Source: a virus. From it: a stretch of 40,597 bases of DNA. The notes beneath the pieces are model-generated. The model was not told the origin of the DNA and did no database searches. It saw only the letters and a program-made list of their open reading frames with translations. The translations under genes were made by a program, and so were the position numbers. Where the stretch lies: positions 1-40,597 of the IMG/VR virus record IMGVR_UViG_3300046001_006267; one strand, 5' to 3'. How positions within the stretch are numbered: the first letter of the stretch is position 1; each line of letters starts with the position of its first letter. This document shows, one piece after another, positions 1 to 40,597 of the stretch.

Positions 1-1393
1 AAAGGATGGTGCGCGCAGTGTCGAACACCACAGGGATGAGCTGGTTGACCAGCCGGCCCGCCTCGTTGATCGCGGCCTTCAGGTTGTCTTGATAGATGTA
101 GCTCGCCACGTCGCCTTCGCGCTGGCGGGCCATGATGGCTTTGCCGCTGGTCTCGTTGCTCCGGGCTCCGAGGCTGGCGTCGTGAAGGCCCGTAACGTCC
201 TTCATGTCCTGCGAGTTGAGCGCGGCTTCCTGCAGCACAGCGGTCGGGATGGGCGGCGGAGCTATACGATCAGGCGCCGCACCCTGGCCGGACCACTTCA
301 GCAGCGGATCTCCTGACTTGGCGGAATTGCGGAAGTCGTCTTCGGCGTCCTCCGGCACAGCCTGATGAGAGGCCAGCCATTGAGCGCGGGGCGCCATCGC
401 CAGCACTTCAGCCGAGACGGAGCGCCAGTAGTTCTTAAGCCGCTGACTGTCGCGGGCGAACCTCACGAGCCCGAACCGGACCCGCTTATCGTGCACGTTG
501 ACTTCCCAACCCCTAGCCCGAACCAGCGGCAAGCGGCTAATCGGCAGATCGTGCGGACCCGAGAGCACAGCGGTCCCGGTGATCAGGTACATGCAGGCCG
601 ACCGCTTCACGCTCTTGCGCGTGGAGATCGGCTGAACGCCCGGCGGGAGCTTGTCGATCTCGACCACCTGCCCGCCCTCTAGCTGGGCTAGCGTGATCGG
701 GGTCTCCTTCATCAGCCAGTATTCAGTGACCCGAACCGTATCGAGCGTGTACCAACCTTGTACATCGTGGGTCGGGATCGTCAGGTCGGACGGCATTTCG
801 TCCTTAAACCGCGCCTCGAACACCTTGCGCGGCATCTCCTCGACCACGAAGCAGTACTGGGCGTCCTTGCCCGTGCGCTCGGTCGAGAGCGGGTCCCAGA
901 CCACGGCGAAAGGGTTGGGAACCGAGTCAATGGTGATGTCGCGTTCGAACCCGTCGTCCGCCGCGTACTTCAGCCCAACGCGCATGTTGGCGATACCGCA
1001 CGCCACCTGGGTCTGGCCGGTCTCCGCGTAAACGCCTTGGGCGTCGTTGTCGCGCTCGATGGAGCGGATCAGCCCCTCACGGATCGAGGCCAGGTCCTTG
1101 TCGGCGTCCTCGGCCGGGCGAACACGAATGGCCGGGCGGTTGATGCGGATGTCGCCCGCAACCTGGGCCACGAACTGCGGAAGCGTGTTGATCGTCAGGC
1201 ACGGCCGACCCTTGCGAGCCAGCAGCGCCTCGGGCTCCCATTGCTCTCCGGCGAAGAACTTGAGGTCGTCAATCCCGGCCTCGCGGTTCTCGCGGTCGAA
1301 GTCCAGCGCCTCCTGGAAACGCTCGCGCGCCTCCTTCAGGAACTCGTCTTCGTCCTTGTAGCCGTCTGGATACTTGGGGCGCTTGCTTGCCAT
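1..1393 (-). CDS. Portal protein, N-terminal part (P22 gp1-like), split by window end
   Basis: This is the N-terminal two thirds of the portal, the dodecameric ring at the capsid vertex through which DNA is packaged and ejected. The ATG at 1393 begins MASKRPKYPDGYKDEDEF and the frame stays open to the window edge. Joined across the terminal overlap to the C-terminal part at 39717-40597, the protein is 714 aa, close to P22 gp1 (725 aa). A segment reading FFAGEQWEPEALLARKGRP is typical of P22-type portals in alphaproteobacterial podophages. The start codon shares one base with the stop of the upstream HNH gene (TGATG), so translation is probably coupled. Family assignment is from motif and context, not from a search. 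Confidence 0.9.
   Translation of the reverse strand, partial: MASKRPKYPDGYKDEDEFLKEARERFQEALDFDRENREAGIDDLKFFAGEQWEPEALLARKGRPCLTINTLPQFVAQVAGDIRINRPAIRVRPAEDADKDLASIREGLIRSIERDNDAQGVYAETGQTQVACGIANMRVGLKYAADDGFERDITIDSVPNPFAVVWDPLSTERTGKDAQYCFVVEEMPRKVFEARFKDEMPSDLTIPTHDVQGWYTLDTVRVTEYWLMKETPITLAQLEGGQVVEIDKLPPGVQPISTRKSVKRSACMYLITGTAVLSGPHDLPISRLPLVRARGWEVNVHDKRVRFGLVRFARDSQRLKNYWRSVSAEVLAMAPRAQWLASHQAVPEDAEDDFRNSAKSGDPLLKWSGQGAAPDRIAPPPIPTAVLQEAALNSQDMKDVTGLHDASLGARSNETSGKAIMARQREGDVASYIYQDNLKAAINEAGRLVNQLIPVVFDTARTIL
4..129. repeat. Terminal direct repeat, left copy (circular assembly overlap)
   Basis: These 126 bases are identical to the last 126 bases of the window. The portal frame is open through both copies and the two portal fragments join in frame across them. 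This shows a circular or circularly permuted molecule opened at an arbitrary point, not a biological terminal repeat. The first three bases of the window (aaa) do not match the other end and are probably an edge artefact. Confidence 0.95.
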
Positions 1394-1860
1394 CAGGAAG
1401 CCCTAAGCTGAGCGCGGACGTACCCCACATACGACCGGGTGCATCCGAACCTCTCCGCAACCTGAGCGGCGGGGATGGGCTTGGCCGCCCACTGTCGCAA
1501 CTCTTGGCGCTGCGCCTTGCTGAACCTTGACCCTGTGACCGTCACGCCATGTCGGATGGCGTCGATGCGGTTAGACTTGGCGTCGCCCCAATAGAGATTG
1601 GCGGCGCGGTCGTCTGTGTGGTCGCCGTTGATGTGGCAAGCCATAGACTGAGGGGTGGCCGGCGGGCCGTGAAAGGCGATGGCGACTAGGCGGTAAATAT
1701 TGCGGTAGGTCTTCCGGCAGTGAACGCTAAACGTGAACCGCGCCCTGCCAGTCCGATCGGGCGGACAGCGCAGAATCCGGCCGTCATCGGCTCGACGCAG
1801 TTGTCCCATTGAAGACACCTCGTAAGCCGGAAATTCCGAGACTGTGCGCCACTCGGTCAT
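1393..1860 (-). CDS. HNH endonuclease with NUMOD4-like N-terminus
   Basis: This 155-aa protein starts WRTVSEFPAYEVSSMGQLRR, a NUMOD4-like segment found in homing-type nucleases. An HNH_3-like core follows (ACHINGDHTDDRAANLYWG, about residues 77-95), then a C-terminal helix-turn-helix-like region (AAQVAERFGCTRSYVGYV). It probably makes site-specific DNA breaks. It lies between TerL and portal with an ATGA overlap upstream and a one-base overlap downstream, and so has no promoter of its own. HNH proteins beside terminases help packaging in some phages, but this one looks more like a homing endonuclease fixed within the operon. Confidence 0.85.
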   Translation of the reverse strand: MTEWRTVSEFPAYEVSSMGQLRRADDGRILRCPPDRTGRARFTFSVHCRKTYRNIYRLVAIAFHGPPATPQSMACHINGDHTDDRAANLYWGDAKSNRIDAIRHGVTVTGSRFSKAQRQELRQWAAKPIPAAQVAERFGCTRSYVGYVRAQLRAS

Positions 1861-3140
1861 TGGCCCATCCAGGAATTAGCGCCGACGTGCTGGCGCTCGC
1901 GTTTGGCCTCGCGCTTCTGGCGGGGCTCCTCGTAGGCGACGCACATCAGGCCAAAGGCGTCCGCGCCGTGGCTCGCCCAGTCATGCTCAGGACCAAGGCC
2001 GATGTTGCGGGCCTCGTCCTTTTTCTCGTGGTAGGCGCCCAAGGCATCGACGCCCGGCCCCGTCGTGTCCTCGTTGAACCAGATGCGCGGGAACAGACGG
2101 CGAGCCGCCTCGACCCGCTGCATGGCCGCGCCCTTGCCCTGGTTCTTGACCACCTCGACCGAGAAGCCCGCCTCGCGGACGTGATCCTCGAAGCGAACGG
2201 CGGTTAGGTGGTTGGCCTGTTGCCCATCGTGGGGCAGGACACAGAGCGCGTTGCCGTATCCCTTGCTTCTCAGCCATGACAGGTGAGTGCCGAGCGGCTG
2301 GCCCGACGCTTCGTAGTAGTCCAGCACCCGGATTTCGCGCCCGACGAACTGAGCGACCCAGATGGCCGTCGCGTCCCTGGTGCCGATGTCCCAGAACGCC
2401 CGGTACTGCATCAGCGGATCAGCGGCGACGTGGCCAATCCGCTTGTCCTTGCGGGCCTGCGAAAGCTGGCTGGCGAAATAGGCGCCGTCGAAGACCTTCA
2501 CGTAATCGCCTTCCCATACGTGATCGTACTGGTCTGGGCGGTCGCGCTCGTCGTCGCTGCGCTCAACCTCCAGCTCATCGGGGAACCACGGATTGTCGGA
2601 CCAGTTGGCGCGGACCACGATGGCTCCGGTCGGAGGGCTCGATCCCCTCAACAGCGCATCAACCGCGTCGGTCTTTCTCCGTGGGTTCCAGGAGAACCAA
2701 AGCTCCGAGCCGGGCTTGCGGATCGTCGGGCGCAGCAGCGTGAGGCTGTGCTGGCTTAGGGACTGCGCCTCCTCGACCCAGGCCACGTCGAACGCCTCGA
2801 ACGACTTGACCGTCTCGGCCGTGTGATCCTGCATCCCCTGGAAAGCGATAACCCCGCCGCCGGGCGTGTTGATCTCCGTCTTCAGGCTCTCGAACTGCGT
2901 GGCCAGGCCAAGCGCCTCGATCTTGTCCTCGATCAGCTTTTTGACCGACTGCTTAAGCGAGAGCTGCACTTCCCGAACGCAAAGGATGCGCGTGCCGGGG
3001 TCCATGATGCAGCGCTCAACCGCCATCTCGGCGAAAAAGTGCGACTTGCCCGACCCCCGCCCGCCGAACGCGCCCTTGTAGCGGCTGGGCTCCAATAGCT
3101 GGGCGAAGACCCTAGGCGTCTCGATGTCCAGGATCGACAA
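1857..3140 (-). CDS. Terminase large subunit (TerL)
   Basis: TerL is the ATP-driven DNA packaging motor and headful nuclease. At 427 aa it has a normal length for the Terminase_3 (PBSX-like) family. Visible motifs are Walker A GGRGSGKS (26-33), Walker B VAWVEEAQ (119-126), the WFSWNP coupling segment (148-153), and nuclease-domain acidic positions in WDIGTRDATAIW (D251), LPHDGQQ (D305) and HGADAFGLM near residue 394. It overlaps the TerS-like gene by 29 bases and the downstream HNH gene by ATGA. Its partner portal is P22-like, which fits headful packaging and a permuted genome. Confidence 0.96.
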   Translation of the reverse strand: MSILDIETPRVFAQLLEPSRYKGAFGGRGSGKSHFFAEMAVERCIMDPGTRILCVREVQLSLKQSVKKLIEDKIEALGLATQFESLKTEINTPGGGVIAFQGMQDHTAETVKSFEAFDVAWVEEAQSLSQHSLTLLRPTIRKPGSELWFSWNPRRKTDAVDALLRGSSPPTGAIVVRANWSDNPWFPDELEVERSDDERDRPDQYDHVWEGDYVKVFDGAYFASQLSQARKDKRIGHVAADPLMQYRAFWDIGTRDATAIWVAQFVGREIRVLDYYEASGQPLGTHLSWLRSKGYGNALCVLPHDGQQANHLTAVRFEDHVREAGFSVEVVKNQGKGAAMQRVEAARRLFPRIWFNEDTTGPGVDALGAYHEKKDEARNIGLGPEHDWASHGADAFGLMCVAYEEPRQKREAKRERQHVGANSWMGQ

Positions 3141-3402
3141 TGGTGCGCCTGACTTCGGTGATCGCGGCCTTCACGTTGGCGTCGATGTCCATGGTCTGCG
3201 TGGGCTTGCCGTGGGCGCGGTCCAGGATGGAGTTGGCCGCCGCTACCTTGGCCGCGTCGCTCTCGCTGGTCGTCGCCACAGTGACCAGCACCTGAAGGGC
3301 CTGGGCGCTGTACTCTTGAGCGGCCTCGCGAATGGAAGCCGTCACCTTGTTTACCGCGCCTTGTGGCCGACCGGAGCCTTCGCGCTTTCCGCCTCGGGCC
3401 AT
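3112..3402 (-). CDS. Terminase small subunit candidate (TerS)
   Basis: This 96-aa protein opens with MARGGKREGSGRPQGAVNK, a basic glycine-rich start seen in many small phage terminases. A mainly helical body follows (TASIREAAQEYSAQALQVL). TerS recognises the packaging start site and regulates TerL. Position immediately before TerL, with overlapping reading frames, is the strongest support. No unambiguous fold motif is visible, so the call rests on position and the N-terminal signature. Confidence 0.8.
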   Translation of the reverse strand: MARGGKREGSGRPQGAVNKVTASIREAAQEYSAQALQVLVTVATTSESDAAKVAAANSILDRAHGKPTQTMDIDANVKAAITEVRRTIVDPGHRDA

Positions 3403-3424
3403 GTTTGATTTCTCTGATAAAAGA

Positions 3425-3631
3425 TCAGCCGCCCGGCAGCTTCAGCCTGACGACCGTGTTGACGGGCTCGGCCTGGGCTTCGGTGCCGCGGCCGGCCAGG
3501 AAGGCGTCGAAGTTTTGGGCCGCTTCCCTGGTCAACTTGTGGTCCTGCTTGTCGGAGGTGCACTCGACTGCGAAGCCCAACGCCATCAGGCGGCGTTCTT
3601 CGGGGTGGATGCCGTTGCAGAACAGGCTCAT
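3425..3631 (-). CDS. Conserved-looking small phage protein, unknown
   Basis: This 68-aa protein begins MSLFCNGIHPEERRLMALGF and ends VNTVVRLKLPGG. Its start overlaps the stop of the upstream 102-aa gene (ATGA), so it is translated with the pre-terminase genes. I see no recognisable domain, signal peptide or membrane segment. Its position at the head of the late operon suggests a role before or during packaging, but that is inference. Confidence 0.75.
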   Translation of the reverse strand: MSLFCNGIHPEERRLMALGFAVECTSDKQDHKLTREAAQNFDAFLAGRGTEAQAEPVNTVVRLKLPGG

Positions 3632-3936
3632 GGCCCCCTCCGTCCGTTGACAGTGCCCACGCCCATCAGCCTTCCGACCACACGCTCGCCCAGCTTGCGG
3701 CGCTTGGCCTCGGCTATGGCCTCACGGAGGTTGTTGGCGATCAGGTTGCCGGTAAACAGTGAGCCACGGCCTTCAGGGGTGATGGCGAGGAACTCGGTAA
3801 CGTAGATCTTGCCGGTGCGCGCGAGTGCTCGCTGCTGCTCATCCGAGAAGCCGAACAACTCGCTGAAACAGAACCCGTCGATCTCGGGCCGATCAGCGTG
3901 AACGGGGCCGGGGAGGTCGTGCTGGGTTGTGTTCAC
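3628..3936 (-). CDS. Hypothetical late-operon protein, 102 aa
   Basis: A GTG at 3936 is preferred over the longer frame because it forms a GTGA overlap with the preceding small membrane gene. The protein starts (V)NTTQHDLPGPVHADRPEI and contains LARTGKIYVTEFLAITPEG and a basic helix NNLREAIAEAKRRKLGERV. No family is recognised. The basic C-terminal half may bind nucleic acid or another protein. It lies two genes before TerS in a coupled string. Confidence 0.7.
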   Translation of the reverse strand: MNTTQHDLPGPVHADRPEIDGFCFSELFGFSDEQQRALARTGKIYVTEFLAITPEGRGSLFTGNLIANNLREAIAEAKRRKLGERVVGRLMGVGTVNGRRGP

Positions 3937-4046
3937 AGCCAGCGCCTCAACGCCCAGTGCGCTAAGGAAAGCAGCACCACAGCCCCGATAACCCCGAACA
4001 CGAGGCCGAAGCCAAGGCCAGCGCCGTGTAGTAGGCCCTGGAGCAT
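3933..4046 (-). CDS. Small single-pass membrane protein, 37 aa
   Basis: This short gene is the first of the late transcript after the 124-aa gene. The ATG at 4046 has a good AGGAG Shine-Dalgarno about seven bases upstream. The product starts MLQGLLHGAGLGFGLVFGVI and carries one hydrophobic helix of about 24 residues ending in a basic tail (LRRWL). Its stop overlaps the next start as GTGA. It could be a small holin or membrane-targeted accessory, but it is far from the lysis module at 22-25 kb and no function can be assigned. Confidence 0.65.
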   Translation of the reverse strand: MLQGLLHGAGLGFGLVFGVIGAVVLLSLAHWALRRWL

Positions 4047-4154
4047 GGGGGCTCTCCTGGGATGGGGTCGCGCTCACGACCACAGCTACAAGGTCAAGGC
4101 TCGCGTAAAGCGGCTCTGCGGGGATGTCAGCTTGTCGGAGCGCGATTGGTTGGG

Positions 4155-4529
4155 CTAGGCGGCCTTTTTAGCCGCCAGCTTCTTGTCGAGGTCGGCGCGA
4201 ACTCTGCGCTCGGTCGTCGCCATCTGCTTGACGAGCCCGGCGCGTTCCATTGCCGATATGGGGCGCTTCATGCAAAGCGCGTAGTCGTAGATCAGGGCCT
4301 CATGCCGGGTCTGCACCAAGCTCGCGGCGCCGTAGCCGCTGGCGTTGATGCTCTCGCGTTGGCCGCCGATGCGAAAGCCCCTCGGAGCGCCCAGCAGCCA
4401 AGCCGCGTCAGCCACGGCTGCGAAGCCGGGGTCTGTCTCGCGATCCTCGCAGAGAAACCCAGTATGGTAGACGATACGCTCGCCAGCGGTGGCGGCGGAC
4501 ACGGCGGTCAGGAACGCGGTCGGCGTCAT
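4155..4529 (-). CDS. Hypothetical protein, first gene after the late promoter
   Basis: This 124-aa protein begins MTPTAFLTAVSAATAGERIV and ends in a lysine-rich helix (VRADLDKKLAAKKAA). It is the first gene downstream of the 4.61-4.70 kb promoter-terminator pair. A GLCMKRPI-like central segment (YDYALCMKRPISAMERAG) and alternating helices suggest a small soluble helical protein. No family is recognised. The lysine-rich tail might bind DNA. Confidence 0.7.
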   Translation of the reverse strand: MTPTAFLTAVSAATAGERIVYHTGFLCEDRETDPGFAAVADAAWLLGAPRGFRIGGQRESINASGYGAASLVQTRHEALIYDYALCMKRPISAMERAGLVKQMATTERRVRADLDKKLAAKKAA

Positions 4530-4611
4530 TGGGGCTTCTCCTCTAGGGACATGGCAAAGCGCGCCAAAAGCGGTGAGGCTTGGCGGGCGTTGCGGTGATG
4601 GGCTGAAAAGG

Positions 4612-4642
4612 AAACGCCCCGGCCGGTGGGCTCAGGGCGTTT
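4612..4642 (-). terminator. Rho-independent terminator just after the late promoter (tR'-like)
   Basis: On the minus strand an 8-bp perfect stem (AAACGCCC pairing with GGGCGTTT) encloses a 15-base loop and is followed by a T-rich tract (TTTCCTTTTC). It starts roughly 30 bases after the predicted start site of the promoter at 4677-4704. It also follows the stop of the 196-aa gene at 4713, so it would block both read-through early and new late transcripts unless antitermination occurs. Confidence 0.75.
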
Positions 4643-4676
4643 ATGCTTTGACACGCAAATCGCGCATCTAGGCCTA

Positions 4677-4704
4677 ATGATACGTTATCGGGGCCGGGCG
4701 TCAA
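4677..4704 (-). promoter_or_regulatory. Candidate late promoter (pR'-like)
   Basis: The minus strand shows TTGACG (4704-4699), a 16-base spacer and TATCAT (4682-4677). This is the best sigma70-type promoter I found in the window. It lies within ten bases of the end of the 196-aa Q-position gene and directly in front of a terminator. This promoter-terminator geometry matches lambda pR'-tR'. Confidence 0.7.
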
Positions 4705-4712
4705 GCCCCCTT

Positions 4713-5303
4713 TTACGCCGCCTTTCTCGGTTGCCTGTCCATGTCCCCATAGGCCGCGTCAACAAGCCCGCACAGCCCAACGATGGCCTTGGCCTGGGCC
4801 TTGTGGCCGATCCAGCCGAACCGGGCCATGACAGCGCGCCAATTGTTCACCGGCTTGCCCTCGACCACGGACGGGGCGCACAGGCCTTGCAGCTCGCGGG
4901 CTCGGGCGCCCAATGCCGCGTACAAGGCCCGCACCCGCCGGCCAGCGTCCAGGGAGCGCGCCGTAACGCCCTCGACATGGCCCCGCGACCCATCAACCAC
5001 CACGTCGGAGCGACCGCCCTCCACGCGGAACTGAGCGGCCAGGTCTTCCTCGAAACGGCGGATCGAGGAAAAGGCGCTTTCCGTGATCGAGCCCCGGCTG
5101 AACAGCAGCGCGGCCCAATCGTAACGCTGCGCCCTGCCCTCCCGCTTCCGGTCTGTGTCGGTTACGCCCACGTTGCCGTTCTCGACCAGCATCAGGGCCT
5201 CGCGGTTGATTCCCCACTTTTCGGGGTCCTTGCGTTCCTCCCAGCGGCGACGGGCAATCTCGGCCGGGTCTGTGGGTCTATTGATCTTCTGCTTCTTAGC
5301 CAT
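4713..5303 (-). CDS. Q-position late regulator candidate (196 aa)
   Basis: No domain is recognised with certainty. The protein starts MAKKQKINRPTDPAEIARRR, has a helical middle (FSRGSITESAFSSIRRFEED) and ends with NNWRAVMARFGWIGHKAQAK and a short basic tail. It is the last gene of the early operon, directly before a strong promoter and an adjacent terminator, exactly where lambdoid phages encode the antiterminator Q. I infer that it controls late transcription, by antitermination or activation. The FGW..HKAQAKA segment could be a DNA-binding helix pair. A structural or replication accessory role cannot be excluded. Confidence 0.6.
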   Translation of the reverse strand: MAKKQKINRPTDPAEIARRRWEERKDPEKWGINREALMLVENGNVGVTDTDRKREGRAQRYDWAALLFSRGSITESAFSSIRRFEEDLAAQFRVEGGRSDVVVDGSRGHVEGVTARSLDAGRRVRALYAALGARARELQGLCAPSVVEGKPVNNWRAVMARFGWIGHKAQAKAIVGLCGLVDAAYGDMDRQPRKAA

Positions 5304-5352
5304 CTGACGCCCCGCTAACCGTTGAAATTGTACGCGATTTGGGCTAAATTGC

Positions 5353-5601
5353 CTAGTGCAACTCGACTATCTCCAGGCCGGGCGCTGCGACCATTTCGAA
5401 GTCGGCGGTGGCCGGGTCGAAGTGAATCTCGACCGCGCCCGAACGCAGCAGCGTCAGGCCCGAGGCCAGGACCTCCGCGTCGGTGGCGTCCTCGTAGTGG
5501 GGCAGATGGCCCAGGCACTCAAATATCGGGATCGTCAGGGCGTCGAGCTGGGCGGGCGTCAAGCCTTCAAGGTCGGCGGCTTTGGTGATGATGGTCGTCA
5601 T
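5353..5601 (-). CDS. Hypothetical acidic protein, 82 aa
   Basis: The ATG at 5601 is chosen over one at 5640 because AGGAG lies about eight bases upstream of it. The product begins MTTIITKAADLEGLTPAQLD and is acidic, with a hydrophobic core near GHLPHYEDATDAEVLASGL. It is part of the nin-like string of small early genes. No family is recognised. Confidence 0.65.
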   Translation of the reverse strand: MTTIITKAADLEGLTPAQLDALTIPIFECLGHLPHYEDATDAEVLASGLTLLRSGAVEIHFDPATADFEMVAAPGLEIVELH

Positions 5602-5640
5602 GGTGGTTTCTCCTGCTGTTGATTGGAGGCGGCGGGCCAT

Positions 5641-5952
5641 CTACCCCTCCCCCTCGGATAGGGCTTGGTTGATCATGGCTCGCCAGGACGGTCGGCTATC
5701 CACGCCGTCCAATCCCTCGCCGGGCTCCAGGCTCCAGTCGAGACCGTCTTTCCGCATGGCCTCGTCGCCAGCCTCCACCATCCCCTCGCTTGGTTCACGA
5801 AGGGCGGTTAGGGCGGCGCGGGCGCTGGGAATAAGCGACTCCCACACCCGGCACGCTCGCGGCGCCCCTTCGAACGCTGTAACGGATGTAGCGTCCGGGT
5901 CCATTCCCCGCGCTCTTGCTATCGCCCTCGAAACCTTCTCGACGGTGCTCAT
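5641..5952 (-). CDS. Small phage early protein, 103 aa
   Basis: The protein starts MSTVEKVSRAIARARGMDPD and has a tryptophan-containing C-terminus (SRPSWRAMINQALSEGEG). Similar short proteins with REPSEGMVEAG-type motifs are common in early regions of proteobacterial phages, but no activity is known to me. The ATG overlaps the stop of the upstream gene (ATGA), supporting this start. Confidence 0.7.
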   Translation of the reverse strand: MSTVEKVSRAIARARGMDPDATSVTAFEGAPRACRVWESLIPSARAALTALREPSEGMVEAGDEAMRKDGLDWSLEPGEGLDGVDSRPSWRAMINQALSEGEG

Positions 5953-6194
5953 GGGGTGGGGGCCTCCGGCTTGGCGACTCGGCCGACCGACATGGAGTAC
6001 TCGACGCCTTGGACTGTGAACCACAGGTCCGCGCTTCCGAAGCCTCCACCGGTGTCCATGCTCGTTCCCTCGTCCGTCATCGGCTTGATGCGCTCGCGGA
6101 TTTCTTGAATCAGCGAGTAAGGCTCCCCGCTATCGGGCGGCATGATCTGGTCAATCAGGCCCATCGTGATTTTGGCGCGTTCTTTTTCGCTCAT
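5949..6194 (-). CDS. Hypothetical early protein, 81 aa
   Basis: The product starts MSEKERAKITMGLIDQIMPP and ends YSMSVGRVAKPEAPTP. It looks like a small alpha/beta protein without membrane segments. The start at 6194 overlaps the stop of a tiny 14-codon frame that itself overlaps the O-like gene, so it appears to be the third member of a coupled chain. Confidence 0.7.
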   Translation of the reverse strand: MSEKERAKITMGLIDQIMPPDSGEPYSLIQEIRERIKPMTDEGTSMDTGGGFGSADLWFTVQGVEYSMSVGRVAKPEAPTP

Positions 6195-6235
6195 GTGCGG
6201 CTCCCGAAGCGGGCTAGGCGGTTGCGGAGGGTCAT
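6191..6235 (-). CDS. Tiny coupling frame, 14 aa
   Basis: The minus frame ATG(6235)...TGA(6191) encodes MTLRNRLARFGSRT. It overlaps the O-like gene's stop (ATGA) at one end and the next gene's start (ATGA) at the other. This exact fit suggests that ribosomes pass through it to reach the 81-aa gene. It may have no function as a peptide. Confidence 0.4.
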   Translation of the reverse strand: MTLRNRLARFGSRT

Positions 6236-7089
6236 GCGGACTTCCTTTCGGGTTCGGGCTTTGGCCCCCAGGTCGCGCGCCATTCGCCGGTGTCGCGGTA
6301 GTGGCGAAGGCGGCGGGCCTCATCCTCCGGCGTGGTGGGGGTGAGCTTTTTCGGGGCCGGGGCGTAGTCCTTCCACCGGCCGCGTTGGATGATCCGATGA
6401 GCGGCCTTGGCGAACTGTCCGGCGTCCCGCTTGCAGTCCGGCAGAGCGTAGTACGCCTTGACAGAGCCGAAGATGGCCGCCGGGGTTGAGCCGTCCTTCA
6501 CCTGGACTTGGAGCGCGTCGAGGATGTCTGGGCGGGTTGAGCGTCGGTAGCCTTCGGGCTGGAGGAAGTAGATCGCCTCGGCAACGTCAGTGAGCGAAAT
6601 CGGGGCTTTGGATGCGTTAGCATCCTCTATCTGGCTTCTGGCTTCTGGCTTCTTAGGTATGCCGTCCGTATCGGCTTCGGTAATACGGGCGGCATTTTCT
6701 CGTTTGTTTTTAGGCGCTTGCTTCGGTGCCGAAGGTGTCGCTTTCGACCACCTTTTCTCGACGTTTGCTCGCTGTTTCGCTGACGTGGCAGTGTCCCGCC
6801 GCATCTTCCGTGAGTAGATAACACCGGCTCGGGTGCGGCTGAATGTGCCCGCGGCCTCAAGCTCACCAAGCAGGGCTTGGGCTATGTCGGCCGGCACACC
6901 AGCAAGCGCAGCGAGCTGTGCATCCGTAACGGGGCGGCCGTTTAACAGCAAATGGCCGCGCGGCTCCGCCTCGTGCATGAGACAGAGCATTTCTATCCAA
7001 ATCCCGCGAGCGGCCATAGACACGGCGCGCAAGCTGGGTTCAGCCCTCCAATCGGCAGGGTAGAACTTGAACCAGGGTTGGCCGCTCAT
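6232..7089 (-). CDS. Replication initiation-like protein (DUF1376-type, lambda O position)
   Basis: This 285-aa protein starts MSGQPWFKFYPADWRAEPSL, the signature of DUF1376 proteins. These are winged-helix phage proteins usually found beside DnaB-type helicases. Residues about 45-95 (VTDAQLAALAGVPADIAQAL) look like a winged helix. A charged linker follows, then a C-terminal DnaD-like or helicase-binding region (YALPDCKRDAGQFAKAAHRI). It probably recognises the origin and loads the DnaB encoded just upstream. The 60-aa gene between them overlaps its start. Confidence 0.78.
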   Translation of the reverse strand: MSGQPWFKFYPADWRAEPSLRAVSMAARGIWIEMLCLMHEAEPRGHLLLNGRPVTDAQLAALAGVPADIAQALLGELEAAGTFSRTRAGVIYSRKMRRDTATSAKQRANVEKRWSKATPSAPKQAPKNKRENAARITEADTDGIPKKPEARSQIEDANASKAPISLTDVAEAIYFLQPEGYRRSTRPDILDALQVQVKDGSTPAAIFGSVKAYYALPDCKRDAGQFAKAAHRIIQRGRWKDYAPAPKKLTPTTPEDEARRLRHYRDTGEWRATWGPKPEPERKSA

Positions 7090-7268
7090 CGGCGCACCCG
7101 CTTAATGGTGGTCGCGGCGGCCTTAACCGCAGCCGCCCGAGCCCTTCGCTCTGCGGCGCTCATGGCGGCCCATTGCCGCTGCGATATGCCGAGTTGGCGC
7201 AGCGATACGCCAAGCTGGCGAGGGCTTAGGCCGAGCGCGCGGGGGTTGTCTCCACTGTCCCTGCCCAT
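7086..7268 (-). CDS. Small basic protein with heptapeptide repeats, 60 aa
   Basis: The product contains three 7-residue units (PRQLGLS/LRQLGVS/LRQLGIS pattern) and a basic alanine-rich C-terminus. It overlaps the DnaB stop and the O-like start, so it is translated with the replication genes. The repeat suggests an HTH-like or protein-binding segment. The underlying 21-bp DNA repeats could also serve as binding sites. No family is recognised. Confidence 0.6.
   Translation of the reverse strand: MGRDSGDNPRALGLSPRQLGVSLRQLGISQRQWAAMSAAERRARAAAVKAAATTIKRVRR
7181..7243. repeat. Three imperfect 21-bp direct repeats between dnaB and O-like genes
   Basis: The units begin gcgatatgccgag (7181), gcgatacgccaag (7202) and a more diverged copy (7223). 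The spacing is exactly 21 bases, which keeps the reading frame of the 60-aa gene. They may be only coding repeats or may act as iteron-like sites for the adjacent initiator. Confidence 0.45.
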
Positions 7269-8674
7269 TATCGGCGCTCCCCTGGCAGATCACGGATGAC
7301 ATTGCAGGCCACGTCAGCGAACGCCTTGAGGTTGCAGATCGGGCCGGAGCGGTTCTTGTGGATCAGCAGCTCGATCACGTTCTCGACCGCCGCCGCCTTC
7401 GCCTGATCGTCGGGATCGGGCGACCGCTCCAGGTAGTAAGCGTCTCGGTACAGAAGGCAGATGAAGTCGGCGATCTGCTCGATGGCCCCGGACCAGTTCA
7501 GGTCGGCCAGGGTCGGGCGCTTGTCGTTGCGGCTTTCGGTGTTCCGGTTGACCTGGCAAAGCGCGATGATGGGGCAACGGAGTTGCTTGGCGATGGCCTT
7601 CAGCTCGTTGACCACGTCGGCGGTCTCTGCGGCCTTGGAGTCGCCCCGGCGGGTGTGAGCCTTCACAAGCCCGATGTGGTCGATGACCACGGCGCCTGGA
7701 TCTACCCCGGCCTTTTTCCACGCCCTGATCTGGCGCTGGGCTTGCGAGCGGATGTCCTCGATCGTCAGCCCGCCCACGTCGGAAACGGCGATGGGGAGGG
7801 CCGCCAGTGAGCGCGCGGCTTGCCGGGCTCTGTCCTTTTGCTCCGGCCCGCCCCTGCCCTTAAGAAGGTCCCCATAGCGGACGTTCTCGAAATAGGCGTC
7901 GTAGCGGCGCTCGGGGTCATAGGCGATGTCGGAGATGAGCCGGGCCTGTACCTCACGCAGCGGCATTTCGAGGGAGAAGATCATCACCCCCCTGCCCTGC
8001 TCGGCAAGGCCGCGCGCGAGCGCCAGAGCCACCACAGATTTACCCATGCTGGTCCGGCCGCCGATGAACCACACGTCGTCTTGACGAATGCCCGCCGTGA
8101 CGTGGTCAAGCACCTCCAGACCGACCGGCACGCCCCTATGATCCCCGCGCCATGCGGCCTCGATCATGTCCAGCGCCGTCAGGCCAGCAGGGACCGCCGT
8201 GGGCTTTGTGGAGGAGTCCCGCGCGATGTCAGCGGCCCCACGCTCCAGATCGGCGAGAAGGCCGTCAGCGGGTTCATCGGAGGCTTGCGCGGCACATTCC
8301 CCGATCACCCTGCACAGCCCGTTGAGGCTACGGCGGGTGGATGCATCAAGCACATGCTCCATATGCGCCGGCAGAGCCCATAGGGTCGCCTTGTCCACGA
8401 GCTGCAACAGGTAGGGCGCGCCCCCGAGTTCGGCCAGGCCCGTATCGGCCCCAAGGTCGCGAGCGACGGTGATGGGGTCGGGCGGGGAGCCGGTGCGGAA
8501 CCGCTTAAGCATCGCCTCCCAAATGCGCGAATGGGCGGGCTCGCCGAAATGCTCGGGCCGGATGCGCTCAAAGGCTTCGGTCGCCGCGTCAGCGTCGTAC
8601 AGCGCGCCGCCGATCAGGGCTTGCTCTGCTTCGGTCGCGCTAAGGGCGATGTCGTAGGCAATGGCTGGGATCAT
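7268..8674 (-). CDS. dnaB: Replicative DNA helicase, DnaB family
   Basis: This 468-aa protein has full DnaB length. The N-terminal primase-interaction domain (SATEAEQALIGGALYD) is followed by a RecA-like motor with Walker A GGRTSMGKS (205-213), Walker B VVIDHIGL (329-336), and the CQVNR and WSGAIEQIAD motifs of DnaB. It unwinds the phage fork as a hexamer and is presumably loaded by the O-like protein two genes downstream. The start overlaps the 60-aa gene upstream (8671-8853) by four bases. Confidence 0.97.
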   Translation of the reverse strand: MIPAIAYDIALSATEAEQALIGGALYDADAATEAFERIRPEHFGEPAHSRIWEAMLKRFRTGSPPDPITVARDLGADTGLAELGGAPYLLQLVDKATLWALPAHMEHVLDASTRRSLNGLCRVIGECAAQASDEPADGLLADLERGAADIARDSSTKPTAVPAGLTALDMIEAAWRGDHRGVPVGLEVLDHVTAGIRQDDVWFIGGRTSMGKSVVALALARGLAEQGRGVMIFSLEMPLREVQARLISDIAYDPERRYDAYFENVRYGDLLKGRGGPEQKDRARQAARSLAALPIAVSDVGGLTIEDIRSQAQRQIRAWKKAGVDPGAVVIDHIGLVKAHTRRGDSKAAETADVVNELKAIAKQLRCPIIALCQVNRNTESRNDKRPTLADLNWSGAIEQIADFICLLYRDAYYLERSPDPDDQAKAAAVENVIELLIHKNRSGPICNLKAFADVACNVIRDLPGERR

Positions 8675-8853
8675 GGCGAATTGGCCGTAAGATGAGCGAT
8701 GCGCAATGCCGCCTGATTCCCATCTTTGGCGTCGTCGGCCTGGATCAATGCGGCAGCGGCAAATGACGCTATCCCTTGCGCCGTGTGGATGCGGTCTTGC
8801 GATGTCTCGCCGGAAAGAACAGCGTCGGTGATGAGGCGGTGCAAATCAGTCAT
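8671..8853 (-). CDS. Small hypothetical protein, 60 aa
   Basis: The ATG at 8853 begins MTDLHRLITDAVLSGETSQD. The product is helical and neutral, with no recognised motif. It overlaps dnaB by ATGA and is separated from the preceding gene by about 80 bases. A weak DnaA-box-like sequence (tgtccacag) lies in that gap, at about 8907-8915. Confidence 0.6.
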   Translation of the reverse strand: MTDLHRLITDAVLSGETSQDRIHTAQGIASFAAAALIQADDAKDGNQAALRIAHLTANSP

Positions 8854-8932
8854 GCGAGCAACTCTAAAGTGCTTCGCAAGGCCATTCGCGCACCGATTCG
8901 CGGGTGTCCACAGGGGATGCACAGCAATGCGA

Positions 8933-9205
8933 TCATGCCGCCACATCCATAACCACGGCGTAGGACACGACGGGGATGGCCCGATCTTGGCGGACCAGAA
9001 CAACGCCGTAGCGCCCGACTTGGCGGCCGGGGAAAACCTCGGCCTCCGGGCAAACCTCGTGGCCGCCGTCCGCAATCAGCCGGGCAACGAAGTCGTCGTC
9101 GGACAGCGCGGGGCGGAACCATCCGTCGCTGAACGCCTGGGCCTGCTCTTGGGCGCGGGCTCGGCGCAGCATGTGCTGTTCCTCGGTAAGGTGGTCGAAG
9201 CTCAT
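8933..9205 (-). CDS. Hypothetical protein, 90 aa
   Basis: The start at 9205 is set by an ATGA overlap with the RusA stop. The product begins MSFDHLTEEQHMLRRARAQE, with a charged helical N-terminus and a more beta-rich C-terminus (RYGVVLVRQDRAIPVVSYAV). No family is recognised. Its place between resolvase and helicase suggests a replication-recombination accessory. Confidence 0.65.
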   Translation of the reverse strand: MSFDHLTEEQHMLRRARAQEQAQAFSDGWFRPALSDDDFVARLIADGGHEVCPEAEVFPGRQVGRYGVVLVRQDRAIPVVSYAVVMDVAA

Positions 9206-9564
9206 GCGGCCCCCAATGGCGTGATCGTGACGCGGACGATTGGAGCCGGGACGGGATCGGGCGAGCCCCACCGGACCAAGCTGGCTTGACAGTCGGCGTC
9301 GTCGCGAATGACGCCCGCTTCCTGCAAAGCATCCCCAAGGCTCTTAGGGATGTTCTCTATGTCTCTGCGGCGACGGTCTGGTCGGTCAACCACGTACTCG
9401 ATGGTATAGGGTCCGGCGATTGACTGGCCGCGCGCGGTAAGCCGAACGGTCATTTCCGCCTCACGCCGCCAAGCCCTGTACTTAGACGACATGATGCGCC
9501 GTCCGTTCACAACGGTTGTGTTGTGGTTGCTTGTCGGGGGATAGGGCATGTTGAGCACGATCAC
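9202..9564 (-). CDS. rusA: RusA-like Holliday junction resolvase
   Basis: This 120-aa protein cuts branched DNA formed in replication and packaging. A GTG at 9564 is chosen because it overlaps the gcrA stop as GTGA, and a TTG at 9585 is less likely. RusA features are visible: the N-terminal strand VIVLNMPYPPTSNHN, the acidic motif DRRRRDIENIPKSLGDAL with the conserved aspartates, and IRDDADC. Length matches E. coli RusA (120 aa). It resides in the nin-like region, where lambdoid phages also carry resolvases. Confidence 0.93.
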   Translation of the reverse strand: MIVLNMPYPPTSNHNTTVVNGRRIMSSKYRAWRREAEMTVRLTARGQSIAGPYTIEYVVDRPDRRRRDIENIPKSLGDALQEAGVIRDDADCQASLVRWGSPDPVPAPIVRVTITPLGAA

Positions 9565-10160
9565 GCGGCCAGGCCTTTTTCCCAATTCGCCGACGCTTCG
9601 GTCTCCTGTTTCTTCAGGATGAACTCTGCGAGATTATTCTGGTTGTCTCTGAACAGCTTATCGCTTCCGCCGATGTAGGCGGCGCGGGCGTGGTCGCGGC
9701 AGTAAGAGCCGCGCGCCTTGCTGTGGCCGCAGTAGGCGAAGCCGCCCGGAACATCGTACGGCCAGCGGCAATGGCTGGGGCGCAAATCCAGGATGCCGAT
9801 CATGTGCGGCACCACCCTGCACGCCAATTTCTCGCGCAGCGTCTCCGGCTGAATGAGAGCCTTGATCGCCCGCACACCCAACGCCCGCTCGCGCTTCTCG
9901 ACCGTTGCGCGCGTTGGCTTGGCCAGGTGGGCGCGGTCATGCTTGCGCTTGATCTCGTACCGCTCGCGATGGGTGAGGCCGTCGTTGCGGATGTGGGCGA
10001 GGGTGGCGGGGTCGCGCCGGGAAAGACCCATGCGGTGCATGCGCCCTATCACCGCGTTCCGGGTGACGCCGCCGAGCGCCTTGGCCACCTCGGCGGCGGT
10101 CTTGCCGCCCTGCCACAACTTGACCGCAAGCTCGGTTCGTTCGTCGGTCCAGGTGCTCAC
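9561..10160 (-). CDS. gcrA: GcrA-family cell cycle regulator homologue
   Basis: GcrA is an alphaproteobacterial transcription factor that binds sigma70 and acts at promoters methylated by CcrM at GANTC. The N-terminus WTDERTELAVKLWQGGKTAA and the following VTRNAVIGRMHRMGL match the GcrA DNA-binding domain. The C-terminal half has CRWPYDVPG and YCGHSKARGSYCRDHARAAY, resembling the cysteine-containing C-terminal domain of cellular GcrA. The GTG at 10160 overlaps the preceding stop (GTGA). At 199 aa it is somewhat longer than host GcrA (about 173 aa), through a charged linker. It may redirect host transcription or tie phage expression to the methylation cycle. Confidence 0.88.
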   Translation of the reverse strand: MSTWTDERTELAVKLWQGGKTAAEVAKALGGVTRNAVIGRMHRMGLSRRDPATLAHIRNDGLTHRERYEIKRKHDRAHLAKPTRATVEKRERALGVRAIKALIQPETLREKLACRVVPHMIGILDLRPSHCRWPYDVPGGFAYCGHSKARGSYCRDHARAAYIGGSDKLFRDNQNNLAEFILKKQETEASANWEKGLAA

Positions 10161-10348
10161 GCCCGCCCCCTCAATAGCTGGTGGACGCGGGAGTTGAGCG
10201 CCTTCCAAGAGGGCTCAGACTTGGCGTGATCGGCCCTGTCCTTGCGGTAGCGGTCGCGAAGTTCAGACCATACCGGGTCCAGGTTCAGCGAGCTCTCCGG
10301 CTCCGGCCACTGGCGGAACGGCTGGAAAATCTTGAGCAGCCCCATCAT
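10157..10348 (-). CDS. Small hypothetical protein, 63 aa
   Basis: This protein begins MMGLLKIFQPFRQWPEPESS and ends HQLLRGRA. It contains an amphipathic N-terminus and a basic helical middle (DRYRKDRADHAKSEPSW). It overlaps gcrA by GTGA and so is translated with it. No domain is recognised. It could modulate GcrA, but that is only positional inference. Confidence 0.65.
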   Translation of the reverse strand: MMGLLKIFQPFRQWPEPESSLNLDPVWSELRDRYRKDRADHAKSEPSWKALNSRVHQLLRGRA

Positions 10349-10408
10349 GGGCTTGTCCCCTTACCCCTGCGCCCGAGATACCGGGGGGCGCTGTGTCCCG
10401 GCTTTAGG

Positions 10409-10744
10409 CTAGCGAGCCCCGACCTGACGCTTGCCGGTCTCTGACTTCAGGAGCTTGGCCATCATCAGGCAGGAGCCCTCAGTCGTGGCCGCGACGTAGA
10501 CGATGCCGACCAGGGCGAGCTTGAGCGGGGAGCCCGTAGTGACGGCTTGCCAGAGCACGCCGAAAATCAGCGTTTGCGTCACGAACCAGACGCCGTTCGA
10601 GCACCAGGCGGCCTTGCGATGATAAGCAACGTCACCGCCGTTTCTGGATCGGCTGACCCAGGTAAAGGCCATGTTTTGGATGAAGGCGACGCACGCGAGC
10701 ATCGGCAGCAATGCCCACAGCGGAAGGTTGGCGATAGAAGTCAT
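10409..10744 (-). CDS. Multi-pass membrane protein, 111 aa
   Basis: The start at 10744 overlaps the PAPS-reductase-like stop (ATGA). Three hydrophobic segments are visible: LWALLPMLACVAFIQNMAF, VWFVTQTLIFGVLWQAV and LALVGIVYVAATTEG. The C-terminus is basic. Comparable three-helix phage proteins have unknown roles. A superinfection-exclusion or membrane-anchoring role is possible but not shown. Confidence 0.75.
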   Translation of the reverse strand: MTSIANLPLWALLPMLACVAFIQNMAFTWVSRSRNGGDVAYHRKAAWCSNGVWFVTQTLIFGVLWQAVTTGSPLKLALVGIVYVAATTEGSCLMMAKLLKSETGKRQVGAR

Positions 10745-11646
10745 GCAGCTTTTCCTTTGTGATGGCGTTCGTACTCGGCCTGAAGGACGCGCTTTTCGAG
10801 GTCGCTTTCGCCGCCACAGGTGAGGCCGCATTCGGCGTCGTGATCCTCGCCTTCATCGAAGAAGTGCGGCTGCTTGCTCACGTCGCGCTGAAGGTCGGCG
10901 TAACTGTACTCAGTCACGAACCGCGCGCCGCTCGCACTGGCGCGCATGGTGGTGACGCGGGACTCCTGCTCGATCCACCACTCGGCCATGCCGGGGTTCT
11001 CACGGATCAGCGCGTCGAGCTTGGCTCGGCTCTTGAGGAAGCAGAGGTCGCAGTTGCCTTCGTAGGATTTGAGCTGAAGGTCGAACGGCTGGGCATCCCA
11101 GAACGCCCTCACGTCTCGCACGGACACCTTCGCGTCAGCGAGCGGCATGATGGTGCGCCACCGCTCCTTGCCTGCGTCGTTGGCGGCGAGAGCGCGAATG
11201 ACCCGATGGCCCTCGTCGAACCGGAGCCCGACGACGTTGCGCCAGTGGTCCCATCCCAGCGACCGGCAGAAGTCTCGGATGACGCGGACCTTTGCCTCTT
11301 GGGTGCAAAACCGGGTGACGGCGTTGGGGAGGTAACCCTTCTTGCCGATCAGCGCGGCGAGGGGCTGACCGTCGCGGCTGGCGCTGTTGAAGCCAACCGC
11401 CTCAAAGCAGGGCTTGCCATCCACCCATTCCAGCCAATGGACGTGAACGCCCCATCGGCTTCCGCATTCGTGGACGAAGCGCAGGGTCTCCTCGCGCTCC
11501 TTGCCAGTATTGGCGAAGGCGACGACCACGGCCGGCGGGAGCGTGCCGCCGTGCGCCTGAATGATCTGGTGCAGCATGTACGCGGACGTGCGCCCGCCCG
11601 AGAAGCTGATCAGCGCGGGGCCGTGGATAAGATACGGGTCGCTCAA
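10741..11646 (-). CDS. PP-loop ATPase / PAPS reductase-like protein
   Basis: This 301-aa protein carries the PP-loop SGGRTS (16-21) that binds ATP or adenylylated substrates, and VVAFANTGKEREETL after it. Cysteines at about 114 (RFCTQEAKV), 199 and 202 (NCDLCFLK), and a C-terminal CGLTC, could hold a metal or Fe-S cluster. Such PAPS-reductase-family proteins are frequent in phages. Most are not shown to reduce sulfate, and relatives modify tRNA or DNA (TtcA- or DndC-like chemistry). It overlaps the CII-like gene by ATGA, so it is an early gene. Substrate is unknown. Confidence 0.85.
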   Translation of the reverse strand: MSDPYLIHGPALISFSGGRTSAYMLHQIIQAHGGTLPPAVVVAFANTGKEREETLRFVHECGSRWGVHVHWLEWVDGKPCFEAVGFNSASRDGQPLAALIGKKGYLPNAVTRFCTQEAKVRVIRDFCRSLGWDHWRNVVGLRFDEGHRVIRALAANDAGKERWRTIMPLADAKVSVRDVRAFWDAQPFDLQLKSYEGNCDLCFLKSRAKLDALIRENPGMAEWWIEQESRVTTMRASASGARFVTEYSYADLQRDVSKQPHFFDEGEDHDAECGLTCGGESDLEKRVLQAEYERHHKGKAA

Positions 11647-12152
11647 GACCCCCTCCCCTCACTCCGGGAGGCGTCAAAAGCGCGGGGCTCTCCGGCTACA
11701 GGCGGGCCATCCGAATGATTGCCCAGGCTCGCCACCGTTGACCCACGGGTCCGAGCTTGCTCACCATCCGTCCGGTCCAGGCCACCGCAGCCAGACAGGC
11801 GAGATTGAAGCAGCGCCAGCCGATGTTCCTCGGCTTCCCATTTGTTGCGCTCATGTTCGGCGTCTCTCGCTTGTTGCGTGATGTATTGTTCTAGGGTTGT
11901 GTTGGTCGCGTCGAACACCAGCCCGACGAACAGCTTTGGGCCGCCGCGCTTGTGGTGCAGGATTTTGTTGAGCGTGTTCTTTGAGGCGTTCGCGTAGACC
12001 ACCTTGGCGGCCTCGGATTCACTCAGGTCCCACTCGTGCGCCACATGGCCGACCGTCTTATCTGGCCAGCGATTGCGGACGTACTTGGCCAGAGCGTTTT
12101 CGAGCCCGTAGTCGTTTTTCCGAAAAGCCCGCGAATTTTCCCGGATCGTCAT
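11643..12152 (-). CDS. CII-position putative regulator (YmfL/CII-like)
   Basis: The start is ambiguous. An ATG at 12167 gives 174 aa, but the ATG at 12152 has GGAG at proper spacing and gives 169 aa. The N-terminal half (NALAKYVRNRWPDKTVGHVA followed by ESEAAKVVYANASKNTLNKI) looks like a phage CII or YmfL-type helix-turn-helix. A KILHHKRGG basic segment follows, then a long helix (DAEHERNKWEAEEHRLALLQ) that may oligomerise. It begins the early minus-strand gene block after the switch, the position of lambda cII. Function is inferred from position and fold-like pattern. Confidence 0.65.
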   Translation of the reverse strand: MTIRENSRAFRKNDYGLENALAKYVRNRWPDKTVGHVAHEWDLSESEAAKVVYANASKNTLNKILHHKRGGPKLFVGLVFDATNTTLEQYITQQARDAEHERNKWEAEEHRLALLQSRLSGCGGLDRTDGEQARTRGSTVASLGNHSDGPPVAGEPRAFDASRSEGRGS

Positions 12153-12199
12153 TCCAAGCTCCGTCATGGTTGAAACACCACGACGGACGGAGCGGACGA

Positions 12200-12370
12200 A
12201 TGAGCGCGGACATCATCGACCTGAACAAGATCAGGCAGGCCCGCGCTTACAAAGCCGCTGCGGCACAGGAAATGGATCTTGAATATCGGGAGCTGCTTGA
12301 ACAGCTTTCGGACGTGTACGAGGCAAAGGCGCTTGGCGGGGCGGGCTTGCAGGCCCGTCCGACGCCTTGA
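12200..12370 (+). CDS. Small hypothetical protein, 56 aa, divergent from the CII-like gene
   Basis: The plus-strand ATG at 12200 begins MSADIIDLNKIRQARAYKAA and continues as an amphipathic helix rich in Glu and Leu (DLEYRELLEQLSDVYEAKAL). Composition and GC at third codon positions favour this frame over the antisense one. It runs opposite to the early operon, divergently from the CII-like gene only 32 bases away. It may be expressed in the lysogen. No family is recognised. Confidence 0.6.
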   Translation: MSADIIDLNKIRQARAYKAAAAQEMDLEYRELLEQLSDVYEAKALGGAGLQARPTP

Positions 12371-12614
12371 GTGAAGTTGCCGGGCTTCCGATCCTTTGCC
12401 GCAATACTCTCGGCGCCCACTACTCGGGAACCGGGCTCGCCACGGCTTTGACTCACGCAGGATCAGCTTCGAAGCGTCGCCCGGCTGGGCGCTTGCTATG
12501 ATGGCGAGCCGGAAGAGGAAAAGATGATGCGCCCCCAGCCCGGAGCTAGGCTCAACAGACCGGGGGCTAGCCCGTGCGGCCAGGGGAGGGGCGACCGCAG
12601 GGACGTTGGAATGA
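12371..12614. other. Gap with no firm gene
   Basis: This 244-base gap holds no convincing gene. Two things can be seen: a TATGAT-like hexamer near 12497 without a clear -35 box, and a 9-codon plus-strand frame (MMASRKRKR) starting there. GC-rich partly palindromic sequence around 12533-12580 could fold, but no clean terminator with a T run is seen. Confidence 0.4.
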
Positions 12615-12827
12615 GTGGACTCGCCAACCGAGCGAGCGCGTTCGCTACTGTTCAGCTTGCCGGTGCAGACTGCGGCGTCGCAATCGGAGCACGCGCAGAT
12701 GTGCAAGTCCCTGAACGAGCTGGCCGCAATCCTTTCGGCCGCCAAGCCCAGCAAGAGAGTGGCCCTGCTGCTCGCATTGGCGAGGGCGCAGAACGTGGTC
12801 TCGATAAAGGGCAAGCGGCGGAAGTAG
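12615..12827 (+). CDS. Small basic protein, 70 aa (or 42 aa)
   Basis: The frame from GTG 12615 has very high third-position GC, supporting coding on the plus strand. An internal ATG at 12699 with GGAG upstream would give a 42-aa product starting MCKSLNELAAILSAAKPSKR. The C-terminus is strongly basic (SIKGKRRK). It converges with the Cro-position gene eight bases away. No family is recognised. The basic helical character is compatible with nucleic-acid binding. Confidence 0.6.
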   Translation: MDSPTERARSLLFSLPVQTAASQSEHAQMCKSLNELAAILSAAKPSKRVALLLALARAQNVVSIKGKRRK

Positions 12828-12834
12828 GGGGCCA

Positions 12835-13053
12835 TCACGCGGCCTCCCGGTGGGCCGCCAGCTCAGAAAGCCGTTCGTGGGTTATGTCCGCAAAGCCCTT
12901 GCGTTCGGCCGCCTGGACGGTCGCCGCAAACCAGCGCGATCCGAGCGACCCACGACGCTTGGCTTGCTTGGCCGCGCCGGCGCTCATGCCGACTTCCCGC
13001 GCGAAAGCCGCCGGGCCGCCAAACAGGTCGATCACTTCAGCGAAAGAGTGCAT
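12835..13053 (-). CDS. Cro-position HTH regulator, 72 aa
   Basis: The ATG at 13053 is preferred over a TTG at 13068. The protein begins MHSFAEVIDLFGGPAAFARE and continues VGMSAGAAKQAKRRGSL, a compact Cro/YdaS-like helix-turn-helix. Its length matches small Cro proteins. It is transcribed away from the CI-position gene, with operator-like repeats in between, and heads the minus-strand side that leads to replication and late genes. It probably represses the CI-like promoter and its own. Confidence 0.8.
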   Translation of the reverse strand: MHSFAEVIDLFGGPAAFAREVGMSAGAAKQAKRRGSLGSRWFAATVQAAERKGFADITHERLSELAAHREAA

Positions 13054-13059
13054 GTGAAT

Positions 13060-13088
13060 TGGGTACAATACGTGCCCGATTCAGTCAA
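13060..13088 (-). promoter_or_regulatory. Candidate pR-like promoter for the Cro-position gene
   Basis: The minus strand has TTGACT (13088-13083), a 17-base spacer and TACCCA (13065-13060). The -10 box is embedded in the operator at 13061-13077. A GATTC (GANTC) site at 13078-13082 lies directly beside the -35 box. The start would lie very near the ATG at 13053, giving a very short leader. The -10 match is weak. Confidence 0.45.
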
Positions 13089-13116
13089 CACCAATCGTAC
13101 CCAGCTCACAGGGTAC
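13061..13116. promoter_or_regulatory. OR-like operator cluster (GGGTAC sites)
   Basis: One near-palindrome, GGGTAC-5N-GTGCCC (13061-13077), is followed by a GTACCC half site at 13097 and a GGGTAC at 13111, just before the CI-position start at 13125. The same hexamer recurs on the other side of that gene at 13433-13473. Repetition of one motif on both sides of a repressor gene is the lambdoid operator pattern. Confidence 0.7.
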
Positions 13117-13124
13117 AGTTCGTC

Positions 13125-13394
13125 ATGGTTGAGCCAGACCTGAAAACCCCATCGGGGCGCCTGCAATGGGCGCGGGAAAGCTACGTGACCAGCGACGGGG
13201 GGCGGTTGACCTCTCCGCGCAAGGCCGCCAAGCACTTCGGCTGGAATGAGAACACCTACAAGAGCCACGAGAACGGCGTCCGCCAGGGCGAGGGCCTTAA
13301 GCTGAAACACGCAGAGAGGTACGCGCGCGCGTTCGGCGTGGACATCGCCTGGCTAATGACCGGCCGGGGAACGCCCTTCGCTCGCCGAGCCTAG
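13125..13394 (+). CDS. CI-position HTH repressor without peptidase domain, 89 aa
   Basis: The ATG at 13125 follows the operator cluster. The protein begins MVEPDLKTPSGRLQWARESY, with a helix-turn-helix near SPRKAAKHFGWNENTYKSHE and ending YARAFGVDIAWLMTGRGTPF. These features are typical of the N-terminal domain of phage repressors that normally continue into an S24 peptidase. Here it stops after the DNA-binding domain. It would not be expected to undergo RecA-stimulated self-cleavage, so induction must work differently. Position between two operator clusters identifies it as the likely immunity repressor. Confidence 0.78.
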   Translation: MVEPDLKTPSGRLQWARESYVTSDGGRLTSPRKAAKHFGWNENTYKSHENGVRQGEGLKLKHAERYARAFGVDIAWLMTGRGTPFARRA

Positions 13395-13432
13395 GCCGCC
13401 TTACCCATTATCGCGGTGACATGCCCAAAATT

Positions 13433-13473
13433 GGGTACGTTTTGTGTTGACAGCATTGGGTACAAACCGTACC
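13433..13473. promoter_or_regulatory. OL-like operator cluster
   Basis: A GGGTAC at 13433-13438, preceded by CCCAA-AA-TTGGG symmetry, and a palindrome GGTAC-AAACC-GTACC at 13459-13473 repeat the motif found at 13061-13116. They overlap the plus-strand promoter at 13447-13475, so repressor bound here should silence the recombination-integration operon. Confidence 0.7.
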
Positions 13474-13475
13474 GT
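13447..13475 (+). promoter_or_regulatory. Candidate pL-like promoter
   Basis: TTGACA at 13447-13452 has a consensus -35 sequence. A 17-base spacer leads to TACCGT (13470-13475), a weak -10 box embedded in the operator. Transcription would begin near 13483, upstream of the gene at 13512, and drive the plus-strand operon toward int. Confidence 0.6.
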
Positions 13476-13511
13476 ACCTCCATCAACCGGCCCCCGGAAT
13501 GGAGAGACACG

Positions 13512-13658
13512 ATGGCCCAGTCACAAGAGCGCACCGCCAAGGCCGCCACGGCTGAGGCCTTTGACGAGGGCCGCTGGTTCTCGACCTTCTGCCACGCCCC
13601 CAAGGGCTCGCACTGGTTCTGTCGGGGTGGTCGGCGGATCGGCCGGGGGGCTCGCTAA
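13512..13658 (+). CDS. Small hypothetical protein, first gene of the plus-strand operon
   Basis: The ATG at 13512 follows GGAGAG. The 48-aa product starts MAQSQERTAKAATAEAFDEG and has an aromatic, basic C-terminus (WFSTFCHAPKGSHWFCRGGR). Two cysteines and two histidines in this segment might bind a metal. It holds the position of lambda N, but an antiterminator role is only a guess. It overlaps the next start (TAATG). Confidence 0.55.
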   Translation: MAQSQERTAKAATAEAFDEGRWFSTFCHAPKGSHWFCRGGRRIGRGAR

Positions 13659-13840
13659 TGACCCACCAGCCCGACCACCCCTCCGCCCCCGGCGCGATCC
13701 TCGCGATGCACCAGGACATGATCCGCCAGGGCCTGACCCACGCGGACGTTCTGGCGAGCTGGACCACCCCGGAAGCCGTTGCGCGGTTCGAAGCGCAGAT
13801 GGCCGCCAAGCCCGCCGCTTCGAAGGCGAGGGCTGCGTGA
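13658..13840 (+). CDS. Small hypothetical protein, 60 aa
   Basis: The product begins MTHQPDHPSAPGAILAMHQD and is mainly helical (MIRQGLTHADVLASWTTPEA). Start and stop overlap the neighbours by single bases, so it is part of the coupled early string. No recognised domain. Confidence 0.65.
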   Translation: MTHQPDHPSAPGAILAMHQDMIRQGLTHADVLASWTTPEAVARFEAQMAAKPAASKARAA

Positions 13841-14190
13841 TGGGCGACAACGAACTTCCAATCATCGGCTACGCGCTGCGGAGGGCTTGGAGTGGTGGCG
13901 ACGCCTACCTTTTGCGCCTTCACTCCGAGACGCCCAAGACGGCCCAAGCCACTGAGAAATCTTACGGCAATTGGTCCCGGCGGCCATCCCGCGTCAACAA
14001 GGACGATTTCCTTGTCCGCTGCGACACCGAGGGCGAGGCCGTCGCCATAGCAACGGCGGCGCGGGGCGCATGGGAGGCCCACGACGGCGCCGTGGCCGCC
14101 GCACACAAGGCCCTAGAAGCTGCGCGAGAAGCCCAGCGGCAAGCGTGGCGCGCGGCCTTCTCCCTCCCCTCCCAGGAGCGGGGGGAATGA
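13840..14190 (+). CDS. Hypothetical protein with helical C-terminus, 116 aa
   Basis: The ATG at 13840 overlaps the preceding stop (TGATG). The product begins MGDNELPIIGYALRRAWSGG. Its first half is mixed. Its second half is a long helix (AHDGAVAAAHKALEAAREAQ) that probably forms a coiled coil. It overlaps the next gene by four bases. No family is recognised. Confidence 0.68.
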   Translation: MGDNELPIIGYALRRAWSGGDAYLLRLHSETPKTAQATEKSYGNWSRRPSRVNKDDFLVRCDTEGEAVAIATAARGAWEAHDGAVAAAHKALEAAREAQRQAWRAAFSLPSQERGE

Positions 14191-14507
14191 AGGTCATCGC
14201 GCGAGGCCCCAACTTCATCGCCCACGGCCCGGATGAGGTTGATCAGACCGTCGTGGTGAACGGCAAGGTCGTCCACTTCGACTTCGACCGGCGCTTCGGC
14301 CCCCTGCTGACGGACGCGCACGGCGAGCCGCTGAAGCGCCAGCCGGTGTCCGAAAATCACCCGTTCTGGGCGCCGTTCAATGCGTGGCTGGCCGTGTGGC
14401 TCAATGCCAACCCCGACCCCGCCAAGCTGCCGGATCACACCGACCACCTAGACCGCAGCATGGCGCATCAAGCCGCGCCTAAGTCCAAGGACCAACCCAA
14501 TGGCTGA
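14187..14507 (+). CDS. Hypothetical protein, 106 aa
   Basis: The ATG at 14187 follows the purine-rich AGGAGCGGGGG. The product starts MKVIARGPNFIAHGPDEVDQ, with beta-rich character (VDQTVVVNGKVVHFDFDRRF), then a tryptophan-containing helix (FWAPFNAWLAVWLNANPDPA). No known family. It is coupled to both neighbours by overlaps. Confidence 0.68.
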   Translation: MKVIARGPNFIAHGPDEVDQTVVVNGKVVHFDFDRRFGPLLTDAHGEPLKRQPVSENHPFWAPFNAWLAVWLNANPDPAKLPDHTDHLDRSMAHQAAPKSKDQPNG

Positions 14508-14793
14508 GCATATGACAGGGCCGTACCGCGCCGAACACGGGGCGATCCACCACGAGGACACCGTCGCGCACTTCTTCACGGTGAGCCCGCCCGACTTCGC
14601 CGCTGACGTGGCGCACGCGCTCAACGCCGCTCGTGTCGCCCCTGCACTTCTAGAGGCGCTGGAGGGGCTGGCGAACGAGTGCGAGGCCGAGTTCACGCTC
14701 GACGGCAAGTGGGTCAGCGACGGGCAACTTGTGTCCCGCGCGACCTACGAAGCCGCCCGCTCCGCCCTCAACCTCGCCCGAGGCGGTGAGTGA
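14500..14793 (+). CDS. Small phage protein, 97 aa
   Basis: The product begins MAEHMTGPYRAEHGAIHHED and contains a helical segment ARVAPALLEALEGLANECEA. Small phage proteins of this shape are abundant next to recombination genes, but no activity is known to me. The start overlaps the previous gene by eight bases and the stop overlaps the next start. Confidence 0.68.
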   Translation: MAEHMTGPYRAEHGAIHHEDTVAHFFTVSPPDFAADVAHALNAARVAPALLEALEGLANECEAEFTLDGKWVSDGQLVSRATYEAARSALNLARGGE

Positions 14794-14966
14794 TGGCCCC
14801 GCAATTCCAGATCACGCAGAGCCCAGACGGTCGCGGCCTCGTGGACTGCGATTGGGTCTACGCCTTCGCGTCTCCCGACCTCGCCAAGTGGGCAATCGAC
14901 ACCGCCCAGACCGCCACCGAAGCCGCCCTGTCCAGAGCCTTCGGGGCGGGTGCTGAGAAGGAGTGA
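14793..14966 (+). CDS. Small hypothetical protein, 57 aa
   Basis: An ATG at 14793 in a TGATG overlap opens a 57-aa frame starting MAPQFQITQSPDGRGLVDCD and ending RAFGAGAEKE. Third-position GC is high and the tight overlaps at both ends support it. No domain is recognised. Confidence 0.6.
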   Translation: MAPQFQITQSPDGRGLVDCDWVYAFASPDLAKWAIDTAQTATEAALSRAFGAGAEKE

Positions 14967-15643
14967 GCCACTTGATCGCCCCGAACAACCTCCGACCCGT
15001 TCGCTCCACCCGCGAAGCCATCCTGCTAGCCCAGGATATCGCCAACGCGCTTGTGGCGCCTGCACCCGTGATAGCGAGGCTCGCCCGAGACGTAGTGACC
15101 GACCCGGAAACCGGCTGCGTGGTCTGGCAGGGATCGCTCGATGCAAATGGTTACGGGCGCATCGTTGTTATGTGCCCGGAGGCCCGCCGTAAGGTCACGT
15201 GGCGGGCACACCGGCTGGCTTACGAGATCGCCCATGGGCCGATACCGCAGGGCTTAGTGATCGACCACCTGTGCCGAAATAGGCGGTGCTGCAACGCTGC
15301 GCACCTGGAGGTCGTGACCTCGCGCGAAAACGTCCTGCGCGGCATTGGCCCTTCGGCCATGAACGCGCGCAAGGATGCATGCGACAACGGCCACCCGTTC
15401 GTCGGCGAAAACCTTTACGTGTGGAAGGGGCACCGCGGATGCCGCGCGTGCAGACGGGCCGCTGTCTCCGAGAGCGCGCGGCGCAAACGCGAAGCGGCAG
15501 GCCCGGCGCCCCGCCAGACGCATTGCGTAAACGGGCACCCCCTCAGCGGCGACAACCTCTACGTCCACAACGGAAAGCGGTACTGCCGCACCTGCTGCCG
15601 CCGCCGCTCGAATGCCTACAAGGCCAGCAGGAGGGCGGCATGA
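14963..15643 (+). CDS. HNH endonuclease with duplicated C-terminal zinc-ribbon-like units
   Basis: This protein of about 226 aa starts at GTG 14963, or at TTG 14972, which is better spaced from AAGGAG. The HNH_3 core reads WRAHRLAYEIAHGPIPQG then VIDHLCRNRRCCNAAHLEVV. Two copies of a roughly 30-residue unit follow (DNGHPFVGENLYVWKGHRGC and VNGHPLSGDNLYVHNGKRYC), each ending in CxxC and likely binding zinc and DNA. It resembles free-standing phage homing endonucleases. It is embedded in the early operon by overlaps on both sides. Confidence 0.9.
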   Translation: MSHLIAPNNLRPVRSTREAILLAQDIANALVAPAPVIARLARDVVTDPETGCVVWQGSLDANGYGRIVVMCPEARRKVTWRAHRLAYEIAHGPIPQGLVIDHLCRNRRCCNAAHLEVVTSRENVLRGIGPSAMNARKDACDNGHPFVGENLYVWKGHRGCRACRRAAVSESARRKREAAGPAPRQTHCVNGHPLSGDNLYVHNGKRYCRTCCRRRSNAYKASRRAA

Positions 15644-15738
15644 CCCGCCCGCCCAGGCTCGCCACCCGCATCCCTACCCCCCTCGCCCTAGCCGCCGTCT
15701 ACCTCGCGGCCTTCCTGATCTGGAGCGCGCTCACATGA
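15640..15738 (+). CDS. Tiny single-pass membrane protein, 32 aa
   Basis: The ATG at 15640 overlaps the HNH stop. The product MTRPPRLATRIPTPLALAAV continues into a hydrophobic helix ending FLIWSALT. The N-terminus is basic, so it should lie inside the cell. Its stop overlaps the next membrane gene (ATGA). Two adjacent small membrane proteins suggest a joint role, unknown. Confidence 0.55.
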   Translation: MTRPPRLATRIPTPLALAAVYLAAFLIWSALT

Positions 15739-15923
15739 ACGCAGCCGACCCCTTCACCCGAGCCTCGCCCACCTACCTCAACGCCATGCGCCATCAGGCC
15801 AGGTCCGGCCCCGCTTTCGAGGTCACCGGACGCAGGCCCCTATGGGTGGACTTCCTCGCCCTTGGCTCCCTGGTCGGGTTCGGCTGGCTGGTCCTGACGC
15901 TGGCCGCCGTGGTGTTCGCGTGA
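15735..15923 (+). CDS. Small single-pass membrane protein, 62 aa
   Basis: The ATG at 15735 begins MNAADPFTRASPTYLNAMRH. A polar 36-residue N-terminus precedes one strong transmembrane helix (DFLALGSLVGFGWLVLTLAA) that ends the protein. It overlaps genes on both sides. The tail-anchored topology is clear. Function is not. Confidence 0.65.
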   Translation: MNAADPFTRASPTYLNAMRHQARSGPAFEVTGRRPLWVDFLALGSLVGFGWLVLTLAAVVFA

Positions 15924-16108
15924 TGGGCGTCGAGTTCGACAACCAGACCTTGCGCGACCTACGCCGCAGCATCCTCTACCGCGCCCGCCACTACCGCGAC
16001 ACCTACTTCCGCGACGGCTGGGGATTCGACCGCCGGATGCTCGCCCACATGCTTGAACACGCCCGCGACTACCGGGCCAGAGAGAAGGCCGACCATGCAC
16101 TCGTCTGA
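15923..16108 (+). CDS. Small arginine-rich protein, 61 aa
   Basis: The ATG at 15923 lies in a TGATG overlap. The product starts MGVEFDNQTLRDLRRSILYR and is rich in Arg, Tyr and His (HYRDTYFRDGWGFDRRMLAH). It is helical and basic, so nucleic-acid binding is possible. It overlaps the ERF gene by 14 bases. Confidence 0.65.
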   Translation: MGVEFDNQTLRDLRRSILYRARHYRDTYFRDGWGFDRRMLAHMLEHARDYRAREKADHALV

Positions 16109-16787
16109 TTCACTCGGGTACATCTCGCCCGCGCTCGTTAAGGCGCTTGCGGAGATCGGCGGGGTCGCCAAGTCGGCGGACAACCCGTTTTTCAAGTCCA
16201 AGTACGCGACCCTAGAGGCCGTGATTGAGGCGAGCAAGCCGGTGCTTGTGGCCAATGGGCTCGCGGTCATGCAGGGCGGCGGCTCCTACTCCAACGGCGC
16301 CCTGGCGATCACCACCCGCATCATTCACGACACTGGCGAGTGGATCGAGACGACCATGGAGATTCCGCTGGCCAAGTCGGACCCGCAAGGCGCGGGCTCG
16401 GCGGTCAGCTACGGGCGACGCTACGCCCTTATGGCCCTGCTTAACATGCCCGCCGTGGATGACGACGGGAACGCCGCGAGCAAGCCCGCCGAGCCCCCGC
16501 AGCAGCTCGCCCCGACCATCCACCCCGAAGGCCCAGACTGGTGGGGCGCGACCGGCTACGGCCTGAACGCATCCCAGGCCAAGAAGGCGGGCATGGACGT
16601 GCGCCACGAGGACATGCGGTCGGAAATCAGCCGCCTATCCACGGGCGTCGAGTGGCGCAAGTGGTGCGCGGACAACTCCGAGGAGATCGGAAAGATGCCG
16701 CAGGCTTGGCGCGTGATCCTGCGCCAGGAGGCGGAAGAACAAGCCCGTGAGCTGGGCGTAGACCTCAACAACAGAAAGGCGGCTTGA
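16095..16787 (+). CDS. erf: ERF-family single-strand annealing protein
   Basis: This 230-aa protein anneals complementary single strands, allowing recombination and circularisation of permuted headful-packaged DNA after infection, as P22 Erf does. The ERF core is visible: GVAKSADNPFFKSKYATLEA at the N-terminus, LAVMQGGGSYSNGALAITTR, and DPQGAGSAVSYGRRYALMAL with the conserved S-Y-x-R-R-Y motif. The C-terminus (EISRLSTGVEWRKWCADNSE) may contact partner proteins. An SSB-like small protein follows directly. Confidence 0.92.
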   Translation: MHSSDSLGYISPALVKALAEIGGVAKSADNPFFKSKYATLEAVIEASKPVLVANGLAVMQGGGSYSNGALAITTRIIHDTGEWIETTMEIPLAKSDPQGAGSAVSYGRRYALMALLNMPAVDDDGNAASKPAEPPQQLAPTIHPEGPDWWGATGYGLNASQAKKAGMDVRHEDMRSEISRLSTGVEWRKWCADNSEEIGKMPQAWRVILRQEAEEQARELGVDLNNRKAA

Positions 16788-16789
16788 CC

Positions 16790-17098
16790 GTGGCTTATAC
16801 CCCCAAACCGGGATCGTTCTCGCTATTCAAAAACGACCGCAAAGAGAAAGACACCCACCCGGACTATCGCGGCGACGGCGCCCTTCTGGACGGAACGCCG
16901 GCCTGGATCAGCGCATGGCTGAAAGAGGCCAACGGGAAGAAGTTCTTCTCGATCTCGATCAAGCCGAAGGACGACCAGGGTGCGGACTTTCGCGGCGGCA
17001 GTGCAGGCCCTGTGGCCGGGAGCGGCCGCGACGATCCGGCCGGTGGCTCCCCGTTCGACGACTCTGTGCCCTTCCTCGTCCGCGACACCATCCTCTAG
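16790..17098 (+). CDS. Small protein with SSB-like acidic tip, 102 aa
   Basis: GTG 16790 is preferred over TTG 16784 because of the AAAGGCGG sequence upstream. The product begins (V)AYTPKPGSFSLFKNDRKEKD, forms a beta-rich fold (GKKFFSISIKPKDDQG), and has a glycine-serine linker leading to DDSVPF, which resembles the DDDIPF tip of bacterial SSB. It is not a standard OB-fold SSB by length or motif. Position after erf suggests that it accompanies annealing. The likeness of the tip may be coincidental. Confidence 0.6.
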   Translation: MAYTPKPGSFSLFKNDRKEKDTHPDYRGDGALLDGTPAWISAWLKEANGKKFFSISIKPKDDQGADFRGGSAGPVAGSGRDDPAGGSPFDDSVPFLVRDTIL

Positions 17099-17153
17099 CA
17101 GCAAGGGCGGCCGGGACGTTCAGGGTTAAGAGCCCCCCGGCCGGTTGCCTCCC

Positions 17154-17657
17154 ATGAGCATCATTCCGATCCGCTACACATGGACCGGCCGGGCAATGGA
17201 GCCGATTGACCGACACCACAACCTCGCCGCCGCGCAGTTTACGACGGGCGAGGAGTACACCCTGGAGGAGTGGTCCGACCGCTCCAAGAGAAGCCATGAC
17301 CACTTTTTCGTCTGCGTCGATCAGGCGTGGCAGACCCGGCCCGAGCGGCTAACCGAGCGGTTCCCCACGCCCGACCACCTCCGCAAGTTTGCGCTGATCC
17401 GCGCCGGCTACCGGGACGAGCGGTCGATTGTCTGCGCCTCCAAGGCCGAGGCCCTGCGTCTGGCGGCCTTCATCCGCCCCATGGACGAGTACGCCGTGGT
17501 GGTCCCCTCAGAGGCCGTGGTGACGGTCTACACGGCCAAGAGCCAATCGAAGAAGGCCATGGGGCCGAAGGTGTTTCAGGAGAGCAAGGACGCGGTGTTC
17601 GTTGTCCTGGCCGACATGCTGGGCGTTGAGCCCGGAGAGCTGGCGAGGGCCGCATGA
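17154..17657 (+). CDS. Conserved-looking phage early protein, 167 aa
   Basis: The ATG at 17154 begins MSIIPIRYTWTGRAMEPIDR. The C-terminal half has IRAGYRDERSIVCASKAEAL and TVYTAKSQSKKAMGPKVFQE, segments that recur in proteins encoded near recombination genes of alphaproteobacterial phages. I cannot name the enzyme. The basic, serine-rich SQSKKAMG segment may bind nucleic acid. It overlaps the downstream HNH-like gene by four bases. Confidence 0.72.
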   Translation: MSIIPIRYTWTGRAMEPIDRHHNLAAAQFTTGEEYTLEEWSDRSKRSHDHFFVCVDQAWQTRPERLTERFPTPDHLRKFALIRAGYRDERSIVCASKAEALRLAAFIRPMDEYAVVVPSEAVVTVYTAKSQSKKAMGPKVFQESKDAVFVVLADMLGVEPGELARAA

Positions 17658-18145
17658 TCCGCCTGTCAGAAGATACCCGCCGCGCGCTGGCCGACGCCAA
17701 GGCCAAGGTCCGCGAGATCATGCGCCCGGAACTGGAGGCGCAGAAAATCGCCCGCAAGCAGGCCCGTAGGACGCGCGAGAAGGCCGTCCAGGGCGCTCCG
17801 GGGCAAAGGGAGCCCAGAGACACAGACGCGGCGTTCCTGGCCTACCTGCGCCGCCAGCCGTGCGAGGCGGCGGGCCTGGGTGGATGCTCGGGGCCGATTG
17901 AGGCCGCTCACATCCGGTACTCGGAGGCCGGGCGGGGCCGCAATCCGGGGCTGCAGCGGAAGAACCACGACCGCCACGCAAATCCGCTGTGCCGCTTCCA
18001 CCACCAGCACGACCAGCACAAAGGGGCTGAGCGGGCTTTTTGGGCGCGGCTCGGCAAGGACGCTTACGCGACCGCGGAACGCCACTACGCCGCCTTTCTG
18101 GCCGGTCGCCCCTTCCCCGGCGGCAAGCATAAGGAGCAGCCATGA
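17654..18145 (+). CDS. HNH-like nuclease, DUF968/Ref-type
   Basis: This 163-aa protein has a basic helical N-terminus (EAQKIARKQARRTREKAV), then a zinc- and HNH-type module: CEAAGLGGCSGPIEAAHIRY and NPLCRFHHQHDQHKGAERAF, ending in a WARLGKDAYATAERHYAAFL segment typical of DUF968 proteins. Family members act as RecA-stimulated or structure-specific nucleases in phage recombination. Its place beside erf fits. The split C..C..H and C..HH pattern looks complete. Confidence 0.82.
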   Translation: MIRLSEDTRRALADAKAKVREIMRPELEAQKIARKQARRTREKAVQGAPGQREPRDTDAAFLAYLRRQPCEAAGLGGCSGPIEAAHIRYSEAGRGRNPGLQRKNHDRHANPLCRFHHQHDQHKGAERAFWARLGKDAYATAERHYAAFLAGRPFPGGKHKEQP

Positions 18146-18774
18146 CCGACAACCCGAGTTCGTTCCGCCCGCAAGAGGCGGGCTGGCAATCAATTGAGAG
18201 CGCGCCGAGGGATGGGACGCCGGTTCTGTTGATCGGCAAGTATCCGCAGGCTGTCGGGTGGTCGGACATCTATCAAGGCTGGTGGGACAAGTTCCTGAAC
18301 GACTGCGAAGGGGCCTTCACCCGATGGCCGCACATGTTCGCTCCCACCCACTTCATGGCCATGCCCGCCCCTCCAGCAACCCCACCCGAGGCCCTGGTTA
18401 CGACAGGTGCGGAGCCGAAGGCGAGCGAACTAAAAGACAACCCAGAGAGGGCGGTAGCCGAAGCTGCGACACCCGTTGAGGAGCGGCTGCGGAAAGCGGC
18501 TCACGGCTCGATCCATGAACGGTCGATGGTCCTGCTCAACGAAGCCGCCGACACAATCACAGACCTACGCGCCAAGCTCGCGGCTGCGGAGGAACAAGCG
18601 GAGCGTTGGGCGCAAGTCGCTGAAACCGGATTCGCGAAACGCAAGGCTGCGGAGGAACGGGTAAGGGCGCTGGAGGGCGTGGTGGTTCGCAACGTGGACG
18701 TGATGACGTGCGCCGGTTCCGATGAGGCAATCGTTAGCTCCCTCCTCTCCACCACCCCCGAAGGGAGCGAGTAG
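18142..18774 (+). CDS. DUF551-type N-terminus fused to a coiled coil, 210 aa
   Basis: The N-terminal 70 residues (WQSIESAPRDGTPVLL ... THFMAMPAPP) match the DUF551 pattern common in phage early proteins. After a proline-rich linker, residues about 115-180 form a long coiled coil (NEAADTITDLRAKLAAAEEQ). Function of DUF551 is unknown. The coil suggests oligomerisation. The gene overlaps the HNH-like gene by four bases. Confidence 0.75.
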   Translation: MTDNPSSFRPQEAGWQSIESAPRDGTPVLLIGKYPQAVGWSDIYQGWWDKFLNDCEGAFTRWPHMFAPTHFMAMPAPPATPPEALVTTGAEPKASELKDNPERAVAEAATPVEERLRKAAHGSIHERSMVLLNEAADTITDLRAKLAAAEEQAERWAQVAETGFAKRKAAEERVRALEGVVVRNVDVMTCAGSDEAIVSSLLSTTPEGSE

Positions 18775-18775
18775 G

Positions 18776-18976
18776 ATGAGGTCAGCCATTCTCTACGCCG
18801 CCTGCTGGTGCGCCCTGTTGGCCCTGCATCTCGGCCTACAGCTCGCGTTGATCGGGCAGGCTCCGGAGCCGCTTCAATCCGGCCTGACTATGGCGTGGGC
18901 GATATCCGCAACGATCTTTGCTGGGGTCGCGGTCCTGGTCGCCAGGCCCAACACCCCCAGCCCGAGGAGACGGTGA
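18776..18976 (+). CDS. Small two-pass membrane protein, 66 aa
   Basis: The ATG at 18776 follows GTAGG. The product begins MRSAILYAACWCALLALHLG and has a second hydrophobic helix (GLTMAWAISATIFAGVAVLV), ending in a basic tail (SPRRR). It overlaps the next gene (TGATG). The role is unknown. Confidence 0.68.
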   Translation: MRSAILYAACWCALLALHLGLQLALIGQAPEPLQSGLTMAWAISATIFAGVAVLVARPNTPSPRRR

Positions 18977-19176
18977 TGAGTGAGCACCGCTGTGAGACGT
19001 GCCGGTTTTGGGACACGAAGCGAAGTCGAGACGCCCTGGTTGAAGTGCGTGATTGCCGCCGGTTCCCGCCCACCGTCTTGCCCGGTCCCAACCATGGGAC
19101 CGTCGTGCCTTATCGCCCGCGTTTATGGCCCACTGATTGGTGCGGCGAATACCAACCCACGGAGCGGACCCCATGA
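18976..19176 (+). CDS. Small CxxC zinc-ribbon-like protein, 66 aa
   Basis: The start MSEHRCETCRFWDTKR, with later DCRRFPPT and WPTDWCGEYQP, gives four cysteines in a CxxC...C...C pattern with nearby tryptophans. This is a common motif set in small phage proteins thought to bind zinc. It is coupled by overlaps at both ends. No biochemical role is known to me. Confidence 0.72.
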   Translation: MSEHRCETCRFWDTKRSRDALVEVRDCRRFPPTVLPGPNHGTVVPYRPRLWPTDWCGEYQPTERTP

Positions 19177-19436
19177 CCACCCCATCTGTTGAAGAGGCCG
19201 TGGCGAGGCTGACGGAGTTGGCCAAAGGACCGGACATCGGTCTTACCGACTTCCTTCCGCACCTCCGCGCCCTCCTCGCCGACCACGCCAACCTCCGCGC
19301 TCTGTTGGTCGAGGCTGGGGAGGGGTTGGGCGGCTTCGTTGCTCATTACCCCATGGGTATCAACCCGTTCTTGGACAACGCTTTCCGCCAAGCCCGCACC
19401 CTCCGCGACAAGATCAGGAAGGCGGCGGGGGGATGA
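19173..19436 (+). CDS. Small helical protein, 87 aa
   Basis: The ATG at 19173 begins MTTPSVEEAVARLTELAKGP. The product is helical, with a repeated Leu/Ala pattern (HLRALLADHANLRALLVEAG). It overlaps both neighbours. No domain is recognised. Confidence 0.65.
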   Translation: MTTPSVEEAVARLTELAKGPDIGLTDFLPHLRALLADHANLRALLVEAGEGLGGFVAHYPMGINPFLDNAFRQARTLRDKIRKAAGG

Positions 19437-19732
19437 GGGTCTGTCCAGAACGCGATGCGATCTGCCCGCCCATGACCGACAACCACGGGCTTAGTGCGGA
19501 GAACACGGACACCATCGCCCGGCTCCGCGAGGCGAAGGCGATCAGCCCGAACACCGCCGACCTGTTGACCGCCGCGTGGGCACAGACGAACGCACTCCTC
19601 GACGCCGCTCGTGAGGAAAGCGCGGCGAGGGTCAAGGCCGAAGTCGAGGGAAGCTGTTCGTTTTGGGAGCCCCGCCCCAAGGCCGACGCCATCCTTTCCC
19701 TCACCTCCCCACCCGTGGACGGGAAGCCGTGA
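19433..19732 (+). CDS. Hypothetical protein, 99 aa
   Basis: The product starts MRVCPERDAICPPMTDNHGL. An alternative ATG at residue 14 (19472) would give 86 aa. It contains a helical middle (ADLLTAAWAQTNALLDAARE). It overlaps the next gene by four bases (GTGA). No family is recognised. Confidence 0.6.
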   Translation: MRVCPERDAICPPMTDNHGLSAENTDTIARLREAKAISPNTADLLTAAWAQTNALLDAAREESAARVKAEVEGSCSFWEPRPKADAILSLTSPPVDGKP

Positions 19733-19929
19733 GCAAGCGCGCCGCGTTCAGCCAGGCCGACGTGGAGCGCGTAGCCCGCGCCCTCAAGGCTGTGGGCGAA
19801 ACGGTCGGCGCGGTGGATATCCGGCCGGATGGCTCCTTCCGGGTGTTGACCGGCCGCGAGGTCGCCGCGAACGAATCTCTCAGCCCGTTAGCGGCTTGGG
19901 AGCGGGAGCATGGTCACCGTGCGGCTTAG
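19729..19929 (+). CDS. Small protein before integrase (possible excisionase)
   Basis: The GTG at 19729 overlaps the previous stop (GTGA). The 66-aa product begins (V)SKRAAFSQADVERVARALKA and has a short beta segment (GAVDIRPDGSFRVLTGREVA). It overlaps int by 20 bases. Size and position fit an excisionase or directionality factor. Similar proteins often precede integrases in alphaproteobacterial prophages, but no wing-helix signature is certain. Confidence 0.6.
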   Translation: MSKRAAFSQADVERVARALKAVGETVGAVDIRPDGSFRVLTGREVAANESLSPLAAWEREHGHRAA

Positions 19930-20908
19930 GGGTGTCCATGTCGTCACGGCGAAGGGGCGCGAGTACCACTACGCCTGGAGGGGCGGCCCTAGGCTCCCCG
20001 GCGTTCCTGGGTCGCCGTCCTACGTCGCGGCGTTCAATGCCGCCCACACGGCCCGGAAAACGCCCCTGGCGGGCACGTTCCGATCTGTGATCGTCCGGTA
20101 CAAGGCCAGCCCGGCCTTCACCAAGCTCAGCGCCCACACACTGCGGGCCTACAGGAAGCACCTGGACGAGATCGATCGACGTTGGGGCTCACTGCCGATC
20201 AAGGCCCTGGACGATCCGGGCGTGCGCCGGCACTTCGTCAACTGGCGCGACGAGATGGCCGACAACGCCCGCACGGCGGACATGGCGATAGGCGTCCTAA
20301 AGCGCGTCCTGTCATGGGCGGAGGAGCGGGTCTATGTCACGTCCAATCAGGCCAAGCCCATCGGGCGCCTGCATCGGGCGGACAAGGCCGACGCGATCTG
20401 GACCGCCGACGACCTCACCGCCTTTCTGAAGGAAGCGAGCGCGGAGTTGGGCTGGGCGGTGGAGCTTGCGCTGCACACGGGCCTGCGCCAATCGGATCTG
20501 ATCCGGCTGGCCTGGAATCATCGCGAGGGCGACGAGTTCAGGCTGCGGACGGCAAAGCGGGGGAAGTTTGTCGGCATCCCGATCACGCCGGGGTGCAAGG
20601 CGCTGCTGGAGCGCATCGAGAGGCGGGGGCCGGTGATCCTGTCCACCCAGCGCGGCAAGAAGCCCTGGACGGCGGATGGCCTGCGCTCCTCGTTCGGCAA
20701 GGCGTGCAAGGACGCCAAGGTATCGCGGACGTTCCACGATCTGCGCCGCACCGCCGCGACCAATCTCGTTTCAGCCGGGATCGACTCCGCTCAGGTGGCG
20801 TCGATCATGGGCTGGGCAGAGGATGACGTTGAGGCGATGAAGCGGAAGTATGTGAGCCGGTCGGCGGTCGTCGCCGCCGTGCTTGCGAAGCTGGAAAAGG
20901 GGGGCTAA
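19910..20908 (+). CDS. int: Tyrosine integrase
   Basis: This 332-aa site-specific recombinase inserts the phage at a tRNA-Lys-like site (attP at 21006). The catalytic set is visible: R193 in HTGLRQSDLIRLAW, a lysine near 216-219 in TAKRGKF, H276 and R279 in FHDLRRTAATNLV, W302 in IMGWAEDDVEAM (in place of the usual second histidine) and nucleophile Y314 in KRKYVSRS. The SAM-like core-binding domain spans about 65-150. The ATG at 19910 lies within the upstream gene. int ends about 100 bases before attP, the usual arrangement. Confidence 0.95.
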   Translation: MVTVRLRGVHVVTAKGREYHYAWRGGPRLPGVPGSPSYVAAFNAAHTARKTPLAGTFRSVIVRYKASPAFTKLSAHTLRAYRKHLDEIDRRWGSLPIKALDDPGVRRHFVNWRDEMADNARTADMAIGVLKRVLSWAEERVYVTSNQAKPIGRLHRADKADAIWTADDLTAFLKEASAELGWAVELALHTGLRQSDLIRLAWNHREGDEFRLRTAKRGKFVGIPITPGCKALLERIERRGPVILSTQRGKKPWTADGLRSSFGKACKDAKVSRTFHDLRRTAATNLVSAGIDSAQVASIMGWAEDDVEAMKRKYVSRSAVVAAVLAKLEKGG

Positions 20909-21005
20909 GAGAACGCTCCCCGAACGGTTGGGTGTAAAACCCTCAACAAAACTGCAAAAGCGGTAAAGCGCGGGGAGCCGAGAAACCTAATAGGTTCAAG
21001 GCGAT
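20909..21005. promoter_or_regulatory. Region between int and the att core, with inverted repeats
   Basis: No gene is present. A GCTCCCCG/CGGGGAGC pair (20915-20922 and 20971-20978) encloses a smaller hairpin, gttgggt...accctcaac. A perfect 13-base palindrome, AACCTA-A-TAGGTT, lies at 20984-20996, ten bases before the tRNA-like core. These may be integrase or excisionase arm sites, or a terminator for int. No T run follows the stems on the plus strand. Confidence 0.5.
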
Positions 21006-21048
21006 GGGTGCATAGCTCAGTTGGTAGAGCAGCTGACTCTTAATCAGC
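21006..21048 (+). other. attP core: 5' half of tRNA-Lys (CUU anticodon)
   Basis: The segment starts gggtgcatagctcagttgg and continues through a complete D arm and anticodon arm (ctgactcttaatcag, anticodon CTT). It reads as the 5' half of a tRNA-Lys and then diverges. The bases after it (cgcaaattcaaagcc at 21058-21072) faintly resemble a T arm, but no T stem or 3' acceptor strand can pair. It is therefore not a functional tRNA but the phage half of the attachment site next to int. Integration in the anticodon region would give the host tRNA a new 5' half. Confidence 0.82.
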
Positions 21049-21076
21049 CCCTATACCCGCAAATTCAAAGCCTTGA

Positions 21077-21316
21077 CTACACACCCGGCCCGTTTTCGGC
21101 GCTTTCGTCCCGAGGGGGCCGCCCGGAAATGTAAAACTTTTGGCGCTTCCGAAACTCGATCTCCCACAGCACCCGCTCATCCCGCCTAGCCTGCTCCCTG
21201 CATTCATCTATCCAGGCTGCACATTCTGGAAATGCAGCTCGGATGTGGACAAGGGCGACGGGGGTTAATCTGAACGCGTGCGCTAGGTCGCGGTCCCGGT
21301 AGAGGTCAGGCTGCAT
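21077..21316 (-). CDS. Small hypothetical protein, 79 aa, last gene of the late operon
   Basis: The ATG at 21316 overlaps the metallophosphoesterase stop by 11 bases. The product starts MQPDLYRDRDLAHAFRLTPV and has a basic, aromatic C-terminal half (ERVLWEIEFRKRQKFYISGR). No family is recognised. A longer frame starting at 21619 is an antisense-like extension and is not used. The gene ends 29 bases from the att core. Confidence 0.62.
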   Translation of the reverse strand: MQPDLYRDRDLAHAFRLTPVALVHIRAAFPECAAWIDECREQARRDERVLWEIEFRKRQKFYISGRPPRDESAENGPGV

Positions 21317-22370
21317 CGGCGTAGGTCCGGCCGTAGCGATGGCGCAGCAGCACCATTTCCTCGATCGACCAGCGTCGGACGAATCCGCCCCAGACCGTCG
21401 CCTCGCAAATGCCCGAGCGCCATGTTGAGGCGCCCTTGTTGGCGAACCCCTCGATGAAGCCCGGCGGCAATGCGCTGGCCGCAGAGTAGACGGTCGGGGA
21501 TCTGAACGGGCCGGACTTGTGGTCGGAGAGCTGCAGGGCTCGATGATCGTCGCCGTGGATGATGTCGCACATGGCCTTGTTCGCGCGCTGGCCTTGGGCG
21601 AGAGGCCTTCCCAGCCCATTGAACGGAACGTGCGTCACGCCCACGCCACCGAAAAAACGGAACTCGCCGTAGGGCGAAGTCCGCCAGCCCCATTGCAGGA
21701 ACGCCTCCTCGACCATGTGGCCATGAGACACCCCGTCCGGGTGCTGGTTATCGTAGCGCCAGGCGCGGACCTCATGGTTGCCTAGGGTGATGTGGAGCTT
21801 CGGCTTATGCCCGGCGAGCCCATCCTGAAACGCCCGCTGGCTTTCGTGGAAGCTCTCGCGGTCCTGGTCGAACGTGGGCTTTGCGCGGCCCTCGAATGTC
21901 GCCCGGTCCGTGTGTGACGAGAAGCAATCCATCGTCCACCAATCGCCGACCGAGACAACACGGTCGATCCCGCGCTCTGCGATGTAGGCGCCCAGCCAGC
22001 GGAACCGTTCCTTGTTGGGAAGGTGCGGGCTGTCGTGGGCGTCCCCGATGATGGCCAGCCGCATCGGCTCCCCATCGGGCTCCGGCTCGGCGATGTGGTC
22101 CTGCGAGGGAATGACCGGCTCGCCGGGTAGCTTGTGCTGGTACTGGCGCGGGCGGAACAGCGTATCGTCGGGTTCGGCTCCGTGTCGATCTCTCGCCAGC
22201 CGCAGCCATGTGTGAATCATGTCGGGGTTGCTGAACAGCCCCTCGCGGGCGCATCGCCTGCCGGCCTCTACCTTGGCGCCCTGACGGGGATCGAACCCGG
22301 CTCGGTAGGCGTCGTTCGTCAGCTCGACGGCGCGGAGTAGCGCCGCCTCTGGAACGGGCTTGGCGGCCAT
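21306..22370 (-). CDS. Calcineurin-like metallophosphoesterase
   Basis: This 354-aa protein has an N-terminal helical, HTH-like domain (about 1-65, with EGLFSNPDMIHTWLRLARDR), then a metallophosphoesterase with GDAHDS (109-114), GDWW (142-145), GNHE (197-200), GVTHVP (244-249) and HGDDH (272-276). These are the metal-binding motifs of the calcineurin-like family. Such proteins occur at the ends of phage late operons. The substrate, whether nucleic acid, nucleotide or phosphoprotein, is unknown. It overlaps the holin-like gene by a single base. Confidence 0.9.
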   Translation of the reverse strand: MAAKPVPEAALLRAVELTNDAYRAGFDPRQGAKVEAGRRCAREGLFSNPDMIHTWLRLARDRHGAEPDDTLFRPRQYQHKLPGEPVIPSQDHIAEPEPDGEPMRLAIIGDAHDSPHLPNKERFRWLGAYIAERGIDRVVSVGDWWTMDCFSSHTDRATFEGRAKPTFDQDRESFHESQRAFQDGLAGHKPKLHITLGNHEVRAWRYDNQHPDGVSHGHMVEEAFLQWGWRTSPYGEFRFFGGVGVTHVPFNGLGRPLAQGQRANKAMCDIIHGDDHRALQLSDHKSGPFRSPTVYSAASALPPGFIEGFANKGASTWRSGICEATVWGGFVRRWSIEEMVLLRHRYGRTYADAA

Positions 22371-22660
22371 TAGCTCTCCTGGTCCTGGCGAGCCGTGTGG
22401 CCCCGTCCACCGAGGAGGCGCTTAACGTCGGCGCGAACCTCGTCGAGTAGCGACATTTTCCCGCTGATTGCGGAGATGGCGTCGGCGGTTGACCGGCCCT
22501 CAACCTTGAGCTCGGCGGTGTCGCGTTCGACCACGCTCAGGCGGGAGTGGTGTTCTCCGAAGCGGAACGCGATCTGCACCGCCATGGCCATCATCCCGGC
22601 TGCGAGGCCTAGGAACGCGATGATGGCGCTAACGACTGCGATCCAGTTGCCGACCGTCAT
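22370..22660 (-). CDS. Holin-like / XhlA-type membrane protein
   Basis: This 96-aa protein has one N-terminal transmembrane helix (WIAVVSAIIAFLGLAAGMMA, continuing MAVQIAF) followed by a charged amphipathic helix (RLSVVERDTAELKVEGRSTA). This layout resembles XhlA-type holin partners. It lies in the lysis region after the spanins and is the best holin candidate in the window. Only one membrane segment is obvious, so it could instead be a membrane-anchored accessory. Confidence 0.6.
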   Translation of the reverse strand: MTVGNWIAVVSAIIAFLGLAAGMMAMAVQIAFRFGEHHSRLSVVERDTAELKVEGRSTADAISAISGKMSLLDEVRADVKRLLGGRGHTARQDQES

Positions 22661-22704
22661 GACTCGACCCCGCTGCCTGGCCGTGTTTGGTAGCCTTTAG
22701 CCAT
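22657..22704 (-). CDS. Tiny leader frame, 15 aa, before the holin-like gene
   Basis: An ATG at 22704 with GAGGA upstream opens a 15-codon frame (MAKGYQTRPGSGVES) whose TGA overlaps the holin-like ATG. The good ribosome site and ATGA overlap suggest that it delivers ribosomes to the holin-like gene. A role for the peptide itself is doubtful. Confidence 0.4.
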   Translation of the reverse strand: MAKGYQTRPGSGVES

Positions 22705-22779
22705 TGTCAGTCCTCGCTAGGGGCTGGGGGTGGTCAGGGCGGGGTGACGTGTCAGCGCCATCCCGTCCGCCTGTTACGC

Positions 22780-22809
22780 TTGGCGATTCAGGGGTGTTGG
22801 TGGTAGTAT
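22780..22809 (+). promoter_or_regulatory. Own promoter of the plus-strand HNH gene
   Basis: TTGGCG (22780-22785), an 18-base spacer and TAGTAT (22804-22809) precede the HNH ATG at 22816. The predicted start site coincides with the ATG, so the mRNA would be leaderless. A GATTC lies in the spacer. Confidence 0.5.
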
Positions 22810-22815
22810 TCGCGG

Positions 22816-23367
22816 ATGGAAAACGCGCGACCGACGTGCATCGCGGAACACTACGAGAGACTACTTACCGACCCGGCCCACAGGGATTCAGTGTCGTCTC
22901 GCTTCTGGGTCAAAGTAGACATGTCCGGCGGCCCTGGCGCTTGCTGGCCATGGCTCGCTTGCAAGCCGAGCCGCCCTGGCGGGTACGGGCGCTTTGGCCT
23001 GGGGGGCCGGGGCGGGACCACGGACGCGCACCGCGCCGCGTTCGCGCTCCACCACGGCCGAATGCCGAACGGTGGCTACGTCTGCCATCGCTGCGACAAC
23101 CCCTTGTGTTGCAACCCTCGCCATCTGTTCGATGGCACCCCGGCGGACAACGCTAGAGACATGGCGGACAAGGGGCGGCGCGTGGCCCCGCCGCTGCTGC
23201 GCGGCGAGGCGCATCCCAGCGCGAAGCACACGGCAGATCAGGTTCGCGCCGTTCGCGTCATGACCGCCGATGGGGTCGTGCGCTCTAAGATTATCTCAAC
23301 CCTTGGCGTCTCTAAGTCGTTTGTTGACCGCGTCCGAGCGGGCGAGAAGTGGGCGCACGTCACTTAG
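22816..23367 (+). CDS. HNH endonuclease inserted antisense in the lysis region
   Basis: This 183-aa protein runs against the late operon, between the o-spanin and the holin-like gene. The HNH_3 core reads AHRAAFALHHGRMPNGGYVC then HRCDNPLCCNPRHLFDGTPA. The C-terminus (DGVVRSKIISTLGVSKSFVD) is a helix-turn-helix likely used for target recognition. The gene looks intact, has its own promoter and overlaps the spanin end by eight bases. It is best read as a free-standing homing endonuclease. Confidence 0.88.
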   Translation: MENARPTCIAEHYERLLTDPAHRDSVSSRFWVKVDMSGGPGACWPWLACKPSRPGGYGRFGLGGRGGTTDAHRAAFALHHGRMPNGGYVCHRCDNPLCCNPRHLFDGTPADNARDMADKGRRVAPPLLRGEAHPSAKHTADQVRAVRVMTADGVVRSKIISTLGVSKSFVDRVRAGEKWAHVT

Positions 23368-23674
23368 CCCAAACCCGCCACCATGGGTGTGGCTTAAGCT
23401 TTTCGGTCAACTCAGCGCCCAGCGCATTGTAAACGTCGATCACTGCCACCGCAGCCGAGCGCCTAGCCTCGCACACGGCCAAAGCGCCCTCTTGCCGTAC
23501 CGAGAAGGCCGCAAGCTCCCCAACGGTCTCCACGGCCAGGAAATCGGGCCTGGGGCATGGCTCCCTAAGCACCGCCGCGACGGGGATAGTCAGCACGGGG
23601 ACCGGAGCGGTAGCGGTAGCGGTAGCGCAGCCAGCCGCGGCTAGCGCGCACAGCCCGGCGAACGCGGCCCTCAT
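23360..23674 (-). CDS. o-spanin lipoprotein (Rz1-like)
   Basis: This 104-aa product has a lipoprotein signal (MRAAFAGLCALAAAGC), with the lipobox cysteine at 16. A short Ala/Thr/Pro stretch encoded by a 6-base tandem repeat follows. It should anchor in the outer membrane and bridge to the i-spanin encoded just upstream, fusing membranes at lysis. It follows the i-spanin with an ATGA overlap, rather than being nested as in lambda. Confidence 0.82.
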   Translation of the reverse strand: MRAAFAGLCALAAAGCATATATAPVPVLTIPVAAVLREPCPRPDFLAVETVGELAAFSVRQEGALAVCEARRSAAVAVIDVYNALGAELTEKLKPHPWWRVWAK

Positions 23675-24012
23675 TGGGTGGGCTCGCGGAAGGACTGAAC
23701 GCCCGCGCGCCAGCTATCCAGTACGCCAGCAGGAACAACAGCATCCCCGCCAGGAGCCGCAGCGACCGCATCGGCGAACCTCTCGGCTTGCACGGTGATG
23801 GAGACCTCGCGCGTCTGGGCGGCCTGGACCGCTTCGGCGGCGGTCTGGTTCAGGTCGCCTTGGGTGGTGGCGACTATGGCTTGCGACCGCGCCGCGTCCC
23901 GCTCCGCCCGCGCTCGGTCACGCTCACCCCATGCCGCTTGGAGCATGATGACGAGCGCCAGGAAGGCTATGAGCCCTCCGGCGTACAGGTAGGGCTTGGC
24001 GGGGAAGATCAC
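23671..24012 (-). CDS. i-spanin (Rz-like)
   Basis: The GTG at 24012 overlaps the preceding stop (GTGA). The 113-aa product has an N-terminal inner-membrane anchor (YLYAGGLIAFLALVIMLQAA) followed by a coiled coil (RDRARAERDAARSQAIVATT), the standard i-spanin plan. It pairs with the downstream lipoprotein. The longer frame starting at 24168 lies over the lysin gene and is not used. Confidence 0.82.
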   Translation of the reverse strand: MIFPAKPYLYAGGLIAFLALVIMLQAAWGERDRARAERDAARSQAIVATTQGDLNQTAAEAVQAAQTREVSITVQAERFADAVAAAPGGDAVVPAGVLDSWRAGVQSFREPTQ

Positions 24013-24671
24013 GCCCCGGTCGCCTTGCGCTTCAGGTAGGCCGAGACGATCCCGGCGAGGATGGCGAGGCCGGCGATGGTGAGCAGGATGGTTTGGATCT
24101 TCCCAATCCAGGGGGCCGCCGATGCTGGGGCCAGAGCGGTTGCGGCGGTCTGCGCCGGTTCCGACCACTCCGCCACGGCCGAAGCCCCCACGGCGGCGAA
24201 CCCGAGCGCGGAGGCCCGGATGCTGGTATCCTTGGCGATGGGCTTCGCGGGCGCGTTGTGGACGCCGGCCATCCTGATCCCCTCAAGGATCAGCGCGTCG
24301 GGATAGATGCAGCGCCCGTTCTCGTGGCGGATGATCGCCTTGACCAGCGGGAACATCACGTTCACGTCGTCCAGGTCGATGACGGCTTCGGGCTTCACGC
24401 CCAGCCCATCGGCGACAGCCCGGATATAGGCTTCGGTGTTGTTCTCGACCGGCGGCGCCCATCGGTCGATGATCTTGCGGACGGTGTTGACGCCCTTGCG
24501 CTGGTAGTTCAGCAGCAGCCGCGCAATCGCCCGGATGCCGAACTGCGGCGAGGTGAACACGATGAACCGGGGGTCGCCCGATTGATCGGCGGCCATGCCC
24601 TGCCACTTGTCCTTGCCACGGTCGATATTGCCGGGATTGTTGTTGCGCTCGCCACGGGTCGGCTTGCTCAT
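24009..24671 (-). CDS. Putative muralytic lysis protein with C-terminal membrane anchor
   Basis: The ATG at 24671 begins MSKPTRGERNNNPGNIDRGK. The RGERNNNPGN motif and the following FTSPQFGIRAIARLLLNYQR belong to a phage family often annotated as virion structural protein P5 or putative lysin, thought to cleave peptidoglycan. A linker leads to a single C-terminal helix (IQTILLTIAGLAILAGIVSA) and a basic tail. It heads the lysis cassette and may have replaced the fragmentary GH24 lysozyme upstream. Catalytic activity is inferred. Confidence 0.7.
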   Translation of the reverse strand: MSKPTRGERNNNPGNIDRGKDKWQGMAADQSGDPRFIVFTSPQFGIRAIARLLLNYQRKGVNTVRKIIDRWAPPVENNTEAYIRAVADGLGVKPEAVIDLDDVNVMFPLVKAIIRHENGRCIYPDALILEGIRMAGVHNAPAKPIAKDTSIRASALGFAAVGASAVAEWSEPAQTAATALAPASAAPWIGKIQTILLTIAGLAILAGIVSAYLKRKATGA

Positions 24672-24682
24672 GTAGCACCCAA

Positions 24683-24706
24683 AGAAAAGGCCGCCCGAAG
24701 GCGGCC
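24683..24706 (-). terminator. Strong rho-independent terminator after the HNH gene
   Basis: On the minus strand GGCCGCC-TTCG-GGCGGCC is followed by TTTTCTTT. The perfect 7-bp stem with a UUCG tetraloop is very stable. It sits between the HNH gene and the lysis genes, so late transcripts must read through it to express lysis. Confidence 0.9.
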
Positions 24707-24732
24707 GGTTGGACTCCAAGGTCTTAGGCGCC

Positions 24733-25266
24733 CTAGACGTGCGCCCAAACGCGCCTGTTGAGGACACGTCCGATAGTCACATTGCTCACACCGTAGCGCC
24801 GGGCGAGCCTGCTTTTGTCTCCGTGCCGGATGTCCTGGGCGCGGATGTGTTTCACGTCCAAGGCAGTAAGCGTGGTCATGTGATGATCCTCACCACGCCT
24901 GATCGGCGGGTTGACCTTGGTCCCATGGGCCACTTGGTCCGCCATGTTGGACGGGTGACTGTCCCAGCGCAGGTTGCCTAGGGCGTTGTTCGCGGGGTTG
25001 CCGTCGTTGTGGCACCCCTCCTCGCCTTCGGGCGCTGGCCCGACAAACGCCTCCAAAACCAGGCGGTGGACGCGGCGCATGTTGCCGCGCCCTAGGTTGA
25101 CTACACAGCAGACGACCTTTCCGGCTCGCTTTCGTGGGGATGGCTTTAACAACCGCCCAGCCTTTGTGTAGTTATAGACGGGGCGGTCTTTTGACCTGAC
25201 TCGGCCCGCGTCACTAACCTCGTAGTGCTCATGCCCGACGACGGGCAGCCAGCGTTCGTTTTCCAT
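24733..25266 (-). CDS. HNH endonuclease with NUMOD4-like N-terminus
   Basis: This 177-aa protein begins MENERWLPVVGHEHYEVSDA (NUMOD4 pattern). The HNH_3 core reads VHRLVLEAFVGPAPEG and CHNDGNPANNALGNLRWDSH. The C-terminal helix-turn-helix is KSRLARRYGVSNVTIGRVLN. It has its own promoter and terminator, i.e. a self-contained unit. It lies directly after a broken GH24 lysozyme start, suggesting that it or its mobility destroyed that gene. Confidence 0.9.
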   Translation of the reverse strand: MENERWLPVVGHEHYEVSDAGRVRSKDRPVYNYTKAGRLLKPSPRKRAGKVVCCVVNLGRGNMRRVHRLVLEAFVGPAPEGEEGCHNDGNPANNALGNLRWDSHPSNMADQVAHGTKVNPPIRRGEDHHMTTLTALDVKHIRAQDIRHGDKSRLARRYGVSNVTIGRVLNRRVWAHV

Positions 25267-25273
25267 GGCCGAT

Positions 25274-25301
25274 ATTATACGTTAACCAATTGTTCGCGCA
25301 A
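25274..25301 (-). promoter_or_regulatory. Own promoter of the NUMOD4-HNH gene
   Basis: The minus strand shows TTGCGC (25301-25296), a 16-base spacer and a perfect TATAAT (25279-25274). The start site is expected within a base or two of the ATG at 25266, giving a leaderless transcript. Confidence 0.65.
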
Positions 25302-25404
25302 CGTTCTTTTCGGTCCACACGCCCCCGCTGTCCTGATAGCTCTCCAGGCGCAGTCCTTCATGCTTCTGCACGAACGCAGATGCTCCAGGCGGAATAGCTC
25401 GCAT
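25282..25404 (-). pseudogene. Truncated GH24 phage lysozyme (N-terminal fragment)
   Basis: The ATG at 25404 opens a 40-aa frame containing FVQKHEGLRLESYQDSGGVW, the N-terminal catalytic segment of GH24 endolysins, with the general-acid Glu in HEGL and the Asp in YQD. In intact enzymes GVWT is followed by IGYGHT. Here the frame continues EKNVARTIG and stops. The rest of the enzyme is not found downstream. The frame ends inside the promoter of the HNH gene. It is a remnant and cannot be active alone. Confidence 0.8.
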
Positions 25405-25437
25405 GGGTCAGCCTCAGATTTTGGTGGAGGGGACGCG

Positions 25438-25518
25438 CTAGCCCGTAAGGAACACCAGCGCCATAAGCACGCACAGGAACACGCTCGCACAGAGCGCGCG
25501 TCGGTCGTTACGGGACAT
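25438..25518 (-). CDS. Tiny single-pass membrane peptide, 26 aa
   Basis: The ATG at 25518 encodes MSRNDRRALCASVFLCVLMA followed by LVFLTG: a basic N-terminus and one hydrophobic helix. It lies between the tail fibre and the lysozyme fragment, where a holin or pinholin would be expected in a lysozyme cassette. The short length makes the call tentative. Confidence 0.45.
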   Translation of the reverse strand: MSRNDRRALCASVFLCVLMALVFLTG

Positions 25519-25522
25519 TGCG

Positions 25523-26557
25523 TTAGGTCGAAATGCCGTAGAGTTCCCAATCAAAGGCGACGTTTCCGGCCGCCGTGGCGTTGGTCGAACTGATCGCCGC
25601 AAGCAACCGGATGGCTGTGGCCTTGGCGGTGTTGTTCGACCACTTGCCCGCCGCCTGGACGATGGTTTGCACCGCCCCGGCCCCGATGTCGCCCTGGTAG
25701 TGTCCGCCGCCCTCGATGCTCATGGCGTCGGTTCTGATCCGATAGCGGAGCACGGTCTTGACCTGCGGCACGTCCATCTGGTGGGTCAGCGGAATGACGA
25801 GCCCGATAGATGTGGCGAGCGGCACGGCGTCGTAAACATAGGTCGAATAATAGTTGCTGCTGGTCTGGAACGTCGGGCCAGCGCCGAAGCCCGCCCGGCA
25901 GGCTAGTATTGAGCGGTCGGTGTCGAGCTGCACTTCGCTCAGGATCAGCTCGTACTCCTCGAACGTCGCCGGGAGCGTGATGTCCACGCTGGCCTGGGTC
26001 GTCTCCGAGCCGCTATCGACCAGAACGCGGGCCAGCCGGTAGCCGCCCTCGGTCACGTTGCCAACCACGTCCAGGCCGCCGGTCACGTCCACGTCAGCGA
26101 AGTCGAGGACGAACGTGGTCCCCTGGGTCGAATCCCAGCCGCCCATCCGAGCATCACCGCCGGTATTGTCGCCGGTCGGGTCGCCCGTCTCGATCTGGAC
26201 CTTGCCGCCCGCGCCGAACACACGGTAGCGGCCGTCACTGTCGAAGTCGTAAGACTGCCCCTCGGTCTCGCCCTGAACCTCCACATCGTCGTAGGTCTCA
26301 ATGGTCGAGCCGGCGGCGTCCTTCCACCGAACGCGGTATTTCTGGTCGTCAGGTCCGAAGGCGGGGTCGAACCGGCCCGCTGCGTCTGCGGTCTGCGAGG
26401 TGATCGGGTTGGTCGCCGCGTTAGCGTCAGCGGCCGATGCGTAGGCGGCTTTCGCCGTCAGCGTGCCGTTGGAAAAGAACTCGATGGTCGAGCCGGAAAT
26501 GGGCTCGCCGTCCGCGTCAAGCGCGGGGTTCCAGGGACCGAGGATTCTGCCGGCCAT
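25523..26557 (-). CDS. Tail fibre or receptor-binding protein
   Basis: This 344-aa protein begins MAGRILGPWNPALDADGEPI, followed by ISGSTIEFFSNGTLTAKAAY, a pattern seen at the N-termini of podophage tail spikes and fibres that bind the tail. The C-terminal 170 residues (SVDITLPATFEEYELILSEV onward) look like a beta-sandwich receptor-binding head. It follows the ejection proteins, as tail genes do in P22-like phages. No enzymatic residues are evident. Confidence 0.75.
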   Translation of the reverse strand: MAGRILGPWNPALDADGEPISGSTIEFFSNGTLTAKAAYASAADANAATNPITSQTADAAGRFDPAFGPDDQKYRVRWKDAAGSTIETYDDVEVQGETEGQSYDFDSDGRYRVFGAGGKVQIETGDPTGDNTGGDARMGGWDSTQGTTFVLDFADVDVTGGLDVVGNVTEGGYRLARVLVDSGSETTQASVDITLPATFEEYELILSEVQLDTDRSILACRAGFGAGPTFQTSSNYYSTYVYDAVPLATSIGLVIPLTHQMDVPQVKTVLRYRIRTDAMSIEGGGHYQGDIGAGAVQTIVQAAGKWSNNTAKATAIRLLAAISSTNATAAGNVAFDWELYGIST

Positions 26558-26600
26558 GCGGGCTCCTTCCCGCTGGGTGCGGGGTGTGTTAGTGTGGGGA

Positions 26601-26753
26601 ATGCGCGAATTGATACGGCTGCTGACGCCGCCTGAGTGGTTCGAATGGGGCTGGGTCGCCCGGATCGTCTATGTGGCGGTGTTCGTCGGGCTAATGATCC
26701 CGGTGACGATGTTCGCCCATTGGGTCAGCGACCTGCTGTTCCCGAACTGGTGA
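26601..26753 (+). CDS. Small antisense membrane protein, 50 aa (possible moron)
   Basis: The plus-strand ATG at 26601 gives MRELIRLLTPPEWFEWGWVA and one hydrophobic helix (IVYVAVFVGLMIPVTMFAHW). It sits in the 167-base gap between the tail fibre and the first ejection gene and overlaps the latter by 29 bases tail to tail. Its strand is opposite to the entire late operon. No strong promoter is seen. It may be expressed in the lysogen to alter the envelope. Confidence 0.5.
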   Translation: MRELIRLLTPPEWFEWGWVARIVYVAVFVGLMIPVTMFAHWVSDLLFPNW

Positions 26754-28698
26754 CGGCCGGAACCGCGACACCCAAGCGACCGCTGACCGCACCCCCAAGC
26801 CTGCCAACGGGGGCTGGTGCGGCAAGCGCCCTTAGCGCCTCCTCCGGCGACCCGATGCCAAGCTGAACGAGAACATTGCGCTCGGCCTCGGTCATGGTCA
26901 GGCCGCGCGCCATGCGCTGGACGAGCGGGCGAAGTGAGCCGCCGAGAACCTCCATTGCGTTAGAGAAGAACCCGAACGCGCCCTCCGCGTCCTGGCCGCG
27001 CAGCTGGGTCTGCGAGCCGGTGTTCGGGGCGATGAAGTTGGCCTGATCCTGCTTGCGGACCAAATTGCCAGCGGCGTCGGCGAACTGATCCCCCCGCTCC
27101 CCGTAAAGCTGATTTAGGTTGCCGCGAACGTCGGGGGCGGCGTCGATGTCAGCGAGACGCCCGCGCACCTGATCGCGGGTGCCGAAGTAGTCGCGGAGCC
27201 CTTGTCGGTTGGCGATCCGCGCGCCATCGACCGCTAGGGCGTTGGGGGCAAGTTCATCCATGGCCGGGGCGAACTCGCTTCGTGGCCCAAGCACGTTGGG
27301 CGCGTCCTCCGCGACTTCCATGGCCCGCGTCTGCGCCGCGTACTGTGCGCGGGGCTGGGCGAACAGTGCATCGAGGCCGGTGTCCATTTGGTCCACGCGG
27401 TTGCTGTAGCCTCTAGAAGCGCCGGTCGGACCTGTGCCGGCGGCTTCACGGCGGCCCATGTCGCGAAAGGCGCGGCGAACCGCTTCCAGTGTGCGCCCGG
27501 TCATCTGCGGAAAGCTGGACAGGTCGCCATCCGGCAGTTGGTCGAGTTCATTCAGGACATTGAGGTCGCCGTTGATTTCAGCAACGCGGCGAGCCTCTGC
27601 AATAGCCGCGCGTCCGGTGTTGCCCCGCATCGCCTCGGCCATCTCCCCCGTGATATCGACGGGCGCGGCGTCGGGGGCGGCGTAGCTGGCGTTGGCTGCG
27701 GTGCGGCGCTGAACGCGGGTGTTCTGAATGAATTGGGCGGGTGTCCGCGTCTCGCCCGGCGTGAGAGCGTTCGCCCTCTCGATGGCCCGGTTGGGGATGC
27801 TGGCGACCGTGGTGTCCCGGTAACTTTGGGCGGCGTTGCGCGCTGGCCCTGACTGGCTCCCGGCCGCTCTCACTAGGGCGCGGGTGTTCTCGCCCGCCAC
27901 GTTCAGGAACTCGGGCGTAACGCCGCTCTGGCGCCATTGCTGGACGGTCTGATTGATTTGTTCCGAGGTGAGGCCGTCCTGTTGCAGCGCCTCGCGTAGC
28001 CGCGCCACCGCGCCCCGGTTGGCCCCGCCGAACGGCTGGCCGACAGCAGCGTTGGCCGCGCGCCCGACCGTCTGAGCGGCCCGCGCCACAGACGGAACCG
28101 CAGCGCCGACCACGGCTCCGACAGCCGCGCCCTTGGCCGCACCCTTGCCGCGCTCGACGATGTCGCCGCGCGAGTTGCCCGCCCCCGCAACCGCCCCCGT
28201 GACAGCGCCCAGGCCGCCGCTGCGGAGTGTGGCGTCTACTAGGCCCCGAGCCCGGCCCACGAAGCGCGCACCAGCGGCCACGCCAACGCCGGCCATGCCG
28301 CCGCCGATTTGAAGCCCAAGGTTCTGTACCGGCTTCTCTCGGGCGAAACGCGCGTCGGCTTCGGCGTTGGCGTCCATCACCGCGCCGAAAGCGTCGCGCA
28401 TCCCGTAACTGGGCTCCTGACCGGAGGCGCGCTTGAACACGTTTCCGACGCCGGTTTCCAGGGCCGCACCCGCCGCGTCTATCTCATCAGCGAACCCGAA
28501 GGTTGCGCCCTTGTTGACGGCGCGAACCTGACCGGGTGCGCTGGCCACACGGCGGCGAGCGTCCGCGTCGGCCGCCTGTCGGCCGCGCAGCGGATTGGCG
28601 CGAACGTACTCCTCGGCAGCCTTGGCCGCGCCTTCGCGGTCGTTGCCCTGGACCTTGAGGGTCCGGCCGTCTAGCGCCTTAACCGTGAAGGTTTTCAT
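26725..28698 (-). CDS. Ejection (injection) protein, 657 aa
   Basis: This protein begins MKTFTVKALDGRTLKVQGND and has glycine- and alanine-rich hydrophobic segments (LGLQIGGGMAGVGVAAGARF and GAAKGAAVGAVVGAAVPSVA) that could insert in membranes, separated by long helical polar regions. Size, composition and order match P22 gp16/gp20-type proteins carried in the virion and ejected with DNA to form a trans-envelope channel. It overlaps the GH108 ejection protein by ATGA. Confidence 0.78.
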   Translation of the reverse strand: MKTFTVKALDGRTLKVQGNDREGAAKAAEEYVRANPLRGRQAADADARRRVASAPGQVRAVNKGATFGFADEIDAAGAALETGVGNVFKRASGQEPSYGMRDAFGAVMDANAEADARFAREKPVQNLGLQIGGGMAGVGVAAGARFVGRARGLVDATLRSGGLGAVTGAVAGAGNSRGDIVERGKGAAKGAAVGAVVGAAVPSVARAAQTVGRAANAAVGQPFGGANRGAVARLREALQQDGLTSEQINQTVQQWRQSGVTPEFLNVAGENTRALVRAAGSQSGPARNAAQSYRDTTVASIPNRAIERANALTPGETRTPAQFIQNTRVQRRTAANASYAAPDAAPVDITGEMAEAMRGNTGRAAIAEARRVAEINGDLNVLNELDQLPDGDLSSFPQMTGRTLEAVRRAFRDMGRREAAGTGPTGASRGYSNRVDQMDTGLDALFAQPRAQYAAQTRAMEVAEDAPNVLGPRSEFAPAMDELAPNALAVDGARIANRQGLRDYFGTRDQVRGRLADIDAAPDVRGNLNQLYGERGDQFADAAGNLVRKQDQANFIAPNTGSQTQLRGQDAEGAFGFFSNAMEVLGGSLRPLVQRMARGLTMTEAERNVLVQLGIGSPEEALRALAAPAPVGRLGGAVSGRLGVAVPAVTSSGTAGR

Positions 28699-30392
28699 TC
28701 ACTCACCATGTAGCCATTGCTGGCCTTCCAGCCGGACGGAGGCGCGCTGCGGCCCGACTGAAGCTTCGGAACTCGCGTTTCAACGGAGCGCGGGATCGGA
28801 CCATAGGTGCGCTCGTAAGCCCGGCGCCCTTGCTGGAGTTCACTGACCATCGCCCGGCGGCGAGCTTCCGCCTTTTGCCGGATGAGCTGGACGCTGTCCT
28901 GCGGCTCGGCAAAGTAGGTGCGATATTCGTTGGCCAGTTCCTGCGTGCCGATGGCGGCCCCTGATTCACGGCGCAACTTGGCCATGATCCATTCGTTCGC
29001 CGCCTGCATGTAAAGCGCGTCTTTGGGGTTCTCTGCCACAAGACGAGCGATCCCGTTTTCTTCGGTAATCTTTATTCCGACTGTGGGCCTGATTATACCC
29101 TGATCAACAAGGGTGTTCATCGTATCGTTAGCGCCAAACATCCGATACGAGAACTTTGCGGCCGAGCCCTCGTCCACCGTTGGGGCCTTTTCCGCTGCGG
29201 ACGGGACGCCCTTTATCTCATTTGTGCGCGTGTTCCGCTGGCCCCCGCCGGGCAAATCTTCCCAACGGTCTGACGGCTTGGGCGCGCTTCCAGGGATGGA
29301 GCGGAGCGGAGCGGGGCCGCCGCCGCCAGCGAGCGCCTCCTGGCCGCCGCCGCCGATGAACTCTCCGAGCTGCTGATTGCGCCGCAGCCATGTCGGGAGC
29401 GCGGGCGCGCGGCTGGGGTTGCTCTGCGCTATCGACCGATAGCGGGCCTCGCGGAGTTGCAGGTACTTCCGCGGATCGCCGCCAGACTGGTCTAGCAGTT
29501 GCTTGGCCGCGCCGACGCCCATGTTGACGGCGGTGTCGAAGTGGACGGCTTGCAGCGGAGCCGGCAGGCTCTCGGCCCCACTCGGCCCCCAATAGCGTTG
29601 CTTGTAGATGTCGCGGGCGCGATCCGGGGTCAGCGACTTCACGTCGATGTCGGGATTGGCGCCCTGGTTGATGCCAAAGTTAGCGGGCGAGCCGTTACCG
29701 TCCGATGACGTGTAGCCGCCCTCCTGGGGCGCGACAAAGCCGTCATAGACAGCGTCAAAGCCGCCCGGCGCGGACTGGCCTTGTGGGGCTGCGGGGTTTG
29801 GCTGTTGCGTGGGGCGGCCGGGCAGTTCGATAAACCGGGTAGAGCCATCCGCGTCCGTCACCTCCTCCCAATTCGGGGCGTCGGGCCGGGGCGTGACGGC
29901 ATAGCCCATCTCGACCTTGCCGGTGCGAGGATCGGTGCGGACCACGCCATCCGTCGTGTTTTGGAAGCCGTACTCGGCGGGCTCGGAGAACATCGCCCCC
30001 AGCCGCTCGCGCATGGCCGTCACGTCCTCGAACCGCTGCTGTGCAAGGTCGGGGATGACCTTCAGCGCATAGGGGTCGCGGGCGGCGCTGGCGAACGCCT
30101 CCGGGCTGGTGATGCCCTTCAGCACTTGGTAGGTGCGCTGGAGTTCGGCGTCGTCTACCTTGGCCTGCATGGCGGGCTTTTCCATCGCCCATCGCTCATC
30201 GGCCCGTGCATCGGTGCGGGTGTCGCGCTGGCGCTGGTAGGCGTCCTGATCGACCTGCCGGCGGTCGCTGGCTACCTGGCGCTCCTCCTGGCGCATGGCC
30301 AGGGCGTTTCGGGTCATATCGTCCCGACCCTGCGCGTAGTTAGAGAGCGCGTTGGCGGGCTTCAGGAGGTTCCAGTCGATGCTGATTGCCAT
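28695..30392 (-). CDS. Ejection protein with GH108 muramidase domain, 565 aa
   Basis: A charged helical N-terminus (about 1-135) precedes residues 212-300, which match the GH108 lysozyme family: VYDGFVAPQEGGYTSSDGNG with the catalytic Glu in EGGY (about 224), FGINQGANPDIDVKSLTP, and HFDTAVNMGVGAAKQLL. A helical C-terminus follows. It probably enters the periplasm with the phage DNA and opens the peptidoglycan locally. It shares one base with the preceding gene (TAATG). Confidence 0.85.
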   Translation of the reverse strand: MAISIDWNLLKPANALSNYAQGRDDMTRNALAMRQEERQVASDRRQVDQDAYQRQRDTRTDARADERWAMEKPAMQAKVDDAELQRTYQVLKGITSPEAFASAARDPYALKVIPDLAQQRFEDVTAMRERLGAMFSEPAEYGFQNTTDGVVRTDPRTGKVEMGYAVTPRPDAPNWEEVTDADGSTRFIELPGRPTQQPNPAAPQGQSAPGGFDAVYDGFVAPQEGGYTSSDGNGSPANFGINQGANPDIDVKSLTPDRARDIYKQRYWGPSGAESLPAPLQAVHFDTAVNMGVGAAKQLLDQSGGDPRKYLQLREARYRSIAQSNPSRAPALPTWLRRNQQLGEFIGGGGQEALAGGGGPAPLRSIPGSAPKPSDRWEDLPGGGQRNTRTNEIKGVPSAAEKAPTVDEGSAAKFSYRMFGANDTMNTLVDQGIIRPTVGIKITEENGIARLVAENPKDALYMQAANEWIMAKLRRESGAAIGTQELANEYRTYFAEPQDSVQLIRQKAEARRRAMVSELQQGRRAYERTYGPIPRSVETRVPKLQSGRSAPPSGWKASNGYMVSE

Positions 30393-31747
30393 TAGCCGCG
30401 CGCCCCGCCATAGCCTGCGTAATACGATCCGCTCCCGCTGAGCACATTGGGCTGGGCGCCGTAGCTCGATCCGCGCCGCCCGAAGGCGTACATCGCGTCC
30501 CCGATCAGGGCGTTGGTGCTCCCGGCCCCGGCCAACGCCGCGTTGGCGGTTATCCCGGCCTGGGTGTTATTGTTGCCGCTTACGCCGTTGACGTAGTTCG
30601 TGGACACGCCCGCGAGCGCATTTGCGCCACTTAAGCCTTGGTTCGACACGCTCAGGAGGTTGTTGGTCCGGGTGTCGAAGCGGTCGGTCGCGTAGCCCCG
30701 GTCGGCGTCGTAAATCCCGGTCCCGTAGGCCCGGTCCTGGGAGAAGATGTTGTCATTCCTGGACCGATTGGCCAGGAACATATCGGCCCCATAGCCCCGG
30801 TCGGATTCGAAGTTGCCGTCCTGGCGGGCGCGATCCGCTTCGAACGCCCCGGTCCCATAGGCCCGGTCCTGGGAGAAGATGTTGTCCTGACGGTTGCGGT
30901 CGTCGGAGAACTGGCCGTAAGCGAAGGCCCGCTCCCCGGTGAAGTCCCGCATCGCGAGGTTCTGCGAGAAGTCCAGCGCGCCCTTGAGCGCCGCGCCCGA
31001 GCGCAGAAGACCGTTGAAGGTCTTGTCGCTTTTGAGGGCTCCCATGCCCCTTTCCTGCTGGAAATTGAAGCCGGGCGTCTGGACATATTCGTCCATGCCG
31101 AACTTAAATCCGGCGTCGGTCGGGCGGGTGTATGCGGGCCGGGCAGTATCGGTCGGCCGGTTGAATGTCGGCGTCGGCCCCGCATCGGTGCGGGTGAAGG
31201 TCTGGCGCTGGCCCACCTGCGGGCCGTAGCTGGAGCCATCGGGCGCGGCCGGCTGGGCTTGGGCTTGCACCGTCTCGGGCGCTTGGCGGCCCTCTGCCTG
31301 GCCGTAGTTCTGGTAGTGCCACTGGGCGAACTGCTCGGGCGTTGAGATGCCCATCCCCGCCAGCGTGCCGCTCTGCATTTCCTGCTGGAACTCGGCGGCC
31401 ACGTCGGGGTTGGCCTCCAGGTACGCGGCCCAATCCTGACCGCCCTGGCCGCTTTGCCCCGCGCTACCCTGTCCGCCGCTGATCCCGAGCTGGCGGTTGA
31501 GCGCGCCGGTCGCGCCCACGCCCGCGTCGATGTAGGGGCGAAGCGTGGCGCTGTTCTGGGCGTACTGCTCACGCTGGAGGGCGTTGTTCGCCGTCGTGGC
31601 CGCCGTGGCGGCGTCGGTCGCCTTGTTGGTCGCGCTCTTGTTGATCAGCGCGCCGCCGACTGCGCCGATGATCGGAGCCAGGGCGGCGAACGCAATGGTA
31701 GCGATCCCGTCCTGATCCCTCAGGCGGGGCGGGTCTTTCCAGTGCAT
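30392..31747 (-). CDS. Ejection protein with degenerate 11-residue repeats, 451 aa
   Basis: The ATG at 31747 has AGAGG upstream. A hydrophobic helix near the start (IATIAFAALAPIIGAVGGAL) precedes an alanine/threonine-rich coil, and a middle with NYGQAEGRQAPE-type motifs seen in podophage internal virion proteins. Residues about 275-390 contain tandem units such as DRARQDGNFES, DRGYGADMFLA and SRNDNIFSQDR, with an 11-residue period. It is the third ejection-type gene, consistent with gp7/gp20/gp16-like sets. Confidence 0.75.
   Translation of the reverse strand: MHWKDPPRLRDQDGIATIAFAALAPIIGAVGGALINKSATNKATDAATAATTANNALQREQYAQNSATLRPYIDAGVGATGALNRQLGISGGQGSAGQSGQGGQDWAAYLEANPDVAAEFQQEMQSGTLAGMGISTPEQFAQWHYQNYGQAEGRQAPETVQAQAQPAAPDGSSYGPQVGQRQTFTRTDAGPTPTFNRPTDTARPAYTRPTDAGFKFGMDEYVQTPGFNFQQERGMGALKSDKTFNGLLRSGAALKGALDFSQNLAMRDFTGERAFAYGQFSDDRNRQDNIFSQDRAYGTGAFEADRARQDGNFESDRGYGADMFLANRSRNDNIFSQDRAYGTGIYDADRGYATDRFDTRTNNLLSVSNQGLSGANALAGVSTNYVNGVSGNNNTQAGITANAALAGAGSTNALIGDAMYAFGRRGSSYGAQPNVLSGSGSYYAGYGGARG
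30717..30886. repeat. Direct repeats within the ejection gene
   Basis: A near-identical stretch of about 38 bases beginning ccggtccc occurs at 30717 and at 30849, exactly 132 bases apart (four 11-codon units). Shorter copies lie between them. It reflects tandem duplication of the 11-residue protein unit. Confidence 0.75.
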
Positions 31748-31755
31748 GGAAACCT

Positions 31756-31941
31756 CTAGCTCAGGGTGATGTTGGAGGAGTCGCGCCACACGCCGTCAGC
31801 GCCCTTCATCCGAATGATGACGGCGGTATCGGTGACGCGGACCAGCTTGATCTCGTAGGGAAAGCCCAGGCTCTCCGTGGTGTCCTGGAGGAACTGCCGC
31901 ATCCCTTCGGACATCGGCTCTTTCGGGATGGGCTTGCTCAT
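31756..31941 (-). CDS. Small hypothetical protein, 61 aa
   Basis: The product starts MSKPIPKEPMSEGMRQFLQD and ends with a short beta segment (YEIKLVRVTDTAVIIRMKGA). It overlaps the gp10-like gene by ATGA and precedes the ejection gene by eight bases. It could be a small tail or ejection accessory. No family is recognised. Confidence 0.7.
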   Translation of the reverse strand: MSKPIPKEPMSEGMRQFLQDTTESLGFPYEIKLVRVTDTAVIIRMKGADGVWRDSSNITLS

Positions 31942-33299
31942 CGCTCGTTCATCCGAAGCGTTGAGAACACCACCCGCGCATCGGCGGTCGAGCGGACCTC
32001 GAACACCCGGAAGTTCTTTATGAGGCCCAGCCGGGTCCAGCGAACCCGCAGGTCGTAGTCGCCCACCGCCCCCAGCGACCGCGTGCGCCAGTCGCTCCAG
32101 GAACGGCTCCGGTCGTCGCTGTAACGCAGGTCCACATAGGGGATCGTCCCGTCAACCGGGCCGATGCCGACCGCGCCCTCTAACTCGATGGAGTGGCAGA
32201 TGTCTCGCCGGGCTGACGCCGATACAACCCGCTCGATGGGGTCGCCGTCATCGGTGAACGTGTCATTGTCGAACGTGAACACCCGGCCCGACAGGCTGTC
32301 CCCGAAGTAGCCGCCCGCCCCGCACCGGACCCGGAAGGTGTCTTCCTCCCAGGATGACCACTGCGCCCAGGCGAACACCGGGTCGCCGATCTCGATCTGG
32401 TAGGCCCACGTCCCCAGGCCGGGAATGTTCAACACATAGAAGTCGTGGCCATCGAATGAGGCGGCGAACGCGGTGCAGTCCTCCGGGGTCGCGCACTTGG
32501 CCAGCAGGGCGTCCACGCTCGGGCTGGAGACCTTCTGCGCCGCGTCGCCGGTCGTGTAGACCTTCACCCCTCCGGTTTCCGGGTCGTAGCCCACCCAGAA
32601 CAGCCGGTTATCGATTGAGGCGACCGAGGCCGCCGCCGTGCAGCCCTTGTCGTACTTGCTGTTGAGCGAGCGGATCAGGGGGGCGTCCTGATCGCCGGTC
32701 TGGGTCCAGAACTCGACCGTCTGGCGGCCGATGAAGGCGATCTGATCGCCCACGATGGCCCCGTTGACGCTGGCGTCCGGTGCGCTGTCGGCGGTGGCGA
32801 AGGCCAGCCCGTCAATCGTGGTCGCGTCGTCAATGTCGCTGAAGTACCACTCGTCGTCTTCCAGGATCAGGAAGTAGAACCGCGCGCCGATGTACAGCAC
32901 CGCCACGACCGACTTGTTGTCGGGGATGGCGATCTGGACGAAGGTTGTTCCGTTGTAGCACCACGCCTCCCCGCCCTGAACGAACACAATCTGGGCGTCC
33001 GAGGCGGCTATCGAGGCGAAGGTTCCGAGCGGGACCGAGCCAAGCAGGGTCGAGTTGCGGTAGACGCCGGTTCCCGAGACCTGGAACACGTCGCCCAGGA
33101 ACACATCGGCTCCCCGGTAAATGGCGTTGACCGGGCCTGTGCCGACTTGGCGGGTTTCGACCAGTCCGGGGCGGGGAAGCCGGGCCGTGCGCGCCAACTC
33201 AGCCGGGGGCGCGGGCTCGATGTACATGTTGACCTGCCGGGCCTCCGACAGCCCATAGCCAGGCCTGCCATAACTGAACGGGGCGAAGTCTAGTTGCAT
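31938..33299 (-). CDS. Packaged-DNA stabilisation protein (P22 gp10-like)
   Basis: This 453-aa protein forms part of the head-tail neck that plugs the packaged capsid. The start MQLDFAPFSYGRPGYGLSEA and the segments RQVNMYIEP, PRPGLVE, DNRLFWVGYDPETGGVKVY and SIELEGAVGIG fit the gp10/Phage_stabilise family, and the length is close to P22 gp10 (472 aa). It overlaps the upstream 73-aa gene by ten bases. It works with the gp4-like protein at 35174. Confidence 0.87.
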   Translation of the reverse strand: MQLDFAPFSYGRPGYGLSEARQVNMYIEPAPPAELARTARLPRPGLVETRQVGTGPVNAIYRGADVFLGDVFQVSGTGVYRNSTLLGSVPLGTFASIAASDAQIVFVQGGEAWCYNGTTFVQIAIPDNKSVVAVLYIGARFYFLILEDDEWYFSDIDDATTIDGLAFATADSAPDASVNGAIVGDQIAFIGRQTVEFWTQTGDQDAPLIRSLNSKYDKGCTAAASVASIDNRLFWVGYDPETGGVKVYTTGDAAQKVSSPSVDALLAKCATPEDCTAFAASFDGHDFYVLNIPGLGTWAYQIEIGDPVFAWAQWSSWEEDTFRVRCGAGGYFGDSLSGRVFTFDNDTFTDDGDPIERVVSASARRDICHSIELEGAVGIGPVDGTIPYVDLRYSDDRSRSWSDWRTRSLGAVGDYDLRVRWTRLGLIKNFRVFEVRSTADARVVFSTLRMNER

Positions 33300-33511
33300 C
33301 CGTCCCCCTCGTAGCTCTTGGCGCAGTGGTCGGTCTGGCCGATCATGCGGAATATCGCGTCAACAATGGCGACCCCCGCCTTGCCCCACCACTTCCCGGC
33401 CAGCTTGGCGCGATAGAGGCGGGAACTAATCGTTTCGTCGGGATGGCCCCAGAGGTGGGCGTTCAGAAGCTGATCCCAGGCGATGGCGAGGTTCAGGAGG
33501 TAGCGCCTCAC
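33290..33511 (-). CDS. Conserved-looking phage protein, 73 aa
   Basis: The product begins MRRYLLNLAIAWDQLLNAHL and contains HPDETISSRLYRAKLAGKWW. The pattern LLN-AIAxDQLLNA...GDPDETISSR is common in tailed phages, often near tail or lysis genes, but its function is unknown to me. It overlaps its neighbours on both sides. Confidence 0.75.
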   Translation of the reverse strand: MRRYLLNLAIAWDQLLNAHLWGHPDETISSRLYRAKLAGKWWGKAGVAIVDAIFRMIGQTDHCAKSYEGDGCN

Positions 33512-34065
33512 GGCCAGCCGGTCGTTACGTCGATGGCGTCAAGCGCGGCTTGGTCCGCAGCCGTATCCACCGCGTCTTTGAGCACGAACAGCCGGGCCAT
33601 CATCGCCCCGCCCCAGGAGCGGAGGTTCTGCAGCAGCGCCTTGGTCTCCGCGTAGGTGCCGGTGACGTAAGCGTTGTTCGTCGTGCGCGGCGGCATGGCG
33701 CAGGGTTGGCCCCCACCCCCCGCCGCAATGGCGTCGTCGCACACGTCCTTCAGCGTCAGCCAGTTGGCCTTGTCGGAGTCGCGAACCTGCAGGGTGTCGC
33801 CGTTCCCGAGCGGGAAGCCCACGGCCATGCGGGCGGTGTATTCCGCGACGGCCGCGGCGCGCTTGGCGGCCTTCAGCTCTGAGAACGTCGCGGGCGGGTT
33901 GACGGCCTCGGTCCCGGTCCACAACTGCCCGCCGCAGACCGGCACGCCCTCGGGGACCTCGAACACCTGCATCCCATGGCCAGATCCGAAGGTGTCCGGG
34001 TCGTCGGTGTAGGACACGGAGTCGATACGCTGCGGAAGCGGGCCGGGCTCTACAAGGATCATCAT
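33508..34065 (-). CDS. DUF4376-type tail-associated protein, 185 aa
   Basis: Residues about 60-125 (AAKRAAAVAEYTARMAVGFP, then TLKDVCDDAIAAG) resemble DUF4376 domains, found at the C-termini of fibre-associated proteins and assembly chaperones. The N-terminus (MMILVEPGPLPQRIDSVSYT) is proline-rich. It directly follows the collagen-like fibre gene with an ATGA overlap, so it may help that fibre fold or attach. Confidence 0.65.
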   Translation of the reverse strand: MMILVEPGPLPQRIDSVSYTDDPDTFGSGHGMQVFEVPEGVPVCGGQLWTGTEAVNPPATFSELKAAKRAAAVAEYTARMAVGFPLGNGDTLQVRDSDKANWLTLKDVCDDAIAAGGGGQPCAMPPRTTNNAYVTGTYAETKALLQNLRSWGGAMMARLFVLKDAVDTAADQAALDAIDVTTGWP

Positions 34066-35186
34066 GAGATTTTCTTTCCCACGAGGAAGGCCCAGATATT
34101 ATCCACGGAGAAATTCGGACCGGCGGACGAGTTGTAAAGCGTAGTCGTGCCCTGGACCTGCAATTCAACCACGGTTGAGCCGGCGAATGTAACAACGGTC
34201 ATGGGAACTGCTGATACTGTGCCATCTCGTTCGCCATCCGTGCCGTCGTAGGCGACGGAAGTTACAAGCCCGTAAGCAATCGCGGCGGCGTTTGTTATGT
34301 CGTACAGGCGCGACATTGCTTGCGCGTTCGCCACGTTGTTTTGTGAAAGAGCCATAATCGACGAAAGCTCCCACGTCCCCGCCGCAAACGTCACCTGCCC
34401 GCCCGAGATCGACACCAAGCCGCCGTCGTCGCGGACTTCGGTGTTGATGGGGATTTGGCGCCATGCGGCAGTCGCATACGATGTCGAGCCCGATGCGGCC
34501 GCCGTCTGGTAGGTGAGGATGACCTGGGTGGCCGTGGCCCCCCCCGCAGCCTGGAATGTCGGATCGACGCCCGCGCCGTTGGAGGTCAGCACCTGGCCGG
34601 CGGTCCCCGCAGACGTGACCTGTATCGCGCCAGTCCCGTTGCCGATCAGCACGCCCGCATCGGTGAACGTCGCCGCTCCGGTGCCGCCGCCCGCAACCGG
34701 GAGACCGGTGCAGTTGGTCAGCACGCCGGACGCTGGCGTTCCGAGGGCGGGCGTGACCAGCGTGGGCGACGTGGCCAGCACCGGATTGCCCGTGCCGGTC
34801 GGCGTGCTGTTCTTGAGCAGCTTGCCGGTCGTGGTGTCGAACAGGGCGGGCACGCCATCGGTGGCGGAGGCGGGACCGACCACATCTCCCGTTCCCGCCG
34901 GACCCTGCGGGCCTGGATCTCCGGTCGCGCCTGTGGCTCCAGTGGCTCCCGTCGCGCCTGTGGCTCCAGTCGCCCCGGTGGGGATGGTCAGGTTGAGCGT
35001 CTGGGTCGGAGCGGACCCGGTTATCTCGGCGTCAGCGGAGGAACCCGCCGCGCCGGTCGTGACCGTGCCGATGGAGAGGCTGTTGGCCGGACCCGTTGCG
35101 CCCGTGGCGCCCGTGGGGCCTACGCTGGCCGGAAGCTCCACCTCAGCCGTGGAGGCCCCGCCGCCCGCGACGACTACACTGACCAT
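34062..35186 (-). CDS. Collagen-like fibre protein, 374 aa
   Basis: The N-terminal part contains Gly-X-Y blocks (GPTGATGATGPA and a longer GATGATGATG run ending GDPGPQGPAGTG) that form collagen-type triple helices. A repetitive middle (TLVTPALGTPASGVLTNCTG) typical of phage fibres is followed by a beta-rich C-terminal domain (about 245-374). It is probably a trimeric head or tail fibre. The gene overlaps the gp4-like gene by 13 bases. It may bind host surface glycans or act as a tail needle. Confidence 0.78.
   Translation of the reverse strand: MVSVVVAGGGASTAEVELPASVGPTGATGATGPANSLSIGTVTTGAAGSSADAEITGSAPTQTLNLTIPTGATGATGATGATGATGATGDPGPQGPAGTGDVVGPASATDGVPALFDTTTGKLLKNSTPTGTGNPVLATSPTLVTPALGTPASGVLTNCTGLPVAGGGTGAATFTDAGVLIGNGTGAIQVTSAGTAGQVLTSNGAGVDPTFQAAGGATATQVILTYQTAAASGSTSYATAAWRQIPINTEVRDDGGLVSISGGQVTFAAGTWELSSIMALSQNNVANAQAMSRLYDITNAAAIAYGLVTSVAYDGTDGERDGTVSAVPMTVVTFAGSTVVELQVQGTTTLYNSSAGPNFSVDNIWAFLVGKKIS
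34924..34970. repeat. 27-bp direct repeat coding for Gly-Ala-Thr blocks
   Basis: A 20-base unit beginning gtcgcgcctg occurs at 34924 and 34951, 27 bases apart (three Gly-X-Y triplets). Such exact repeats can expand or contract by slippage and vary fibre length. Confidence 0.75.
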
Positions 35187-35809
35187 CGGCTAGGCCCCAG
35201 CATGGCGGCATCGGCGGCGAAGTTGGCCCTGCGGCCATATCGCGCCCGCATCTTCGTTCGGGCCTCACCAGCGAGCCCAACTACGACCGGCGACAGCTCC
35301 ACGCCGTACTCGGGCGCGAGACGGACCGCCAGCATCGCGGCAAGGCCGTCGATCATGTCCGCGTTCAGCGGGACCTCGCTGTTAAGCGTCAGGCTTTCAA
35401 CCGGCATCCAGGCCGCCACGTCGGCGCAGTAATAGTAGGTCAGCGCCGCGTTGCTGTTGGTGTCCGTCACCTGAACCCGCGCCCCGTCTTTCGGAGCCCG
35501 GTCGTCATAGCCTTCGCACTTAAGGATGGTCTGACCGCAGCAGGTCAGAACCTTCTCCTCCGAGCCGACCACGACCGGGATCGTGACCGTCACCGCGCTA
35601 TTGCTGTTGACCCGGATGCGCTCGTTCTCCTCAGCGGTGTAGTCCTCGTCGGTCTCCACGTCGGTCCACCACATGCCGGGCAGCGACAGGAGCATCGACT
35701 GCAACGCCTCCAGGGCGTCGGATGCGTCGGATGCGTCGGCGTCCTCTCCAGACGCCAGTACGCCCAGCATCCGCAGGCTGCGCTTGGTCAGAACCCGGCA
35801 AGTGGTCAT
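35174..35809 (-). CDS. Head completion protein (P22 gp4-like)
   Basis: This 211-aa protein binds under the portal after packaging. Its opening (LTKRSLRMLGVLASGEDADA followed by ALEALQSMLLSLPGMW) and later PLNADMIDGLAAMLAVRLAP match the gp4-type DNA stabilisation family in podophages. P22 gp4 is shorter (166 aa). The extra beta-rich insert here (VTVTIPVVVGSEEKVL) is common in relatives. In P22 gp4 also has weak muramidase activity, but no catalytic site can be judged here. Confidence 0.82.
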   Translation of the reverse strand: MTTCRVLTKRSLRMLGVLASGEDADASDASDALEALQSMLLSLPGMWWTDVETDEDYTAEENERIRVNSNSAVTVTIPVVVGSEEKVLTCCGQTILKCEGYDDRAPKDGARVQVTDTNSNAALTYYYCADVAAWMPVESLTLNSEVPLNADMIDGLAAMLAVRLAPEYGVELSPVVVGLAGEARTKMRARYGRRANFAADAAMLGPSRWSV

Positions 35810-36003
35810 TTAGCCCTCCGCGCGCGGGGCTTGGAGCCTCCGGGCCTGCCGTCGCCGTCATGGTCAAGCGGGTGCAGCGGGGTGGGCTCGGGCGCCTTGA
35901 TCCACTCCTCCGGCACGTCGGCCAGGGCGTTGAACACGCGCCATTGTCCAGTGACCGGGTGGCCGATCCAGCGGGGCCATTCGGTCCAGGTCGAAGTTGT
36001 CAT
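35806..36003 (-). CDS. Small hypothetical head-region protein, 65 aa
   Basis: The product begins MTTSTWTEWPRWIGHPVTGQ and has a basic tail (GSKPRARRAK). Tryptophan-rich starts with HPVTGQWRVFN recur in small proteins beside head completion genes. It overlaps both neighbours by ATGA. Function unknown. Confidence 0.7.
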   Translation of the reverse strand: MTTSTWTEWPRWIGHPVTGQWRVFNALADVPEEWIKAPEPTPLHPLDHDGDGRPGGSKPRARRAK

Positions 36004-36692
36004 TTGCCCTCCAGATCGCCGCCCGGTTGGCGACGTAGGAAGTTGAAATAATTTCCGGGGTAGGGCTTCGCGCCTGTGTGGTGGGTGAGGTCGAGATCAG
36101 GAACGACCCAAATCTCGCCGCCCTGAGCCAGCCAATTGCGGCTGAAGGCGTAGTCCTCGCCGTACCAGGCGCCCTCGTGAGCGCCGTGATTGAACAGGTC
36201 CACCGATGGGCTGTAGGACGGCCCGAACGTCAGGTGAGGGTAAGCCTTGATAAACCGATGAACGGCCATCGCCGTGATCTTGAGGAAGCCGGCAGGGACG
36301 CGCACCGCCTTTATGCAGCCGTCATCCCGAACGATCGGCAGGCCGTCCGCCAGGGTCTCAAGCCCGCCCATGTACTCCTCGGCTTCCACCTTGAAGCGGT
36401 AAAGCCCGGCGACCACATCGCCCTCGGTCTGGATCAGCCGGACAAGGTCTTCGGGGCGGAAGCTCACGTCGTGGTCGATAAACACGATCACATCGGCCTT
36501 GGCGTCGAGCGCCTTGCGAAGCATCGTCGCGCGGGCCGAACTTATGTATGGGCATCCAACTTCCCACACGACCTGATGATGGAAGCCGGCCGCGTCCAGG
36601 GCGGGGATGGCCGCTTCGAGCGCGTCAAGCATGGCCTGGTGCGGGCGGGTCACTGTCGGGACGCAGAACGCCACGCGGACAGGCTCACTCAT
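36000..36692 (-). CDS. GT-A glycosyltransferase-like protein in the head module
   Basis: The ATG at 36692 overlaps the methyltransferase stop (ATGA). The 230-aa product has a GT-A-like start (RVAFCVPTVTRPHQAMLDAL), a candidate metal/nucleotide-sugar DxD-type motif in VIVFIDHDVSF (about 89-99), and a C-terminal GAWYGEDYAFSRNWLAQGG resembling the acceptor and base region. It may glycosylate a virion protein or host surface polysaccharide. Placement among capsid genes favours a virion or assembly-linked target, but this is inference. Confidence 0.78.
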   Translation of the reverse strand: MSEPVRVAFCVPTVTRPHQAMLDALEAAIPALDAAGFHHQVVWEVGCPYISSARATMLRKALDAKADVIVFIDHDVSFRPEDLVRLIQTEGDVVAGLYRFKVEAEEYMGGLETLADGLPIVRDDGCIKAVRVPAGFLKITAMAVHRFIKAYPHLTFGPSYSPSVDLFNHGAHEGAWYGEDYAFSRNWLAQGGEIWVVPDLDLTHHTGAKPYPGNYFNFLRRQPGGDLEGK

Positions 36693-37189
36693 TTGCGCGC
36701 GGCCCCCATCAGATTGTAGCAACTCAGGCGCACAGCCTCGGACTGTGCGAATCCCGCACCCTCCAGCGCGGCCTTCAGGGTGTCGCGAACGAAGCCCGTC
36801 CTGTGCGCCATGTAGGGTTGAACCTTCAGGGCGCTGCGTAAGCCGTAGAACAGATCCATCCCTGTGATCGGGCCTGCCGCAGATTTAAACAGCACCGCCT
36901 CGGTTGGCTCGACGCCCTCCAGATCCGGCACGAACGCGACCACGCTACCGCCCGGCTTCAGAACGCGGTGGAACTCCGCGAGGGCGACGGGGACTTCGTG
37001 GGGTGACAGGTGCTCCAGGCAATGGCTGGAAAACACCATGTCGAACGGGCCAATCTCGCCAAGATCGGTAAGGCTGGCGACAATGTCGGGATCGCAGCGC
37101 GGGTCTATGTCGAGCCGCACTTCCTCACAGCCAGCCAACCACGCCGGAAGGGATTCAAACCCGCAACCGACGTGGAGGACCGATGGCAT
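36689..37189 (-). CDS. Class I SAM-dependent methyltransferase in the head module
   Basis: This 166-aa protein has motif I LHVGCGFESLPAW (5-17), an acidic strand-2 end RLDIDP, a DMVFSSHCLEHL motif and FHRVLKPGGSVVAFVPD, all typical of Methyltransferase_11 proteins. It lacks DNA-methylase catalytic motifs such as NPPY, so small-molecule, sugar or protein methylation is more likely. It is coupled to the glycosyltransferase-like gene, which suggests sequential modification of one target. Confidence 0.85.
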   Translation of the reverse strand: MPSVLHVGCGFESLPAWLAGCEEVRLDIDPRCDPDIVASLTDLGEIGPFDMVFSSHCLEHLSPHEVPVALAEFHRVLKPGGSVVAFVPDLEGVEPTEAVLFKSAAGPITGMDLFYGLRSALKVQPYMAHRTGFVRDTLKAALEGAGFAQSEAVRLSCYNLMGAARK

Positions 37190-37192
37190 GAG

Positions 37193-37426
37193 TTAGGCGC
37201 TTCCCTTCCACACGCCCAGACCGGTGAGGGTAAGGGTGATCTCGTGGAGGAGAGCCGCGACGTTCGTATTGATCGTCATGTAAGACGACGCGGAGGTCAG
37301 CGACGTGGCTTGGATGGCCGACGCGCGCTGGGAAACCGGAGTAGCGCCAAACACCGACGCCTTACCGCCAGCCTGGCCCAGCGTCACGCCGTCCAGAGGG
37401 CTGCGGCCCACAACTTCTACAGGCAT
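37193..37426 (-). CDS. Small putative structural protein after coat, 77 aa
   Basis: The product starts MPVEVVGRSPLDGVTLGQAG and includes KASVFGATPVSQRASAIQAT. Short proteins with an FxGATPVxQR motif often follow coat genes in phages and are thought to be minor structural or head-fibre-related. It lies after the terminator at 37444-37477 and so is probably expressed less than coat. No experimental role is known to me. Confidence 0.65.
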   Translation of the reverse strand: MPVEVVGRSPLDGVTLGQAGGKASVFGATPVSQRASAIQATSLTSASSYMTINTNVAALLHEITLTLTGLGVWKGSA

Positions 37427-37443
37427 GTTTCGATCTTTCTCTG

Positions 37444-37477
37444 AAAAGAAACGGCCGGACCCGTCAGAGCCCGGCCA
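37444..37477 (-). terminator. Terminator or attenuator after the coat gene
   Basis: On the minus strand TGGCCGG and CCGGCCG form a 6-7 bp stem around a 12-base loop, followed by TTTCTTTT. It begins 15 bases past the coat stop. It should limit read-through, making coat more abundant than the downstream head genes. Confidence 0.75.
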
Positions 37478-37491
37478 GTTGGGGAGAGCCC

Positions 37492-38793
37492 TTAGGCGGT
37501 GCCGCTGATGCGGGAGCCACGGCGCGGATCGACCATCTTCGTCCCGTACACCACGTCGAAGCGGTGGAGGTGGGTGTCGTTGGTCCCGTCCGAGGTCCGC
37601 CAGTAGCGGACAGTCAGGCCGGTTTCCGGGTCGGTGGCGTAGTCCGCCTCACCCGAGTACGGCATGACCAGCTTGGCCGACACGAGGGCGATGGCCTCCG
37701 GGCGGAAGATGGTGCCGTAGCGGTAGGTGGTCAGGTCGGTGTCGGTTTCGGTGTCCGACCCCATCCACTGGATGGCCGCGTCATCGTCGGGAGCGGTCGA
37801 AGACGTGCCGCCGCAGGCGACAGTCTGGAACGCGCCCGAGCTGATGATCGGGGGGCTGATGGTCAGCGACAGGTTCTGATCGCCGGCCGTGGCGGTAGCG
37901 ACCGAAGTGCCCCCGGTGATAACCGTGAACTGCTGCAGGTAGGGCAGCCGAGCCTTGGTAAGCGGGTTGATCGCGAACACGTTGGCGATGGTGAACACCT
38001 CGCCCGCCGTGACGGTCTTGGCGTTGCCCACCGTGTCGATGGTGAGCGTCTGGGTCCAGTTGCCGTCCTTAACCGAAGCGTAGGTGACGTTCTGGTTGGC
38101 GCCGTCGATCAGGGCGTTGCCGTCGCGCGAGCCGGTCGTGACCGTTCCCGCGTTCTGGGTCGAGTACCAGTCGATATTGCCCATCATCGGAAGCTTGGCG
38201 CGGGTCAGCGCGTCGGTGGCTTCCTTGGTCTGGGCGGTCAGGGCCGAGATCGAGCCGAGCATGGCCCACGCATCGGCCGGGTGCAGGAGGCCGATACGAC
38301 CGTCCGACTCGACGCCGATCTCGTCCAGGCGTTGCGGACCCAGGGTCAGGTCCGAATAGGAGTTGATCGTCTGGCCGGGGGTGCCGACCCAGTTGTAGAA
38401 CTTGCGGGTTTCGGCGTGGAGATCCTGGTCGATCTGGTTGGCCAGGGCCGACGCCTTCGCCTGCATGATCTTGGACTGAAGCAGGGAATCGACGGTCAGG
38501 GTCTCTTCGAGCGAGGTGAACTCGACGTCCACGCCCTTTTGCTTGTCGATGGTGACGGCGATTTCGCCCTCGACCACGTCTTGCACGGAGGCGACGGCGC
38601 CATCGCGAACGGTGAACTGCGGGACGCGCTTGATGTAGACGGTCGAGCCGTTGCGCTGGCCACCCTTAGAGATCGGGTTGACCACAATGTCCTTATACTC
38701 GGAGGACACCAGCTTCGGAAGAACGACGCTGTTCTTCATCAGCTTGAGGAAGGTGTTAGCGTACACCTTCGGAGACAGGAGGGCGTTAGCCAT
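37492..38793 (-). CDS. Major coat protein (P22 gp5-like)
   Basis: This 433-aa protein is nearly the length of P22 gp5 (430 aa) and has the family start: MANALLSPKVYANTFLKLMK, followed by VVLPKLVSSEYKDIVVNPIS. It should adopt the HK97 fold with an inserted immunoglobulin-like domain, probably in the middle third. It assembles around the scaffold encoded just upstream. The 78-base leader forms two GC-rich hairpins, and AAGGA precedes the ATG. A terminator follows. Confidence 0.94.
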   Translation of the reverse strand: MANALLSPKVYANTFLKLMKNSVVLPKLVSSEYKDIVVNPISKGGQRNGSTVYIKRVPQFTVRDGAVASVQDVVEGEIAVTIDKQKGVDVEFTSLEETLTVDSLLQSKIMQAKASALANQIDQDLHAETRKFYNWVGTPGQTINSYSDLTLGPQRLDEIGVESDGRIGLLHPADAWAMLGSISALTAQTKEATDALTRAKLPMMGNIDWYSTQNAGTVTTGSRDGNALIDGANQNVTYASVKDGNWTQTLTIDTVGNAKTVTAGEVFTIANVFAINPLTKARLPYLQQFTVITGGTSVATATAGDQNLSLTISPPIISSGAFQTVACGGTSSTAPDDDAAIQWMGSDTETDTDLTTYRYGTIFRPEAIALVSAKLVMPYSGEADYATDPETGLTVRYWRTSDGTNDTHLHRFDVVYGTKMVDPRRGSRISGTA

Positions 38794-38871
38794 TTCAGGG
38801 TTCCTTCGGGCCGCTTGGCGGCGCTGGGAGGGCCGGCGTCATCGCGACGCTGGCGTTGGGGAAACCTCGGC

Positions 38872-39651
38872 TCAGTAAGCCTTGTCGAAGGCTGCAAAGT
38901 CGCTGGTATCGGGGGCGACCTTGAACTTGCCTCCGACGCCTCGGGCTTGAGGCGCAGGCTCGGGAGCTTCGGTGGCGGTTTTGGCGACGGGCGCGGCCGG
39001 GCGTGAAAGCCGGGCCTCGACCTTGGCGAGTTCGTAAGCCTGCAAATGGGGCGGCATAGCCGACAGGCGGTCGAGTTCTCGCGGGTTGTCGCCTAGGTGT
39101 TCGGCGAGCTTGGGTCCGATGTCGGACGCCAAGAGCACGTCTTGGATTGCGCGTGGTACTTCCTGGATGCGCCGGAAAGCGGCGAGCCCTTCGGGTTCTC
39201 CCTCGGGGAATAGGGCCTTGTTGCGGGCCTCGAACGATTGAACCGCCTCTCGGGTGGCCCGTTGACTGTCAACCTGCGCCAGCCGTTGAGAGACGGTCTG
39301 GTCGGCCTTCCATGTCGTCAGGTCTTCGATGAAGCGTTCGTCTGCGGCGCCGTAGTCGTAGTGTGCCGGGTCCGGCCTGCCGTCGCCCTGGGGCTGGGGC
39401 TGGGCCTCCTGGCGCGGCTCGGGCTGTGTGGCCCTTGAGCGCCAGTACTCGGCATCCCGTTCGGCTTCGCGCCGGGCTCGGGTTATCTCGTCGATGCGTT
39501 CTTGAGTCGACTTCTTAGGCTTGGGCGGTTCGGCCTGGCCTTCGGTCTGCTCTGCGGCGCCATCGTCGCCGGTTTGGGCCTCCGCGACCTGATCGGCAGC
39601 GGAAGTGTCTTCGGACACGGCTTCCGCCGCGCCTTGGGTCTCATCGGTCAT
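38872..39651 (-). CDS. Scaffolding protein (P22 gp8 position)
   Basis: This 259-aa protein is very acidic at the N-terminus (EAVSEDTSAADQVAEAQTGD), helical and charged in the middle (STQERIDEITRARREAERDA) and disordered in proline/glutamine-rich parts. This is typical of scaffolds lying between portal and coat. The C-terminus (GVGGKFKVAPDTSDFAAFDK) likely contacts coat. P22 gp8 is 303 aa. The call is from position and composition. Confidence 0.83.
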   Translation of the reverse strand: MTDETQGAAEAVSEDTSAADQVAEAQTGDDGAAEQTEGQAEPPKPKKSTQERIDEITRARREAERDAEYWRSRATQPEPRQEAQPQPQGDGRPDPAHYDYGAADERFIEDLTTWKADQTVSQRLAQVDSQRATREAVQSFEARNKALFPEGEPEGLAAFRRIQEVPRAIQDVLLASDIGPKLAEHLGDNPRELDRLSAMPPHLQAYELAKVEARLSRPAAPVAKTATEAPEPAPQARGVGGKFKVAPDTSDFAAFDKAY

Positions 39652-39716
39652 GTGCGCTTTCGCGATGCTCCGGGGGCGCGTGGGTCAAGGGAAGGAGCGA
39701 TCCCCTGCGCGAAAAC

Positions 39717-40597
39717 CTAGGCCGCTGATTTGTTCTCGGGCGGCGGGTTGAGCTTGGCGTTCAGATCGGCCTCGGAGTGCATCGCCTCCATTGGCTTGCG
39801 CTCCAGGTCCATGCGGTCGGACTCGGCTCCGATCACGGTGCGCTCGGCCTCCGCGTTGGTCCTGGCGACCTGAGCGGGAACGCCGGCCATCGCAATCGCG
39901 GCCTTGGCTTCCGCCTCATCAGCTTCGGCGCGAGCCTTGCGAACCTGCTCCTGCAACAGAGCCAGCTCCATCGGGTCTTTGCCGGGCTGTCCAGGCTCGG
40001 GCATCCCCAGCTTGCGGGCCTGGGCCATCGTGTACTCGGCGTCGGCGCGGAGCTTGACCACCTTGCCTTCACGCTCGGCCATGTCCAGTTGCGCGGCCTG
40101 CATCTGCATCTGCTGCTGCATCTGGGCTTGCTGGGCGGCGGCCTGCTTGGCCTGCATCTGCTCCTCAGTCACCTCGTCGTCGGGCGACTCCGTGATCTGC
40201 GGCGGCAAGGCGCGCTTGAACCGTTCGGCCATCTCGTCGGCCATCGGGAAGTCCTGAGCCCGCGCAATCAGGTCGGGGATCAGCGCCGCGGCTTGGGGAA
40301 CAGCCTGGGCGAACTGCATCATCGCGTCGGCCGCCTCGACCCGCTTGGTCGAATAGCTCGGGCCGGTCTCGACCACGATGTCATACTTGCCCTGGTTGAT
40401 GTCCACGCTGTCAGGGTTGGCCGGGTCGTTGATGCGCTGGACCTTGGTCGTCTCGTCCTCGCCCACAACGCGGATGGTGCGCGCAGTGTCGAACACCACA
40501 GGGATGAGCTGGTTGACCAGCCGGCCCGCCTCGTTGATCGCGGCCTTCAGGTTGTCTTGATAGATGTAGCTCGCCACGTCGCCTTCGCGCTGGCGGG
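39717..40597 (-). CDS. Portal protein, C-terminal part (P22 gp1-like), split by window end
   Basis: This is the continuation of the portal beginning at 1393, entering from the right edge and ending at 39717. It contains VASYIYQDNLKAAINEAGRL and a long, glutamine- and alanine-rich helical C-terminus (QQAQMQQQMQMQAAQLDMAE) resembling the barrel and coiled region of P22-like portals. The apparent start at 40577 is an internal methionine. An acidic, disordered end follows (LNAKLNPPPENKSAA). Confidence 0.9.
   Translation of the reverse strand, partial: RQREGDVASYIYQDNLKAAINEAGRLVNQLIPVVFDTARTIRVVGEDETTKVQRINDPANPDSVDINQGKYDIVVETGPSYSTKRVEAADAMMQFAQAVPQAAALIPDLIARAQDFPMADEMAERFKRALPPQITESPDDEVTEEQMQAKQAAAQQAQMQQQMQMQAAQLDMAEREGKVVKLRADAEYTMAQARKLGMPEPGQPGKDPMELALLQEQVRKARAEADEAEAKAAIAMAGVPAQVARTNAEAERTVIGAESDRMDLERKPMEAMHSEADLNAKLNPPPENKSAA
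40472..40597. repeat. Terminal direct repeat, right copy (circular assembly overlap)
   Basis: This is identical to bases 4-129. Removing one copy leaves a circle of about 40,468 bp with an intact 714-aa portal gene. The size suits a P22-type headful-packaged genome. Confidence 0.95.

Follow-up and report, generated by a model that had tools for sequence, protein, structure and literature searches.

A phage protein from the DUF6456/GafZ superfamily, divergent and predicted to act in late antitermination, is encoded before a recurring promoter-hairpin-terminator layout

Introduction

Gene transfer agents (GTAs) evolved from bacterial viruses, and one of their regulators, GafZ, is a known antiterminator (PMC11150451). 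Work published in 2024 showed that GafZ of Caulobacter crescentus (CCNA_01112) behaves as an antiterminator and that neither its sequence nor its predicted structure resembles Q or AlpA. With GafZ, which is found in association with RNAP, NusA, NusE, and NusG, RNA polymerase can pass the terminators terGTA and rrnB T1 (PMC11150451). The promoter of its head-tail cluster drives one long operon with a terminator after the first gene. At that promoter, whose -35 is degenerate, GafZ acts together with GafY and IHF, and its own element is a palindrome between the -10 and the -35 (PMC11150451). GafY, which resembles DnaA domain IV, and GafZ match the two ends of GafA (PMC9632790). DUF6456 is the annotation carried by homologues of GafA, a GTA activator (PMC9638019).

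In phages lambda, 21, and P22, the late operon begins with a Q gene, the promoter pR', and the terminator tR' in that order. Other phage systems, such as the HK022 put RNA and the lambda N nut RNA, act through structured nascent RNA; put needs no protein. Here we describe a virus record that is 40,597 bases long and is called the window below. It has the same gene-promoter-terminator order before its late genes as the Q phages, and a 196-aa protein homologous to GafZ is encoded there. We predict that this protein is a late antiterminator, functionally like lambda Q, with a probability of roughly 0.75. The GafZ superfamily is thereby seen outside gene transfer agents, in ordinary phages and prophages, where it takes the place that Q has in lambda-like phages.

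Gene Order and Signals at the Head of the Late Operon

The portal gene leaves the window at position 1 and resumes in frame from 40,597 (N-terminal 464 aa in 1..1393, the remainder in 40597-39717, minus strand), giving one continuous ORF of 757 aa. The record has no end repeat and, given the portal gene, is probably an essentially complete, circularly permuted genome. The late operon, on the minus strand, begins at ~4.67 kb, crosses the record ends, and extends to roughly 24 kb. Located at its beginning, in this order and on the same strand, are the 196-aa gene (4713..5303), the predicted promoter, a hairpin, a terminator, a 124-aa ORF that had no family match in a Pfam scan (4155..4529), a terminase small subunit-like protein (3112..3402; phrog_2538 and phrog_15261), the terminase large subunit (1857..3140; PF04466), the portal protein, a scaffold, and a P22-type coat protein (37492..38793; PF11651, E 1e-30). 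The initial annotation had also placed terminators within the late operon at 37.46 and 24.69 kb, and a terminator scan located both on the minus strand: the second of the operon directly behind the coat gene (37477-37452), the third at 24706-24689.

Directly after the 196-aa gene, as the initial annotation had noted, lies a promoter-like TTGACG (4704-4699, minus strand) separated by a 16-nt spacer from TATCAT (4682-4677), with 10 of 12 consensus matches. A scan of 12 kb found three such sites, compared with 1.5 +/- 1.2 in shuffled sequence; the count is at chance level, and the match by itself therefore proves nothing. The promoter becomes convincing only through comparison with relatives, in which a similar motif keeps its position behind the gene. 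The predicted transcription start is an A at ~4669.

The terminator (4642-4612, minus strand) folds as AAACGCCC...GGGCGTTT, is GC-rich, and resembles tR'. It had been described as a perfect stem with a T tract about 30 bases past the start. The position (~27 nt downstream of the predicted start) and the T tract held up, but the tract, TTTCCTTTTC, is real and interrupted, and the stem has 8 perfect pairs plus 2 G-T. In lambda the terminator lies much further from the start, at about 190 nt. Between start and terminator is a hairpin of 7 bp (4668-4650, minus strand; GAUGCGC-GAUUU-GCGUGUC), absent from the initial annotation, with which the late transcript would begin. The 71-nt leader (4670-4600) is predicted to fold into these two hairpins at -31.7 kcal/mol (z = -4.4), and none of 200 shuffles was as stable. 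The unit had no match in Rfam.

Relatives of the 196-aa Protein and Their Link to DUF6456

Direct scans of the 196-aa protein against Pfam, PHROG, and NCBIfam gave no match. Searches with the single protein returned nothing from the sequenced-phage and species-genome collections, and only a 100%-identical copy from the viral collection. Because these searches gave no relatives, the terminase was used as a search anchor, yielding 80 viral loci whose ORFs were then searched. Using phmmer, six relatives plus identical copies were found (E 1e-29 to 4e-5), and an iterated search extended the family to 15 distinct members, the majority immediately upstream of a terminase. A profile (A1) built from 12 phage members matched 38 of 299 genomes in a Caulobacteraceae draw, 84 of 299 in a Sphingopyxis-family draw, and 39 of 297 in an Aquamicrobium-order draw. 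Chromosomal DUF6456 proteins were among the matches of this phage-built profile. The relatives occur in many alphaproteobacterial phages and prophages, near terminases; Bradyrhizobium phage ppBeUSDA76-2 encodes one of them, WAX24407.1.

Several loci depart from this arrangement. In three (L058, L093, and L097) the family member and the terminase are on opposite strands. Six others (L125, L126, L127, L134, L135, and L136) form a Caulobacteraceae group (tree support 96) with no window-like terminase in the fetched stretch, and are possibly remnants or recruited regulators. EBPR podovirus 2 (JF412295.1; L083 4243-5015) has a terminase 61% identical to that of the window, and at the equivalent place it has an annotated terminator and a 238-aa gene that the family profile does not match; perhaps this phage uses a different late switch.

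Three kinds of comparison connect the family to DUF6456. Among profile matches, the phage members at L072 and L048 scored weakly against DUF6456 (PF20057), the relative at L223 exceeded the curated cut-off (30.3 vs 26.3 bits), and all 3 scanned matches from the Sphingopyxis-family draw were DUF6456 proteins, with E of about 2e-38 or better. The window protein itself missed the PF20057 cut-off and gave no match. In profile-profile alignments against chromosomal DUF6456, which left out L072, L048, and the other DUF6456-scoring intermediates, 12 phage sequences reached 66% probability and 24 reached 93%, collinear over the whole domain. The AlphaFold2 model of the 196-aa protein was moderate (mean pLDDT 69). 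In Foldseek searches of viral structures, named DUF6456 phage proteins took the second and fifth ranks (probability 1.00 and 0.97, respectively), while the fold search of the same model against the PDB gave no usable match.

Since the profile matches, profile-profile alignment, and fold matches agree, the 196-aa protein is best placed in the DUF6456/GafZ superfamily as one of its divergent phage members, its homology being detectable through family profiles and a predicted fold and not by the single sequence. The earlier statement that it belongs to no recognised family hence applies to direct Pfam, PHROG, and NCBIfam scans, and not at the profile level. The term GafZ orthologue, however, does not suit it well, because it misses the PF20057 cut-off, none of the scanned genes beside it resembles GafY, and its promoter lacks a palindrome between the -35 and -10. 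Its sequence identity to GafZ is very low. In Caulobacteraceae, 3 of 3 DUF6456 genes checked directly follow a gene for a DnaA-C-type helix-turn-helix protein, which is the gafYZ arrangement; no GafY-like (DnaA domain IV) neighbour of the window gene was found among the ORFs scanned with Pfam.

Kinship to the Q proteins of lambda, 21, and P22 was considered and rejected, as the protein had no Pfam or PHROG relation to them. The structural comparison that had been proposed found no fold match in the PDB either, a test made weaker by the mean pLDDT of 69. "Q-type", as the initial annotation called the system, can therefore stand for a possible mode of action, given the gene-promoter-terminator order before the late genes, but not for kinship.

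Recurrence of the Layout Behind Related Genes

A common unit recurs behind the relatives: TTGAC and, some 17 nt further on, a weak -10, followed by a CTA-like start and GGCGC-NTTG-CGYC, with the terminator about 60 nt after the -35. A loose test that accepted any hairpin behind TTGAC did not reach significance (p = 0.058), and for that reason a more specific promoter-plus-hairpin model was adopted, built from nine sites chosen by eye. In leave-one-out scoring, where each seed site (or near-twin group) was removed before its locus was scored, the top match was the expected site in the window, L031, L008, L034, L162, L180, and L009; the expected site came second at L025 and was missed at L043. 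When the window was left out of training, the best site in its 40.6 kb, counting both strands, was the element at 4.7 kb (28.6 bits, with the next at 21.8). Additionally, the element was found out of sample at the right place in L114, L159, L117 (a relative of L114), L260, L306, and L295. Non-seed matches of at least 20 bits in the expected region numbered 4 against 0.24 expected, but we do not rely on the P value of this count because two of them (L181 and L259) are probably chance matches inside the coding sequence of a related host gene. Another locus, L349, has the triad of TTGACT, the hairpin TGGCGCTTTGCGCCGG, and then GAGGCTGCttcgGCAGCCTTTTGC. Many relatives have no promoter-hairpin element or visible terminator.

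Strict intrinsic terminators were enriched on the sense strand within 1 kb after family genes (22 vs 6.9 expected, P 4e-6), with 6 and no enrichment on the antisense strand. Ordinary operon-end terminators could explain this enrichment, but would not explain a promoter sitting before the terminator. Of 16 loci with such terminators, 6 have an exact TTGAC at 45-75 nt ahead of the stem (the window, L180, L010, L349, L162, and L267, with L162 to be discounted, as its terminator was located via its promoter), compared with 1.9% of random 30-nt windows. Moreover, in the window, L180, L114, and L117 the terminator stem begins 61-62 nt after the -35. In ppBeUSDA76-2 a strong terminator lies 14 nt after the family gene, and a weaker promoter candidate lies inside the gene end.

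Pairing in the 5' hairpin was compared across 11 loci with the arms aligned by hand; MAFFT misplaced them. In this hand alignment, standard pairs form in 66 of 77 cells, compared with a mean of 59.6 when arms were permuted between loci (P about 0.013-0.017). G-U pairs occur in 9 of the 11 loci, and double changes at several positions (e.g., G-C to U-G and G-C to A-U). The pattern modestly favours an RNA structure over a DNA palindrome. The hairpin keeps its pairing through G-U and double changes, and a role in antitermination like that of put and nut would be hypothetical; it could load the protein, steady a promoter-proximal pause, or merely protect the RNA. As an element for loading or pausing, it may be new.

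The window differs here from the C. crescentus system: its -35 is good, and where GafZ has a palindrome between the -10 and -35 the window has none beyond the level of shuffles; it has the 5' hairpin, and its terminator comes ~27 nt downstream of the predicted start, not behind the first gene. Three loci (L115, L116, and L117) have, about 45 nt after the gene, a 14-bp palindrome between -35 and -10, GCCGACGCGTCGGC, in a position like that of the GafZ binding element. Perfect forms are confined to these three, and L115 has a version in which both sides are altered, GCCAACGCGTTGGC. At L354 a single structure, 37 nt behind the gene, apparently combines the hairpin motif with the terminator (AAGGGGCGC...TTGCGCCTTTTT).

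A Predicted Late Switch and Competing Explanations

We propose that the early operon supplies the 196-aa protein and thereby sets the late switch. RNA polymerase would start at ~4669, from the promoter just behind the 196-aa gene, and make a short leader with the 5' hairpin. When the protein is absent, polymerase would halt at the terminator after about 27-60 nt. When present, the protein would join polymerase at the promoter or within the first tens of bases and travel with it past the first terminator, and then past those behind the coat gene and at ~24.7 kb. Read-through would turn on the late operon, including terminase, portal, capsid, and tail genes. Antitermination is the best explanation because the layout recurs among relatives and because experiments support this activity for the remote homologue GafZ. 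Counting against it are the missed PF20057 cut-off, the lack of a GafZ-like palindrome and of a GafY-like neighbour among the scanned genes, the many relatives with no element or visible terminator, the choice of motif seeds by eye, and the fact that operon-end terminators are common anyway. The minimal promoter-hairpin-terminator unit is open to testing in vitro.

The 196-aa protein may instead be a classical late-promoter activator, with the terminator ending early transcription or leaking; this is the main rival reading, which we consider unlikely. Rhodobacter GafA was first described as an activator and recruits polymerase through omega (PMC9638019), and GafZ still raises expression about fourfold when no terminator is present (PMC11150451). 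The weak -10 boxes of many relatives would also suit an activator. However, in several lineages the promoter lies at a fixed distance before a terminator, and an activator alone would therefore give rise to RNA that ends almost as soon as it is begun. In the window, furthermore, the promoter already matches the consensus at 10 of 12 positions.

It is quite improbable that the unit produces a stable ~60-nt small RNA that has a separate role and no relation to the adjoining gene. The leader does fold far better than its shuffles, and lambda pR' also yields a short RNA, but the lack of an Rfam match and the recurrence of the unit directly behind genes of one protein family, upstream of late genes, argue against this. 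Least probable of all are chance matches or a plain operon-end terminator beside a morphogenesis or replication gene, an idea that draws on the chance-level promoter scan and the loose hairpin test but is countered by leave-one-out and out-of-sample recovery, terminator enrichment, and homology to GafZ.

Evolutionary Context

In a tree of 70 sequences, all 25 chromosomal DUF6456 proteins cluster together (ultrafast bootstrap 93), their group joins a phage subgroup (96), and the window protein belongs to another phage group (support 99). The tree suggests capture of GafZ from phages and, being midpoint-rooted and short, does no more than suggest it. The GafZ-like phage family is nevertheless a plausible source of the gene transfer agent regulator. 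Our wider proposal is tentative: it is possible, at rather less than even odds, that an RNA hairpin with which the late transcript begins loads GafZ-like phage antiterminators or pauses their polymerase, as part of a very compact switch (promoter, hairpin, and terminator in ~95 bp), and that the GafZ of GTAs was taken from this phage group. Among Rhodobacter phages, one study detected no GafA homologue at its threshold (PMC8601537), and the literature that we searched held no report of this 196-aa phage family as antiterminators.

The window also encodes a GcrA-type cell-cycle regulator (9561-10208, minus strand; PF07750, E 1e-29), as does Rhizobium phage RHph_Y1_10; the regulator of the window might act on phage promoters too.
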